The notes under the pieces are model-generated. The model had not been told where the DNA came from. It saw only the letters and a list, made by a program, of their open reading frames with translations, and ran no database searches. This document shows, piece by piece, positions 1 to 64,000 of a stretch of 64,000 nt of DNA (position 1 is the first letter of the stretch; each line of letters opens with the position of its first letter). The position numbers and the translations under genes are program-made. Source of the DNA: an uncultured Porphyromonadaceae bacterium (GTDB lineage: Bacteria; Bacteroidota; Bacteroidia; Bacteroidales; Muribaculaceae); the NCBI GenBank assembly GCA_947643165.1, contig CANRVB010000004.1, positions 62,001 through 126,000 of the forward strand, given 5' to 3'.

Positions 1-89
1 ATGTCAGCCTCACTCTCGTTCAACATCTCGATGTCGCGTTCAAGATTGAGAAAATTTGCCGACAGCAGCGATGGTGATATCTGTATCAT
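1..89 (-). CDS. rpe: Ribulose-phosphate 3-epimerase, N-terminal fragment (gene continues past left edge)
   Basis: Reverse-strand translation from the ATG at 89 reads MIQISPSLLSANFLNLERDIEMLNESEAD, the typical Rpe N-terminus (ISPSLLSA-F-L--DIEMLN-S-AD). Confidence 0.85.
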   Translation of the reverse strand, partial: MIQISPSLLSANFLNLERDIEMLNESEAD

Positions 90-104
90 TTATCGGTTGA
101 TTGG

Positions 105-806
105 TTATTTTTTAGGCTTGAAGGCATTATAGAGTATTATGGCAACGCACACTATTCCAAGTCCGAGGCCTATATAGGTCAGATAGTCGTTGTACATCTC
201 TACCTGAACAAACAGATTGTCAAGCGATACCGTTTTGCCGAGCCAGTAGCCGAGACCGGCAAGCACTACGTTCCAGAGCATTGCTCCAAGGCCCGTGTAC
301 ACAACAAATTTACCAACATTCATTCGGGCCAGACCGGCAGGTATGCTGATGAGCTGGCGGACAGCAGGTATCAGTCGTCCTACAAATGTTGATATGGCGC
401 CATGCTTGTCGAAATATGCTTCTGCCTTATCGACCTTCTGACGGTCTATCAGGCATGCATGACCTATTCTTGAGTCTGCGAAACTGTATACCAGCGGCCT
501 GCCTATCCATACAGACAGATAGTAGTTGATCAGTGCGCCGACTATGGCACCGGCTGTAGCCACAAGAACTATCACACACACGTTCATGTCGCTTATTGTG
601 AGCTTCTCGCCATGATAGGTAAGTGTGTGGACAGTCTGTGCCGAAAGATATGCGGCAGGCGGAACAACCACCTCGCTCGGAAACGGTATGAATGAACTTT
701 CCACCACCATGAGCACGAATATAAGCAGGTAGTTGGCGTTTTCAACCACCCACTGGAATATGTCTGCCGCATTAGTGGCGAAAAGAGTAATGAGTGTTTC
801 TGTCAT
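105..806 (-). CDS. DedA family membrane protein (SNARE-associated/VTT domain)
   Basis: 233 aa, several TM segments, motifs ESSFIPFPSEVVVPPAAYL and FVGRLIPAVRQLISIPAGLARMN typical of DedA. Confidence 0.9.
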   Translation of the reverse strand: MTETLITLFATNAADIFQWVVENANYLLIFVLMVVESSFIPFPSEVVVPPAAYLSAQTVHTLTYHGEKLTISDMNVCVIVLVATAGAIVGALINYYLSVWIGRPLVYSFADSRIGHACLIDRQKVDKAEAYFDKHGAISTFVGRLIPAVRQLISIPAGLARMNVGKFVVYTGLGAMLWNVVLAGLGYWLGKTVSLDNLFVQVEMYNDYLTYIGLGLGIVCVAIILYNAFKPKK

Positions 807-833
807 CTATTACTAATGATTACTTATGATCGG

Positions 834-1439
834 TTATAGCAGCCCTATTTGTTTGAACATCAAGCCGTAGATCTCCGCTTTCTTCTCCAATGGAAGTGGA
901 TATGCTCTCGATGTGGATGGCATTCTGAACACAGTGAGCTTTCGGCCGGACGTGGAGATTCCCTCCACACATTCTCCAACCTTTGGCATTGTCAGACCGG
1001 TCAATTTTTCCACCTCTTTGGCTGCCTTTTCGCCGGTAGTGGCTATGACATTGCAGCCGGGCATTAGCGACAATAAGCCCTCGAGATCAACCGGCTCTAC
1101 AATCTCAAGATATTTGTCTGAAGCATTGTCGCGCAGGCGTCTCACTCTGTAACCGGTATCGCTCATTGCGATTCCGCGCTCTTCCAGAAAGTCCTTTATG
1201 TCGTTGAGACGGAACGATTTGGCTGCTTCATCCACAAATCTGTCCTTGTTGTCATAGAACACACAACCCATCACTCTCCAGAAGTCATTTATCCTGTTAG
1301 GATAATAGAAATCCATGGACCATCTTCCGGATTTGGGTGGGAAAGTGCCCATTATGAGTATGTTGGCATGTTGCGGTATGAATGGGTCAAACGGATGCGT
1401 TTCTATTTCCTGATTCATCGGTATGCTGCTGTTGTTCAT
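834..1439 (-). CDS. Uracil-DNA glycosylase family protein
   Basis: 201 aa; ANILIMGTFPPKSGRWSMDFYYPNRINDFWRVMG resembles the Mug/UDG-like active-site region; C-terminal RMPSTSRAYP. Confidence 0.75.
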   Translation of the reverse strand: MNNSSIPMNQEIETHPFDPFIPQHANILIMGTFPPKSGRWSMDFYYPNRINDFWRVMGCVFYDNKDRFVDEAAKSFRLNDIKDFLEERGIAMSDTGYRVRRLRDNASDKYLEIVEPVDLEGLLSLMPGCNVIATTGEKAAKEVEKLTGLTMPKVGECVEGISTSGRKLTVFRMPSTSRAYPLPLEKKAEIYGLMFKQIGLL

Positions 1440-1597
1440 TTTGTTTGGTGCCGGCCTTTATGCCTGCACCCGTAAGAACACCTCCGGCCATGCGTTTGTT
1501 CCGGAAACAAGGGGCAATCTATGCACGGAGTGTGACCTGCATCATCTGTGTTGCAGGCCACACTCCGGAGATGTTTTTCGTTGCTACCCGTTAGAAT

Positions 1598-2161
1598 TTA
1601 CTTCACGCGTTCAACATACGATCCGTTGCGGGTGTCTATGCGTACCTTGTCACCGGTGTTGATGAACAGCGGAACACGTACCTCGGCACCTGTCTCTACT
1701 GTAGCGGGTTTGAGGGTGTTGGTAGCGGTGTCACCCTTTATGCCGGGTTCGGTGTAGGTCACCTCAAGCACTACGCTTGTCGGCATCTCGCATGTCAGGA
1801 TGGTGTCGGAAGCGGCGTGTACCATTGCTTCACAGATGTCACCTTCCTTCAGGAATTCAACGCCATCGATGCTCTCGCCCGGTATAGCCACCTGCTCGAA
1901 TGTCTCGGTGTGCATGAAGTTATAGCCCATATCATCTTTGTAAAGATACTGATAAGGGCGGCGCTCTATGCGCACTTCTTCAACCTTCACGCCTGAGTTC
2001 CAGGTCTTGTCGATCACTCGGCCTGTCTTTACATTCTTAAGCTTGGTGCGTACGAAAGCCGGGCCTTTGCCGGGCTTCACGTGAAGAAATTCTACTATGA
2101 AGAAGTAGTTGCCATCGATATCGAGGCACATTCCGTTCTTGAAGTCTGCTGTAGTTGCCAT
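1598..2161 (-). CDS. efp: Elongation factor P
   Basis: 187 aa; [19 protein letters not shown] and C-terminal [13 protein letters not shown] are diagnostic for EF-P. Confidence 0.97.
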
Positions 2162-2245
2162 ATATTCGAGTTGTTATGTTTTTAATCTTGTTTCACACGG
2201 TTTGGGGCTGCAAAGATAATGATTTTTTGCAAACCTTCAGCTATG

Positions 2246-3439
2246 TTATTCTCTATTCCTGCAAGTCACGTTAAGTTTCCGATAGGCGCGTTCGGCTTTC
2301 TCACGGGCTTTGTCGACAGTCTCATCAGTTGCGAGTATCACGGCCATGCGGCGATGTCCTTTCACTTCCGGTTTACCGAAGATCCGCATCTGAACGCCCT
2401 CTTCCTCCAAAACTTTGTCGAGATTGTCAAAGTCGACCATATTGGTGTCGCCTTCAACCACTACAGCACGCGATGCCGAAGGTCCGTAGAAACGTATGCC
2501 TGGTACTGGGAGTCCAAGAAGCGCACGTGCATGGAGACCGAACTCGCTCAGATCCTGCGATATCATTGTCACCATACCTGTGTCATGCGGTCGCGGTGAC
2601 ACTTCGCTGAATATCACTTTGTCTCCTTTGACGAACAGCTCGACTCCAAATATACCGTATCCGCCAAGAGCGTCAGTTACTTTACGGGCTATCTCGCGGG
2701 CTTGCTCCAGGGCTGTCGCGCTCATAGGCTGTGGCTGCCACGATTGTCTGTAATCGCCGTCTACCTGAATGTGGCCTATCGGTTCGCAGAACTGAGTGCC
2801 GGCCGAGCTTCTGACAGTAAGCAGTGTTATCTCATAGTCGAAGTCTACGAAGCCTTCCACTATCACGCGTCCTGCTCCGGCGCGTCCTCCTTCCTGTGCT
2901 ATAGTCCAGCCACGTGTCACGTCGTCCGGTGTCTTCACAACGCTCTGTCCGTGTCCCGAGGAGCTCATTATTGGTTTGACAACACAAGGCAGACCTATCT
3001 CTGCTACAGCAGCTTCATATTCTTCGACCGTTTCCGCGAATCGGTAAGGTGAAGTAGGAAGACCCAGTGTCTCTGCCGCAAGACGACGTATTCCTTCGCG
3101 GTTCATAGTAAGCCAAGCTGCATTGGCAGTGGGGGTCACATTGTATCCCTCGGCCTCAAGCTCCTTCAAGGTCCCTGTGGCTATAGCTTCAACTTCGGGA
3201 ATTATATGGTCGGGGCGTTCCTTCTCAATAATGGCACGCAGAGCGTCTCCGTCAAGCATATTGACAACGTAGCTGCGGTGAGCTACCTGCATGGCAGGAG
3301 CGTTTGCATAACGGTCGCATGCCACTACCTCAACACCGTATCTCTGCAGCTCTATGGCTACCTCCTTACCAAGTTCACCGCTACCAAGCAGCAGTGCTTT
3401 TACCCCTATGGGAGTCATTACTGATCCGATTCTTGTCAT
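2246..3439 (-). CDS. purT: Formate-dependent phosphoribosylglycinamide formyltransferase (PurT)
   Basis: 397 aa ATP-grasp protein; [57 protein letters not shown]. Confidence 0.97.
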
Positions 3440-3706
3440 GTAGTCAGTCTGTCTATATATCTATGTGATGATTTGGTTTTGTCTGTGAGACTGCAAAATT
3501 ACTCACTTTCGTTTAATCCGCGAACTTTTATATCAATATTTTCCCGTGGTATCCGTTTCTACGGCAGGTCCGAACAGACTAATGCTTAATGACCATGACA
3601 AAAAAAATGCCTGCTGTATGTCCAATAAGAGGGATATTTTGTAATTTTGCAGCCGGAAAAACAATCCGTTTCACCGAATAAGTTTTACGATAGAACATTT
3701 ACAGTC

Positions 3707-5155
3707 ATGATAAACCGTGTGCTAATAAGAATGAAGGTAGTGCAGTTGCTCTACAGCTACCTTCTTACCAGGAGCGAGTTTAACATCGAATCTGCTCCCG
3801 ACAGTGAGTCATCCCGCGACCGTCAGAATGCCTACGCGCTTTATCTTGACCTGTTGCTGCTTCTCATTGAACTGTCAGGCCAGAAGGTTCAGGATAAGAA
3901 TCCAGAGGCCGTAGCGCGTATACGCGCCGACAAGTGGCTCAAGGATAGCCCTATGGCGCGAAATCTGTCGGCAGATCCACGCATCCGTGAGCTTATTCTC
4001 AAGGGTAGGAACAATGTCGATGACTTCAATGTGGCTCTTGGTCCTATATATGATACTCTAATAGGCTCGGCCGTTTATCAACGTCATGCCAAAAACCGTG
4101 AGCGTTCGTTAGCTACAGATGTGGAATTCTGGAATGATGCTCTGATCAATGTCGTTTCGCGTGTGCCAGAGTTTACCGAGGCTGTAAGAGGTAGACAGGA
4201 GTATAGCCGTAGTTCGCTTGATATGGCCATGGAGATGGTGTGCAGAACATTAAACAGCTATAATGACAGTCATAGCCATCTTGCCGAGGCACGCAACGAT
4301 CTGGAGCGCTCATTATTGCAGGCGCACGATCTGTATATGTCGTTGCTTCAACTCACAATTGATCTGACAGATCTGCAGGATGAGCGGCTTGAAGCTGCAA
4401 AGCACAAGTATCTGCCTACCCAGCAGGATCTTACTCCGGACACAAAGTTCGTTGACAACAGATTCGTAAAGGCTCTTCTTGAAAACGAGACTCTCACTGA
4501 ATATCGCGAGGCTCACGATATATCGATGCTTGAGGACAACGAGATAGCAGTAGGCTCATTGCTCGATGAAATTCTGGCGTCCGACATATATAAGGAATAT
4601 ATGGCCAAGCCGGTAACCGACTACAAGGATGATTGTGAGCTCTGGAAGGTGCTGATGAAAAATGTCATCCTGCCGTCTGACACTCTTGCGGAAGCTCTGG
4701 AGGCGAAGTCGGTGTTCTGGAATGATGATCTTGAGATAATGGGTACCTTTGTTCTCAAGACTCTGAAGCAGTATGCGTCATCAGCCAAGGAGGGTGCAGA
4801 CGTGGTGCTCCAGCCGAAGTACAAGGACCGTGAAGATTCGGAATTTGGTGCGAAACTGTTCCTCAATGCGGTGGATAACCGAGAGAAGTATCGTGGATAC
4901 ATAGACCGTTTTGTCAACTCAAACCAATGGGACAGCGATCGTCTGGCATTCATGGATATCGTGATAATGATAACAGCTATAGCCGAGTTGCTGACATTTG
5001 ATGCCATACCTGTACCTGTCACTATAAACGAATATATAGAGATCGCAAACAGTTACAGCACATCGCGCAGCGGTCACTTTGTCAACGGAGTAATGTCGTC
5101 GATCATCAATTATCTTAAATCTGAAGGCATTCTGTTGAAGAATATTCAGAAATAA
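3707..5155 (+). CDS. nusB: Transcription antitermination protein NusB, enlarged form
   Basis: ORF 3647-5155; likely start ATG 3707 (MINRVLIRMKVVQLLYSYLL). C-terminal NusB-type region DRLAFMDIVIMITAIAELLTFDAIPVPVTINEYIEIANSYSTSRSGHFVNGVMSSI. Upstream of yajC as is usual in Bacteroidetes. Confidence 0.9.
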   Translation: MINRVLIRMKVVQLLYSYLLTRSEFNIESAPDSESSRDRQNAYALYLDLLLLLIELSGQKVQDKNPEAVARIRADKWLKDSPMARNLSADPRIRELILKGRNNVDDFNVALGPIYDTLIGSAVYQRHAKNRERSLATDVEFWNDALINVVSRVPEFTEAVRGRQEYSRSSLDMAMEMVCRTLNSYNDSHSHLAEARNDLERSLLQAHDLYMSLLQLTIDLTDLQDERLEAAKHKYLPTQQDLTPDTKFVDNRFVKALLENETLTEYREAHDISMLEDNEIAVGSLLDEILASDIYKEYMAKPVTDYKDDCELWKVLMKNVILPSDTLAEALEAKSVFWNDDLEIMGTFVLKTLKQYASSAKEGADVVLQPKYKDREDSEFGAKLFLNAVDNREKYRGYIDRFVNSNQWDSDRLAFMDIVIMITAIAELLTFDAIPVPVTINEYIEIANSYSTSRSGHFVNGVMSSIINYLKSEGILLKNIQK

Positions 5156-5247
5156 GTGTAACTTTGCAGCAGATATCCGTCACACGGATATCTGCGAGCG
5201 TTATTAAAAATGAAACATTAACCCAAACCCATTTTATACAAATTTTT

Positions 5248-5556
5248 ATGGATTCACAAGGCGGCATGCAGCTTATAATGATAGTAGCCCTTATAGTGGT
5301 GTTCTATTTCTTTATGATTCGTCCTCAGCAGAAGCGTCAGAAGGAGATCCGCAAGTTTCGCGAGGCCATCACAAAAGGCGACCGTGTAGTGACAGCCGGA
5401 GGTATACTTGGCAAGGTTGTGTCGGTTGGCGACAAGACCTTCCGCATCGAGATATCCAAGGGCGTTGACATCGAGATAGACAAGAATTCCGTATATCCGT
5501 CGGCTCCAGATGTAGCCTCAGATCCGGCACAGCAGGATAAGATAAAGAAAGACTGA
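5248..5556 (+). CDS. yajC: Preprotein translocase subunit YajC
   Basis: YFFMIRPQQKRQKEIRKFREAITKGDRVVTAGGILGKV; likely start ATG 5248 inside ORF 5164-5556. Confidence 0.95.
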   Translation: MDSQGGMQLIMIVALIVVFYFFMIRPQQKRQKEIRKFREAITKGDRVVTAGGILGKVVSVGDKTFRIEISKGVDIEIDKNSVYPSAPDVASDPAQQDKIKKD

Positions 5557-5650
5557 TATTCGTGATATCCGATAACTGCCATAGTGCGGCGGCAGCCCTA
5601 TACAGGCTGCGGCCGTTTTATGGTATATATACCTAAACCAATATTGGAAT

Positions 5651-6640
5651 ATGGCTGACTGTGACCGTAACTGGCTGGAGAATTTCTTAAGCCGAGCCAA
5701 CTCTTTGATACATTCAACACGCGGCAAGAACGTGATACTCTATCTGATGTGTCTGTGTGCCGCGTTTGTATTTTGGGTACTGCTGTCGCTGGATACGGAA
5801 GTGCAACGCGACTTCGATGTGCCGGTGGAGCTTACAGGTGTACCGGACAGTGTGATTCTGATCGGTCATATGCCACGTACAATCAGTACTACGGTCCAGG
5901 GCAAGGGATCGCAGTTGCTCCAGTTCAGATGGGGTAAGATGTCGCCGGTAAAATTCAGATTTACACCGGGAGGCAGCGGCGATAAGATGTTCGTGCTCGC
6001 CAAGACGCAGATCGACAGCCGGATACGCGATTATTTCGGAGCGGGTGTACTTGTTCATTCAATGCGTCCCGATTCCATACAGCTTGCATATACCACTGAT
6101 CCGGGCAAACGTGTGGCTCTGCGTATAGCAGCTGACATACGTCCAAATCTTCAGTGCATACTGTCGGGTCCAATAAAGGCCAACGTCGACAGTGTCATGG
6201 TATACTCGACTTCGGATATTCCTCGAGAGCTTACATACGTGGAGACAGATCCTATAGTAAAGACAGATCTGAAAGATACCATGCGTTATGAAGTGAGGAT
6301 AAGGCCGATAGACGGTATGAGAATAATACCGGACCGTGTGATTGTCACAGTGCCGGTTGAACCGCTTATCGCAAAAAAGCGGACTGTGCGTATAGATGTG
6401 ATAAATATGCCGGCCGGAAAGGCAATGCTTACTTTTCCAGGACAAGTGGAAGTGACATATCTTGTACCTATGAGTGCATATTCAGATGAGTATCCACTGA
6501 AGGTATATGCCAACTACAATGATCTACATGAGAATTCGGGGAGTAAAATCGCGGTATTGCCTGGAGCGACTCCAGAGTATGTCCACAACATATCGCTCGT
6601 ACCCGATAGTGTGGAATATGTCATAGAACAGATTGATTGA
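5651..6640 (+). CDS. YbbR-like domain protein
   Basis: 329 aa; N-terminal TM then VQRDFDVPVELTGVPDSVIL; lies between yajC and coaE, a conserved Bacteroidetes order. Confidence 0.8.
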   Translation: MADCDRNWLENFLSRANSLIHSTRGKNVILYLMCLCAAFVFWVLLSLDTEVQRDFDVPVELTGVPDSVILIGHMPRTISTTVQGKGSQLLQFRWGKMSPVKFRFTPGGSGDKMFVLAKTQIDSRIRDYFGAGVLVHSMRPDSIQLAYTTDPGKRVALRIAADIRPNLQCILSGPIKANVDSVMVYSTSDIPRELTYVETDPIVKTDLKDTMRYEVRIRPIDGMRIIPDRVIVTVPVEPLIAKKRTVRIDVINMPAGKAMLTFPGQVEVTYLVPMSAYSDEYPLKVYANYNDLHENSGSKIAVLPGATPEYVHNISLVPDSVEYVIEQID

Positions 6641-7242
6641 TGGCTATGTCGGGCAACAACAATATTCTGTCTGCCAAATTGGTAGCGATAAGCGGCGGCA
6701 TAGGGAGCGGAAAAAGTGTGGTGTCGCATGTGCTGAGCGTACTCGGATATCATGTGTATGATACAGATTCGCGCGCGAAGCAGCTGATGGATACAAGCGA
6801 AGTAATAAAACGCCAGCTTGTAGAACAGTTCGGCAGGAATGTTGTGGTCAACGGTGATATTGACCGCAAGTATCTGTCGGGGCTGGTATTCAATCAGCAG
6901 GAGGCGTTGGAAAAATTGAATGCCATAGTCCACGGCCATGTAAGAACTGATATAGTAGAATGGCGAAACCGTTCGGACAGAAACATTTTATTTGTAGAAA
7001 CTGCCATATTATATCAAAGCGGTCTTGACAGGATGGTAGATGAAGTATGGGAGGTTGTGGCGCCAAGACGCGTAAGAGTAGAACGTATAATGAGCCGCAA
7101 TGGCTATACCGAACAGGAGGCTGAAAGCAGGGTAGTGGCACAGGAATCGTATGTGCCACTACAATATCACGCAAACATCCGAACCATAATAAACGATGGT
7201 GTATTGCCTGTATTGCCGCAGATAGAGGGGTTGCTCGGTTGA
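6637..7242 (+). CDS. coaE: Dephospho-CoA kinase
   Basis: 201 aa; P-loop AISGGIGSGKSVVSHVLSVLGYHVYDTDSRAKQLM. Confidence 0.96.
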   Translation: MMAMSGNNNILSAKLVAISGGIGSGKSVVSHVLSVLGYHVYDTDSRAKQLMDTSEVIKRQLVEQFGRNVVVNGDIDRKYLSGLVFNQQEALEKLNAIVHGHVRTDIVEWRNRSDRNILFVETAILYQSGLDRMVDEVWEVVAPRRVRVERIMSRNGYTEQEAESRVVAQESYVPLQYHANIRTIINDGVLPVLPQIEGLLG

Positions 7243-7257
7243 ACAGGTGATGACTTC

Positions 7258-8061
7258 TCAATCAACAAACAGAGAGAAGTCATCCTGATCTCTCCACGGC
7301 GCAAACCGGAGTCGGTCGCGATCGAGTTTTCCACCGTCAAGGGTAGCGCATATCAGTCCGCGGCCGTTTTCTTTTTCAGTTATGTCGTAGCCTCTGTGAT
7401 CAAAGATATGCGAGATATCATGATTGTAGCTACCGTAGGGGTCTTCGCCCAAACGATTGCATCCAGCTATGTATGCCTGATTCTCGATAGCCCGAGCTAT
7501 AAGAAGCTGCTTCCAGGCGTAGCTGCGTGCTTCCGGCCAATTTGCAGGAATGATAAGAAGGTCATATCCACATGATATGTTGCGGTTCCATACCGGGAAG
7601 CGCAGATCATAGCATATGCTCATCTTTATATTCCAGCCTCTGAATCCTATGATAGGTGATTCGGCCATTCCACGGGTGTAAAGCATATTCTCGCGACCGG
7701 CCGTAAATAGATGACGCTTGTCGTAATATGTGATCCGTTCGGTGTCGGGATCGATAAAGAATCCTCTATTGTAATTATGTCCGGAATCTGAGCAGGCAAA
7801 TGTTCCACAGAGAGCGACATGCCTATCTTTTGACAATTCTTTGAGGAAAGAGATAGACCTGCCAGATGTCGGTTCGATGAATCGCTCCAGCAGCTGCGGA
7901 TCGACAGTGTAGCCTGTTGTACACATCTCAGGTAAAACCACAATATCTGTGTCGAGGTCAGTACGTCCGACCATTTCCTTTATTTGAGAGAGGTTGTAAT
8001 CGGCATCTCCAAGCTTCATGTCGAGGGGAATCAGAGCCACTTTCAGATTGCTGGTCGGCAT
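7258..8061 (-). CDS. Nitrilase-superfamily amidohydrolase (YafV/omega-amidase-like)
   Basis: 267 aa; VLPEMCTTGY, YYDKRHLF, SICYDLRFPVWNRN carry the Glu-Lys-Cys nitrilase triad. Confidence 0.9.
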   Translation of the reverse strand: MPTSNLKVALIPLDMKLGDADYNLSQIKEMVGRTDLDTDIVVLPEMCTTGYTVDPQLLERFIEPTSGRSISFLKELSKDRHVALCGTFACSDSGHNYNRGFFIDPDTERITYYDKRHLFTAGRENMLYTRGMAESPIIGFRGWNIKMSICYDLRFPVWNRNISCGYDLLIIPANWPEARSYAWKQLLIARAIENQAYIAGCNRLGEDPYGSYNHDISHIFDHRGYDITEKENGRGLICATLDGGKLDRDRLRFAPWRDQDDFSLFVD

Positions 8062-8076
8062 AGTTGTATAGTTAGA

Positions 8077-8616
8077 TTATTCAGCAGAAAATTTTTCAGG
8101 GAATCGGCCGGTGTACGATTTATAGAAATCCTTTATGGCACGAAGGTCGGCATCAAAATCACCTGTAGGAGTGAAAGTCTGTTCCAACAACAGACTGCGC
8201 GTACCGAAGTCTATAACTCCCAGAATTATCGGAATACCGGCACCATAGGCTATGCGCAGGAATCCGGTATGCCAGCGGGTCGTGAGACTTCGTGTGCCTT
8301 CCGGTGTGATCGCGATATTAAGTTGATCTGTGGTGTTGAACTTATGTATCAGGGCGGTGGTCAGATCTCCGTGAACTTTGCGGTTTACCGGTATGCCCCC
8401 GATAGCTTTGAATATCAACCCTAAGGGAAAGAAAAACCAACTGCTTTTCATTAGAAATCCGGCTTTCCGGCCTAAAGACGCGTATGCCAGTTTTCCGAGT
8501 ATGAAGTCCCAGTTTGAAGTATGCGGAGCCACACAGATGATTGACTTAGGATAGTCGGGGACAGTGCATCTGACTGTCCAACCGGCCATCTTAAGTATCA
8601 ATTTACTTAATCCCAT
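8077..8616 (-). CDS. 1-acyl-sn-glycerol-3-phosphate acyltransferase family protein
   Basis: 179 aa; CVAPHTSNWDF (HxxxxD-like), ITPEGTRS motif. Confidence 0.85.
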   Translation of the reverse strand: MGLSKLILKMAGWTVRCTVPDYPKSIICVAPHTSNWDFILGKLAYASLGRKAGFLMKSSWFFFPLGLIFKAIGGIPVNRKVHGDLTTALIHKFNTTDQLNIAITPEGTRSLTTRWHTGFLRIAYGAGIPIILGVIDFGTRSLLLEQTFTPTGDFDADLRAIKDFYKSYTGRFPEKFSAE

Positions 8617-8639
8617 ATCTGTTTGATTTCCGGGATCAT

Positions 8640-9002
8640 TTATTTGTTAGCCGCCTTCTTGTTAGCCTCGCGCTGCTCATCGGGCAGAAGTGTGTTCATG
8701 CGATGAAGCAACTGTGCAACCTGTTCGTTGAACTCCTTGATGAGCCTGCTGTATGCTTCGGCATTATATTTATGCTTTGCGGTGTTGTATTCGTGGGCAT
8801 TGGCGAAGTCGGCCTCAGACTTGTCGAAGATAAACGAGCATCGTTCGAGTGAGGTCTGCTGGAGATGAGTTATGTCGATAACAATATCGGCCATAGACTT
8901 TGTATCAATACCGTTGACAGTTTCACCGGCGATTATGCACTGTGTGGCTAATGCGCCACACGCGTAGTGTATCTGTTTTTTAAGTTGTCGTTTGTTTGCC
9001 AT
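8640..9002 (-). CDS. Hypothetical protein
   Basis: 120-aa ORF in a tightly packed minus-strand run; no family recognised. Confidence 0.6.
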   Translation of the reverse strand: MANKRQLKKQIHYACGALATQCIIAGETVNGIDTKSMADIVIDITHLQQTSLERCSFIFDKSEADFANAHEYNTAKHKYNAEAYSRLIKEFNEQVAQLLHRMNTLLPDEQREANKKAANK

Positions 9003-9021
9003 AAATATATATTCTTTGTTT

Positions 9022-10248
9022 TCAACGCAGAGCGTTGTTTATTAGATATTGTCTGAAACTCTCATAAGAGTGTCCCATCTGTAGATTTTTCATGCTGTTA
9101 CGCCTGATGGAATGAGAGGCGTCGGGAGTTGAAGTCGCCAATACTATGCCCGTCTCACCAGGTCTAAGCCTTTCGGATAGGGCTACGTATGCTATGTGGC
9201 CGGATTCATCGAGGCTTGGGCTACTCTTGCTATATATCCTGCTGTCGGAAGCAGAGTATGTCGCAACCTCAACATCGCGTCCCAACGCTTCGTGATCATC
9301 GCTGTAAAGCATTTTCAATCTGCCGAAATTGGGCGGAACCGTCGATAAAGATGCTTCATCGGATATGGTTCCGTTTTTGAGATATTCAGCAAGGAAATAG
9401 GGCTTGTCGGTTGCAGTAGCCACAATGAAGCGTTCAACGGGGAGTCCCATGCGCTTTGCTATCAGACCGGCAGTCAAATTGCCGAGATTGCCTGCCGGTA
9501 TTGATATCACGAGCTTGATATTTCGGGGATCAAGCTGTCGCGATAGCCGTGCGTAGGCATAGAAATAGTAGAAAGTCTGCGGCAGGAGTCGGGCTATATT
9601 GAATGAATTGGCTGTCTGGATGTCGATATCATCGGGCAGTGTAGTGTCGGATACTGTCTGTCTGACGATTTGCAGGCAATCGTCAAATGTTCCCATCACC
9701 TCGATTGGTATTATGTTGCCTCCGAGGGTAATGAAATCTGTGCGACGTTTGGCGGAGTTGTCATCAAGATGGGGATATAGGACAAATACCTTGACATTGT
9801 TCATTCCGAAGAAGCTTCTGGATACAGCTTCGCCAGCATCTCCACGTGTAGCAATGATGATGTTGGATTTCTGATTAGCTCTCATGAACTGCTGATGGAG
9901 ATGAGCCATGAACCGGGAACCGAAGTCTTTGTAAGATCCGCTCGGTCCGTGATACAGCTCGAGTGCATGAATAGACTCGGTAAGTTTCAGCAACGGAATG
10001 TCGAAATTGATCGCCTCCTTTACTATAGATTTGAGCGTGGCACTGTCTATTTCTTCACCAAAAAGCAGGTTTGCCACAACATATCCAATGTCGGTCAGCG
10101 ACATCTCGGCTATGTTGTTGAAAAAAGCCCGCGGAATCAGAGGTATGCGTTCAGGCATATATATGCCACCATCGGCCGTCACACAGCGATGGACGGCTTC
10201 GTTGAGCGTTACCTCGGCAGTTGATCTTGTTGATGAGCGGTAGAGCAC
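9022..10248 (-). CDS. thrC: Threonine synthase
   Basis: 408 aa; MLYRSSTRSTAEVTLNEAVHRCVTADGGIYMPE, HGPSGSYKDFGSRFM (PLP lysine region), IPAGNLGNLTAGLIAKRMGLP. Confidence 0.96.
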   Translation of the reverse strand: MLYRSSTRSTAEVTLNEAVHRCVTADGGIYMPERIPLIPRAFFNNIAEMSLTDIGYVVANLLFGEEIDSATLKSIVKEAINFDIPLLKLTESIHALELYHGPSGSYKDFGSRFMAHLHQQFMRANQKSNIIIATRGDAGEAVSRSFFGMNNVKVFVLYPHLDDNSAKRRTDFITLGGNIIPIEVMGTFDDCLQIVRQTVSDTTLPDDIDIQTANSFNIARLLPQTFYYFYAYARLSRQLDPRNIKLVISIPAGNLGNLTAGLIAKRMGLPVERFIVATATDKPYFLAEYLKNGTISDEASLSTVPPNFGRLKMLYSDDHEALGRDVEVATYSASDSRIYSKSSPSLDESGHIAYVALSERLRPGETGIVLATSTPDASHSIRRNSMKNLQMGHSYESFRQYLINNALR

Positions 10249-10293
10249 AGAAACAGGTATTGAGGAACTACATATTACTTGAATTACTTGATA

Positions 10294-12786
10294 TCACCGG
10301 ATATTCGCGATACTGATTATATCGGCGAATACACCGGCAGCTGTCACCTCGGCTCCGGCACCATATCCTTTGATTACCATCGGATATTCGCTGTAGCGTT
10401 CGGTATTTAGAAGGAATACGTTGTTCGACCCTTCCAAATTGTAAAACGGATGAGATGCATCAACGGTTTGGAGACCTACTGAAACATTTCCGCTGTCGAG
10501 TTTTGCGACAAATCGGAACCGCAATCCTTTCTGCTCGGCTTCAATACGCATTTTCTCGAATTGCGGGTCGTGCTTTTTCAACGACTTCAGGAAGTCGTCC
10601 ACACTTCCGGCAAACAGTTCGGCGGGAATGAAGAGGTGAGTATCGACATCGTCCTGCTCGACAATATATCCAGACTCTCTTGCCAGAATGACAATCTTGC
10701 GGATAACATCGCGACCCGACAGATCCTCGCGGGGATCGGGTTCGCTATAGCCTTCCTTTTTTGCGCAGGCAATAGCTTCGGACATCGGTACGTCTGCTGA
10801 GAGTACATTAAATATGTAGTTTAATGTGCCCGATACAACAGCTTCGATCCGAGTGATACGGTCGCCTGAGTTGATCAGATTGTTTATGGTATTGATAATT
10901 GGGAGACCGGCTCCGACATTTGTCTCAAAAAGGAATTTTACGTCTCTCGCCTTGGCGATATCCTTAAGCTTGCTATAGGTCTCATACTTATCGGAGGCCG
11001 CAATCTTATTAGCTGCCACAACGTTGATATTGTGCGACAGGAGTGTTGGATAAAGCGCCGCTATATCCGGTGATGATGTGCAATCGACAAAGACCGAATT
11101 GTAAAGGTTGAGTCCAAGAATCTCGTTGCATATCAGCATAGGGGATGCCTTGACAGTGGATGCTTCGAGAGTATCGTGCCAGTTGTCAAGAGGAATGCCG
11201 TCGGGATTGAAGATGGCTTTTCGGGAATTGGCGATACCCACCACACGCAACTTCAGCGATTTTGATTTGAGCAGTGTGGACTGCTGGTGGGCTATCTGCT
11301 GAAGTAACCGACACCCGACATTGCCAATTCCCACTATGAAGAGGTTGAGTACGCGAGTGTCAGACAGGAAAAAACTTTCGTGGATTACGTTGAGCGCTTT
11401 GCGTTCGTTGGCCAGGTCGATGACAAATGATATATTTGTCTCAGACGCTCCTTGAGCGCAAGCTTTCACGTTTATGCCGTTTCGGCCAAGAGTGTTGAAC
11501 AGGCGACCGGCCACACCGGCAGCCTTCTTCATGTTTTCGCCTACTATGGCGACAGTAGCAAGGTTGCGTTCTACCGTGATAGGATTGATCTCGCCAGTCT
11601 GCAGATCGGTCATAAATTCTTGTTCGAGCGCTTTCACGGCTCTCTCGGCATCGGCGTTTCTTACGGCAAATGAAGTTGTGTTCTCACTTGATGCCTGAGA
11701 TACGAGAAAGACGCTGACACCGGCTCGCGACAGGGCGTTGAATATACGGGCGTTCACGCCGATGATGCCTACCATGCCAAGTCCGGAGAACGTGATAAGG
11801 CATGTGTCGTTGATGGATGATATGCCTTTGATAGCTTTTGCAACATCGGTATTTCCAGTACCTGGATCGGTATCGGTGTGACGGTCGGATATGAGTGTGC
11901 CGGGAGCTCCAGGATTGAATGTATTCTTGATAAGGATGGGGATATTCTTATGGAATACGGGATAAATAGTTGGTGGATATATCACCTTGGCTCCAAAGTT
12001 GCATAGCTCCATCGCCTCGATAAATGACAGCTTGTCGATAACGTAGGTCCCCGGTACCATTCTGGGATCGGCGGTGAGGAAACCGTCGACATCGGTCCAT
12101 ATCTCCAGTTGTTCGACGGAAGGTAGGGCTGCGGCAAGAATGGCTGCGGTATAATCGCTACCTCCACGTCCGAGGTTTGTCACGTCACCTTCGGCATTGG
12201 AAGATATAAACCCAGGTACGAGTATGACTTTTGCCGTTTCGAGCATCCGGGGCGTGATGATCTTAGCCATTTCGAGATGCGTCGCATCGGCATCAAGGAC
12301 ATGTTTGCCAAATTGGTTTACAGTCTTGATAAACTGCCTGGAGTCGAGCAACACAGTGTCTGGGCCGAGTATCTTGCTGATGATTGTCGAGGACAGACGT
12401 TCACCGTAGCTGACGATTATGTCTAATGATCTTGGCGAGAGGTCGTGGATAAGGCTTACACCTTTATATATGTTTGACAGTTCATCGAGCATCCTGTCGA
12501 TGGTCTCGGTGACTTGCGACTTGCTTTCATCGGGTACTATACCATTGATGACATCATGATGGCGGTGTATAATTTCGGCCAGTGATACGGCATACGCTTC
12601 ATCGCCCTGGGCAGCCATACGTGCGGTCGCTATCAGCCGGTCGGTGATTCCGCCCAACGCTGATACGACAACAATGACCGGAGATGTCCCGGCTTCTGCC
12701 TCAGTATAGTCGTGGACTATCTGCCTAACATTTTGAAGGCTTTTGACAGTTCCTACCGAGGTGCCTCCGAATTTCAGAACTTTCAT
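10294..12786 (-). CDS. thrA: Bifunctional aspartokinase / homoserine dehydrogenase
   Basis: 830 aa; MKVLKFGGTSVGTVKSLQNV (aspartokinase), ACT region, LFIVGIGNVGCRLLQQI and ETNVGAGLPIINTI (homoserine dehydrogenase). Confidence 0.97.
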   Translation of the reverse strand: MKVLKFGGTSVGTVKSLQNVRQIVHDYTEAEAGTSPVIVVVSALGGITDRLIATARMAAQGDEAYAVSLAEIIHRHHDVINGIVPDESKSQVTETIDRMLDELSNIYKGVSLIHDLSPRSLDIIVSYGERLSSTIISKILGPDTVLLDSRQFIKTVNQFGKHVLDADATHLEMAKIITPRMLETAKVILVPGFISSNAEGDVTNLGRGGSDYTAAILAAALPSVEQLEIWTDVDGFLTADPRMVPGTYVIDKLSFIEAMELCNFGAKVIYPPTIYPVFHKNIPILIKNTFNPGAPGTLISDRHTDTDPGTGNTDVAKAIKGISSINDTCLITFSGLGMVGIIGVNARIFNALSRAGVSVFLVSQASSENTTSFAVRNADAERAVKALEQEFMTDLQTGEINPITVERNLATVAIVGENMKKAAGVAGRLFNTLGRNGINVKACAQGASETNISFVIDLANERKALNVIHESFFLSDTRVLNLFIVGIGNVGCRLLQQIAHQQSTLLKSKSLKLRVVGIANSRKAIFNPDGIPLDNWHDTLEASTVKASPMLICNEILGLNLYNSVFVDCTSSPDIAALYPTLLSHNINVVAANKIAASDKYETYSKLKDIAKARDVKFLFETNVGAGLPIINTINNLINSGDRITRIEAVVSGTLNYIFNVLSADVPMSEAIACAKKEGYSEPDPREDLSGRDVIRKIVILARESGYIVEQDDVDTHLFIPAELFAGSVDDFLKSLKKHDPQFEKMRIEAEQKGLRFRFVAKLDSGNVSVGLQTVDASHPFYNLEGSNNVFLLNTERYSEYPMVIKGYGAGAEVTAAGVFADIISIANIR

Positions 12787-12838
12787 TAGTATGAAAAGGT
12801 TGTTAGTTTGGATATCTAATAGAATATGTGAGGCGAGA

Positions 12839-12874
12839 TGTATCGTATCCTGAAAAGGGTGAGGATACGATACA
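12839..12874 (-). repeat. 12-bp perfect inverted repeat (12-nt loop) in the thrA promoter/5' leader
   Basis: TGTATCGTATCC-tgaaaagggtga-GGATACGATACA, immediately downstream (minus strand) of the -7-like box TAAATTTG. Confidence 0.85.
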
Positions 12875-12958
12875 GTGCAAATTTACATAGAATATTCGGT
12901 ATCGTTGCCCAAAAACCGATAAAAAAAAGCGGAGGGACATCGAAAGCGTTTTTTTTAT

Positions 12959-12989
12959 TTTGGAATCAGAACCAAAAACTTTAATTTTG
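12959..12989 (+). promoter_or_regulatory. Bacteroidetes-type promoter upstream of maeB
   Basis: TTTG (12959-12962), 19-nt spacer, TAATTTTG (12982-12989): close match to the -33 TTTG / -7 TAnnTTTG consensus. Confidence 0.75.
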
Positions 12990-13092
12990 CATTCTACAAT
13001 ATGAAAATCTTATACAATGAAAGCCGTAGGACGTGATATTGTATGAATGTTTCCAATAGATAAATAATAACTCACATAACCAATAATAGTAC

Positions 13093-15387
13093 ATGTCAAA
13101 AACGGTTACAAAAGAAGCTGCTCTCGAATATCATCGGGAAGGAAAGCCGGGAAAAATAGAAACTGTTCCCACCAAGCCATACAGCACACAGTATGATCTG
13201 GCTCTGGCGTATTCGCCTGGAGTGGCCTATCCATGCAAAGAGATCGAGGCAAATCCTCAGGATGTATATGAATACACAAACAAGGGTAATCTGGTAGCTG
13301 TGATATCCAACGGCACTGCCGTGCTGGGTCTCGGCGATATCGGTCCATTGGCCGGCAAGCCTGTAATGGAGGGCAAGGCTCTTCTGTTCAAGATATTTGC
13401 CGGCCTCGACTGTATGGATATAGAGGTTGCCGAGAAAGATCCTAAGAAGTTCATAGAGATAGTGAAGGCTATCTCGCCTACATTCGGTGGAATCAACCTG
13501 GAAGATATCAAGGCCCCTGAGTGTTTTGAAATCGAGGAGACTCTGAAGGCAGAGTGCAACATTCCGGTAATGCACGATGACCAGCACGGCACAGCCATCA
13601 TATCGGCGGCCGGTCTGCTCAATGCCCTTGAGATCCAGGGTAAGAAAATCGGAGACATCAAGCTTGTGGTAAATGGAGCGGGAGCTGCTGCTGTGTCATG
13701 CACCAAGCTCTATATGGCTCTGGGTGTCAAGCTTGAGAATATAGTAATGTGCGACAGCCATGGCGTCATTTCTACATATCGCACAGATCTCAACAAGCAG
13801 AAACAGGAGTTTGCCACAACCCGCAACATCACCACTCTTGCCGAAGCTATGGTAGGAGCAGATGTGTTCCTCGGACTGTCTGTAAAGGATGTAGTTACGC
13901 CTGATATGTTGAAATCAATGGCTCCCAAGCCAATTGTGTTCGCTTTGGCAAATCCTGATCCTGAGATAGCATATGATGCCGCCATATCATCGCGTCCCGA
14001 TCTGATTTTCGCGACAGGACGAAGCGACTATCCTAACCAGATCAACAATGTCCTCGGCTTCCCCTATATATTCAGAGGTGCGCTCGACTCAGGTGCGACC
14101 TCAATCAACGAGGCCATGAAGCTGGCTGCTGTGCATGCTATAGCCGAGTTGGCAAAGGAGCCGGTGCCTCCGGTGGTTTCCGCTGCATACGATGAAGGCG
14201 AGATGCTGTCGTTTGGCCCTAAATACATTCTTCCGAAGCCGCTTGATCCGCGTCTGCTCATTACGGTAGCTCCGGCTGTTGCACGCGGTGCAATGGAGAG
14301 CGGTGTGGCCCGTCGTCCTATAAAGGACTGGAATGAATATGAGGATAAGCTGCGCGTGCTACAAGGCTACGATAACAAGATGATGCGCCGTATCGCTGAC
14401 GAGGCCAAGAAACACCCCAAGCGGGTAGTATTCAGCGAGGCCAACACAGACAATATGCTCAGAGCTGCTGTACTCGGTGCGCAGCAGGGCAATTTTGTTC
14501 CTGTGTTGTTGGGTAACGAAGAGATGATATCACGGCGTGCGGAGCGTCTTGGCCTTGATATATCAGGTATGGAAATAATAAATCTGCGTCATGACCGCGA
14601 GGCTGATCGCCGCGCACGATATGCAGAAGCATTGGCTGAACGCCGTCAACGCCAAGGACTTACTTATAGTGAGGCACTTGAGCGCATGTTCGACCGCAAC
14701 TATTTCGGTATGATGATGGTGCAAACCGGCGACGCCGATGCATTTATCGGCGGAACATTCTCGGCTGCCAACCACACCAAGAGCATTGCGAAGGAGGTGA
14801 TCGGAATACGTCCGAAATACAATCATTTTGCAGCCATGCATATTGTCCAGACAAAGAAGGGTGTATTCTTCCTTGCCGACACACAGGTGAACCGCGATTG
14901 CAACGAGGATGCTCTGTTCGATATTGCCCGGCTCGCGCGCCACTCTGTGAAGTATTTCTCACACAAGCCAGTCATGGCTATGATCAGTTACAGCAACTTT
15001 GGCTCATCTGGAGAGGAGGAGGAGCCTACGCGTGTCAGCCGTGTAGTTGAGCGTATGCACCAGGAGTATCCCGATCTGGCCATTGATGGAGAGGTGAACA
15101 TGCTCTTTGCTCTTGACCGCCGTCTGCGCGACAAAAACTATCCGTTCTCGCGCCTTAACGGTCTTGACGTTAACACGCTTGTATTCCCCAATCTCACGGC
15201 CGCTTCATCTGCGGCACGAATCATGCTCCAGATGGGAGTAGGTGAAGCTATAGGTCCTATCCAAATGGGTCTGAACAAGCCGATCCATTTCATCAATGTA
15301 AATGCCAGTGTGCGCGATATTGTCAATCTTGCCACAATCGCAGGGCTGGATGCGGCAACAGGAGCTTCTACATGTCAGGATGACTGA
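13093..15387 (+). CDS. maeB: NADP-dependent malic enzyme with C-terminal phosphotransacetylase-like domain
   Basis: 764 aa; [38 protein letters not shown], and PTA-like C-terminus [21 protein letters not shown]. Confidence 0.96.
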
Positions 15388-15407
15388 TCGGCCATATCCT
15401 GAGACCT

Positions 15408-15455
15408 AAAAAGATCAATGCCGGGACTTCGAAGCCCCGGCATTGATCTTTTTTG
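15408..15455 (+). terminator. Strong intrinsic terminator after maeB (could serve both strands)
   Basis: AAAAAGATCAATGCCGGG-acttcgaag-CCCCGGCATTGATCTTTTTT between convergent maeB and fbp. Confidence 0.9.
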
Positions 15456-15477
15456 TATCTTTATGAGATCAGTTCGC

Positions 15478-17493
15478 TCACTGGGCTACAGACCGCGAAT
15501 CGACTTCACTTATCATGCCGTGGCGATAGGCATAAAGCAACTCCCTTAGCTCATCTATCTGACTCTTGAGGATCTTGCCCTTGTCGGTATCCTTGACGCG
15601 AATACGTTCGGCAGTCTGTTCTACCATTTTTGTGGTGCGCACGATGTCTGTGCCATTTTCTATTGCCTGTTCTATCGACTCGATCGGTTCATGCTCGACA
15701 AGCTCAAAATTGGTACTGTGGTATATCAGAGTATATCCTGCTATGCCGGTTGTCTTATGGTAGGCTTTAGCAAATCCACCATCGATCACCATCAGTTTGC
15801 CGTTGGCTCTGATCGGACTCTCGCCATTGGCCGTGCGCACCGGCACATGTCCGTTTATGATATGGCGTTGTGTGCCTTCCACGCCAAATTCATCCAGTAT
15901 CATGTCGCATATCTCCTCGCGGTTGCGCAGCTTGAAATACCAGCCTTTTTCTTCGCGTATGGCTTGTTCATCCTTCACGAAATAGCGCTCGAATGTAGTC
16001 ATCTTGTCTTTGTCAAAGAGAGGGGAGTCTGGGCCGCACCACAGATACCAGAAATAATCGCGTGCATACTGACGATCGACAGCATTCGTGTCATCGTTCC
16101 AAGCCGACCGCAGCAACACGCCAATCTGGTGCATCAGTGCGCGTCCCTTATATCGAGTTCCCTTAATCTCCACTTCTTTGAACGATCCATCCTCATTAAG
16201 CGGCAATGACGCATGAAAAAGCAGGTTGGAGTTATATACCGAGTACATGCAACCGTGCGAGAACAACGCATCGATATGACGACGCAGGGCAGTGCTGACC
16301 GTGAATGAATGTCTCAGCTTATTTATCAGATGCCGTTCCTCAGGAGTAAGTTCATATGGGTGTTCGGGATCAACAGTAGGCAGATTTTTATCTGTAAGCT
16401 CGTATACAGTACCGTCGATCTCCACGGTGCCGTTGTCATGATCTATGCGGTGGAGGAGCTTCCGTGAATCCATGTTCCATTCAGGATGCATCGTTATCAT
16501 TTCTCCCTCCAGCTTGAACTGTATTACAGCCATAGCCTTATGCATCTTTTTCATAAGCCGCAGAGTCTTCTCCGTGTGGGTATTCTCGTCATCGGCCTGA
16601 TACGTCTCAAATACATCGCATGGATCATCGGCATAAGTTTCCATTGCAAACGTAGCCAGCTGCACAAGATTTATGCCGTAGCCATCCTCGAGAGTGGCCA
16701 TATTTCCGTATCTCAGAGATATCCTCACCACATTCGCTATACACGGAAGATTACCTGCTGCTGCGCCCATCCACAGTATATCGTGGTTACCCCATTGTAT
16801 GTCCCAGTCGGCATAATGACACAACGTGTCCATGATGAGATGTGCTCCAGGGCCACGGTCGTAGACATCGCCTAACACATGCAGTCGGTCTATACTCAAT
16901 TTCTGAATCACATTACAGATAGCTGAAATGAACGACTCTGCCTGACCGGTCGATATGATCGACTCAATGATGCAGTTGAAGTATGCCTGTTTGTCGTAGT
17001 CGGAAGGCGATTCATGCAGTAGCTCCTCTATTATATAAGCATACTCACGTGGCAATGCCTTTCGAACTTTCGATCGAGTGTATTTGGAAGATACTGTCTG
17101 ACAGACTCTTACGAGACGGTGGAGTGTTATGTTGTAGAAATCCTCAACGTTCTCCTCAGACACTCTGAATGACTGGAGCTTCTCCTCTGGATAATATATC
17201 AATGCGCACAACTGTCTTATCTCGCTCTCTCTCATCGAATTAGCGAACAGTTCGGTCACCTTCCGCTTGATATTTCCTGACGCATTCTTCAGAATATGAC
17301 GAAACGCCTCATGCTCACCGTGGAGATCGGCCACAAAGTGCTCCGTACCCTTTGGCAAATTCAATATGGCCTCAAGATTGATTATTTCAGTACCGGCCGC
17401 GCTGATATTGGGGAAAGTTTGCGACAAGAGTTCCAGGATCCGTCGATCATTTTCCACGCGTTGAGCCGAAACGCACGATTCAGTCGATATCAT
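15478..17493 (-). CDS. fbp: Fructose-1,6-bisphosphatase, class III
   Basis: 671 aa; FVADLHGEHEAFRHIL, HVLGDVYDRGPGAHLIMDTL, WGNHDILWMGAAAG metallophosphoesterase motifs. Confidence 0.96.
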   Translation of the reverse strand: MISTESCVSAQRVENDRRILELLSQTFPNISAAGTEIINLEAILNLPKGTEHFVADLHGEHEAFRHILKNASGNIKRKVTELFANSMRESEIRQLCALIYYPEEKLQSFRVSEENVEDFYNITLHRLVRVCQTVSSKYTRSKVRKALPREYAYIIEELLHESPSDYDKQAYFNCIIESIISTGQAESFISAICNVIQKLSIDRLHVLGDVYDRGPGAHLIMDTLCHYADWDIQWGNHDILWMGAAAGNLPCIANVVRISLRYGNMATLEDGYGINLVQLATFAMETYADDPCDVFETYQADDENTHTEKTLRLMKKMHKAMAVIQFKLEGEMITMHPEWNMDSRKLLHRIDHDNGTVEIDGTVYELTDKNLPTVDPEHPYELTPEERHLINKLRHSFTVSTALRRHIDALFSHGCMYSVYNSNLLFHASLPLNEDGSFKEVEIKGTRYKGRALMHQIGVLLRSAWNDDTNAVDRQYARDYFWYLWCGPDSPLFDKDKMTTFERYFVKDEQAIREEKGWYFKLRNREEICDMILDEFGVEGTQRHIINGHVPVRTANGESPIRANGKLMVIDGGFAKAYHKTTGIAGYTLIYHSTNFELVEHEPIESIEQAIENGTDIVRTTKMVEQTAERIRVKDTDKGKILKSQIDELRELLYAYRHGMISEVDSRSVAQ

Positions 17494-18628
17494 ATCAGTC
17501 AGAAGATTTGGTTTATGACTACAAAAGTAATAAGATTTTTTTTGCCAAACAATTCATAATATTCATAGATAGCCCCGATTGTTTCATCAATAATAATATT
17601 AAGGTACTTATTTCCCATAATCACTATTATGTTAAATAGAGATTGTGGGGCCGCTCTCCACTCTACGAATGTCGACATTGTGTGAGTTCTATGCTTTGTG
17701 TGGTCCTCCTATAATCTGATTTGGCTCTTGAGCTCGGTCTGCGCAGACCGCTTCATGCTTCATCGGGGCCAGGGTATTTTAGGCTCTGAGAACCGCATAA
17801 TCAGGTAAGATGATCTGCTTGGGTTCATTCCTGCGATTCTCAAAGGCTTAAGTCTTTGCTATTTTCTTGATAACCCCCTATGAATTAAAGTATTGTGTTA
17901 TGGTAAGGTGGGATGAGGAAATCATCTGACTGAAGAATGAAATATTTTAACGCTCTGAAAATAAAACCTAGCTAAATCATAACTTGTTAGTAATGTGTAG
18001 ACTAAATGCAACTTCGGCATTCAAGTTGTTTGTATTGGCAATTATTCCTTTACATTAGTAAACAACGGTATATATGCGACAATAGCTGTATTCAAAAATG
18101 CAAATTGAAGTATCAGCAGCTACACATTGCTTGCGAATTAAGAATTGCAAACAATCCTGCATAGCTCGAATCTATACAAAAATGTAGAGAAGTAAATATA
18201 ATCCAAGTTGATTCTGCAAACCAGATGTAAATGAAAATTTATTGCCATATAGATTGTTTTGCAATCACTGTAATGATATGATAACCAATATATAGCTATA
18301 AATAGCTAAAGGGTTAAATTAATATTTGGGTGTTTATTAGCAATAATGGCCAATATTTGTAGTTGGCATCAGATTAGTCTGCTAATAATCAGTGGGTATG
18401 CTAATGATATCTAAAGTTATACATTAATATCTGTGAGGGCGGCAAGCTATGTGTGGTGTGCGTTTGCAACATGGATTTACAATTGTATTTTATGTATTTG
18501 CACTTTTAAATTAGGTGGTATTTGCGAAAATAAATTTGCAAAATCTAAGGAGAATGATTACATTTGCATCCGTAACGCAGGCTCACAACCCTCCGCCAGC
18601 AAGTCATTTCGCAAAACAACTACCAAAG

Positions 18629-19186
18629 ATGGATATCGTTTCACGCTTAAAGATATTTCTGAACCATCTGGGCATTCAGGTGACGCAGTTTGCCGACATA
18701 TGCTCTATCCCCCGCCCCACTATGTCGCAATTGCTCAACGGCCGAAATAAGAAGGTGAGCAACGAACTGATCGGCAAAATCCACACAGCCTATCCCGAGT
18801 TATCGGTACTGTGGCTTATGTTTGGTCAAGGAGATATGCTTGCCGACGGATTTACGCCAACCTCAGAGCCTAAAACTACCTCTACAATCAATTTTGAGGC
18901 TACCAAATCCCATGAGTCTGAGCTACATGATGCAATATATGGTTATGAAAACACTGCTGAGGATTTTTCGTCCAAAAAAAATTCCGGGCCTTCGATAACT
19001 CATATTCCCGGAATACCCTCCACATCACCAAAAAGTATGACGGATGCAGCTGAAGCTCCCACAACACCCTCAGACGGCGCACTATTTCCCGATGATCCTG
19101 ACCACGACCATACTAAGAAAGTAGTAAACATAATAGTATATTACAGCGATAACAGCTTCGAGTCTTTCGTCCCCGGAAAGTTTTAG
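18629..19186 (+). CDS. XRE-type helix-turn-helix DNA-binding protein
   Basis: MDIVSRLKIFLNHLGIQVTQFADICSIPRPTMSQLLNGRNKKVSNELIGKIHTAYPELSVLWLMFGQGDM; ATG 18629 preferred over the ORF start at 18515. Confidence 0.8.
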   Translation: MDIVSRLKIFLNHLGIQVTQFADICSIPRPTMSQLLNGRNKKVSNELIGKIHTAYPELSVLWLMFGQGDMLADGFTPTSEPKTTSTINFEATKSHESELHDAIYGYENTAEDFSSKKNSGPSITHIPGIPSTSPKSMTDAAEAPTTPSDGALFPDDPDHDHTKKVVNIIVYYSDNSFESFVPGKF

Positions 19187-19223
19187 CCGAGGCTATTATC
19201 ACTCCCCTGTTTCCACGCACAAA

Positions 19224-19287
19224 GATCCGGCTGTGAAGCTAATGCAGTGTGTAATGCAGCAGCTTCACAGCCGGATCCTGTTTTTTA
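19224..19287. terminator. Intrinsic terminator between convergent XRE gene and thiE-like gene
   Basis: GATCCGGCTGTGAAGCT ... AGCTTCACAGCCGGATC followed by ctgtttttt. Confidence 0.88.
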
Positions 19288-19305
19288 TATCGCTTTAGTT
19301 TGCAG

Positions 19306-19896
19306 TCAGGCTCCAGGATTGATGTCGAGCAGTTTCTCCATCACCTTTGAGGTATATAGCATTGGATCGTCAGCTTCAGTAATAGCATCAGACATAGCAA
19401 ATCCGTTTACACCGCAGGCAAGCACATCGTCAATATTATCCAGAGCTACCGGGCCGGCATAGACCAGTGCTATATCCATGCTTGCAGCGCGCACATCTGA
19501 TACAAGGTTTTTGAGTTCGGCCATCGGCATACATGCTATCGACACATAGTCGACATCCATACCTTTAAGGTTCAGTATATCCTGCAGGCATGAGACGCTC
19601 ACACCGATGATAGCACCAGCACCCAGCCGCTCCCTAACACTGCGTGCAATGGTAGGATCAGATAGATGTATACCAGACACCTTCAGCTCTTCCACCACTT
19701 CTTCATGATCTCTTATGAGTAGAAAGGCATTGTTGTTGCGGCATATGTCAATCACATCGAGAGCTGCGTTTCTCACATCGTTGTCGCTCTCCTGTGGCAG
19801 ATTCAACTCTATCCATCGGCAACCGCCCTCCACCACCATGCTCACTTGTTGCAGAGTGGTGTACTTATCCGATTTCTTTGAAATGTATTGTAGCAT
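19306..19896 (-). CDS. Divergent ThiE/TenI-like protein (thiamine phosphate synthase superfamily)
   Basis: 196 aa; VVEGGCRWIELNLPQES, AFLLIRDHEEVVEELKVSGIHLSD, DVYSIACMPM-type barrel; canonical catalytic motifs weak. Confidence 0.7.
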   Translation of the reverse strand: MLQYISKKSDKYTTLQQVSMVVEGGCRWIELNLPQESDNDVRNAALDVIDICRNNNAFLLIRDHEEVVEELKVSGIHLSDPTIARSVRERLGAGAIIGVSVSCLQDILNLKGMDVDYVSIACMPMAELKNLVSDVRAASMDIALVYAGPVALDNIDDVLACGVNGFAMSDAITEADDPMLYTSKVMEKLLDINPGA

Positions 19897-20125
19897 ATCA
19901 CATGTTTTATTGATCGCCGCCAGTCTATCCCGAACTGTCAGGATATCCTTAGGCTGTGTTCATTTAGATAAAAACGCCTGGCCTTTAGAAAAGGTTGATC
20001 ACGGCAATCTCCGGTTCATGCAGCAAAATTAATCATTTATCATCAGTTTATCCATCAGACTTTACAACTTTTAGCCTCTGACTGTTGTTGTGAGTGTGTA
20101 ATAATATTCATCCAACGCTTAGATT

Positions 20126-21433
20126 ATGCAAACACGTCGCTTAGTTTTGGTTATAGCTATATCTGCCGCAGCCATGGCAACTTCAGTGTCGTCACAGGCC
20201 AAAGATATGGTCGATATGCAGCTTGACTCATTGAAGCAGCAACATAAATTTATAATGATTGACGGTGAGAGACCATCTGATGATTCACTCCGGACTGTGC
20301 TCGACCGTTTTTATCTCGATCAGTTCCGCAGCTTTCAGGACCCGGCAGCACCATACTTCCTTTTTATGAGTCGCGACTCTCAGTTGGCAATGGGTATCGG
20401 CGGTTGCGTTCGGCTACGTGGATGGTACGACTGGGGCGGTGCCATACCCTCCAACGGTTTTGTACCCGCACTAATCCCCATGGAACCTAATCCAACATCG
20501 CGCAAACGACTCGGATCCACACCTGCGGGTACTGCCCTGTTTTTTAGAGTTATCGGCCGCGCCCGTAATATAAATTATCAACTCTATATCGAAACCAACT
20601 TCAATGGCTACAACGGGCGTGATCTCCACCTGAAAAAAGCTTACGCAATAATCAATGACTGGACCATAGGCTACGCTAACTCTACATTCAGTGATCCTGC
20701 GGCATTGCCACCGACAGTCGATGCACAAGGACCAAACAATAAAATGGCTGTGACCGACGTGCTCGTCCGATGGCTAAAACCGATCGATAAGAAATGGAGT
20801 ATAGCCATATCGGCAGAGACCCCAGCACAACAGGTAGACGTGCAGGACAGCCTTACCCAGAAATGTGATGAATGGCTTCCTGACTTCGCTGCATTCATAC
20901 AGTATGAATGGGCAAAAGGACAGCATATACGTCTTGCCGGCATCTTACGAACCATGCCATACCGCGATATGCTTGCCGGCAAGAACCACAATGTTATCGG
21001 AGGAGGTATGCAGCTTAGTCTCATAGCACACCCCCACAGCCAGCTCACATGTTACGGCACTATCACCGCAGGACGTGGCACGGCAAGCCTCGGAGGCGAT
21101 ATGCTTGTAGGCAACTACGATCTTGTCAGCGATCCCGACAAGCCAGGCAAACTATACGCCCCGTGGGCATATGGATGGGATGCGGCCTTACAATGGAATT
21201 TCAAGCCAAACCTGTTTGTATCGGCAACCATAGGACAATCCCGTTATCTGCCTTCTCATACTGAGCCCGGCAGTAATTATAAATACGGACTCTATAGCGC
21301 AGTAAACATATTTTGGAACATGACACCGCGAATGCAGGTAGGCGCAGAATTGAATCTCGGCCGACGCAATAACTTCAATGGCGAGCATCGTGGGGCACAG
21401 AGAATCGGCGCCATGTGTCAATTCTCATTCTGA
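20126..21433 (+). CDS. Outer-membrane porin-like beta-barrel protein (DcaP/Porin_O_P-like)
   Basis: 435 aa; signal peptide, alternating barrel strands, C-terminal aromatic ...IGAMCQFSF. Confidence 0.7.
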   Translation: MQTRRLVLVIAISAAAMATSVSSQAKDMVDMQLDSLKQQHKFIMIDGERPSDDSLRTVLDRFYLDQFRSFQDPAAPYFLFMSRDSQLAMGIGGCVRLRGWYDWGGAIPSNGFVPALIPMEPNPTSRKRLGSTPAGTALFFRVIGRARNINYQLYIETNFNGYNGRDLHLKKAYAIINDWTIGYANSTFSDPAALPPTVDAQGPNNKMAVTDVLVRWLKPIDKKWSIAISAETPAQQVDVQDSLTQKCDEWLPDFAAFIQYEWAKGQHIRLAGILRTMPYRDMLAGKNHNVIGGGMQLSLIAHPHSQLTCYGTITAGRGTASLGGDMLVGNYDLVSDPDKPGKLYAPWAYGWDAALQWNFKPNLFVSATIGQSRYLPSHTEPGSNYKYGLYSAVNIFWNMTPRMQVGAELNLGRRNNFNGEHRGAQRIGAMCQFSF

Positions 21434-21461
21434 CAGACTCGACAGAAATTATATACAAGAC

Positions 21462-21512
21462 AAAGCAGACAGGATCCGAGTCCAAATTAAGTGGGGCGGA
21501 TCCTGTCTGCTT
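21462..21512. terminator. Intrinsic terminator-like hairpin between convergent porin and lipoprotein genes
   Basis: AAGCAGACAGGATCC ... GGATCCTGTCTGCTT, 15-bp perfect stem. Confidence 0.8.
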
Positions 21513-21534
21513 CAGTTCGGTTAGTCTTGTGATT

Positions 21535-22371
21535 TTACTTATCAGAGTCTTTAAATGTCCGTGCTTGCTGGCTGCGCGAGATGGTGAGTTGTTGCTCAAG
21601 CTTGTTCTTTTGCATCTGAAGCAAGCGGAGTCGGCTGAATACCACCGATGCCGAATAAACCTCAGCAAGAGCATCCAACTGAGGCTTTGTCATTGTAATC
21701 GAACGGTTAGTGGCGCCGACAAATGTAAGTTTTACCGGCTGGCCGATATGTGACAGGGCAAACCGACCGAGAGTGTCGCATTCGGCTTGAGTGAATGTGA
21801 TAATCTCAGAACCTCGCGAACGATCATTTCTCTCACCATCGGGCTGCACAGTGGCGCTACGGGCCTCCTCACCGCCCGCTGAAAGCATGACTCCGAGGCT
21901 CTTGGTCCCACCTTTGGCCGATGATATAAGATAGAAAACGCCGTCAGGTGATATGCGAGCATGCAACCCCTCCGTAGATTCGACCGCCACATCCTTTTGT
22001 GATGAAGCTATGTAATATCCCTCTACCGGATTCGAGACGAAAGTCATAACCGACTTTAGATTTTCAGCGTCAGTCTTTGCGATAACAGAAAGGCTATCGT
22101 TTGTCTGCAAATCTTTTAGGGTCTGCCCCTCGATAGCTTTAGCCCGAAGATACATTCCGTTACGCCTAACTTCCACCTCACCCGGATACAATGAGTCGAT
22201 TGAATCAAGCAACGCGATAGCATTGGTGTAATTGCCTGATTCCACAGATTCCGAAGCACTTTCATATAGATTGTTGGCTTTATCCGAGGCGCTATTCGAA
22301 CAGGCCGACATTGCTACGGCAAGAACAGTTGCATAGAGTACTTTAAATTTATCAGATGGTTCGTTCAACAT
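21535..22371 (-). CDS. Putative lipoprotein with TPR-like N-terminal segment
   Basis: 278 aa; lipobox-like VAMSAC, then NLYESASESVESGNYTNAIALLDSIDSLYPGEVEVR; overlaps the relA/spoT stop by 20 nt. Confidence 0.65.
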   Translation of the reverse strand: MLNEPSDKFKVLYATVLAVAMSACSNSASDKANNLYESASESVESGNYTNAIALLDSIDSLYPGEVEVRRNGMYLRAKAIEGQTLKDLQTNDSLSVIAKTDAENLKSVMTFVSNPVEGYYIASSQKDVAVESTEGLHARISPDGVFYLISSAKGGTKSLGVMLSAGGEEARSATVQPDGERNDRSRGSEIITFTQAECDTLGRFALSHIGQPVKLTFVGATNRSITMTKPQLDALAEVYSASVVFSRLRLLQMQKNKLEQQLTISRSQQARTFKDSDK

Positions 22372-24568
22372 TTTTAATTCCTTTTACTGTCTTGATTTTT
22401 CTGATTATGCTTTCAAGAGCCTCTGTATTCGACACGCCTATCACAAGGTATCCATTGAACACGCCATCGTGAGAATCAATGGAGATGTTGCGCAAAGTAG
22501 TCGATGACTCTTTACTTATTATTGAGGTTATATTTGTTACGATACCTATGTCATCAGTTCCAACTATTCGTAATGTGGCCGGGAACTGCTGTCCTACTTT
22601 TCCGGACCATCGCGTCGAAATAACACGATATGGGTAGCGGTCCTTGATATTCCGTGCGTTCGGGCAGTCAGATCGATGTATCTTTATCACACCCTCGGCT
22701 GATACAAAGCCAAACACATCATCACCATATATCGGATTGCAGCAGCGTGCCATACGATAATTCAGGCCCTTGACATTGTCGCCGATTACAAGCACCTCGT
22801 TACCGGCAGCATCTCTATCTTCATCCTGAGCCTGCTGTAATGTGAAATCTCCCGCAGAGCGCGTCACTCCGCTCTCCGCTCCGATATTCTCGATCGACTC
22901 GTATTCTGACAATATGCGTGATACATCAATCTTTTCATCGGCTATTTCAGCATAGAATGCAGTCACAGTCTTATAGCCAAGCCGCTTGATTATCTTGCTC
23001 ATGGTAGCCTCGTCAATCTCTACCTTTCGGTTTTTGAGCCGGCGCTGCAGCAATTCTCTTCCAAGTTCTGAAGCTCTGTTCTCACGTTCTTTCAGTGTCT
23101 GTCTGATCTTGCTTTTGGCCTTTGAGGTGACGACTATATTGAGCCAATCAGGCTTGGGCTGTTGCGTTGATGCTGTCAGTATTTCGACTGTATCACCACT
23201 GTGTAGTTTGTGGTTCAGACGGCAATTGCGGCCGTTCACACGACCGCCGGTACAGCAACATCCGAGATTGGAATGGATATTGAATGCAAAGTCGAGAACC
23301 GTGGCGCCGAGCGGTAGTTTATAAAGATCACCTTTGGGGGTGAAAACAAAGACCTCCTTATCATACATGTCGAGTTTCATGTTTTTCATGAGCTCGGTGG
23401 GTCCTACTTCAGCAGTCTCAAGTATTTCCCTGACATGATTCATCCAGTCATCCAGATTGTTTTCGCTCTTTATGCCTTTATATTTCCAATGTGCGGCAAT
23501 GCCTTTCTCGGCAATCTCATCCATGCGACGTGTTCTTATCTGCACTTCCACCCATTTGTCCTGTGGACCATGGACTGTGATGTGCAGCGACTCGTATCCA
23601 TTGGACTTGGGTATGCTGAGCCAATCTTTAAGTCGCGCCGGATTAGGTTGATACATGTCTGTCACGACAGAATATGCCAACCAGCAATCGCTGCGTTCAC
23701 GTTTTACCGGAGTGTCGATTATTATACGTATCGCAAACAAATCATATATATGATCAAGATCGGTGTTCTGCTTCTTCATCTTGTTCCAGATGGAGTAGAT
23801 TGACTTTGTCCGGCCCTTGATCTCGAAATTAAGCCCCTCGATTTCAAGGGCTTTCTTTACCGGATTTATGAAAGCATCGATATAGGCATCTCTTTTCTGC
23901 TTGGTCTCATTGAGCTTTCTGGCTATACGCTGATACATTTCACGGTTGGTGTATTTAAGCGACATATCCTCAAGATCGCTCTTTATCGCATAAAGGCCAA
24001 GTCTATGAGCCAGCGGAGCATACAGGTAGGCGGCTTCGCATGCCACCATTCTCACCAGCTCCGTATCTGGATGGTGGTTGATGGCTTTCATAAGAACCAA
24101 CCTCTCCACTATCATTATGAGTATCACCCTTATGTCCTCGGCAAACGTCAGCAAAAGTTTCCGGAAATTATCGGGATCGGTAGCTGCGGCGTGCCGTCCA
24201 TAGAGTGTTGATACTTTAAGCAATCCACGGATAAGTGTGGCTATATCATTACCCCACTGCGCTTCAACCTTCTCTACGTCATAAAGTCCAGCCTTGCATA
24301 ATGAATGCAGCAGAATGGCAAGCACCATATTGCGGTCAGCATTTATGGCTTCGCAAAGCATCAACGCAGTGAGCATACTGTGTGATGCCGGATCGACAGG
24401 CGACTCTAACGGTGCAATTTCATCGTGCTTGCAATCCTTCAGGATCCTGTGCACTGCCATAAAATCTTCCTTCTCCACTATCCCGCGAGTCATTGTTGCC
24501 AGATCGCGATATAACAGTGGAAGGCTCTTTATTTCTGCATAATTGATCTTCTTCTGTGACATGAGCAC
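22352..24568 (-). CDS. RelA/SpoT family (p)ppGpp synthetase with degenerate HD domain
   Basis: 738 aa; synthetase GRTKSIYSIWNKM, YDLFAIRIII, KDWLSIPKSNGYESLHITVHG, VEVQIRTRRMDEIAEKGIAAHWKYK; TGS VFVFTPKGDLYKLPLGATVLDFAF; C-terminal ACT. Confidence 0.94.
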   Translation of the reverse strand: MLMSQKKINYAEIKSLPLLYRDLATMTRGIVEKEDFMAVHRILKDCKHDEIAPLESPVDPASHSMLTALMLCEAINADRNMVLAILLHSLCKAGLYDVEKVEAQWGNDIATLIRGLLKVSTLYGRHAAATDPDNFRKLLLTFAEDIRVILIMIVERLVLMKAINHHPDTELVRMVACEAAYLYAPLAHRLGLYAIKSDLEDMSLKYTNREMYQRIARKLNETKQKRDAYIDAFINPVKKALEIEGLNFEIKGRTKSIYSIWNKMKKQNTDLDHIYDLFAIRIIIDTPVKRERSDCWLAYSVVTDMYQPNPARLKDWLSIPKSNGYESLHITVHGPQDKWVEVQIRTRRMDEIAEKGIAAHWKYKGIKSENNLDDWMNHVREILETAEVGPTELMKNMKLDMYDKEVFVFTPKGDLYKLPLGATVLDFAFNIHSNLGCCCTGGRVNGRNCRLNHKLHSGDTVEILTASTQQPKPDWLNIVVTSKAKSKIRQTLKERENRASELGRELLQRRLKNRKVEIDEATMSKIIKRLGYKTVTAFYAEIADEKIDVSRILSEYESIENIGAESGVTRSAGDFTLQQAQDEDRDAAGNEVLVIGDNVKGLNYRMARCCNPIYGDDVFGFVSAEGVIKIHRSDCPNARNIKDRYPYRVISTRWSGKVGQQFPATLRIVGTDDIGIVTNITSIISKESSTTLRNISIDSHDGVFNGYLVIGVSNTEALESIIRKIKTVKGIKNVERTI

Positions 24569-24670
24569 ACATTTTTAGAATAAGAGTTCCACAAAATTAG
24601 ACTTTTCTGCACAATCTGACCAAAAATCATAACCGTTTATGTGTTATAATTACTTAACTTAGCGGTCGAA

Positions 24671-25942
24671 ATGAGAAACCGAAGTGTCATAATAGGCTTA
24701 AACTTGATATTTTTGTCGCATGGTATTGCTGTGGGGCAGTCGGCGAGTGTGTCTGATAAGATGTTGGAAATCAATCAGTCGGTCAGAAATCAACTTGACC
24801 GCGAGTATATACCGTTGTACACTGGTTCTAAAGTGGAATTTGGTCCGATCTGGGAAACAATCTCAAGTAATACTCAGGAGGGGTTCCGACTCCAAGCTGC
24901 CGCTCGTACGACCTCATATTTCTCTGAAAATGTGAGGTTAGCGGCCAAGATAGCCTATGGATTCAGAGATTACCGTGTGAAATATGGCGGAGAAATGACA
25001 GTGAGAGTACGTCCTGATGGCGAGGTGCTACTGAAATATGACTATGATACAGACTTCATAGGGCAATATTTGCCTTTCGGGATGTCGCACCATAGCCTTA
25101 AACAGTCATTCATGCGTCGCACTAACAGATGGATTGATTATCGTCGTTCGGCTCGTGCAGGATACAGGTACCAGGCCTCTTCAGGTTTGACATGGACAGG
25201 CAGTCTTGTTCATGACCGATATAAGTCGGGCAGGTATACGCCATATGTAAGCATGCATGACAGTGTGGCCTTGAGCGTGTCTTCTACTTATTTCTTGGCT
25301 CAGGTAGAGTACACCCCGGATATGAACACCCGTCGGTCCACATGGTTTGCCTATCCACATTTCTCGATTGCCCAGTCTATGGGACCATCGGGTATGCCAG
25401 GGGCCACGTTTGCAAATGTCGCTACACTCATTGAAGTTGCCGCAAGATTCAGAATTGCAGATCTTGGGAGTCTTTCCGCTACTCTTCGGGGGGCTGCCAC
25501 ATGGACGCACACGCCATATCCGGCCATGACGTTGCCATCTGCCAACCTGTCGAGACGTTACGTGTACTCCACTTTCATGCTTATGCAACCTATGGAGTTG
25601 ACAGCCGATCGTCACCTGTCCCTGTTTATGAGCTATTCGCCGGAGGGTCGGCTGCTCGGCCTTGTTCCTATGTTCCGGGATCTGGGTCTGTGCTCATTTA
25701 TAACAATGAATACGGCCATTGGTCATCTAAGCTCAAATAACCGACCAATCAATGATGAAGGTTTACCTGCATACCCAATTTATACCAGTACATTCGATGG
25801 GCTGAAACCTTATATGGAATTGTCGATAGGCATTGGTAGCCTGAAACATAGGATCCGTATAGACTATGTGTGGCGTCTGACTTACCGTAAAACTCCCGAG
25901 GCCGATATGTCGGGACTGAGAGTAGGGGTTGACATACATTGA
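24671..25942 (+). CDS. Outer-membrane beta-barrel protein resembling the C-terminal barrel of DUF5686 proteins
   Basis: 423 aa; signal peptide, VEFGPIWETISSNTQEGFRLQAAARTTSYFSENVRLAAKIAYGFRDYRVKYG, terminal GIGSLKHRIRIDYVWRLTYRK. Confidence 0.65.
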   Translation: MRNRSVIIGLNLIFLSHGIAVGQSASVSDKMLEINQSVRNQLDREYIPLYTGSKVEFGPIWETISSNTQEGFRLQAAARTTSYFSENVRLAAKIAYGFRDYRVKYGGEMTVRVRPDGEVLLKYDYDTDFIGQYLPFGMSHHSLKQSFMRRTNRWIDYRRSARAGYRYQASSGLTWTGSLVHDRYKSGRYTPYVSMHDSVALSVSSTYFLAQVEYTPDMNTRRSTWFAYPHFSIAQSMGPSGMPGATFANVATLIEVAARFRIADLGSLSATLRGAATWTHTPYPAMTLPSANLSRRYVYSTFMLMQPMELTADRHLSLFMSYSPEGRLLGLVPMFRDLGLCSFITMNTAIGHLSSNNRPINDEGLPAYPIYTSTFDGLKPYMELSIGIGSLKHRIRIDYVWRLTYRKTPEADMSGLRVGVDIH

Positions 25943-26031
25943 ACAAACATATCGTGGCCTACAAATTATAGAAATATCTTTGTCAGGTCGTATAGAATCG
26001 TTACCTTTGCAGTGGTAAAAATGGAGTCTTG

Positions 26032-26065
26032 AGCCCGCTCGCCATCCATGACGGACGGGCTTTTT
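26032..26065 (+). terminator. Terminator-like hairpin 5' of purL (possible leader attenuator)
   Basis: AGCCCGctcgccatccatgacggaCGGGCTTTTT; lies after a TACCTTTG -7-like box (26001-26008) and before purL. Confidence 0.6.
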
Positions 26066-26140
26066 GAGAAAGGATGACAATCCAGCCGCAGACTTTATTT
26101 ACGTTTAATAAACCGTTATACATTCGCTTATACCTCAGCA

Positions 26141-29100
26141 ATGGTCGTATTTTTCAAAAAAGGTGCCGGTCAGGTAATAGCCGTGGAGACCGATCACCGC
26201 TTTTCTCCCGAAGAAAACGAGAAGCTCATGTGGCTTTTCGATGGTGCAAAGCCTCTTGCATCCACTTCCGTCAAGGGTCGTTTTGTCGGCCCCCGTCGTG
26301 AAATGATCACTCCGTGGAGTACAAACGCAGTAGAGATCACCCAGAATATGGGAATGAGTGGAATAACCCGCATAGAACAGTTCTTCCTCACTCGTGAAGA
26401 CCCTCCGCGCTACGACAAAATGCTTGAGCGCATCTATGAGGGTCTCAACTCAAAGGTGTTTGATATAAAGCGTGATCCCGACGCTATAGTTTACATAGAC
26501 AACATATCGGAGTATAACGCCAAGGAGGGTCTGGCTCTGAGTGCTGAAGAAGAGGCTTACCTGTCGCAGTTGTCTGAGAAACTCGGCCGTCCACTGACCG
26601 ACAGCGAGGTGTTCGGATTTTCTCAGGTAAACAGTGAGCATTGCCGCCACAAGATATTCAACGGCACTTTTATCATAGATGGACAGGAGAAGCCGTTGTC
26701 GCTATTCAAACTTATCAAAAAGACATCACAGGAAAATCCCAACGGTCTCGTTTCTGCTTATAAGGATAATGTGGCTTTTGTCAAGGGCCCGGTGATCGAG
26801 CAGTTTGCTCCGGTCAACCCTGAAAAGCCCGACTACTTTGAGATGCGCCCTATAAAGAGCGTTCTGTCACTCAAGGCCGAGACTCATAACTTCCCTACTA
26901 CCGTAGAGCCTTTCAATGGCGCCGCTACCGGATCGGGTGGTGAGATACGCGACCGTCTGGGTGGAGGCAAGGCCAGCCTACCGCTTGCCGGCACTGCAGT
27001 ATACATGACCAGCTATCCGCGTCTGGCGGCCGACCGTAGATGGGAGATGATGATGAATCCGCGTGTATGGCTTTACCAGACTCCTGCCGACATATTGATC
27101 AAGGCATCGAACGGTGCGTCAGATTTCGGCAATAAATTCGGTCAACCGTTAATCTGTGGTTCACTCCTGACATTCGAACATGATGAGAATGGCAAGATGT
27201 ATGCCTATGACAAGGTTATCATGCTTGCTGGTGGTGTTGGTTTCGCAGCATCAAAGGATGCCATAAAGGGTATACCCGAACCTGGCCAAAAGGTTGTGGT
27301 TATGGGTGGCGACAACTACCGTATCGGTATGGGTGGTGGTGCCGTCAGCTCTGTCGATACCGGATGCTACGACAACGCCATAGAGCTTAACGCTGTGCAG
27401 CGTGCAAATCCCGAGATGCAGAAGCGTGTGTCAAACGTGATTCGTGCTCTTGCCGAGTGTGAGACCAATCCGATAGTATCAATCCATGACCATGGGGCTG
27501 GCGGTCATCTCAACGCCTTGTCGGAACTTGTCGAGGCTACAGGTGGTAAGATCGACATGTCGCAGCTGCCCGTTGGCGATCCCACTCTGTCGGCAAAGGA
27601 AATCGTAGGCAACGAGAGCCAGGAGCGTATGGGATTCGTGGTAAACGAAAAAGATATTCAGCGTATACGTCAGATAGCCGAACGTGAGCGTGCCCCAATG
27701 TTTGTAGTCGGCGAGACTACAGGCGATGACCGCTTTGTGTTTGAACAGGCCGATGGTGTAAAACCAATTGACCTTGCCATGACTGACATGTTCGGAAGCT
27801 CTCCCAAGACCATAATGGTCGACAAGACTGTTTCCGTATCATTCTCAGATATTGCAACTGATCCGGCTTGCATACATCAGTATGCTTCCGACGTGCTTAG
27901 TCTCGAGGCTGTAGCGTGCAAGGACTGGCTGACCAACAAGGTTGACCGTTCAATCACAGGTAAAATAGCACGTCAGCAGTGTCAGGGCGAGATTCAGTTG
28001 CCACTGAGCGATTGTGGCGTCGTGGCCCTCGATTTCACCGGCAAAAAAGGTATAGCTACCAGCATAGGCCACGCTCCACAAGTAGCCCTTATCGATTCCG
28101 CCAAAGGCTCTGTGATGGCTATTGCTGAATCTCTGACAAACATCGTAGGCGCTCCCCTCTCCGACGGACTCAAGAGCATATCGCTCAGCGCAAACTGGAT
28201 GTGGCCGTGTAAGAATCCAGGCGAGGATGCAGCTCTCTACCGTGCCGTTGAAGCATGTAGCGATTTTGCATGTGCCTTAGGCATCAACATCCCAACCGGC
28301 AAAGACTCTTTGTCAATGACTCAGAAATATGGTGACGACAAAGTATTTGCCCCCGGCACTGTAATAATCAGTGCGGCCGGTGAGGTTAGCGATGTCCGCA
28401 AGGTGGTATCGCCTGTGCTTGTACAGCGCAAATCATCGCTTTACTACATAGACTTCTCCAATTCACCATTGAAGCTTGGAGGATCTGCCCTGGCTCAGTC
28501 TATGGGCCATATCGGTGCCGATGCTCCTACCATAGAGAGTCCGCAGAAATTTGCAGACACATTTAATGCTGTACAGGCTCTGGTAAAGCGTGGCGCATTC
28601 ATGTCTGCCCACGATGTGTCGGCCGGAGGTCTGCTCACCACACTGCTTGAAATGAATTTTGCAAACACCAAGGGTGGTGTAACCATAGATGCAGATGCTT
28701 TCAATGAGATCGGTGAGAGTGATATTGTCAAGATCCTTTTTGCTGAAAATCCGGCTTTGGTAGCTCAAATAGCTCCAGACAAGCAAGAAAACGCAGAAAA
28801 AACAATGCGTCAGGCTGGAGTCCGCTTCATCAAGATCGGCCAGCTTACTGATGGCCGCACTGTCACCGTATCACACGCCGGAACCAACCACACGTTCGAC
28901 ATTGACCGTCTGCGCGACGTATGGTTCTACACTTCATATCTGATGGATTGCCGTCAGTCCGGACAGAAACTCGCTGAAGCCCGAATGGCCAACTTCCGCA
29001 AGCAGCCCATTCGCTATCGTTTCCCACAAGGCTTTGACGGTAAGCTCGCATCGCGTAATATAGATCTGGTTCGCCGCAACAAGACTGGTGTCCGCGCGGC

Positions 29101-29848
29101 CATAATACGTGAAAAGGGCGTAAATGGCGACCGTGAGATGGCATACTCCCTCTTCCTGGCTGGCTTCGATGTTAAAGATGTCCATATGTCCGACCTTATG
29201 AGTGGCCGCGAGACTCTTGATGATGTCAACATGATAGTATTCTGCGGCGGCTTCTCTCATAGCGACGTACTTGGCTCCGCTAAAGGTTGGGCTTCAGGAT
29301 TCCGCTACAACGAGAATGCCCGCAAAGCGCTTGACCGTTTCTATGCCCGTCCCGACACAATGAGTCTTGGTGTGTGCAACGGTTGCCAGCTCATGATCGA
29401 GCTCAATCTTATCACACCCGACCACGCCCGACGTCCTCGTATGGCCCACAACGACAGCCACAAGTTTGAGAGCGCTTTCCTTGGTGTCACTGTTGAGGCT
29501 GGACCCTCCATTATGCTTGGATCGTTGGCCGGAACTAAGGCAGGCATATGGGTAGCTCACGGAGAGGGTAAGTTCGAACTCCCGATGCCTTCGGATTCTT
29601 ACAACGTCGCCCTGCGATACAGCTATGCTTCTTATCCTGGCAACCCCAATGGATCGCGTGGCGCTGTAGCCGGTATATGCTCAGCCGACGGTCGCCATCT
29701 GGCCATGATGCCACATCTAGAACGCTCAATCTTCCCTTGGCAATGCGCCTTCTATCCTTCCACTCGCCGTGGCGATCAGATCACACCCTGGATCGACGCA
29801 TTCATAAACGCCCGTGTTTGGATCGAAGAACATATTGCCCGTTCCTGA
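26141..29848 (+). CDS. purL: Phosphoribosylformylglycinamidine synthase (single-chain)
   Basis: 1235 aa; FSQVNSEHCRHKIFNG, KAETHNFPTTVEPFNGAATGSGGEIRD, glutaminase domain SLGVCNGCQLM. Confidence 0.97.
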   Translation: MVVFFKKGAGQVIAVETDHRFSPEENEKLMWLFDGAKPLASTSVKGRFVGPRREMITPWSTNAVEITQNMGMSGITRIEQFFLTREDPPRYDKMLERIYEGLNSKVFDIKRDPDAIVYIDNISEYNAKEGLALSAEEEAYLSQLSEKLGRPLTDSEVFGFSQVNSEHCRHKIFNGTFIIDGQEKPLSLFKLIKKTSQENPNGLVSAYKDNVAFVKGPVIEQFAPVNPEKPDYFEMRPIKSVLSLKAETHNFPTTVEPFNGAATGSGGEIRDRLGGGKASLPLAGTAVYMTSYPRLAADRRWEMMMNPRVWLYQTPADILIKASNGASDFGNKFGQPLICGSLLTFEHDENGKMYAYDKVIMLAGGVGFAASKDAIKGIPEPGQKVVVMGGDNYRIGMGGGAVSSVDTGCYDNAIELNAVQRANPEMQKRVSNVIRALAECETNPIVSIHDHGAGGHLNALSELVEATGGKIDMSQLPVGDPTLSAKEIVGNESQERMGFVVNEKDIQRIRQIAERERAPMFVVGETTGDDRFVFEQADGVKPIDLAMTDMFGSSPKTIMVDKTVSVSFSDIATDPACIHQYASDVLSLEAVACKDWLTNKVDRSITGKIARQQCQGEIQLPLSDCGVVALDFTGKKGIATSIGHAPQVALIDSAKGSVMAIAESLTNIVGAPLSDGLKSISLSANWMWPCKNPGEDAALYRAVEACSDFACALGINIPTGKDSLSMTQKYGDDKVFAPGTVIISAAGEVSDVRKVVSPVLVQRKSSLYYIDFSNSPLKLGGSALAQSMGHIGADAPTIESPQKFADTFNAVQALVKRGAFMSAHDVSAGGLLTTLLEMNFANTKGGVTIDADAFNEIGESDIVKILFAENPALVAQIAPDKQENAEKTMRQAGVRFIKIGQLTDGRTVTVSHAGTNHTFDIDRLRDVWFYTSYLMDCRQSGQKLAEARMANFRKQPIRYRFPQGFDGKLASRNIDLVRRNKTGVRAAIIREKGVNGDREMAYSLFLAGFDVKDVHMSDLMSGRETLDDVNMIVFCGGFSHSDVLGSAKGWASGFRYNENARKALDRFYARPDTMSLGVCNGCQLMIELNLITPDHARRPRMAHNDSHKFESAFLGVTVEAGPSIMLGSLAGTKAGIWVAHGEGKFELPMPSDSYNVALRYSYASYPGNPNGSRGAVAGICSADGRHLAMMPHLERSIFPWQCAFYPSTRRGDQITPWIDAFINARVWIEEHIARS

Positions 29849-29860
29849 CAATCATATCAC

Positions 29861-29897
29861 AGAGAAGCCACACCCCAGCGGGTGGCTTCTCTTGTTT
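29861..29897 (+). terminator. Terminator-like hairpin after purL
   Basis: AGAGAAGCCAC-accccagcg-GGTGGCTTCTCT-tgttt. Confidence 0.75.
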
Positions 29898-29955
29898 ATT
29901 ATAATTCCAATAGTTTCCAACAGTTTCCAATCACCAATCGAAACACTTATTTCTT

Positions 29956-31362
29956 ATGGGAGGTTTTTTTGGTACAGTGATGCGTCTGCCGTGTGTTAAC
30001 GACCTGTTTTATGGCGTTGATTATAATAGCCACATGGGCACACGCCGCGCCGGCATGGCCACCTGTGATGACAACGGCATATTCTGTCGCTCCATCCACA
30101 ATATCGAAAACACATACTTCAGGACTAAATTTGAGGCTGACCTCGATGACTTCAAGGGACGCTGCGGAGTAGGAGTAATATCAGATACCGATGCCCAGCC
30201 CATCATAGTTAACTGCCATTTAGGCAAGTTCGCCATCGTTACCGTTGCCCGCATCAATAATATCAATCAGCTTGAACAGGAGCTACTGGCCAAGGGCCAC
30301 CACTTCTGCGAGCACTCCTACGACATCCTGAATCCCACCGAGATGATCGCGGCACTGATAAGCGAGGGCCGCACTATGGTCGAGGGCATCGAAAACGTTT
30401 ATCGTCGCGTTAAAGGCTCCTGCTCTATGCTCATACTGCGTGATGGTAGCATAATAGCAGCACGCGACCGCCTTGGCCGTACACCAATTATAATAGGTCA
30501 TAAGGAAGGTGCTTATGCAGCCACAAGCGAGACCTGCGCATTCCCTAATCTCGGCTATACAATCTGTCATAATCTTGGTCCCGGCGAGATTGTAGAGCTG
30601 ACAAGTGAGTCGATGCGCACACTACGCAAGCCCGACAACGAGATGCAAATCTGCGCCTTTCTTTGGACTTACTATGGTTATCCCGTATGCGAATATGAAG
30701 GACGCAATGTCGATGAGATGCGATATAAATGTGGCAAAGATATGGCCGCTACAGATGATACAACAGTTGATTTTGTCAGCGCCATTCCAGATTCTGGCAT
30801 AGGCATGGCGTTGGGCTATGCTCAAGGCCTCGGTAAGCCCTACCGCCGTGGTATAGTGAAGTACACCCCCACCTGGCCCCGTAGCTTTACCCCCAACTCT
30901 CAGGAACGGCGAGAACTTGTGGCCAAGATGAAGCTCATACCTAACAAGGCCATGCTCAATGGCAAACGTGTCATATTCTGTGACGATTCAATTGTGCGTG
31001 GCACTCAGTTGCGCGATAATGTCAGCGATCTATATCAGTGTGGCGCCAAGGAAGTTCATGTACGAATCAGCTGTCCTCCGCTTATTTATCCCTGTAAATT
31101 CATAAACTTCACAGCTTCAAAGAGCGAACTTGAGCTTATCACACGACGCGTCATACTTGAGCGCGAAGGTGCACACGATAAAAACCTTGAGGCTTATGCT
31201 ACAACTGGCACACCACAGTATGAGGCTCTTGTCGAAGCTATACGCAGCCGGTTAGGTGTCACATCCCTCCGGTTTAGTTCTGTCGAGAATGTTGTCAATG
31301 CTATCGGATTACCAAAGTGCAAAATCTGTACCCACTGTTTTGACGGAACTTCTCACGACTGA
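29956..31362 (+). CDS. Amidophosphoribosyltransferase-like protein (PurF family, no N-terminal catalytic Cys)
   Basis: 468 aa; MGGFFGTVMRLPCVNDLFYGVDYNSHMGTRRAGMAT, PRPP motif VIFCDDSIVRGTQLRD, C-terminal CKICTHCFDG. Confidence 0.88.
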   Translation: MGGFFGTVMRLPCVNDLFYGVDYNSHMGTRRAGMATCDDNGIFCRSIHNIENTYFRTKFEADLDDFKGRCGVGVISDTDAQPIIVNCHLGKFAIVTVARINNINQLEQELLAKGHHFCEHSYDILNPTEMIAALISEGRTMVEGIENVYRRVKGSCSMLILRDGSIIAARDRLGRTPIIIGHKEGAYAATSETCAFPNLGYTICHNLGPGEIVELTSESMRTLRKPDNEMQICAFLWTYYGYPVCEYEGRNVDEMRYKCGKDMAATDDTTVDFVSAIPDSGIGMALGYAQGLGKPYRRGIVKYTPTWPRSFTPNSQERRELVAKMKLIPNKAMLNGKRVIFCDDSIVRGTQLRDNVSDLYQCGAKEVHVRISCPPLIYPCKFINFTASKSELELITRRVILEREGAHDKNLEAYATTGTPQYEALVEAIRSRLGVTSLRFSSVENVVNAIGLPKCKICTHCFDGTSHD

Positions 31363-31395
31363 TCACGTCTCTTCTGCCTATCAGTAGTATCATAC

Positions 31396-31431
31396 AGCGC
31401 CGGACATCCTCATGATGCCGGCGCTTATTTT
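31396..31431 (+). terminator. Terminator after the purF-like gene
   Basis: AGCGCCGG-acatcctcatgatg-CCGGCGCT-tatttt. Confidence 0.75.
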
Positions 31432-31499
31432 AACCATGATTATTCAATTCCTGCGCTATCTATTTTAGCTTGAGTCAACAAGCGATGAGGATATTATAA

Positions 31500-31536
31500 A
31501 AGGAGCCCTGCCGTTGGTCCTACGGCAGGGCTCCTT
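31500..31536 (-). terminator. Terminator downstream of tpiA
   Basis: AAGGAGCCCTGCCGT-tggtcct-ACGGCAGGGCTCCTT, with A-tract on the left (U-tract on minus strand). Confidence 0.85.
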
Positions 31537-31561
31537 AGTGTGGGAAATGTGGTAATCCTGA

Positions 31562-32320
31562 TTAGTTCCAGGCGTCTACTATACCCATGAAATCATCGGC
31601 TTTGAGTGATGCGCCGCCGATGAGACCGCCATCTACGTCGGGCTTGGCAAAAAGTGCCTTGGCATTTGATGGCTTGCAGCTGCCTCCATAGAGTATAGAG
31701 GTGTTGTCGGCTACTTCCTGACCGTATTTGCCAGCTATGACGCTGCGGATGAAAGCGTGCATCTCCTGAGCCTGATCATCAGTTGCGGTCTTGCCGGTAC
31801 CGATAGCCCATACAGGTTCATAGGCGAGGATAATCTTGCTGAACTGGTCGGCAGAGAGATTGAAAAGACCTTCCTCAATCTGAGCCTTGACAACGTCAAA
31901 ATGGCTACCAGCTTCGCGTTCGGCGAGAACTTCACCAATGCAGAATATGGGAGTGAGATTATTCTCAAGGGCGAGGGCAACCTTGTTGCGCAGTGTTTCG
32001 GCAGTTTCTCCGTAGTACTGACGACGCTCGCTGTGGCCAAGGATCACATAGGTTGCACCGGTAGATGCGACCATGGGAGCTGAGACTTCACCGGTATAAG
32101 CACCGCTGGCGTGGTCAGCGCAGTTTTCAGCACCAAGACCAAGCTTGGTCTGATCTATAACACCGGCTACGGGAGCAAGGTGTGTGAAAGGTACGCAGAT
32201 CACTACGTCGCATGCGGGACAGCGGCTTGCAAGAGCGTCGTTTACTTCTTTGGCGAGTTCTACGCCCTGAGGCAGGGTGGTGTTCATTTTCCAGTTGCCT
32301 GCTACTATTTTCTTTCTCAT
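31562..32320 (-). CDS. tpiA: Triosephosphate isomerase
   Basis: 252 aa; [58 protein letters not shown]. Confidence 0.98.
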
Positions 32321-32378
32321 AAGTTATTTATAAGTTGTTATGGTTTGGATTTTCACAATGATTATAATGAGTGCAAAG

Positions 32379-33677
32379 TTAGTCATTATTTCTTGTTTCA
32401 CCTATACTTTTGGAGGCATGGCGGCGTTTGAGACGCCACTTCAGAAGCCGTCCGGTTGAATCAAGTATGTAGAGGGCAACAAGAAACAGGACATACATGA
32501 GGGTGAGCGAGCGCAATAGGCTGGAGCCATTCGAGGCAATGCTATATGTGGCAGAATCAGGACTGAACGTGCTGATAAATTTGTCAGTGTCAACTGCCGA
32601 TAGATTGACTTTCCAATCTATGCGCCCGTCTGTCATGGCCACCAAAGCCATGGATCCACGCGCAAGTTCCTTGAGCAATGTTGACTCAGCGGCGTAGACC
32701 GGATAGACGGCCATTGACATGTCGCGCCAGGCTTTGATCTCGGTGGCTGATCCCGCCACAAGCGCAAGCAGTTCGCCGTCAGATGCTGTAAGCTTATCGT
32801 TTAGCTCGTTGAGGAAGTACGTGTAGGATATAACCGCTCTCGACATTTCGGGTATGACCAAAATAATAGTATGTCCGGTGGTAGGGAGAGCATCCAGAGT
32901 CACTTCGTCACCATACTCATTGTATACAGCCATCTCGGTATAGGCCGGAGCTTGAGTATTGTCATCGGCTCGGTCTACGTAGGTCCATGTAGAATCGGGC
33001 AGGTCATCCATGTCGAACACCTGACGCTTGTCATCTTTTTCATAGATAAATGAAGCACGCATGGTTGTAAGGTCAGCATCACTGCGCACAAGTTCCGACC
33101 CGATAGGAAATGACCGGAAGTCGACCATAGGCTGTACATTATAGCCATAAAGCCCTATGATAAGTGCGTAGGCTACAGACAGCGCTACAACCACCCACTG
33201 TATCCAAGGAGAGAAGAGCGGACGTATGCGGCGATTGTATATGGCAAGCCAGATAAGGGCGGCCGTTATGGCGATGTTCTTCCAAAATGTGGCTGAGTTG
33301 GACAGATGGATCAAGTCGCCGAAACAGCCACAGTCGCTCACCGGATTGGCCAAGTATATATAAAGCGATAGCGGTAGCATACCGGCCATCATAGCCAGCA
33401 ACAACCATACAGAAGTGCGCCGATAGCAGCCAAAGGTGAGCAAGACGCCTAATACGAATTCAGCACCCGACAACGCCATGGCCCCCATCAGTACAATGCT
33501 GCGGGGCTGGAGCATATGCCAAACCTTGAGGTATTCCTCCATTTTGTAAAGAGTACCCCATAGGTCAATGGTCTTGGCTAGACCGGAACTCACAAAAACC
33601 AGACCGACAGCTATGCGCAGTAGTATCACTGCGGCCTTTAGCCATGGACCATTCTCGCGGACAGCAGTATCAGTCAT
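32379..33677 (-). CDS. DoxX/MauE-like membrane protein with C-terminal soluble domain
   Basis: 432 aa; N-terminal four-helix DoxX-like LLRIAVGLVFVSSGLAKTIDLWGTLYKMEEYL; VSDCGCFGDL Cys motif; C-terminal periplasmic-like region. Confidence 0.8.
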   Translation of the reverse strand: MTDTAVRENGPWLKAAVILLRIAVGLVFVSSGLAKTIDLWGTLYKMEEYLKVWHMLQPRSIVLMGAMALSGAEFVLGVLLTFGCYRRTSVWLLLAMMAGMLPLSLYIYLANPVSDCGCFGDLIHLSNSATFWKNIAITAALIWLAIYNRRIRPLFSPWIQWVVVALSVAYALIIGLYGYNVQPMVDFRSFPIGSELVRSDADLTTMRASFIYEKDDKRQVFDMDDLPDSTWTYVDRADDNTQAPAYTEMAVYNEYGDEVTLDALPTTGHTIILVIPEMSRAVISYTYFLNELNDKLTASDGELLALVAGSATEIKAWRDMSMAVYPVYAAESTLLKELARGSMALVAMTDGRIDWKVNLSAVDTDKFISTFSPDSATYSIASNGSSLLRSLTLMYVLFLVALYILDSTGRLLKWRLKRRHASKSIGETRNND

Positions 33678-34221
33678 CTGGACAGGAAAGCTTTATAATG
33701 CCGAAGACGGCATAGTTGATAATGTCCATATAATTGGCATCGATGCCTTCCGACACTATTGTCATGCCGGAGTGGTTTTCGATCTCCTTGATGCGTTCGA
33801 TCTTGGTGAGTATAAAATCGGTATAGCTGTTGACTCGCATTCCCCTCCATGCTTCATCATAATCGTGATTCTTGCGGAGCATGAGTTGGAATGTGAGGTC
33901 TGACCACTTGTCGTATAGCTCTGCAGCGCGGTCGTTGTCTATATCAGTCGTATCGGCAAAACCAAGCTCAAGCTGTATGAGTCCTATAAGTCCATAGTTT
34001 ACAATTCCTATAAACTCAGGCAGAATCCCCTCGTCGACCATGCAACAACCCTTTATCTCGAGTGATCGTATGCGTTTGGCCTTTATGAAGATCTGGTCGG
34101 TGAGCGAAGCTGGACGCAGGATGCGCCACGACGCGCCATAGTCTTGAAGCTTGCGAGCAAAGAGATCGCGGCATATGGCCAGGGCCTCTTTAAACTGTCG
34201 GTTTGTATCGATTTCCGTCAT
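33670..34221 (-). CDS. DUF1599 domain-containing protein
   Basis: 183 aa with two similar halves: FARKLQDYGASWRILRPASLTDQIFIKAKRIRSLE and MLRKNHDYDEAWRGMRVNSYTDFILTKIERIKEIE. Confidence 0.8.
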   Translation of the reverse strand: MTEIDTNRQFKEALAICRDLFARKLQDYGASWRILRPASLTDQIFIKAKRIRSLEIKGCCMVDEGILPEFIGIVNYGLIGLIQLELGFADTTDIDNDRAAELYDKWSDLTFQLMLRKNHDYDEAWRGMRVNSYTDFILTKIERIKEIENHSGMTIVSEGIDANYMDIINYAVFGIIKLSCPDD

Positions 34222-36707
34222 AGCGTTTTAGGCGGATAAAGGGTGTCCCACCATGTTGAATCGTTCTTTAGGTATTTTTCAAACCAGGCGAAGATGGTGT
34301 TCTGCCATTTAATGCGCTTATCATAGTCCAGGATATGATGATCCTGATCTTCAACGGCTACAAATGCGGTCTCTTTGCCTAACAGCTTGAGGGCTGTGAA
34401 CATTTGTATGCTCTCACCAACGGGCACATTATTATCGGCATCGCCATGCAGGAAAAGTAACGGAGTGTTGACCTTCTCGGCGCGGAAAAGCGGGCTCTGG
34501 TCTACATATAGATCCTTGCGCGACCATGGGTAAGTGTTTGCCATTGATACCTCGCTGTAGCTGTACCCCCAATAGCCTTCACCCCAGTATGATGTATGGT
34601 CGGAGATGCCGGCATGTGAGATAGCAGCTGCAAATATATCAGTGACAGTCTGAAGGTACTGCGTCATAAAGCCACCGTAACTTGCTCCGATACATCCGAT
34701 TTTCGAAGCGTCAACCCAAGGATTTTCAGCACAGAATTGCTTTGTGCCTTCTATAATATCCTCGGCAACGCCCTGTCCCGCGGTGTTTACGTGGCGTGAG
34801 GCAAATTCCTGGCCACGACCTGTGGCACCACTGGGCACTATCACCAGTACGGCATATCCCTGCGCTGCATAAAGATTATGGGGATATCTGCTCTCAAAGT
34901 TTCGAGAAGTAGGTGAGCAACCGCCATAATAGTTGACTATAAGTGGGTACTTCTTCGACGGATCGAAATCGATTGGCTTATAATAGCGGCAATAGATTGA
35001 GTCCCCACGGCCGTTGTCAAAACTCCAGGCATTGCATTCGCTAAGCTTCACATCGGCAAATCGTTCAGCCGACGGCTCATCGATCAGTATGTTTTGTCCA
35101 CGGCGTGTGTCGGTGAGATAAAGACGATCAGGATTTGAAGCACCTTGTCCTGTCCACGCTACCAGCGATCCGGAACGCGGAAGCGAGAAGCTCTTAACCA
35201 AATCTTCATCTTCTGGAATTTGGCTGATGGCCCCCGATTTGGGATCAATGGTGTACATATGGTAATAATCACGATCTTCGGCGTTCAGATATATCTTGCC
35301 ATCGGCACGGCTCCATTCGTAGGCAATGACTGACGGATCGAAATGCTTTGTCAGAGGCTTGATGTCGGACGGATTGGCCGCATCAACAAGAAACAGTTCA
35401 GACTCGGTCATAGAGGCTGTACGGTCATCAGGTATGTCAAGGCCTATACCGTCAAGCGACTCCGGAGTGCCGGCTACAAGTATCTTCGTACCATCGGGCG
35501 AGAACTTAGCAGTCGAGACAAAACCATCTCCAGCCACGATAGTATCAGCCTTCATAGTGTTAAGATCAAGCGACATAATATCAAATACAGTGGTCGGACG
35601 CTTGGTCAGACGGCTGCGTCGTGTGGCTATGAGAGCTTTATGGCCATCGTCGGATATATCCATAAGCCATGTCTGCGCATTGCCAAACGTGAGCGGTTCC
35701 ACTGCTCCAGTAGCAAAGTCAACCTTGAGCAACGACACTCGGTTGCGCCATCCGGGCTGACGGTCTTCAGGCTCAAGTATCTGATATACATTACCTTCTT
35801 TGGGACCTTCCTTAACTTCTGAAACAATAGCAAAATCTTCTGTAGGGGCTATCGCTACAGAACCTGCTGGCATACCCTTGGCTATCACAGTCTCATTTCC
35901 TGTCAGAGGATCAAACGACACGAGCTCCGTACCATCAGCACCGGCCTTGGTCCGATACAGTTTGTTAGACCTGGGCATCCACCGTCCGCCGTCGCGACCC
36001 TCGGCCACCAACACTTTCCGGTCCTTACCGGTCGATGTAATACGGTAATATGAATCTGTACGTCCACCGGGAAGTGTATTCGTATACCATGTCTGAAGCA
36101 TACTTCCGTCTGGCGACAGTGCCACACCTACTATACGTTTACCGTCGGAGAAATCTGACAGCTGCACACTCCTCTTGCCCTCGCTTATGACGGTAGCCTT
36201 GGTTGCTATGCCCTTACCCTGAAGGCTCAATACGGGATTCGGTCGGCTACCGGGATAGGACAAGACATTGACCGATATAACATGAGTGCCTGGCAGAAGA
36301 TCAAACGCGCCTTGCGCCTCCTTACCGTCGACATATGTTTTATAGTCAGTAGCACCCTCCACATTAATCCTTACTCTTGGTACAAATACAGGCACATTCA
36401 CACTTGACTCTAAAGTAATCAAGGTTATAGACGAAGTATCGGCAACCTCAATAGCGGAACCGGGAACATATGGTGACTTCCCTACACGATAAGGACGATT
36501 GTTCAATTCGAGCAGACGTTTTATATCAGCAGATTTGCCATTAACATCCGTCTGGTCAATCATAAGCGGACTGCCCAACCTTACGGGCGTCGATACAGTC
36601 ATTTGAGAAAGGGGCAGCGAGTCGGACTTTATGTCTGCGACATTATCGGCCACAGCCGGCACATATAGAGCGGCAGCCCCCAGAATTGGTAAAAATAACT
36701 TATTCAT
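34218..36707 (-). CDS. S9 family prolyl oligopeptidase/dipeptidyl-peptidase-like serine peptidase
   Basis: 829 aa; beta-propeller N-terminus; catalytic GASYGGFMTQY, FLHGDADNNVPVGES, DQDHHI. Confidence 0.92.
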   Translation of the reverse strand: MNKLFLPILGAAALYVPAVADNVADIKSDSLPLSQMTVSTPVRLGSPLMIDQTDVNGKSADIKRLLELNNRPYRVGKSPYVPGSAIEVADTSSITLITLESSVNVPVFVPRVRINVEGATDYKTYVDGKEAQGAFDLLPGTHVISVNVLSYPGSRPNPVLSLQGKGIATKATVISEGKRSVQLSDFSDGKRIVGVALSPDGSMLQTWYTNTLPGGRTDSYYRITSTGKDRKVLVAEGRDGGRWMPRSNKLYRTKAGADGTELVSFDPLTGNETVIAKGMPAGSVAIAPTEDFAIVSEVKEGPKEGNVYQILEPEDRQPGWRNRVSLLKVDFATGAVEPLTFGNAQTWLMDISDDGHKALIATRRSRLTKRPTTVFDIMSLDLNTMKADTIVAGDGFVSTAKFSPDGTKILVAGTPESLDGIGLDIPDDRTASMTESELFLVDAANPSDIKPLTKHFDPSVIAYEWSRADGKIYLNAEDRDYYHMYTIDPKSGAISQIPEDEDLVKSFSLPRSGSLVAWTGQGASNPDRLYLTDTRRGQNILIDEPSAERFADVKLSECNAWSFDNGRGDSIYCRYYKPIDFDPSKKYPLIVNYYGGCSPTSRNFESRYPHNLYAAQGYAVLVIVPSGATGRGQEFASRHVNTAGQGVAEDIIEGTKQFCAENPWVDASKIGCIGASYGGFMTQYLQTVTDIFAAAISHAGISDHTSYWGEGYWGYSYSEVSMANTYPWSRKDLYVDQSPLFRAEKVNTPLLFLHGDADNNVPVGESIQMFTALKLLGKETAFVAVEDQDHHILDYDKRIKWQNTIFAWFEKYLKNDSTWWDTLYPPKTL

Positions 36708-36855
36708 TGCTAATGCGATAATGATTGGTGCCCGGTGTGAATATCCAAGCGTTCACAAAGTTAGCAATCATTGATGACAACAGCAAATCAATTTCGCCAT
36801 CCTGTTTCTACAATTATAAGCGTAATATTCTTATTCACCGACTATTGGAATAAAA

Positions 36856-36887
36856 TTTGGATATGCGCCAAAAAATCTTTAACTTTG
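36856..36887 (+). promoter_or_regulatory. Bacteroidetes-type promoter upstream of etfB
   Basis: TTTG (36856-36859), 20-nt spacer, TAACTTTG (36880-36887). Confidence 0.7.
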
Positions 36888-36977
36888 CGACCTTGAAAAG
36901 GCGTAGCCAACCAATAGGTTATCTCTCCAGCCAGCCATCAACGAAAACTATAAACAACTATATCAATCATAAGAATT

Positions 36978-37853
36978 ATGAGTCTAAACATCGTTGTGCT
37001 CGCAAAGCAGGTGCCCGACACCCGTAATGTTGGCAAAGATGCAATGAAAGAAGATGGAACGATCAACCGTGCCGCGTTGCCAGCCATCTTCAATCCCGAA
37101 GACCTCAATGCACTTGAGCAGGCCCTTCGTCTCAAGGATGCGAATCCCGGCAGTACAGTGACTATGCTGACCATGGGCCTGCCGCGCGCTGCTGAGATCA
37201 TCCGCGAGGCCATGTACAGAGGTGCTGACAGTGGTATTGTTCTTACTGACCGCGCTCTCGGTGGTGCTGATACTCTCGCAACCAGCTATTCTCTGGCTCA
37301 AGCTGCAAAAAAAATCGGCAACTTTGACATCATACTTGGCGGACGTCAGGCCATTGACGGCGACACTGCACAGGTTGGTCCCCAGATCGCAGAAAAACTC
37401 GGAATACCTCAGGTAACATATGCTGAAGAGATCCTGGAGCTGAAAGATGGTTACGTGGTAGTAAAACGCCGTCTTGAGAATGGCGTCGAGACTGTAAAGG
37501 CCCCCCTGCCCTGCGTAGTTACCGTAAACGGTTCGGCTGCAGAATGCCGTCCACGCAACGCTATGAGACTCCAGAAATACAAGTATGCTGCATCACCCAG
37601 CGAGCAGGCAACTCTCAGCGATACACGCAAGGAGCTCCTGACAAAGCGTCCGTTCCTTAATATCTCTGAATGGAATGCCGCATTCGTAGAAGCCGATCCT
37701 CAGCAGATCGGTCTTGCCGGTTCGCCTACAAAGGTTAAATCGATCGAAAATGTAGTGTTCACAGCAAAAGAGAACCTTACTATCGATGGCGACAACGACG
37801 ATCAGATAGACAACCTGATGAAGGAACTTATAGCAAACCATACCATCGGTTAA
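36978..37853 (+). CDS. etfB: Electron transfer flavoprotein subunit beta
   Basis: 291 aa; MSLNIVVLAKQVPDTRNVGKDAM, LGGRQAIDGDTAQVGPQIAEKLGIPQVTY. Confidence 0.95.
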   Translation: MSLNIVVLAKQVPDTRNVGKDAMKEDGTINRAALPAIFNPEDLNALEQALRLKDANPGSTVTMLTMGLPRAAEIIREAMYRGADSGIVLTDRALGGADTLATSYSLAQAAKKIGNFDIILGGRQAIDGDTAQVGPQIAEKLGIPQVTYAEEILELKDGYVVVKRRLENGVETVKAPLPCVVTVNGSAAECRPRNAMRLQKYKYAASPSEQATLSDTRKELLTKRPFLNISEWNAAFVEADPQQIGLAGSPTKVKSIENVVFTAKENLTIDGDNDDQIDNLMKELIANHTIG

Positions 37854-37888
37854 GCAACGATTCAATACTCTTCAAAACAGATCTTCCC

Positions 37889-38929
37889 GTGTCACAACTA
37901 CAAGATAACAATAACCTAATAGTATACTGTGAGCTCACCGATGAAGGCCGTGTTGCCGACGTCAGCCTTGAGCTCCTGACCAAGGGCAAGGAACTTGCCA
38001 AGAAACTCGGCGTTAAGCTGGAAGCGGTTGTAGTAGGTAGCAACCTTCAGAATATTGAAGACCAGATCTTCCCCTATGGTGCTGATACCGTCTATAAGGT
38101 AGAGGACGCTCGTCTGTTCCCTTACACCAGCAATCCACATGCTGCAGTGCTGATCAATCTCTTCCGTCAGATCAAGCCGCAGGTATGTCTTATGGGTGCT
38201 ACATGCATAGGTCGCGACCTCGGACCGAGAGTGTCTTCATGCCTGCACAGCGGTCTTACAGCCGACTGCACCGCCCTTGAGATTGGACCTCACAAAGATC
38301 CTAAGACAGGCAAGGAATACACCGATCTTCTCTACCAGATCCGTCCCGCTTTTGGTGGTAACATCGTTGCAACAATTGTCAATCCGGATTGCCGTCCGCA
38401 AATGGCAACTGTACGCGAGGGCGTGATGCGCAAGGAAATTTTCGATCCTAACCACCGTGGTGAAGTAATCACTCTCGATGCAGCCGAATATGTAAAGCCC
38501 GAAGATTTTGTGGTTGAGATTATCGACCGCCACATCGAAAGTTCCAAAGTCAATATCAAGAATTCCCCCATCATCATAGCCGGTGGTTACGGTGTAGGCA
38601 GCAAGGAGAACTTTGATCTTCTGTACGAACTTGCCAACACTCTTGGTGGTGAAGTAGGCGCTTCACGTGCAGCTGTCGACGCTGGCTTCTGTGAGCATGA
38701 GCGTCAGATTGGACAGACAGGTGTCACCGTACGTCCAAAGCTTTATATCGCTTGCGGAATCTCCGGTCAGATTCAGCACGTTGCAGGTATGCAGGAAAGC
38801 TCGATCGTTATATCGATCAACAGCGATCCCAATGCCCCGATCAACTCTATTGCTGATTATGTAATAGTAGGAGAAGTCGAGGACGTCATACCCAAGCTTA
38901 TCAAGTATTACAAGAAGAACTCCAAGTAA
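37889..38929 (+). CDS. etfA: Electron transfer flavoprotein subunit alpha
   Basis: 346 aa, GTG start; C-terminal FAD motif PKLYIACGISGQIQHVAGMQESSIVISINSDPNAPINSIADYVIVGEVEDVIPKL. Confidence 0.95.
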   Translation: MSQLQDNNNLIVYCELTDEGRVADVSLELLTKGKELAKKLGVKLEAVVVGSNLQNIEDQIFPYGADTVYKVEDARLFPYTSNPHAAVLINLFRQIKPQVCLMGATCIGRDLGPRVSSCLHSGLTADCTALEIGPHKDPKTGKEYTDLLYQIRPAFGGNIVATIVNPDCRPQMATVREGVMRKEIFDPNHRGEVITLDAAEYVKPEDFVVEIIDRHIESSKVNIKNSPIIIAGGYGVGSKENFDLLYELANTLGGEVGASRAAVDAGFCEHERQIGQTGVTVRPKLYIACGISGQIQHVAGMQESSIVISINSDPNAPINSIADYVIVGEVEDVIPKLIKYYKKNSK

Positions 38930-38936
38930 AAGAACA

Positions 38937-40640
38937 ATGTCTAATTTCTATACAGATAATCCCGATCTCAAACATCATCTGGGTCACCCGTTGATGGAGA
39001 AGATCTCTGCTCTCAAAGAGAGAAACTATACAGATGCCGACAAGTATGACTATGCACCTGTCGACTTCGACGATGCAATGGACTCATATGAAAAAGTCCT
39101 TGAAATAGTCGGCGAACTCTGTGGCTCTACTATCAGCGACAATGCCGAGAGCGTTGACCATGATGGACCGCGTGTTGTCGGTGGTCGCGTTCAGTATGCA
39201 GCCGGCACACAGCAGAATCTTGAGGCTTGCCGTAAGGCCGGTCTCATGGGCATGGCCATGCCCCGTCGTCTTGGCGGTCTCAATTTCCCCATCACTCCCT
39301 ACATCATGGCAGCTGATATTGTCAGCCGCGCCGACGCAGGATTCGAGAATCTTTGGGGTCTGCAGGATTGCGCGGAGACAATCTACGAATTTGCTAACGA
39401 TGATCAGCGCGAGCGCTTTATCCCGCGCGTCTGCAATGGTGAGACCATGTCAATGGACCTCACTGAACCTGACGCCGGATCCGACCTTCAGAGCGTAATG
39501 CTCAAGGCAACGGAACAGCCTGACGGCACATGGCGTCTTAACGGAGTTAAGCGTTTCATCACCAACGGCGACAGCGACATTCATTTGGTATTAGCCCGTA
39601 GTGAGGACGGCACAAAAGATGGTCGTGGTCTGTCTATGTTCATATACGACAAACGCGATGGTGGTGTCACAGTTCGTCGCATTGAGAACAAAATGGGCAT
39701 CAAAGGCTCGCCAACATGCGAACTCGTATTTAAGAATGCAAAGGCAGAGTTGTGCGGATCCCGTCGTCTGGGACTCATCAAATATGTGATGGCCCTTATG
39801 AATGGCGCCCGTCTCGGCATTGCAGCTCAGTCGGTTGGTATCAGCGAACGCGCTTACCGTGAGGCTCTTGCCTACGCTCATGATCGTCGCCAATTCGGCA
39901 AAGCTATCATTGAGATGCCTGCTGTTTACGAGATGCTTGCTGTGATGAAAGCAAAACTTGATGCTTCGCGTACACTTCTCTATGAGACAGCACGCTTTGT
40001 AGATATCTACAAAATCTATGAGGATATCGCACGCGAACGTAGCCTCACACCCGACGAGCGTGCCGAGATGAAGCACTACAGCAAACTTGCAGATGCTCTG
40101 ACTCCTCTCGTAAAAGGTATGGGCAGCGAATATTGCAACCAGAATGCTTACGACTCGATTCAGATTCATGGTGGCTCTGGCTTCATGAAGGATTATGCAT
40201 GTGAGCGCGTATACCGTGATGCACGCATCACTTCGATATACGAAGGAACAACACAACTTCAGGTTGTAGCAGCCATCCGTCACGTCACCACTGGTACATA
40301 TATCAACCTCATGCGTCATTATAAGGCACAGCCATGCAAAAACGAGCTCAAGCCTATGCGTGATATGTTGACAAGCCTTGTCGGCCTCTATGAAGAGGCT
40401 GTCACTACCGTTACCAGCATCAAAGACGCCGCATATAATGACTTCATGGCTCGTCGATTGGTGGAAATGGCCGGTTGCATAATTATGAGCTACCTCTTGA
40501 TTGAGGATGCAAACCGCAATGACAAGTTCACTAAGTCTGCTGAGGTTTACACAAAAATGGCTCAGGCCGAAGTTACGAAGCATAGCAACTTCATCCGCAA
40601 CTTCACACCGGAACAACTCGCTTTCTACAAGCCGGAATAA
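38937..40640 (+). CDS. Acyl-CoA dehydrogenase family protein
   Basis: 567 aa; MSMDLTEPDAGSDLQSV, RFITNGD, YAHDRRQFGKAI, IQIHGGSGFMKDYACERVYRDARITSIYEGTTQLQ. Confidence 0.95.
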   Translation: MSNFYTDNPDLKHHLGHPLMEKISALKERNYTDADKYDYAPVDFDDAMDSYEKVLEIVGELCGSTISDNAESVDHDGPRVVGGRVQYAAGTQQNLEACRKAGLMGMAMPRRLGGLNFPITPYIMAADIVSRADAGFENLWGLQDCAETIYEFANDDQRERFIPRVCNGETMSMDLTEPDAGSDLQSVMLKATEQPDGTWRLNGVKRFITNGDSDIHLVLARSEDGTKDGRGLSMFIYDKRDGGVTVRRIENKMGIKGSPTCELVFKNAKAELCGSRRLGLIKYVMALMNGARLGIAAQSVGISERAYREALAYAHDRRQFGKAIIEMPAVYEMLAVMKAKLDASRTLLYETARFVDIYKIYEDIARERSLTPDERAEMKHYSKLADALTPLVKGMGSEYCNQNAYDSIQIHGGSGFMKDYACERVYRDARITSIYEGTTQLQVVAAIRHVTTGTYINLMRHYKAQPCKNELKPMRDMLTSLVGLYEEAVTTVTSIKDAAYNDFMARRLVEMAGCIIMSYLLIEDANRNDKFTKSAEVYTKMAQAEVTKHSNFIRNFTPEQLAFYKPE

Positions 40641-40661
40641 TCAACCTCTACAAATATAGTC

Positions 40662-40712
40662 ACCGGGCTTCGGAGAGCGTCGACAAGGCGAACTCGAAGC
40701 CCGGTAATTTTT
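40662..40712 (+). terminator. Terminator after the etfBA-acyl-CoA dehydrogenase operon
   Basis: ACCGGGCTTCG ... CGAAGCCCGGT-aattttt. Confidence 0.8.
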
Positions 40713-40792
40713 GGCATAGTGATGCCATATAAATGTCACGATCCTTCCAACTGTCCACTACTTGAATACCCCGATATCTAATAATCGTGTAT

Positions 40793-41209
40793 ATGAGACT
40801 CCTAAAAATATTTTCAATCATAGCCGCCTTATTTATGACAGGATGTGTCGCAAAAGCACCCGATACAGACATTGAAGTTGTATCGCCAAGTGAATTCCAG
40901 ACTAAATTGCAAGCTGATAGCAATGGATATCTCCTTGACGTACGCAAACCTGACGAATTTGCATCCGGACATCTCAAAGGTGCCCATTTGCTTAATTGGC
41001 TTGATACTGAAAATTTCAAGCAAGAAGCCAAGAACCTTGATAAGTCCAAGACGATCTATGTGTATTGCCGAAGCGGCAGAAGAAGCAATGAGGCAGCGAC
41101 CTACCTTAGTGATCAGGGATACACGGTCGTTGACATGAATGGCGGTATTCTGGCCTGGGAGAATGATAAATTACCGGTGATCACCGAAGTTGACAACTCT
41201 GAATCATGA
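40793..41209 (+). CDS. Rhodanese-like domain lipoprotein
   Basis: MRLLKIFSIIAALFMTGCVAK (lipobox), LLDVRKPDEFASGHLKGAHLL, active-site YVYCRSGRRS. Confidence 0.9.
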   Translation: MRLLKIFSIIAALFMTGCVAKAPDTDIEVVSPSEFQTKLQADSNGYLLDVRKPDEFASGHLKGAHLLNWLDTENFKQEAKNLDKSKTIYVYCRSGRRSNEAATYLSDQGYTVVDMNGGILAWENDKLPVITEVDNSES

Positions 41210-41387
41210 GTGGCATTGCGCATATTAAATATGAACGTTATGCGTTAAATTCATAATAAAAGAGCTATATTTGCACTATGATCTAATTGAATCACAATTT
41301 TCGCTTTCCGATTGTTACATTTGCGACACTTGACATATTGGCAATCTATGCTAAATTTATGATTCAGATCCGAAGGATTTTACAACT

Positions 41388-42356
41388 ATGACCATTCCCC
41401 AATTAATAGCAGAAAAGAGCTGCGGCAAAGGCTTCTCCATCGAAGTTCTGCCTCCTCTCAAAGGCAGAGGCATCGGACAATTATTTGATTCCGTCGACTC
41501 GCTTATCGACTTCGACCCGTTGTATATCAATATAACAACCCATCGTAGCGAATTAGTATACCGATCGACTGCCGATGGATTGTATCAACGTGTGAGCGAA
41601 CGTTCACGTCCCGGCACTGTAGCTGTGGCTGCCGCAATTCAGCACCGCTACAATATACCGGCTGTACCCCACCTGATATGCAGCGGATATACAAAACTTG
41701 AAACCGAGTATGCCCTGATCGACCTTAACTTTCTGGGGATAACAAATGTACTCCTGCTACGTGGCGACAAGGCCAAACATGAGAGCCGATTCATTCCGAA
41801 TGAAGGAGGACATGCACATGCCTCCGAGCTTCAGGGACAAGTGAATGATTTCAACCGCGGCCTATTCCTTGACGGCACCCCTATGGATATGCTCGATGAC
41901 CAGAGAAAGCGTTTCAGTTATGGAGTGGCTGGCTATCCTGAAAAACATGACGAGGCACCGAACATGGACTTTGATCTGCAATGGCTCCGTCATAAGGTTG
42001 ACAACGGTGCCGAGTATGTGGTTACTCAAATGTTTTTCGACAACCAGCGATATTTCGATTTTGTAGAACGGTGTCGCAAAGCAGGTATCAATGTCCCGAT
42101 AATACCGGGATTGAAACCGATTCTGAGCAAAGGCCAAATGACAATACTTCCCAAAGTATTCCACGTAGACCTTCCGGCCGATCTTGTTAATGCAGTATCG
42201 GCATGTAAGGATGATAAGGCTGTAAAACAGGTTGGTGTGGAGTGGCTGGCTAATCAGATGAAAGAATTATATGCCAACAATGTACCAAGTGTTCATATCT
42301 ATTCATTAAATGCCGTTCAGAGCGTCCGACGTGCATTGGAAATCGTAAAGGGCTGA
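41388..42356 (+). CDS. metF: Methylenetetrahydrofolate reductase
   Basis: 322 aa; FSIEVLPPLKGRG, YINITTHRSE, LLLRGDKAK, YVVTQMFFDNQRYFDFVERCRKAGINVPIIPGLKPI. Confidence 0.95.
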   Translation: MTIPQLIAEKSCGKGFSIEVLPPLKGRGIGQLFDSVDSLIDFDPLYINITTHRSELVYRSTADGLYQRVSERSRPGTVAVAAAIQHRYNIPAVPHLICSGYTKLETEYALIDLNFLGITNVLLLRGDKAKHESRFIPNEGGHAHASELQGQVNDFNRGLFLDGTPMDMLDDQRKRFSYGVAGYPEKHDEAPNMDFDLQWLRHKVDNGAEYVVTQMFFDNQRYFDFVERCRKAGINVPIIPGLKPILSKGQMTILPKVFHVDLPADLVNAVSACKDDKAVKQVGVEWLANQMKELYANNVPSVHIYSLNAVQSVRRALEIVKG

Positions 42357-42360
42357 CAAT

Positions 42361-43503
42361 ATGCTGTTTTCCGAGATTCCGGGTCATGAAGACACAAAAC
42401 GTCGTCTGCGGGAAATGGCAGATGGCAATAAGCTTCCACATGCATTGATGCTTGAGGGACAGGAAGGTATAGGTAAGTTCGCACTGATACGCGCATTCGC
42501 CCAATACATAAACTGTACGGGACGAATGCCTGGTGATACAGACAGTTGCGGAAATTGTCCTTCCTGCCATCACTATGCCAGTATGACGCATATTGATACA
42601 CTGTGGATATACCCGGTTGTCAAGCTCGAAAAGATGAAAACTCCGCCAACAAGCGATGATTTTCATGACGAGTGGATGGACTATCTTGATGGTCGCATTT
42701 ATATGGATATGTCGCAATGGACCGATATATTCGATAAAAAGAATGCCGTGCCGACCATTTACGTCACCGAAAGTGATTCTCTAATCAGGAAACTATCGTT
42801 TGCTTCACATACCTCCCGATATAAAATCGTTCTGTGGTGGCTACCCGAGCGCATGAATGTCGAGACAGCAAACAAACTGCTCAAGATTATAGAAGAACCC
42901 TACCAGGACACTATATTTCTGATGACTGCTAACAATCCGGCGCAGATACTTCCGACAGTCTACAGCCGCGTTCAGCGCATCAAGGTAACTCCATATCCCG
43001 AAACTGAGGTAGCTCAGATCCTGACTTCCAGATACGCATTGCCGATTCAGGATGCTGAAGAGATCGCACGGTTGTCGCATGGCAGTATGTCATCCGCTAT
43101 CGGAACCATATCGGTCAACAAGCGCAAGGCCCGGATGTTTGAGATGTTCAAACAACTTATGAGGCTCGCATATCAACGCAATGTCATAGAGCTAAGACAA
43201 TGGGCCGCCGATCTTGCCGCTACGGGCCGCGAACAGCAGTTGGAATTCTACTCATATGCCGTGCGGCTGATACGTGAGAATTTTGTGAAAAATTTCGCCA
43301 TCGACAGTCTTGTCTACATGGATCAGGAAGAATGGAAATTTGGCAACAATTTCTCCCGGTTCATATGCGAACGCAATGTCGAGCAACTGGCTGGTGTCTT
43401 CAACTCTGCCATAACCGATATTGCCGCGAATGGCAACGGAAAAATCATAAATCTTGATGTGGCACTGAAGGTTATAGTCCTGTTGATACCACCTAAGTCA
43501 TAA
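42361..43503 (+). CDS. holB: DNA polymerase III subunit delta'
   Basis: 380 aa AAA-type clamp-loader protein; PHALMLEGQEGIGKFALIRAFAQ, Zn-type CGNCPSC, NKLLKIIEEP. Confidence 0.88.
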   Translation: MLFSEIPGHEDTKRRLREMADGNKLPHALMLEGQEGIGKFALIRAFAQYINCTGRMPGDTDSCGNCPSCHHYASMTHIDTLWIYPVVKLEKMKTPPTSDDFHDEWMDYLDGRIYMDMSQWTDIFDKKNAVPTIYVTESDSLIRKLSFASHTSRYKIVLWWLPERMNVETANKLLKIIEEPYQDTIFLMTANNPAQILPTVYSRVQRIKVTPYPETEVAQILTSRYALPIQDAEEIARLSHGSMSSAIGTISVNKRKARMFEMFKQLMRLAYQRNVIELRQWAADLAATGREQQLEFYSYAVRLIRENFVKNFAIDSLVYMDQEEWKFGNNFSRFICERNVEQLAGVFNSAITDIAANGNGKIINLDVALKVIVLLIPPKS

Positions 43504-43542
43504 CAGCCCGTGCCGCTTTACCATAGCGAGATCAAGTAACTG

Positions 43543-46467
43543 ATGAAAGAGCCATTTCTTAAGCTTGTAGCACAAGCATACGCTAAAAATATGGATGCCG
43601 GAGATCTGGCAGACGTATGCTTCATTTTTCCAACCAAGCGAAATGTCGCTTTTTTCCTTAAATATCTGAACGATTCATTAGGAGAAACGCCACATATCGA
43701 GCCGGAGGCCATAACGATAAGCGACTTCATAATGTCACTGAGCCCACTTTCCGAGGCTACACGTTATGAGCAGCTTTTCATTCTTTATAACGAATATGCG
43801 GCATTGTCACCGGAACTATCCGATTTTGACAAGTTTATCTTTTGGGGCGAAATGATATTGAGCGACTTCAACGATGTCGACCGACATCTTGTCGATCCCG
43901 ATGAATTGTTCCGCAACCTTAAAGAGCTAAGGGAAATCAACTCTACGTATCTAACCGAAGATCAGCGCGACATCATCCGACGGTATTGGGGTGATGATGT
44001 CCCGGGGGACCATCTTACACGTTTTTGGACACATTTCAGTTCAAAGATCAATCACAATGATGACACACCTCGCTTTAATTCCCGCGACCGTTTCATTGCG
44101 CTTTGGGAAGTATTGGGAAAGTTATACCATAATTTCACACAGCGACTTGAAAATGATGGGCTGGCCACTCAAGGAATGTTCTATAGACATGCGGCACAAT
44201 GCATAGGTGATATACCGCTCAATCACTCCCGTTATGTCTTTGTCGGATTCAACGTACTCTCGACAGCCGAATTCAAAGTCTTCCAGAAGCTGAAAGCAAG
44301 AGGAGTGGCCGATTTTTACTGGGATTTCAACTCCCCAGCGTTCGAGATGGAACGCAACAAGGCCACACGCTTCATGAAAGAGAATATTCGGGAGTTTAAA
44401 TCCGCATACGACATCGGAGATACAAAAATCGACAGTATGCCTCCCAATATTGAGATCATTGGAGTCCCGTCTAATGTTGGGCAAACACGCATAGCAGCCA
44501 ATAAAGTCGCTGAATGGGCCGCCGTTGGACAAACTGCGATTCCCAATACCGACAATGCAATGGAAACGGCTATCGTTCTTGCCGATGAATCGCTGTTTAT
44601 GTCGTTGATTGATGAAATTCCGCCGGCATTTTCCAACAAGAATGTCACTATGGGATTTCCTATGAAACTGACTCCAGTGGCTGTTCTTATGAAAAGCATA
44701 GTGACCTTGCAGCGCAATTTACGCAAATCGGTAGGAGAATACTGCTTTTTCTATGAGAATGTGCTTCCGCTCATGTCTAACCAGATATTGCGTAGCATTG
44801 CGCCTGATACCTGTCAAAGACTTGTCGATCACATCACCGACAAACGCATATTCAATGTCTCGACTTCTTTGATTCAGCAGGATTTCCCCGAACTGTTGCC
44901 TATATTCACTCCTTTAAGAAAATCGGATGATATGGCATCAGCCACCGGATATATCAGAAATTTACTCAACTTCCTCCGACGGTCTCCCGACAATCTCAGC
45001 GATGTAGAGTTACTCTTTATTTCGGCATATCTGAATGAAATCAATGAGATAGAGTATGCCTGCCGCCAATATGGTATAACCATGCGCGAGACTACAATGC
45101 TCGCCATGCTCGAACGTGCTGTATCATCGGCAACTATCCATCTGTCTGGCGAACCTCTCAAAGGTCTGCAGATTATGGGTGTACTCGAAACGCGGTCACT
45201 CGATTTTGAGAATGTGATAATGTTGTCGATGAACGAAGCTATCTTTCCGGGCAAACACGTGAAACGTTCATTTATACCCGATGCGCTCCGACGTGCCTAC
45301 GGTATGTCGACAGCCGATTTCAGCGAAAGCATCTATGCATACTATTTTTACCGTCTGCTGTCGAGAGCCAACAATGTCACCCTTGTCTACGACGCTCGCA
45401 CTGTAGGCATTCGTCGAAACAATGAATTTTCTCGCTATATATCACAGCTTCTTTATCTATTTCCAAATGAGCATATAGTACACCGGATTGCCTACTACGA
45501 TATAGCATCTTTCAACGATGGATCAATAACGATCGAGAAAACCTCAGATATACTTGAGCTGATGAACCAGTTCCTTCTGCCTGAAGGATCGAAAAATCTC
45601 AGTGCAAGTGCTATTAACGAATATATACGCTGCCCGCTTAACTTCTATCTTGAATACGTGGAAGGCCTTCGTTTTCCCGACGAGATAAACGATTATATGG
45701 ATTACAGCACCTATGGCACCATATACCATGAAGTGCTGGAAAATATCTATGGACGACTTGTAAACGACCGCGGACAGACTGTCACCAAAGAGCAGCTGAA
45801 AAGCCTGGTAGCAAACAATACGCTGATCGACAGACTCGTGACTCAGTCAATAAACCGCCATTTCATAAAACTCGACAATGATAAGCTCGAATCTCCCCTT
45901 CAAGGTGAGGCTCTTGTGATGCACCACGTCTTGGTTGAGATCATACGCCAACTCCTAAAGGTTGAGAGCGAGACTATAGCTCCGTTCGATTTCATAGGCG
46001 CAGAAGTGAAACTCAAGGATCGACTGAAAATCAGCGATCAACTCACTGTCAATTTCACTCAGACCATCGACAGGATAGATCGGGTGAATGGCCAATTACG
46101 TTTTGTTGACTACAAAACCGGCAGCGACACCCTTGAAGCAGCGGGCATTGATGACCTGTTCAACTACAAAGCTCATGCCATATTTCAGCTTATGCTCTAC
46201 TGCCATTTCTATGCCATGAACACTGGCGATACACAGGCTATAACCCCCATTATTTATAAAACTCGCGATCTTTTTACCACTGGCATACGTAATCTTTCCA
46301 TTGATAAGAACACACTCTACGACTATCATACTGCATACGATGAATTTGTCGATCGATTCAACAGTTTGGTCAGCGAGATTTTCAATCCTGATGTTCCTTT
46401 TCGGCAGGCGGAAAATATCGAAGCGTGCACATTCTGCAAATTCAAGCAGATATGCCGTAGAGACTAA
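43543..46467 (+). CDS. AddB/RexB-like PD-(D/E)XK nuclease family protein
   Basis: 974 aa; C-terminal nuclease motif TIDRIDRVNGQLRFVDYKTG and FeS-type cysteines (IRCPLNFYLEYVEGL ... CTFCKFKQIC). Confidence 0.85.
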   Translation: MKEPFLKLVAQAYAKNMDAGDLADVCFIFPTKRNVAFFLKYLNDSLGETPHIEPEAITISDFIMSLSPLSEATRYEQLFILYNEYAALSPELSDFDKFIFWGEMILSDFNDVDRHLVDPDELFRNLKELREINSTYLTEDQRDIIRRYWGDDVPGDHLTRFWTHFSSKINHNDDTPRFNSRDRFIALWEVLGKLYHNFTQRLENDGLATQGMFYRHAAQCIGDIPLNHSRYVFVGFNVLSTAEFKVFQKLKARGVADFYWDFNSPAFEMERNKATRFMKENIREFKSAYDIGDTKIDSMPPNIEIIGVPSNVGQTRIAANKVAEWAAVGQTAIPNTDNAMETAIVLADESLFMSLIDEIPPAFSNKNVTMGFPMKLTPVAVLMKSIVTLQRNLRKSVGEYCFFYENVLPLMSNQILRSIAPDTCQRLVDHITDKRIFNVSTSLIQQDFPELLPIFTPLRKSDDMASATGYIRNLLNFLRRSPDNLSDVELLFISAYLNEINEIEYACRQYGITMRETTMLAMLERAVSSATIHLSGEPLKGLQIMGVLETRSLDFENVIMLSMNEAIFPGKHVKRSFIPDALRRAYGMSTADFSESIYAYYFYRLLSRANNVTLVYDARTVGIRRNNEFSRYISQLLYLFPNEHIVHRIAYYDIASFNDGSITIEKTSDILELMNQFLLPEGSKNLSASAINEYIRCPLNFYLEYVEGLRFPDEINDYMDYSTYGTIYHEVLENIYGRLVNDRGQTVTKEQLKSLVANNTLIDRLVTQSINRHFIKLDNDKLESPLQGEALVMHHVLVEIIRQLLKVESETIAPFDFIGAEVKLKDRLKISDQLTVNFTQTIDRIDRVNGQLRFVDYKTGSDTLEAAGIDDLFNYKAHAIFQLMLYCHFYAMNTGDTQAITPIIYKTRDLFTTGIRNLSIDKNTLYDYHTAYDEFVDRFNSLVSEIFNPDVPFRQAENIEACTFCKFKQICRRD

Positions 46468-46485
46468 ATAAAACAACCGAGATTT

Positions 46486-47583
46486 ATGGCAGGTGTATAT
46501 ATCCATATACCATTTTGCAAGTCTAAATGCGCATACTGCGACTTTTATTCGCATGGCAGATACAACACTGACCTACAGACGTCATTTATGCATGCACTTG
46601 CAAACGAGTGGCTTCAGCGTCAGCATGAGATAACAGAACCGATCCGTACTGTTTATATAGGTGGAGGAACACCGTCATGCCTGTCTACAACACACCTCGA
46701 TGAGATATGCTCATTTTTCCGTGAGCATAATTCCATTGACGAATTCACTATTGAGGTCAATCCTGAAGATATTGATGACCGACTTCTCAGATTTATTGAG
46801 GATAGTCCTGTAAACCGTGTCAGCATGGGCGTGCAATCGCTTGTGGATGATGAGCTCAGGTTTATTGGAAGACGTCATGATGCCGCCAAGGCAGAACGTG
46901 CCGTGGAAGCTCTGCGTCAGGCTGGAATCAAAAATATAAGCTGTGATCTTATTTTCGGATTGCCATTACAGACATTTGAATCCTGGAAGTACTCACTCGA
47001 CCGTATGACAGATTCTATCAATCCGGAACACCTCTCAGCTTACCTTCTGAGCTACGAACACGGCACACGGCTATACGCAATGAGGTCAAAAGGAGCGCTC
47101 CAGGAAGCCGGAGAAGACCTTATCCACGATATGTACGATTACCTCTGCACCGCCTCGGCTAAAGCTGGCTACGAGCATTATGAAATCAGCAACTATGCAC
47201 GCCCCGGATTCAGATCTCGCCACAATTCATCCTATTGGACATATACCCCCTATCTTGGTTTGGGCCCCGGTGCACATAGTTTCGACGGCATTGACCGTGC
47301 AGCCAACATCCCTGACCTGAAATTATATATCGAGTCCCGGGGATTGATTGCAGAGACCGAGCATCTTACACCGGATGAACGTACCAACGAACGTATCATG
47401 ATTGGACTTCGGACTCTTGAAGGGCTCGACATCTCCACATTCGACAAATATGATGAGATAAAAAAATCTGCGATGCCATACATTGCAAACGGACAGTTGA
47501 TCTTAAAAGATGACAGATTCCTCAGCGTGGCTGAAAATGCATGGATGCTTACCGATTCTATACTTGTCGACCTATTTGTATGA
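46486..47583 (+). CDS. hemW: Radical SAM heme chaperone HemW (HemN-like)
   Basis: 365 aa; MAGVYIHIPFCKSKCAYCDFYSH, YIGGGTPSCL, RVSMGVQSLVDDELRFIGRRH. Confidence 0.93.
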   Translation: MAGVYIHIPFCKSKCAYCDFYSHGRYNTDLQTSFMHALANEWLQRQHEITEPIRTVYIGGGTPSCLSTTHLDEICSFFREHNSIDEFTIEVNPEDIDDRLLRFIEDSPVNRVSMGVQSLVDDELRFIGRRHDAAKAERAVEALRQAGIKNISCDLIFGLPLQTFESWKYSLDRMTDSINPEHLSAYLLSYEHGTRLYAMRSKGALQEAGEDLIHDMYDYLCTASAKAGYEHYEISNYARPGFRSRHNSSYWTYTPYLGLGPGAHSFDGIDRAANIPDLKLYIESRGLIAETEHLTPDERTNERIMIGLRTLEGLDISTFDKYDEIKKSAMPYIANGQLILKDDRFLSVAENAWMLTDSILVDLFV

Positions 47584-47594
47584 TAGCGAAAGGA

Positions 47595-48068
47595 TCAATC
47601 ATGATGATATGGCTCACCGCGTAGAATTGTCATGGCCCTATATAATTGCTCTACAAAAAACAACCGGACCATTTCGTGAGGAAAAGTCATCTTCGACAAC
47701 GACATTTTTGCATCCGCTCTCTCATATACATCGTCAGAGAAGCCATAAGGACCGCCAACTACAAAGACAAGACGTTTGTCTGAAGCAGACATACGCTTCT
47801 GTAAAAGCTCAGAGAACTCACGCGATGTATATTCCTTACCCCTTTCGTCAAGAAGTACTACCCTGTCAGATGACTTAATCATTCCCAGTATGGCCACGCC
47901 CTCTTTCTGCTTCTGCTGCGACTCCGAAAGTCCCTTGGTAGAACGAAGATCCGGAACAACGTTTATTTCAAAATCGACATAATGTGATATGCGATCACAA
48001 AACTTTGATATAGCACCTGATAGAGTGCTATCTGTGGTTTTACCAACTGTCAGTAGTGTTATTTTCAT
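47595..48068 (-). CDS. rlmH: 23S rRNA (pseudouridine1915-N3)-methyltransferase
   Basis: 157 aa; VLLDERGKEYTSREFSELLQ, FVVGGPYGFSDDVYERADAKMSLSKMTFPHEMVRLFFVEQLYRAMTILRGEPYHHD. Confidence 0.98.
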   Translation of the reverse strand: MKITLLTVGKTTDSTLSGAISKFCDRISHYVDFEINVVPDLRSTKGLSESQQKQKEGVAILGMIKSSDRVVLLDERGKEYTSREFSELLQKRMSASDKRLVFVVGGPYGFSDDVYERADAKMSLSKMTFPHEMVRLFFVEQLYRAMTILRGEPYHHD

Positions 48069-48138
48069 TGAGCTTATGGAGATTTTTCCGTATATTTGCG
48101 CACAAAAGTAAATAATTTTTATAGTCTACCATATAGTT

Positions 48139-48987
48139 ATGGAAACAAAAGACCAATTGATCGATGATCTGCTTACCCTTGCATTTGCCGAAGATGTAGG
48201 CGATGGCGACCACACCACCCTTAGTACGATTCCGGCTGATGCTACCGGATGTCAGCAACTCATCATAAAGGAAGAAGGCATAATCGCCGGTGTCGATATA
48301 GCCCGCAAGGTCTTCAGCAAATTTGATCCGGACCTTAAGATGACCGTGTTTATCAACGATGGCGCCCATGTCAAGCCTGGTGATGTAGCGTTCAAGGTTG
48401 AAGGATCTGTAAGATCTCTGCTTCAGACTGAAAGGACAATGCTCAACATAATGCAACGCATGAGTGGCATTGCTACTACTACTGCCCGCTATCAGGAGCG
48501 GCTTGCCGGTCTCAAAACAAAAGTACTCGACACACGTAAGACCACACCGGGAATGCGTATGCTTGAGAAAGAAGCTGTCAGGATCGGTGGAGGTGTGAAT
48601 CACCGCATCGGCCTGTTCGATATGATTCTCATCAAGGATAACCACAACGATTTTGCCGGAGGTATTCCCAACTCTGTTGCAAGAGCCAAAGAATATTTGA
48701 AAGCCAATGGCAAGAATCTCAAAATTGAAGTCGAGGTAAGAAACACCGACGAGATCAATCAGGCGCTTGAGGCTGGTGTCGACCGCATCATGCTCGACAA
48801 CTTCACTCCGGAGAGAACCAGAGAGGCCGTAAAGCTTATCAACGGACGTGCCGAGATAGAATCATCCGGAGGTATCACACTTGACACTCTGCGCGATTAT
48901 GGCGAGTGTGGCGTCGATTACATTTCGGTAGGTGCGCTCACTCACTCTGTCAAAGGACTTGACATGAGCTTCAAAGCCGTTAGATAA
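48139..48987 (+). CDS. nadC: Nicotinate-nucleotide pyrophosphorylase (carboxylating)
   Basis: 282 aa; LAFAEDVGDGDHTT, LDTRKTTPGMRMLEKEAVRIGGGVNHRIGLFDMILIKDNH. Confidence 0.97.
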   Translation: METKDQLIDDLLTLAFAEDVGDGDHTTLSTIPADATGCQQLIIKEEGIIAGVDIARKVFSKFDPDLKMTVFINDGAHVKPGDVAFKVEGSVRSLLQTERTMLNIMQRMSGIATTTARYQERLAGLKTKVLDTRKTTPGMRMLEKEAVRIGGGVNHRIGLFDMILIKDNHNDFAGGIPNSVARAKEYLKANGKNLKIEVEVRNTDEINQALEAGVDRIMLDNFTPERTREAVKLINGRAEIESSGGITLDTLRDYGECGVDYISVGALTHSVKGLDMSFKAVR

Positions 48988-49629
48988 TCAGCACTTTAGT
49001 GCCCTAAGCATTTCAAGACTGACTTGTTCAAGCGAGCTTACAATGATATCTGTACAGCCCGTTTGTTCAAGTCGCTCTCTTGGAAAGGTGGTGGAAAGCC
49101 CTATGACGGTAGCGCCACTCGCACGCCCTGCGGCCACACCCTGAAGTGAATCTTCAAATACAAAGCAATCCTTCGGATCATAGCCAAGTCCATTTGCGGC
49201 TCGCAGATACCCCTCGGGATCAGGTTTTGATTTTGTGACCATCGAACCGTCTATTATAATATCAAACATGGGCTTAAGCTCTGGTACTCCGGCAAATAGC
49301 CGTTCCATCTTCAGACTGTCACTGCTTGTGACAATGGCAGTGCCCCATCCGGCATCGTGCATCGCCGACAACAACTCCCCCACGCCTTTCATCACCGGAT
49401 ATACCATCTGGGCCTCATAATCGTGTATGGCCTGTTCAACCTCCCGCTTAAGGCTTTCCCCCTCATAATTCTCAAGTATACGGGTCAAAGTCATGCCCTT
49501 TATTGCCACGGCATAATTTGGTATACCAGTAGGGTGTCTTTTCTCCATATCATCCCAAAAACGGGTATACAGACTCTCACTATCGACCAGCACACCGTCA
49601 AGGTCAAACAAAGCTCCAAAACGTTTCAT
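48988..49629 (-). CDS. HAD-superfamily hydrolase (beta-phosphoglucomutase-like)
   Basis: 213 aa; LFDLDGVLVDSE, AIVTSSD, KPDPEGYLRAA, VFEDSLQGVAAGRASG. Confidence 0.92.
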   Translation of the reverse strand: MKRFGALFDLDGVLVDSESLYTRFWDDMEKRHPTGIPNYAVAIKGMTLTRILENYEGESLKREVEQAIHDYEAQMVYPVMKGVGELLSAMHDAGWGTAIVTSSDSLKMERLFAGVPELKPMFDIIIDGSMVTKSKPDPEGYLRAANGLGYDPKDCFVFEDSLQGVAAGRASGATVIGLSTTFPRERLEQTGCTDIIVSSLEQVSLEMLRALKC

Positions 49630-49693
49630 ATATCACAGGTGTTAAAATTTTTACAAAGATAGGAATTTTTCGACTCCATTCCAATTACATAAT

Positions 49694-51076
49694 ATGGCAG
49701 AACAAGCAGCACAGTCTCCGGTCTCATTGGGTACACTTCCGGTAAAGAAACTATTGGTGCAATACTCCGTACCGGCTATTATAGCGAGCGTCGCTACATC
49801 ACTCTACAATATTGTCGACTCTATCTTCATAGGGCGCGGCGTTGGAGCTATGGCCATAGCGGGACTAGCCATAACGTTCCCTCTGATGAACCTCGTCATA
49901 GCCTTCTGCACACTGATAGCAGTCGGAGGTGCCACCATATCATCAATATTTCTCGGACAGAAAAATTATCAGCGGGCAACCGATGTAGTCAATAATGTAT
50001 TCATTCTCTGCCTCATACACTCATTCATATTCGGCGGTATCACACTGTTGTTTCTTGATGAGATATTGCTGTTTTTCGGAGCTACTGCCGAGACGTTGCC
50101 CTACGCTAAGGAATTCATGCAGATAATATTATATGGCACCCCGATCTCCTACATATTCATCGGACTGAACAACCTGATGAGGGCAACCGGCTATCCAAAG
50201 AAAGCCATGATATCCGCTCTGCTGTCGGTAGCCGTCAATGTCGTTCTCGCTCCATTGTTCATTTTTGTATTTGGATGGGGCATAAAAGGAGCTGCTGGAG
50301 CTACTATATGCGGACAGTTTGCCGCTTTTGTTTGGGTGATGGTCCATTTCATGTCACCCAAGAGCTTTGTCCATTTTCAGCTCAAGGGACATTGGTTCAC
50401 AGGTAAGATTATCAGCAGCATTTACGCTATCGGCCTCTCTCCCTTTCTTATGAATGTGTGCGCATGCATAGTCGTGATATTTATCAACAAGGCTCTCCTC
50501 GACTACGGAGCTTCTGCCGGCAACCTGGCTGTAGGCGCTTATGGCATTATCAACCGTACCGCAATGTTTTTTGTAATGATAGTGTTTGGCGTCACACAAG
50601 GTATGCAACCGATTGTCGGCTATAATTATGGTGCCGGTCATATTGACCGCGTGACGCAAACTCTCAAAATCGCGATACTCCTGGGCGTATCCATAACAAC
50701 ATCCGGATGTCTGATCACCGAATTTTTCCCCGACACGGTAAGCTCGCTTTTCACCATCGAAAGAACCCTTATAGAGATTGCTAAACGCGGATTTCACATA
50801 TATTTCCTCTGCTTCCCGCTTGTAGGAGCGCAAATAGTCATCCAGAACTTCTTTCAATCTGTGGGACGGCCGAAAATATCAATATTCCTCTCGCTCACAC
50901 GACAATTGATTTTTCTGATACCGCTGCTTATACTGGCTCCTCGATGGTTTGGAATCGATGGTGTTTGGGGAGCCATGACCGGATCCGATTTCCTGGCTTT
51001 TATTGTTGCCATAATAACGCTCTTTTTCCAGATAAGACATCTCCGTCACAACACAGCCGCAGGAATCAATACTTGA
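49694..51076 (+). CDS. MATE family efflux transporter
   Basis: 460 aa, about 12 TM; LYNIVDSIFIGRGVGAMAIAGLAITFPLMNL, GVTQGMQPIVGYNYGAG. Confidence 0.93.
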   Translation: MAEQAAQSPVSLGTLPVKKLLVQYSVPAIIASVATSLYNIVDSIFIGRGVGAMAIAGLAITFPLMNLVIAFCTLIAVGGATISSIFLGQKNYQRATDVVNNVFILCLIHSFIFGGITLLFLDEILLFFGATAETLPYAKEFMQIILYGTPISYIFIGLNNLMRATGYPKKAMISALLSVAVNVVLAPLFIFVFGWGIKGAAGATICGQFAAFVWVMVHFMSPKSFVHFQLKGHWFTGKIISSIYAIGLSPFLMNVCACIVVIFINKALLDYGASAGNLAVGAYGIINRTAMFFVMIVFGVTQGMQPIVGYNYGAGHIDRVTQTLKIAILLGVSITTSGCLITEFFPDTVSSLFTIERTLIEIAKRGFHIYFLCFPLVGAQIVIQNFFQSVGRPKISIFLSLTRQLIFLIPLLILAPRWFGIDGVWGAMTGSDFLAFIVAIITLFFQIRHLRHNTAAGINT

Positions 51077-51149
51077 ACTGGCCATACTTTTCATCCGATT
51101 CTCCCGATTTAGTAGTATCTTTGCACTGATAAGAACATCAGCAAAACAA

Positions 51150-52787
51150 ATGGAACAGACCCACTCCACCGATATATCACCTCGCCGCATTGACCTGCGT
51201 GTTGAGCCTCACATAGCATACGACCATGCAGCCCTGACCCGCTACATATCGCATCAGCTCAAGCTCGACACAGGTCGAATAGGCGATATCATTATTGTAA
51301 GGCGATCAATAGATGCACGCCAACGGCGCATAATGATCAATCTGGCCGTTGACGTCTACATCGACTCGCCAGCACCATCAATCGAACAGCGCATAGCGTC
51401 CCGTGCAGCGGTCGAACCTCTCCGCCCGCTTCCCCCTGATGCAAGACAGGCAATAGTTGTCGGAGCCGGACCGGCCGGACTTTTTGCCGCACGCCGTCTC
51501 ATGGAGCTCGGTATTAAGCCAATTATAATAGAGAGGGGTCGCGATGTTGACACCCGTCGCCTTAATGTCGCCCAAATATCACGGACCCAACAGGTAGATC
51601 CCGAATCAAACTACTGTTTTGGTGAGGGCGGAGCCGGAACATTCTCCGACGGTAAGCTTTACACCCGTTCACATAAACGCGGACCGGTCGACAAGGTCCT
51701 GGGAACATTTGTGATTCATGGAGCAGATCCTTCTATCATGGTCGATGCCCATCCCCATATCGGCACGGACAAACTGCCATACATAGTTCGTAGTCTGCGC
51801 CGCGAGATAGAGGACATGGGTGGCGAAGTTCATTTTGCAACACGTGTCGACAATATCATAATCAGCAATGAGGGTGAGACACTTCGCGCTACCGGAGTCG
51901 AGACCCGGTCCACTCTGCCAGGATCCGATGAGTGTCGCAGGTTCGACGGACCCGTTATCCTCGCTACGGGCCACTCGGCCAGAGATGTCTACTCCATGTT
52001 GGCACATAACGGCGTTTCCATCGAAGCCAAAGGTATTGCTGTAGGTGTGCGCCTCGAGCATCCCCAACATCTCATTGACTCCATATTCTACCATAATCCA
52101 CAGGGACGCGGCAAATGGCTTCCACCAGCCGAATACAGCTTGCTTACCCGGGTAGATGGTCGGGCCGTCTACTCCTTCTGCATGTGTCCCGGAGGTGTGA
52201 TAGTTCCTGCCGCCACCTCGCCGGGACAGATAGTGGTAAACGGCATGAGTTCTTCATCTCGCGGATCCCGACTGGCCAACAGTGGATTGGTTGTCGAGGT
52301 GCTTCCCGATGACATCCCGGGCAATGACCCGCTCCGCATGATGGACTATCAGCAGTCTATCGAGGCATCCTTCTCGGCCGATGCTGATGGTACAATGAAT
52401 ACAGCAGCCCAGCGCATGACCGATTTTGTGGCCGGACGACTAAGCCGCGATCTGCCGCCCGTGAGCTACCCGCCTGGAGTACACTCCTCCAGGGTCGACA
52501 AACTTCTACCTGCCGAAATATCACGCCGTCTCCAGGTCGGATTCAGCGACTTCGGCCGACGTTACCGCGGATTCCTGAGCGAGGATGCCACTGTGGTTGG
52601 TTGCGAGACACGTACATCCTCACCTGTGCGCGTAAGCCGTGATCCGGCCAGTCTCATGTCTGTCAATATTGCCGGACTTTATCCCTGCGGCGAGGGCGCC
52701 GGATATGCCGGAGGGATAGTCAGCGCCGCCATCGATGGCATAAGGTGTGCCGAATCACTCAGTCGCGCCATTGATCAAAATTTATAA
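51150..52787 (+). CDS. FAD-dependent dehydrogenase/oxidoreductase (uncharacterised)
   Basis: 545 aa; VVGAGPAGLFAARRLMELGIKPIIIERG, GEGGAGTFSDGKLYTR, C-terminal GLYPCGEGAGYAGGIVSAAIDGIRCAESL. Confidence 0.9.
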   Translation: MEQTHSTDISPRRIDLRVEPHIAYDHAALTRYISHQLKLDTGRIGDIIIVRRSIDARQRRIMINLAVDVYIDSPAPSIEQRIASRAAVEPLRPLPPDARQAIVVGAGPAGLFAARRLMELGIKPIIIERGRDVDTRRLNVAQISRTQQVDPESNYCFGEGGAGTFSDGKLYTRSHKRGPVDKVLGTFVIHGADPSIMVDAHPHIGTDKLPYIVRSLRREIEDMGGEVHFATRVDNIIISNEGETLRATGVETRSTLPGSDECRRFDGPVILATGHSARDVYSMLAHNGVSIEAKGIAVGVRLEHPQHLIDSIFYHNPQGRGKWLPPAEYSLLTRVDGRAVYSFCMCPGGVIVPAATSPGQIVVNGMSSSSRGSRLANSGLVVEVLPDDIPGNDPLRMMDYQQSIEASFSADADGTMNTAAQRMTDFVAGRLSRDLPPVSYPPGVHSSRVDKLLPAEISRRLQVGFSDFGRRYRGFLSEDATVVGCETRTSSPVRVSRDPASLMSVNIAGLYPCGEGAGYAGGIVSAAIDGIRCAESLSRAIDQNL

Positions 52788-52858
52788 AATTTTTAGCGAC
52801 GACGGGGTTAATTTATCACATCGAACTACGTTAATTATCTCTGAACCGGATATTTTTT

Positions 52859-52911
52859 AGTAATTTTGCAATCGTTTTGGTCTGCTTGGCCAAAACGATT
52901 GCAAAATTACT
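52859..52911. repeat. 22-bp perfect inverted repeat (9-nt spacer) over the valS promoter/5' leader
   Basis: AGTAATTTTGCAATCGTTTTGG-tctgcttgg-CCAAAACGATTGCAAAATTACT; each arm contains the -7-like TAATTTTG. Confidence 0.95.
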
Positions 52912-52942
52912 TTTGTTTAACCCAATCAAACCATATATATCC

Positions 52943-55576
52943 GTGAGCCAACTTGCCACCAAATACTCGCCAGCCGAGGTAGAAGACAAATGGTATGCCT
53001 ACTGGATGGAACACCGCCTGTTTCATAGCGAGCCAGATGGGCGTGAGCCGTATACTATTGTAATTCCCCCTCCAAACGTGACGGGTGTGCTACACATGGG
53101 CCATATGCTCAACAATACCATTCAGGATATACTGATACGCCGTGCCCGAATGGAGGGCAAAAACGCGTTGTGGGTTCCCGGAACCGACCATGCCGCGATA
53201 GCTACGGAAGCCAAGGTCGTTGCGAAGCTCGCCAACGACGGTATAAAGAAGTCGGATCTGTCGCGTGAGGAGTTTCTGAACCACGCATGGGACTGGACTC
53301 ACCGTTATGGCGGCATAATACTTGAGCAGCTGAAGAAGCTGGGTGCTTCGTGCGACTGGGAGCGCACGGCATTCACGATGGACGAGACGCGCTCGAAGAG
53401 CGTGATACGCGTGTTTGTTGACTTATACCGCAAGGGACTGATATATAGGGGCAAGCGCATGGTAAGCTGGGACCCTAAGGCCCGCACGGCTTTGTCGGAC
53501 ATCGAGGTGGTATACCGCGAGGAGCATAGCAAGCTCTATCATCTGCGCTACAAGATATCCGGCGAGGACGGGTATGCGATAGTGGCTACCACACGTCCTG
53601 AGACTATCATGGGCGATACGGCAATGTGTATCAATCCTAATGATCCGAAGAACGCTCATCTGCGCGGCAAGCGTGTGATAGTTCCTCTGGTCGGCCGTGA
53701 GATACCCGTGATAGAGGATGAGTATGTAGACATGGAGTTTGGCACAGGTTGCCTCAAGGTGACTCCGGCTCACGATGTGAATGACTATATGCTCGGCCAG
53801 AAGCACAATCTTGAGTCGATCGACATATTCAATGATGATGCGACAGTGAGCGAGGCTGCTGGAATGTATGTCGGCATGGACCGCTTTGACGTGCGCAAGC
53901 AGATAGCGGCCGATCTGGAGCAGGCAGGACTGATAGAGCGTATCGAGGAATATGACAACAAGGTGGGATATTCGGAGCGCAATCCGGAGACTGCTGTCGA
54001 ACCACGTCTGTCTGACCAATGGTTCCTTGATATGCAGGGCCTTGCCAAACCGGCTCTCGCCTCGGTAGAGGAGGATATAATACGCTTTGTTCCTGACAAA
54101 TTCAAGACCACATACCGGCGTTGGATGACGGATATACGCGACTGGTGTATATCGCGTCAGCTGTGGTGGGGTCACCGCATACCCGCATGGTATCTGCCTG
54201 ACGGATCGTTTGTAGTAGGAGAAACCGAAGAGGAGGCTCTGCAGCTTGCGCGCGAGAAGGATCCTTCGGTCAATATGAGCGATCTGCATCAGGATGAGGA
54301 TTGCTTTGACACCTGGTTCTCGTCATGGCTTTGGCCGCTCACGCTTTTTGATGGCATTCTCAACCCCGGCAATAAGGAGATAAGCTATTATTATCCGACA
54401 TCCACTCTGGTGACAGGTCCCGATATCATCTTCTTCTGGGTAGCCAGAATGATAATGGCGGGATATGAATTCAACGGCAAGCAGCCTTTCGACAATGTTT
54501 ACTTCACAGGTATCGTGCGTGATGAGATAGGCCGCAAGATGTCGAAGCAGCTTGGCAATTCGCCGGATCCGCTGGATCTGATAGCGACATACGGCGCTGA
54601 CGGTGTGCGTGTGGGCATAATGTTATGCGCTCCTGCCGGAAACGATATACTTTTCGACAAGAAACTGTGTGAGACCGGCCGCAATTTCTGTAACAAGATA
54701 TGGAACGCATTCCGTCTTGTGAAAGGATGGGAAGTGTCTGACGAGGCCGCCCAGCCCGATACAGCCAAGGCTGCCATAGCATGGTTTGACCAGAAGCTAT
54801 CGGCCGCTGTCACTGAGGTGAACGATTTGCTGGCGAAATTCCGCATCAGCGAGGCATTGAGAGAACTATACCGTCTGTTCTGGGATGAATTCTCTTCGTG
54901 GTATCTCGAGATGGTGAAACCGGCCTATGGCTCTCCTATCGACAAGCATACGATGGAGGCTACGCTGGGATTCTTTGACAGCCTGCTGCGTCTGCTCCAT
55001 CCCTTCATGCCGTTTATAACTGAAGAGCTCTGGCAGAACATATCGGAGCGCAGGGAGGGCGAGTCGATCATGTATGCGGCTTCTCCTCTGGCTTCGGAAC
55101 CGACAGCCGAATCGCAGGCTATCCTTAATGCCGTTGAGCACGCCAAAGAGGTGGTTAACGGCGTGAGAAACATACGTGCCGAAAAGAACATAGCGCCTAA
55201 GGTAGCACTGCAGCTCAATGTCATAGGCACATGGGATAAGGAGCAGGATTGCATCATAATGAAGCTCGCCAACATAGAGGCAGTGAACCACGATGCGGCC
55301 CACGATCCTACGGCCGCCACATTTATGGTAGGCACAACCGAGGTGAACATTCCTCTGGCTGATACAGTGGACAAGGATGCTGAAATAGCCCGTCTGACCA
55401 AGGAACTGGAATACATGGAGGGATTCCGCACTTCGGTGATGAAGAAGCTGGGCAACGAGCGCTTTGTGTCGAAAGCCCCCGAACAGGTGGTAGAGGCTGA
55501 GCGTCGCAAGCTTGCGGATGCAGAGACCAAGATCGCGGCTCTCACTTCATCGATCAGTGCTCTTAAATCCTGCTGA
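52943..55576 (+). CDS. valS: Valine--tRNA ligase
   Basis: [64 protein letters not shown]. Start GTG 52943 ([18 protein letters not shown]) preferred over TTG 52877. Confidence 0.97.
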
Positions 55577-55613
55577 AAAGAAACGAAATAAGAAATACAA
55601 CAGACCAAACGAT

Positions 55614-56909
55614 ATGTCATCTTTCATAGAAGAACTTACATGGCGCGGCATGATCCATCAGATGATGCCCGGAACCGAAGAGCAACTTGCCAAGGAAATG
55701 ACCACGGCTTATCTGGGTATTGACCCTACTGCCGACTCCCTTCATATAGGACACCTTGTGGGTGTGATGATGCTCAAGCATCTGCAGCGTTCGGGCCATA
55801 AGCCCATCGCTCTTGTGGGCGGTGCCACCGGCATGATAGGCGATCCCTCAATGAAAAGCCAGGAACGCAAACTGCTCGATGAGGAGACCCTGCGTCACAA
55901 TCAGGAAGCCATCAAGAAGCAGCTCGCCAAGTTTCTTGACTTTGACAGCGATGCGCCGAATGCTGCCGAGCTGGTGAATAATTACGACTGGATGAAGAAT
56001 TATTCGTTCCTCGAATTCATCAGAGATATCGGCAAGCACATTACCGTCAACTATATGATGGCGAAAGATTCGGTGAAGAAGCGTCTTGCCGGCGACTCTC
56101 AACAGGGCATGTCGTTCACTGAATTCAGCTATCAGCTCGTGCAGGGCACCGACTTTCTGACGCTTTACCGCGAGAAAAACTGCCGTCTGCAGCTGGGCGG
56201 ATCGGACCAGTGGGGCAACATCACCACAGGTACGGAACTCATACGCCGCACACTCGGCGGTGAAGCGTTCGCACTCACCTGCCCTCTTATAACCAAGGCT
56301 GACGGTGGCAAATTCGGAAAGACCGAATCAGGCAACGTATGGCTTGATCCACGCTACACATCACCATACAAGTTCTATCAGTTCTGGCTGAATGTAAGCG
56401 ACTCGGATGCCGAGAAATATATAAAGATCTTCACCGAACTGTCGCGCGAGGAGATCGAAGCTCTCGTTGCCGAACAGCAGGAGGATCCGGGCAAGCGTCC
56501 CCTTCAGCGTCGCCTTGCCAAAGAAATCACAACCATGGTGCATAGCGCCGAGGAATATGACAAGGCTGTGGAGGCATCTCAGATACTGTTTAATCCGAAG
56601 GCCGCAGATGCACTCCATACCATCGACGAGGCCACTCTGCTCGATATAATGGACGGCGTGCCACGGTTTGAAGTAAGCATGAGCGACATTGAGAACGGTA
56701 CTCCCCTGATCGATCTGCTCACTGAGAAAGCAGCCGTGTTCCCATCTAAAGGAGAAATGCGTAAGATGACACAAGGCGGCGGATTGTCGGTGAACAAAGA
56801 AAAGGTAGCCGATCCGATGACTGTTGTCACACAAGCCCATCTGCTTCAGGGCAAATACATACTGGTGTCGCGCGGCAAGAAAAACCACTCGCTCATCATA
56901 GCCCAGTAA
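55614..56909 (+). CDS. tyrS: Tyrosine--tRNA ligase
   Basis: [75 protein letters not shown]; start ATG 55614. Confidence 0.97.
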
Positions 56910-57061
56910 TCGCATAGAGATCCCGACAGGTCACTAAATATCGTTCTCGGCAAACTAACCAGACTCGGAACGTAGCAAAAAATACGTTTCAGACTTGCAC
57001 AAGTCGCATAAATTAGCTACCTTTGCACTCGCTAAAGGTTGATAAACCCAAAGCCAATGAT

Positions 57062-57132
57062 TGTCGTATGGTGTAATGGTAGCACTGCAGGTTTTGGTTC
57101 TGCCTGTCTTGGTTCGAATCCGAGTACGACAA
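57062..57132 (+). tRNA. tRNA-Gln (anticodon TTG)
   Basis: Cloverleaf folds by eye: acceptor TGTCGTA/TACGACA, anticodon arm GCAGG-TTTTGGT-TCTGC, T-arm CTTGG-TTCGAAT-CCGAG; CCA not encoded. Confidence 0.95.
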
Positions 57133-57136
57133 CAGC

Positions 57137-57187
57137 ATAGACTGCCAAATCGTTAACTGATAACGGTTTGGCAGTCTATCTTTTTCT
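57137..57187 (+). terminator. Intrinsic terminator after tRNA-Gln
   Basis: ATAGACTGCCAAA ... TTTGGCAGTCTAT then ctttttct. Confidence 0.92.
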
Positions 57188-57261
57188 AAAGGCCAACCAA
57201 CGGTCGACACACTTCCAATTTCAATTCAAGCAATCTGATTCAAGATCCTCCTGCTCCAGAG

Positions 57262-58203
57262 TTAATTGGAGCCACGCACCGGGATTCGGCGTATCTTACC
57301 TGTTGAAGTACGTTGTATCTCAGGGATGAACACTACATCTTTGGGGCACATGTGCGATGGCAGAACGCGCCGTGCTTCGGTGAGAATATGGTTTGCAAGT
57401 TCCTGGTCATCACCCCCCTGAACAACAAGAATAGCCTCCGTGCCCCACTCTCTGCTTGGCCGCGGAGCTATATAATATGTACCCGGCGAAAGAATTCCGG
57501 CCAGATGCCGCTCTATCTCCTCGGGATGTAGCTTGAGACCGCCGCTTATTATTACATTATCGGCACGTCCATGCCATCGGAAAGCGTGCGGCGAAACAAG
57601 AGTCACAATATCATTGGTTACGAGTGGGCTCCATGAAGCATAAGGATTAGATATGACCAGACACCCCCGCTCATCAGTGGCGAAGGTTATGCCGGGCAGA
57701 GCATGATATGTATCCGACCCAAATCGGCGCAATGCCACATGACTGCACGTCTCCGTCATTCCATAGGTAGCCCACCACACTATGTCGGGACGCATGTCGA
57801 GTGCGCGACGCTCTTCATCGGGACTCACGGGTGCCCCGCCGACTATGGCGCTGCACACATGGGCCGGCGAAGCTATGAGCCCATCGATCTGCTGTGGCAC
57901 GATGGCTATCAGATTAACAGTACACCCCGGATCGGTGGCAAGCGGCCTGCGCGAGGGCGGTTCAACTATAAGACGGGCACCCAGAACCTGGCTCCGCACT
58001 ATCATCATCTTGCCTGCTATATAATCATCCGACAGGGGAAGCACCAACGTACTGTCCGCATTGAGGCCGAAGTGGGCGATGGTAGCCCTTGCCGATAGCA
58101 TCATGTCAGTCTTGAGCAGCCGTATTGGCTTTGGGGTGCCGGTTGATCCTGATGTATGGGCGACGATATAGTCGTTTGTATCGAGCCACTGGTCAATAAA
58201 CAT
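57262..58203 (-). CDS. menE: o-Succinylbenzoate--CoA ligase-like AMP-binding protein (short form)
   Basis: 313 aa; IVAHTSGSTGTPKPIRLLK, WWATYGMTETCSH, WHGRADNVIISGGLKLHPEEIE; last gene of the men cluster. Confidence 0.88.
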   Translation of the reverse strand: MFIDQWLDTNDYIVAHTSGSTGTPKPIRLLKTDMMLSARATIAHFGLNADSTLVLPLSDDYIAGKMMIVRSQVLGARLIVEPPSRRPLATDPGCTVNLIAIVPQQIDGLIASPAHVCSAIVGGAPVSPDEERRALDMRPDIVWWATYGMTETCSHVALRRFGSDTYHALPGITFATDERGCLVISNPYASWSPLVTNDIVTLVSPHAFRWHGRADNVIISGGLKLHPEEIERHLAGILSPGTYYIAPRPSREWGTEAILVVQGGDDQELANHILTEARRVLPSHMCPKDVVFIPEIQRTSTGKIRRIPVRGSN

Positions 58204-58233
58204 AATGGCTGAAGTTGTATGATTGTATGATGA

Positions 58234-59265
58234 TCAGATACCGAATTTCACGCTGGGATCATAGCGCAGCAGTTGCCCGTCAAGACGCAATGGCGAGTCT
58301 ATATTATTGGCATATAGTTGCCCGGTCCCGAGCCCTTGCGGTATGGTTGTATTGAGCGACGACGTCCACTGGGCTATGGCGTTAAGACCCACGTTCGACT
58401 CCAGAGCCGACGTGGCCCACCACCCTATGTTGTTGGCCCGCGCAAGGCTGATCCACTCGTCCGATCCGCTGAAACCGCCGCACAACGATGGTTTTAGTAT
58501 AATATACGAAGGACGGATCGTGCGAAGCATATCCTGCTTGCGGTCGCTGCTGTTCACACCTATGAGTTCTTCATCAAGAGCTACTGGAATAGGCGAACTC
58601 GCACACAACGCCCCCATCTCCTCCCACCTGCCGGCCCGTATAGGCTGCTCTATGGAGTGTATATCAAGCGGTGCCAGACGGCGCAGCCGGTCGATAGCAT
58701 CGTCTATCCCGGCAAATGCGCCATTGGCATCGAGCCGCAGCTCTATCTTCTCTGGCCCATACAACCTTCTGAACCTGTCCAGCATGCGCAGCTCACAGTC
58801 GAAGTCGTAAGCACCTATCTTGATCTTGATACATCTGAACCCTGCCTCAGCCTTGAGGATAGCATTCTGGAGCATAATGTCGGGAGTATCCATCCACACC
58901 AGCCCGTTTATTAGTATTCCCCCCTGCCCCATACTCCATGGAGTGGGAAATGGCCAACGGCAGCAGCCATTGTCATAATCGCGCAGAGCCGTCTCAAGCC
59001 CGAACTTTATGGAGGGCCACTCCGTCAGATCGGTAGTCCGGCCGGCGGCGATATCACGGCACACCTTCTCGAGCATGTCGGTATAGCCGGGCCGGTCGTC
59101 ACAGCCAAGCCCCTTGAACAAAGCACACTCGCCGACACCGTAGCGCGAAGGATCGACAGGATCATACACCCGCAGAAAGTACGTATCTTTCACGGTCATG
59201 ACAGCCCGCGATGTACGAGCCGGCCTTAGAAAGGCAAGCGCGTAATGACTGAAAGTTGCTATCAT
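58234..59265 (-). CDS. menC: o-Succinylbenzoate synthase (enolase superfamily)
   Basis: 343 aa; [49 protein letters not shown]. Confidence 0.92.
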
Positions 59266-60092
59266 CCTGGAAACTTGGGAAACTTCTGGAAGTCGGGATC
59301 ACGCTTTTCAAGGAAAGCATTCTTGCCCTCCTGAGCCTCGTCCATGAGATAATACAGCATCGTGGCATCGCCTGCCAGCTCCATCAGACCATGCTGACCG
59401 TCAAGCTCTGCATTGAGAGCGCGTTTGATCATGCGCACTGCCATCGGGCTTCTGCTGAGTATGGTCTCACACCACTCCACTGTTTCATCTTCCAGACGCT
59501 CCGGGCTTACAACGGCGTTTATCATACCCATCTCAAGAGCCTCGTCGGCGGTATATTGGCGGCACAGAAACCATATCTCACGTGCCTTCTTCTGCCCTAC
59601 ACAGCGGGCAAGATAGCTCGATCCGAAGCCTCCGTCAAAGCTGCCTACCTTGGGACCTGTCTGGCCGAACCGCGCGTTGGTTGACGCTATCGTCAGATCG
59701 CACACTACCTGAAGCACATTGCCTCCGCCTATGGCATAACCGTTCACCATAGCTATCACTGGCTTTGGCAGCGAGCGGATAGCTTTGTGCAGATCCAGCA
59801 CATTTAGGCGGGGCACACCATTGGCATCCAGATAGCCGCCCTTGGTCTTCACACGCTGGTCGCCCCCCGAACAGAATGCCTTGTCGCCGGCACCTGTCAG
59901 TATAACCACCCCTATCTCCTGACAATCGCGGCAGTAAGCCACGGCATCGAGCATCTCGAAGTTGGTCTGCGGTCTGAAGGCATTATAGACCTCCGGACGG
60001 TTGATGGTGATCTTTGCTATACGTCCATACTGCTCAAAGAGTATGTCTTCATATTTCTTTATGGTTGTCCAGGTTCTCATGATCTGTATCAA
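59262..60092 (-). CDS. menB: 1,4-Dihydroxy-2-naphthoyl-CoA synthase
   Basis: 276 aa crotonase fold; [66 protein letters not shown]. Confidence 0.97.
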
Positions 60093-60119
60093 TATTTTGA
60101 TATGGTGATGATATTTATG

Positions 60120-61817
60120 TCAGAATAAGAATTTATCAAACAGCGATGCATACACCTCCGCGCTCTCGGCCGCCGGAGTTATGACCCGCATAATGGCACT
60201 CCGTGGAGCTTCCGCAAACGCCTGCCACTGGCTGCGCAGCTCCTGCTCGCTTGACGCCTCAAAGTAGTCCAGACCGAATCCTGCCGACAGCTGGGCCAAC
60301 GGCAGACTCATACCGTCCATCGACAGCATGTCTGTCCTTACCGACAGCTGGCGTGTCGCCGGAATCGAGCGGAATATGCCGCCCCCGCCATTGTCAAGCA
60401 CGATCATGCGGAATCGCTGCGGCATATCCGCCACGGCCAGCCCTCCCATGTCATAAAGGGCGCTCATGTCGCCGGTGATAAGCAGAGTTATGTCCGAACG
60501 ATAGGCCATTGCTACGCCGACAGCCGTCGACGTACTGCCGTCTATCCCGCTCACTCCGCGGTTGCACCCGCAGCGATGAACCGCCCCCAGCCCCAGAGCG
60601 CAGGCATAGCGTACTGTGGTGCCGTTCGACAGCTCCACATTCCACCTCCTGTTTATGCCCCCTGCTATGACCGACATTGCCTTGAAATCGCTCCAGGGCG
60701 CCCGCGCCGCAAGCGACTGTATGCGTGAATACGCACGCCGCGAAGCTGTCTCCCAGTCCTCACGGTAGCTCATCCCGCCATCACTTCCAGCGTATGGCCG
60801 CATTGCCGCCGCAAGCTGCTGCATGAATTGGCCCGGATCCATCTGGGCCCGCAACACAAGACGGCCGAAACAATCCACCGTACTGTCACGGAATCCCACC
60901 TGCCAATGCTCGACATTTGGCGACTTCCTCAGATACTGCTTGATGCGCGCCGATATTACCGCGCCGCCGAGAGTTATGACCACATCCGGCCTTAGTCTCT
61001 CAAGCCAATCCTGGTCCGGACACGCGGCAAGCGCCATATCCGGATTGGTGACTACGCATCGCCCGTGCACATTGGCCACAGGCTCCGCGACTACAGCCAC
61101 GTTCGCTATATCACCCATACGGCCGATAGCCTTGTTCAGCCGGCCATCAGGATTGCCTACCGCACACACCACCAGCACCTTGCGCGGTGGTGCCAGACGG
61201 CGGGCAAGCTCACGCGCACGCGACACCTCTATATCACTGCGCGATCTCACAAGCTCAATCAGTCCCTGCCCACGTCGTCTGAACGATGGCTCCGCTGTCG
61301 ACGCGCCTATGTGGATGTTTATATGCACCGGTCCGGCGGGACCATCTGTAGCCGTCATGATCGCATCGCTTATATCGCGGTCGGCCACCCATTCGTTCTC
61401 ACTCATGTCGGTCGACACCATGCCTACGTCTACGCTTTTCTTCACAATGCCACCCAACAGCCCCGGCTGTCTCACGGTCTGGCTGTCATCCTGGTCTATA
61501 TACGCCTGCGGCCTGTCAGCCGACACTATCACCATCGGAATCCTCCGGTAGTAAGCCTCAGCTACCGCTGGCGCATAGTTGAGTACCGCGCTTCCCGATG
61601 TACATACCAGCGCCACCGGTCTCATCGACGCCGACGCATAGCCCAGGGCCACGAATGCCGCCACACGCTCATCGGGCGAGGTCGCCCGCACATTAAGTTC
61701 CTGTCGCGCAGCCATCGCTTCCAGCAATGGAGCGTTCCGCGATCCCGGCGACACAAAAATATCGTTCACGCCATAAGCGCACAACCGGTCGGCAAGTATT
61801 TCAGCTTGATAATGCAT
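60120..61817 (-). CDS. menD: 2-Succinyl-5-enolpyruvyl-6-hydroxy-3-cyclohexene-1-carboxylate synthase
   Basis: 565 aa ThDP enzyme; VNDIFVSPGSRNAPLLEAMAA, ALVCTSGSAVLNYAPAVAEAYYRRIPMVIVSADRP, ITGDMSALYDMGGLA. Confidence 0.96.
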   Translation of the reverse strand: MHYQAEILADRLCAYGVNDIFVSPGSRNAPLLEAMAARQELNVRATSPDERVAAFVALGYASASMRPVALVCTSGSAVLNYAPAVAEAYYRRIPMVIVSADRPQAYIDQDDSQTVRQPGLLGGIVKKSVDVGMVSTDMSENEWVADRDISDAIMTATDGPAGPVHINIHIGASTAEPSFRRRGQGLIELVRSRSDIEVSRARELARRLAPPRKVLVVCAVGNPDGRLNKAIGRMGDIANVAVVAEPVANVHGRCVVTNPDMALAACPDQDWLERLRPDVVITLGGAVISARIKQYLRKSPNVEHWQVGFRDSTVDCFGRLVLRAQMDPGQFMQQLAAAMRPYAGSDGGMSYREDWETASRRAYSRIQSLAARAPWSDFKAMSVIAGGINRRWNVELSNGTTVRYACALGLGAVHRCGCNRGVSGIDGSTSTAVGVAMAYRSDITLLITGDMSALYDMGGLAVADMPQRFRMIVLDNGGGGIFRSIPATRQLSVRTDMLSMDGMSLPLAQLSAGFGLDYFEASSEQELRSQWQAFAEAPRSAIMRVITPAAESAEVYASLFDKFLF

Positions 61818-61901
61818 GATGATGCAAAGTTAACCATTTTTCCTCTGTTAGCCGACAAAAAAATGCAAACCATAATTCGCCCCACCCCTGCGACTTCCGG
61901 C

Positions 61902-62564
61902 CTACTCTCTCCTCAAGCGCTTAATTATCTGTTCTTTCACCGTCCGCAGGTCGCTGTCATACAATATCGGTATAAACTCCCTTATCTCTGCAACTTCCAT
62001 ATTCCACCATTTCAGTTCCAGCAATAAGTCTATCAGCTCCTTGTCAAAACGCTTCCTTATCACCCGCGCAGGATTTCCGGCGACAATAGTGTACGGCTCG
62101 ACGTCACTGCCTACAACACTCTGCGTCCCTATTATTGCCCCATCTCCTATTTTAACCCCCGGCAGAATCGTCGCATCCTGTCCGATCCACACATCATTCC
62201 CCACCACAGTATCCCCCTTGTGTGGCAACTCCGATTTCTGTGGCGCCTCCCGATCCCATCCATTGAATATATAAAACGGATACGTCGATGCACAGTTCAT
62301 CTTATGATTGGCCCCGTTCATTATAAACCTCACACCCGCCGCGATCTGACAGAACTTGCCTATGATAAGTCTGTCCCCATACCACGGATAATGATGCTCG
62401 ACATGGCTCTCAAAATCCACATCACTGAAATATGTGAATTCCCCCACTATGATATTCGGATTCTTGATTGTAGGTCGTATATAAGTCACTCGCTCGCAAT
62501 TCTTCACCGGATAAATTTCATCAGGATTAGGCCCCTTCATGTTTCTATCTTCCTTATCGGTCAT
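61902..62564 (-). CDS. Vat/CatB-type hexapeptide xenobiotic O-acetyltransferase
   Basis: FESHVEHHYPWYGDRLIIGKFCQIAAGVRFIMNGANHKMNCASTYPFYIF, VGNDVWIGQDATILPGVKIGDGAIIGTQSVV; probable start at 62564 or 62540. Confidence 0.88.
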   Translation of the reverse strand: MTDKEDRNMKGPNPDEIYPVKNCERVTYIRPTIKNPNIIVGEFTYFSDVDFESHVEHHYPWYGDRLIIGKFCQIAAGVRFIMNGANHKMNCASTYPFYIFNGWDREAPQKSELPHKGDTVVGNDVWIGQDATILPGVKIGDGAIIGTQSVVGSDVEPYTIVAGNPARVIRKRFDKELIDLLLELKWWNMEVAEIREFIPILYDSDLRTVKEQIIKRLRRE

Positions 62565-62770
62565 CTTCTGTCTTGCTGATTTTATTAGTTGTTTCAATCC
62601 ATTTCTTCAGGGATTATATAGGCTTTCCCAAATGCCAGGAAACTCAATCATATTACGGTTACCGTTTCGCAAGTTGCTCGTCATCAAACAGCAACCCACA
62701 GCTTTTTAATTTGGCTATCTGCCGTTGGCGAGTGAGAGGGCGTTTCCTATAATCCCTATAAAAACTCTAA

Positions 62771-62813
62771 GACCTCCCCGGGTGCGCTGTTCTAACGGGA
62801 AGCGCGGGAGGTC
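62771..62813. terminator. Terminator-like hairpin upstream of the Vat-like gene
   Basis: GACCTCCC-cgggt-GCGCT ... AGCGC-GGGAGGTC, imperfect long stem. Confidence 0.55.
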
Positions 62814-62966
62814 ATATTAAGTGCAAATATACTCAAATTTTCCTATTATAACTATACCATTTGCGTTATGGGTAATAGCTTACATTTTCCAACTTATCCC
62901 TATAAAAGAGAAAATATCGCAAAAAAGTACGTTGTCAAATATGTTGCTAAAAAGATTGTTAAATTT

Positions 62967-63860
62967 CTATTCGCATGAAATTCCCTCATATTCAAATAAA
63001 AACATGGCTCTGTTTTCATCATTAGACATATAAAGATAAGCCTGTAATATGTCTTCATATCGCTTTGATGGAAAATGATTCTTGAAGCTTTCAAATTCTG
63101 TGACAATCATTTTCTCTCGTTCATGTTGGCTAATGCCCATTCCTCGCATCGCCATGAAAACTATGTTATTAGATGTCAACGTAAAACTTTCCTCATAGGC
63201 TATTTGTTCCAGCGTAAAAACAGCACGTAGTAAACCTTTTATGTATTTTTGCTGATTGCATAAGTCTGTGGGGTAATATGGATATTTCATAAAATCTGCT
63301 TCCGAAGATCGGAAAAGCTCCAACTTATTCTCCAATCCCATATCTCGTGCAATCGCCGTTATAAGTGCTGAATTAGTCTCTTGTGCATTAGGCATATTGC
63401 AATTGGCTGCTGAAAAAGTTATATTGGACAAATCTTGAATGAATGATAACCATTCATCGCACAAACTTGTGGGCAATATCTGCTCGCCATTGTATTCGTC
63501 ACATGCATTGACTATAGAATCAAAATCTTGGATAAACGCCATGTCATCGTATTTGTCAATGTCAACTCGTTCATTAGAGAAAACGATGCCAACCCCCTCA
63601 ATATTTGTTTTTTGAATATTTGATGAGGACTGTTTTAAATTGCCTTTCTCTGCGTTGGGACGATATGCAAATTCAAGACAAGAACATTCCATAAAATATC
63701 TGGTTTCATCATATATTGGAACGTATATATAAAGAGCCATTGTTTGGTATCTGCCAAACACGCCGATTTTAAACACTTCATAATCATCTGATGTGAAGTG
63801 TATATATGGCCATTTATTACTATGTAAATGTCCGTTGATAGAAGCCGATAAATTATTCAT
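62967..63860 (-). CDS. Hypothetical protein, no family recognised
   Basis: 297-aa ORF with no competing ORF of similar size and AT-rich codon usage; MNNLSASINGHLHSNKWPYIHFTSDDYEVFKIGVFGRYQTMALYIYVPIYDETRYF. Confidence 0.7.
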   Translation of the reverse strand: MNNLSASINGHLHSNKWPYIHFTSDDYEVFKIGVFGRYQTMALYIYVPIYDETRYFMECSCLEFAYRPNAEKGNLKQSSSNIQKTNIEGVGIVFSNERVDIDKYDDMAFIQDFDSIVNACDEYNGEQILPTSLCDEWLSFIQDLSNITFSAANCNMPNAQETNSALITAIARDMGLENKLELFRSSEADFMKYPYYPTDLCNQQKYIKGLLRAVFTLEQIAYEESFTLTSNNIVFMAMRGMGISQHEREKMIVTEFESFKNHFPSKRYEDILQAYLYMSNDENRAMFLFEYEGISCE

Positions 63861-63902
63861 TTTTACCTTTAACTTATTTCAGTTGTTAGAATATGAACGC
63901 CA

Positions 63903-64000
63903 TTATTTGCGTCTGACAAATGTTTCTATCTCGTTGCCTGATGTGTTGAGTGTATCTCCGTCAAAGACTACTGTATTCTTGTGAACATAGACTATCAGAG
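63903..64000 (-). CDS. C-terminal fragment of a protein continuing past the right edge
   Basis: Reverse-strand open frame ends ...LIVYVHKNTVVFDGDTLNTSGNEIETFVRRK* 42 bp upstream of the 297-aa ORF start. Confidence 0.5.
   Translation of the reverse strand, partial: LIVYVHKNTVVFDGDTLNTSGNEIETFVRRK

Follow-up and report, generated by a model that had tools for sequence, protein, structure and literature searches.

A lineage-specific perfect inverted repeat at the predicted valS promoter of a Muribaculaceae bacterium, possibly an inverted duplication with a terminator-like form

Introduction

Promoters of the sigma-ABfr type in Bacteroidetes combine the -7 motif TAnnTTTG (PMC7366714) with TTTG near -33. 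The predicted valS promoter considered here fits this description in its -7 box and T-rich spacer; it differs in that TTTG was not found at spacing 19-20 on the + strand, and in that the box lies within a 22-bp inverted repeat. Intrinsic (Rho-independent) terminators offer a second comparison. The valS repeat shares with them a long perfect hairpin, a T-rich tail and a place between two co-directional genes, but it has an A/T-rich lower stem, lies 71 nt from the upstream stop codon and carries a predicted promoter in its 5' arm.

Template switching during replication yields perfect reverse-complement hairpin copies (PMC8794818). As in the palindromes described there, the valS repeat contains a perfect reverse-complement arm beside its presumed template that is absent in relatives, although here the copying is inferred rather than directly observed and its polarity is taken from a parallel case. 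Finally, AlaRS of Escherichia coli is autoregulated through a palindrome that flanks the start site of its own gene, according to the work cited in PMC10485164. At both loci a palindrome surrounds the start site of a gene for an aminoacyl-tRNA synthetase; the valS repeat differs in lacking conservation, in belonging to another synthetase and in its much longer arms.

Results

The window, a 64,000-nt stretch from the genome of an uncultured Muribaculaceae bacterium, contains at 52859-52911 a perfect 22-bp inverted repeat with a 9-nt spacer, exactly as a first-pass annotation had described it. The two arms (52859-52880 and 52890-52911; 22 nt each, 9 nt apart) are 100% complementary, and the repeat falls within the 155-nt gap between an FAD oxidoreductase gene and valS, both on the + strand, 71 nt beyond the stop codon of the former. 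The features of the region are as follows.

51150-52787, + strand: FAD-dependent oxidoreductase gene (Pfam PF21688, E 7e-64), upstream of and co-directional with valS
52859-52880, + strand: left arm, AGTAATTTTGCAATCGTTTTGG, bearing the predicted valS promoter, which the promoter matrix ranks at the 92nd percentile of 336 sites
52861-52868, + strand: predicted valS -7 box, TAATTTTG, preceded by a T-rich stretch typical of such promoters
52874-52896, + strand: predicted 5' end of valS mRNA, a 9-bp stem-loop GUUUUGGUC-UGCUU-GGCCAAAAC, with the start placed from the box
52890-52911, + strand: right arm, the left arm's reverse complement and probably the derived copy, judged from the polarity of a parallel case in genome G385 and from the lack of a counterpart upstream of valS in relatives
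52902-52909, - strand: -7 box in the right arm (25th percentile; TTTG at the off-optimum spacing of 17), a weak or inactive candidate promoter
52911-52918, + strand: U-rich tail, made up of the final stem base (T at 52911) and the TTTGTTT after it; terminator-like toward read-through from the upstream gene
52943-55576, + strand: valS, valyl-tRNA synthetase, GTG start (Pfam PF00133, E 2e-129, and PF10458)

The start codon of valS, chosen by aligning its first residues with those of relatives, is most likely the GTG at 52943. The FAD oxidoreductase gene has different downstream neighbours in relatives of the genus, and its synteny with valS was not found in the genus members examined.

As RNA, the repeat was predicted to form 24 pairs (one of them G-U) closed by a UGCUU loop, with a folding energy of -35.4 kcal/mol and a z score of -9.6; none of 200 dinucleotide shuffles folded as low. 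By arithmetic, 64 kb of sequence should contain about 1e-7 perfect repeats of this kind by chance; the valS repeat far exceeds this expectation, and chance is ruled out as its source. Hairpin statistics were drawn from a 464-kb sample of the host genome, where the valS repeat is the longest perfect intergenic hairpin; hairpins of 20-21 bp also occur in the sample, mostly at gene ends. Assembly error is an unlikely source because the repeat sits mid-contig. Further copies of the arm, proposed as a check by the first-pass annotation, were sought in the 2.64-Mb assembly using a 20-mer with up to three mismatches, and no second copy was found. A multi-copy element or MITE was rejected on this ground, and family matches to the region are mainly short promoter-like stretches. 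Rfam returned only far sub-threshold matches for the repeat region, mostly to eukaryotic microRNA models, as any hairpin would give; a riboswitch, T-box or other Rfam leader was rejected, with no family match and no structure kept in relatives.

The left arm is predicted to be an ordinary sigma-ABfr-type valS promoter with its start region. TAnnTTTG occurs at -110 to -25 of the valS start codon in 93 of 106 distinct Bacteroidales upstream sequences (shuffled mean 4.2), and this promoter box is the sole part of the locus that is conserved in relatives. The matrix behind the percentile scores was built from 336 promoter-like sites, with the repeat's own sites left out. In this set TTTG stands most often 19 nt (19 cases) or 20 nt (26 cases) away; most of the remaining spacings account for 1-7 cases each, and a smaller peak lies at 12. 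TTTG at the usual spacing was present in just 45 of the 336 sites, and it was reported not to be found in Flavobacterium johnsoniae (PMC7366714); for both reasons, the -33 TTTG was not treated as required. The first-pass annotation had placed a -7 box on both strands. Its + strand box stood up well, whereas the minus-strand box, at the 25th percentile, proved weak. A second + strand -7 box, TACTTTTG at 52908-52915, was rejected as the valS promoter, with a score at percentile 0.

The repeat was not found in any relative examined, a result that tells against any conserved function, as the first-pass annotation had itself foreseen. Moreover, the mean folding z score of valS leaders was -0.24 across the genus set (22 loci besides this one) and -0.01 in 48 other Bacteroidales, and therefore there is no conserved valS leader structure. 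The valS promoter of a related species (L005, genome G030) carries an unrelated 13-bp repeat whose right arm contains the -7 box, and locus L034 carries an 18-bp repeat formed by two back-to-back -7 boxes. The valS repeat is a lineage-specific palindromised promoter.

The predicted transcripts differ in how much of the repeat they contain. Read-through RNA from upstream has both arms and folds into the full hairpin. In contrast, RNA begun about 6 nt past the -7 box, inside the left arm, was predicted to form a 9-bp stem-loop from its first base, followed by GAUUGCAAAAUUAC with no U-run, and to leave the start region open; this agrees with the earlier suggestion that valS mRNA begins with a stem-loop. 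Since read-through RNA has both arms and the initiated RNA only the short stem, the same DNA could terminate one and spare the other.

The earlier statement that the repeat has no U-run did not hold. Its stem is followed by TTTGTTTA, with T at six of eight positions, which equals the best hairpin tails in the 464-kb sample, where hairpins with arms of at least 10 bp have 1-6 T in those eight positions. A consensus scan likewise classed the repeat as terminator-like. The lower stem, AGTAATTTT, is A/T-rich, and the arm G+C of 0.32 lies below that of nearly all sampled hairpins. We therefore call the hairpin terminator-like rather than a terminator, its lower stem lacking high G+C. A terminator function for FAD-gene RNA is plausible.

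Hairpins at predicted 5' ends were also considered as a general class in this genome and rejected, because structure is no stronger in predicted start regions (mean z -0.41) than in the DNA immediately before them (-0.58); the corresponding value in other genomes is 0.03. Within the 464-kb sample, the 64-kb window alone has perfect arms of at least 9 bp directly behind a -7 box. At 12839-12874 on the minus strand, a 13-bp perfect hairpin follows straight after the -7 box TAAATTTGC; a thrA-like gene (10294-12786), which encodes a fused aspartokinase/homoserine dehydrogenase, lies 52 nt downstream of it. At 5159-5195 on the plus strand, a 12-bp perfect hairpin follows straight after the -7 box TAACTTTGC; a NusB-like gene lies on one side of it and a YajC-like coding region (PF02699, E 2e-29, frame 5164-5556) on the other.

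Parallel cases were found in the family, where a pattern of face-to-face -7 box pairs is present in 72 of 397 genomes. Within the genus, such pairs are not commoner than same-direction pairs, whose count is inflated by the -33 element. Most face-to-face pairs have no long further pairing, although the total arms reach 22, 22 and 17 bp in G385, G244 and G144, respectively. By arithmetic, about 0.005 of about 80 pairs would reach at least seven extra inward paired positions by chance, and G385, G244, G144 and valS all reach this number. In G385, upstream of a purF-like gene, and in G244, before another + strand ORF, the -7 box lies in the left arm and the ORF begins soon after the right arm, as at valS. 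The palindromes of G144 and G319 were set aside, since each sits between two convergent genes and has the appearance of a simple terminator. The U-tails of the G385 and G244 promoter palindromes are weak or absent, which indicates that insulation is not a common property.

The G385 case gives a polarity. Its left arm matches the promoter of the G415 ortholog at 20 of 21 nt, and several of these matches lie outside the general promoter motif. Against G415, the left arm scores 19 and the reverse-complemented right arm 18 (shuffle maximum 11 each), whereas the right arm in its own orientation scores 13 (shuffle maximum 12). This pattern gives the order of events, with an old promoter side from which the opposite arm was copied. 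At valS itself, the conserved promoter is the one guide to polarity, and it suggests the same direction.

In the genus of G385, unrelated hairpins lie just after the -7 box upstream of the purF-like gene (MGGIMGVAAHDEC) in four loci (L274, L279, L286 and L287) of the set L274-L303. Several leaders of this set have AGGTAAAA ahead of the start codon, and these leaders may be regulatory. No Rfam match was obtained for the purF-like leaders of L274 or L287.

At the DNA level, a search of the G383 genus recovered conserved face-to-face -7 boxes upstream of a CYTH-domain gene (15 loci analysed, L304-L317 and L322; an example is L260, 1577-1619). The interiors between the boxes vary in sequence while the hairpin is usually kept, with stems such as GAATCC/GGATTC, GAAACG/CGTTTC, CGGGA/TCCCG and others. 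The 14 interiors long enough to score gave a mean z of -2.30, with a t of -5.25 that is uncorrected for relatedness; a MAFFT alignment did not align the stems. This suggests that, at a gene other than valS, a hairpin between face-to-face boxes can be kept by selection, and the CYTH promoter is a possible conserved start-site structure. The minus-strand reading at this promoter, GCAAAATTAATG, may also give the start codon of a divergent gene.

Discussion

We tentatively favour, at a little short of even, the view that the promoter and start region was duplicated in inverted orientation and that the resulting repeat now serves as a terminator-like barrier to read-through RNA. The left arm would be the ordinary sigma-ABfr-type promoter and start region of valS, and the right arm a lineage-specific inverted copy, made most likely in one step by short-range template switching in replication, leaving the promoter nested within the left arm of a terminator-shaped hairpin. 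Read-through RNA of the FAD gene would contain both arms, form the 24-pair hairpin followed by UUUGUUUA and tend to terminate, thereby insulating valS. RNA begun at the valS promoter would form only the top ~9 pairs, with no adjoining U-run, and would escape termination with a short 5' stem-loop. The block would be limited to read-through RNA because only that RNA has both arms. Copying event, transcription start and termination at valS are all inferred. Against this reading count the 71 nt from the upstream stop codon, farther than for many terminator-like hairpins here, and the A/T-rich lower stem (arm G+C 0.32), unlike that of most sampled terminator-like hairpins.

The main rival shares the template-switch origin and holds that the inverted copy left the promoter undisturbed; the hairpin may then have no selected function. 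In favour of such a neutral palindrome, the repeat is lineage-specific, has perfect arms and is present once in the genome, valS leaders show no structural conservation, and the G385 case has the same polarity. This reading sits less easily with a terminator-like tail and with perfect arms placed in a short gap between genes where promoter and leader also lie, and we consider it rather unlikely. Lower still is our estimate for selection of the short stem-loop as a stabiliser at the 5' end of valS mRNA. In E. coli, a 5' stem-loop protects ompA mRNA from 5'-dependent decay, and the predicted valS transcript, with its 9-bp stem at the first base and open start region, would suit a guard of this kind, as would the two other perfect hairpins straight after a -7 box in the window. 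However, the predicted 5' ends are not generally structured (see the mean z values above), and a stabiliser would need neither the lower 13 pairs nor a -7 box in the stem.

An operator for a dimeric regulator, as proposed in the first-pass annotation, would have the AlaRS palindrome cited in PMC10485164 as its precedent at the start site of a synthetase gene, for instance through putative binding of ValRS in autoregulation. We think this very improbable: the repeat is absent in all relatives examined though ValRS is conserved, the genome has no other copy, and 22 perfect base pairs far exceed what an operator needs. Equally little probability is given to a further earlier proposal, a divergent promoter pair in which transcription from the right arm would yield an antisense RNA to the FAD oxidoreductase gene. 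The consensus TAATTTTGC is present on the minus strand, but the box scores at the 25th percentile, its spacer is A-rich rather than T-rich, TTTG stands at spacing 17 where 19-20 is enriched, and there is no divergent gene.

If the nested arrangement of our favoured reading works, one short sequence would both start a housekeeping gene and block read-through from its neighbour. If true, it would be a bacterial case of a copying error that made a regulatory hairpin in one step, with the ancestral promoter half still recognisable. The parts are already known; their nesting is unusual. A broader proposal, which we regard as doubtful, is that in Muribaculaceae promoters have repeatedly become palindromes about the start site. 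Face-to-face -7 boxes would then flank a hairpin, and at some loci selection would preserve its structure while its sequence changes. The valS, purF-like (G385) and G244 ORF promoters would be young, perfect cases and the CYTH promoter an old, maintained one, and the hairpin would distinguish internally begun from read-through transcripts.

Two further arrangements of face-to-face boxes were observed. Locus L264 (G184) has at 1495-1616 two copies of the palindrome TCGCAAAAGTGCCATTTATGGCATTTTT that are nearly identical and fall within ~120 nt; face-to-face -7 boxes enclose the second. In L272 (G268, 1527-1556), face-to-face -7 boxes and a short hairpin precede a gene whose N-terminal sequence, the sole basis of its name, is alaS-like; this is a second aminoacyl-tRNA synthetase gene with such boxes.
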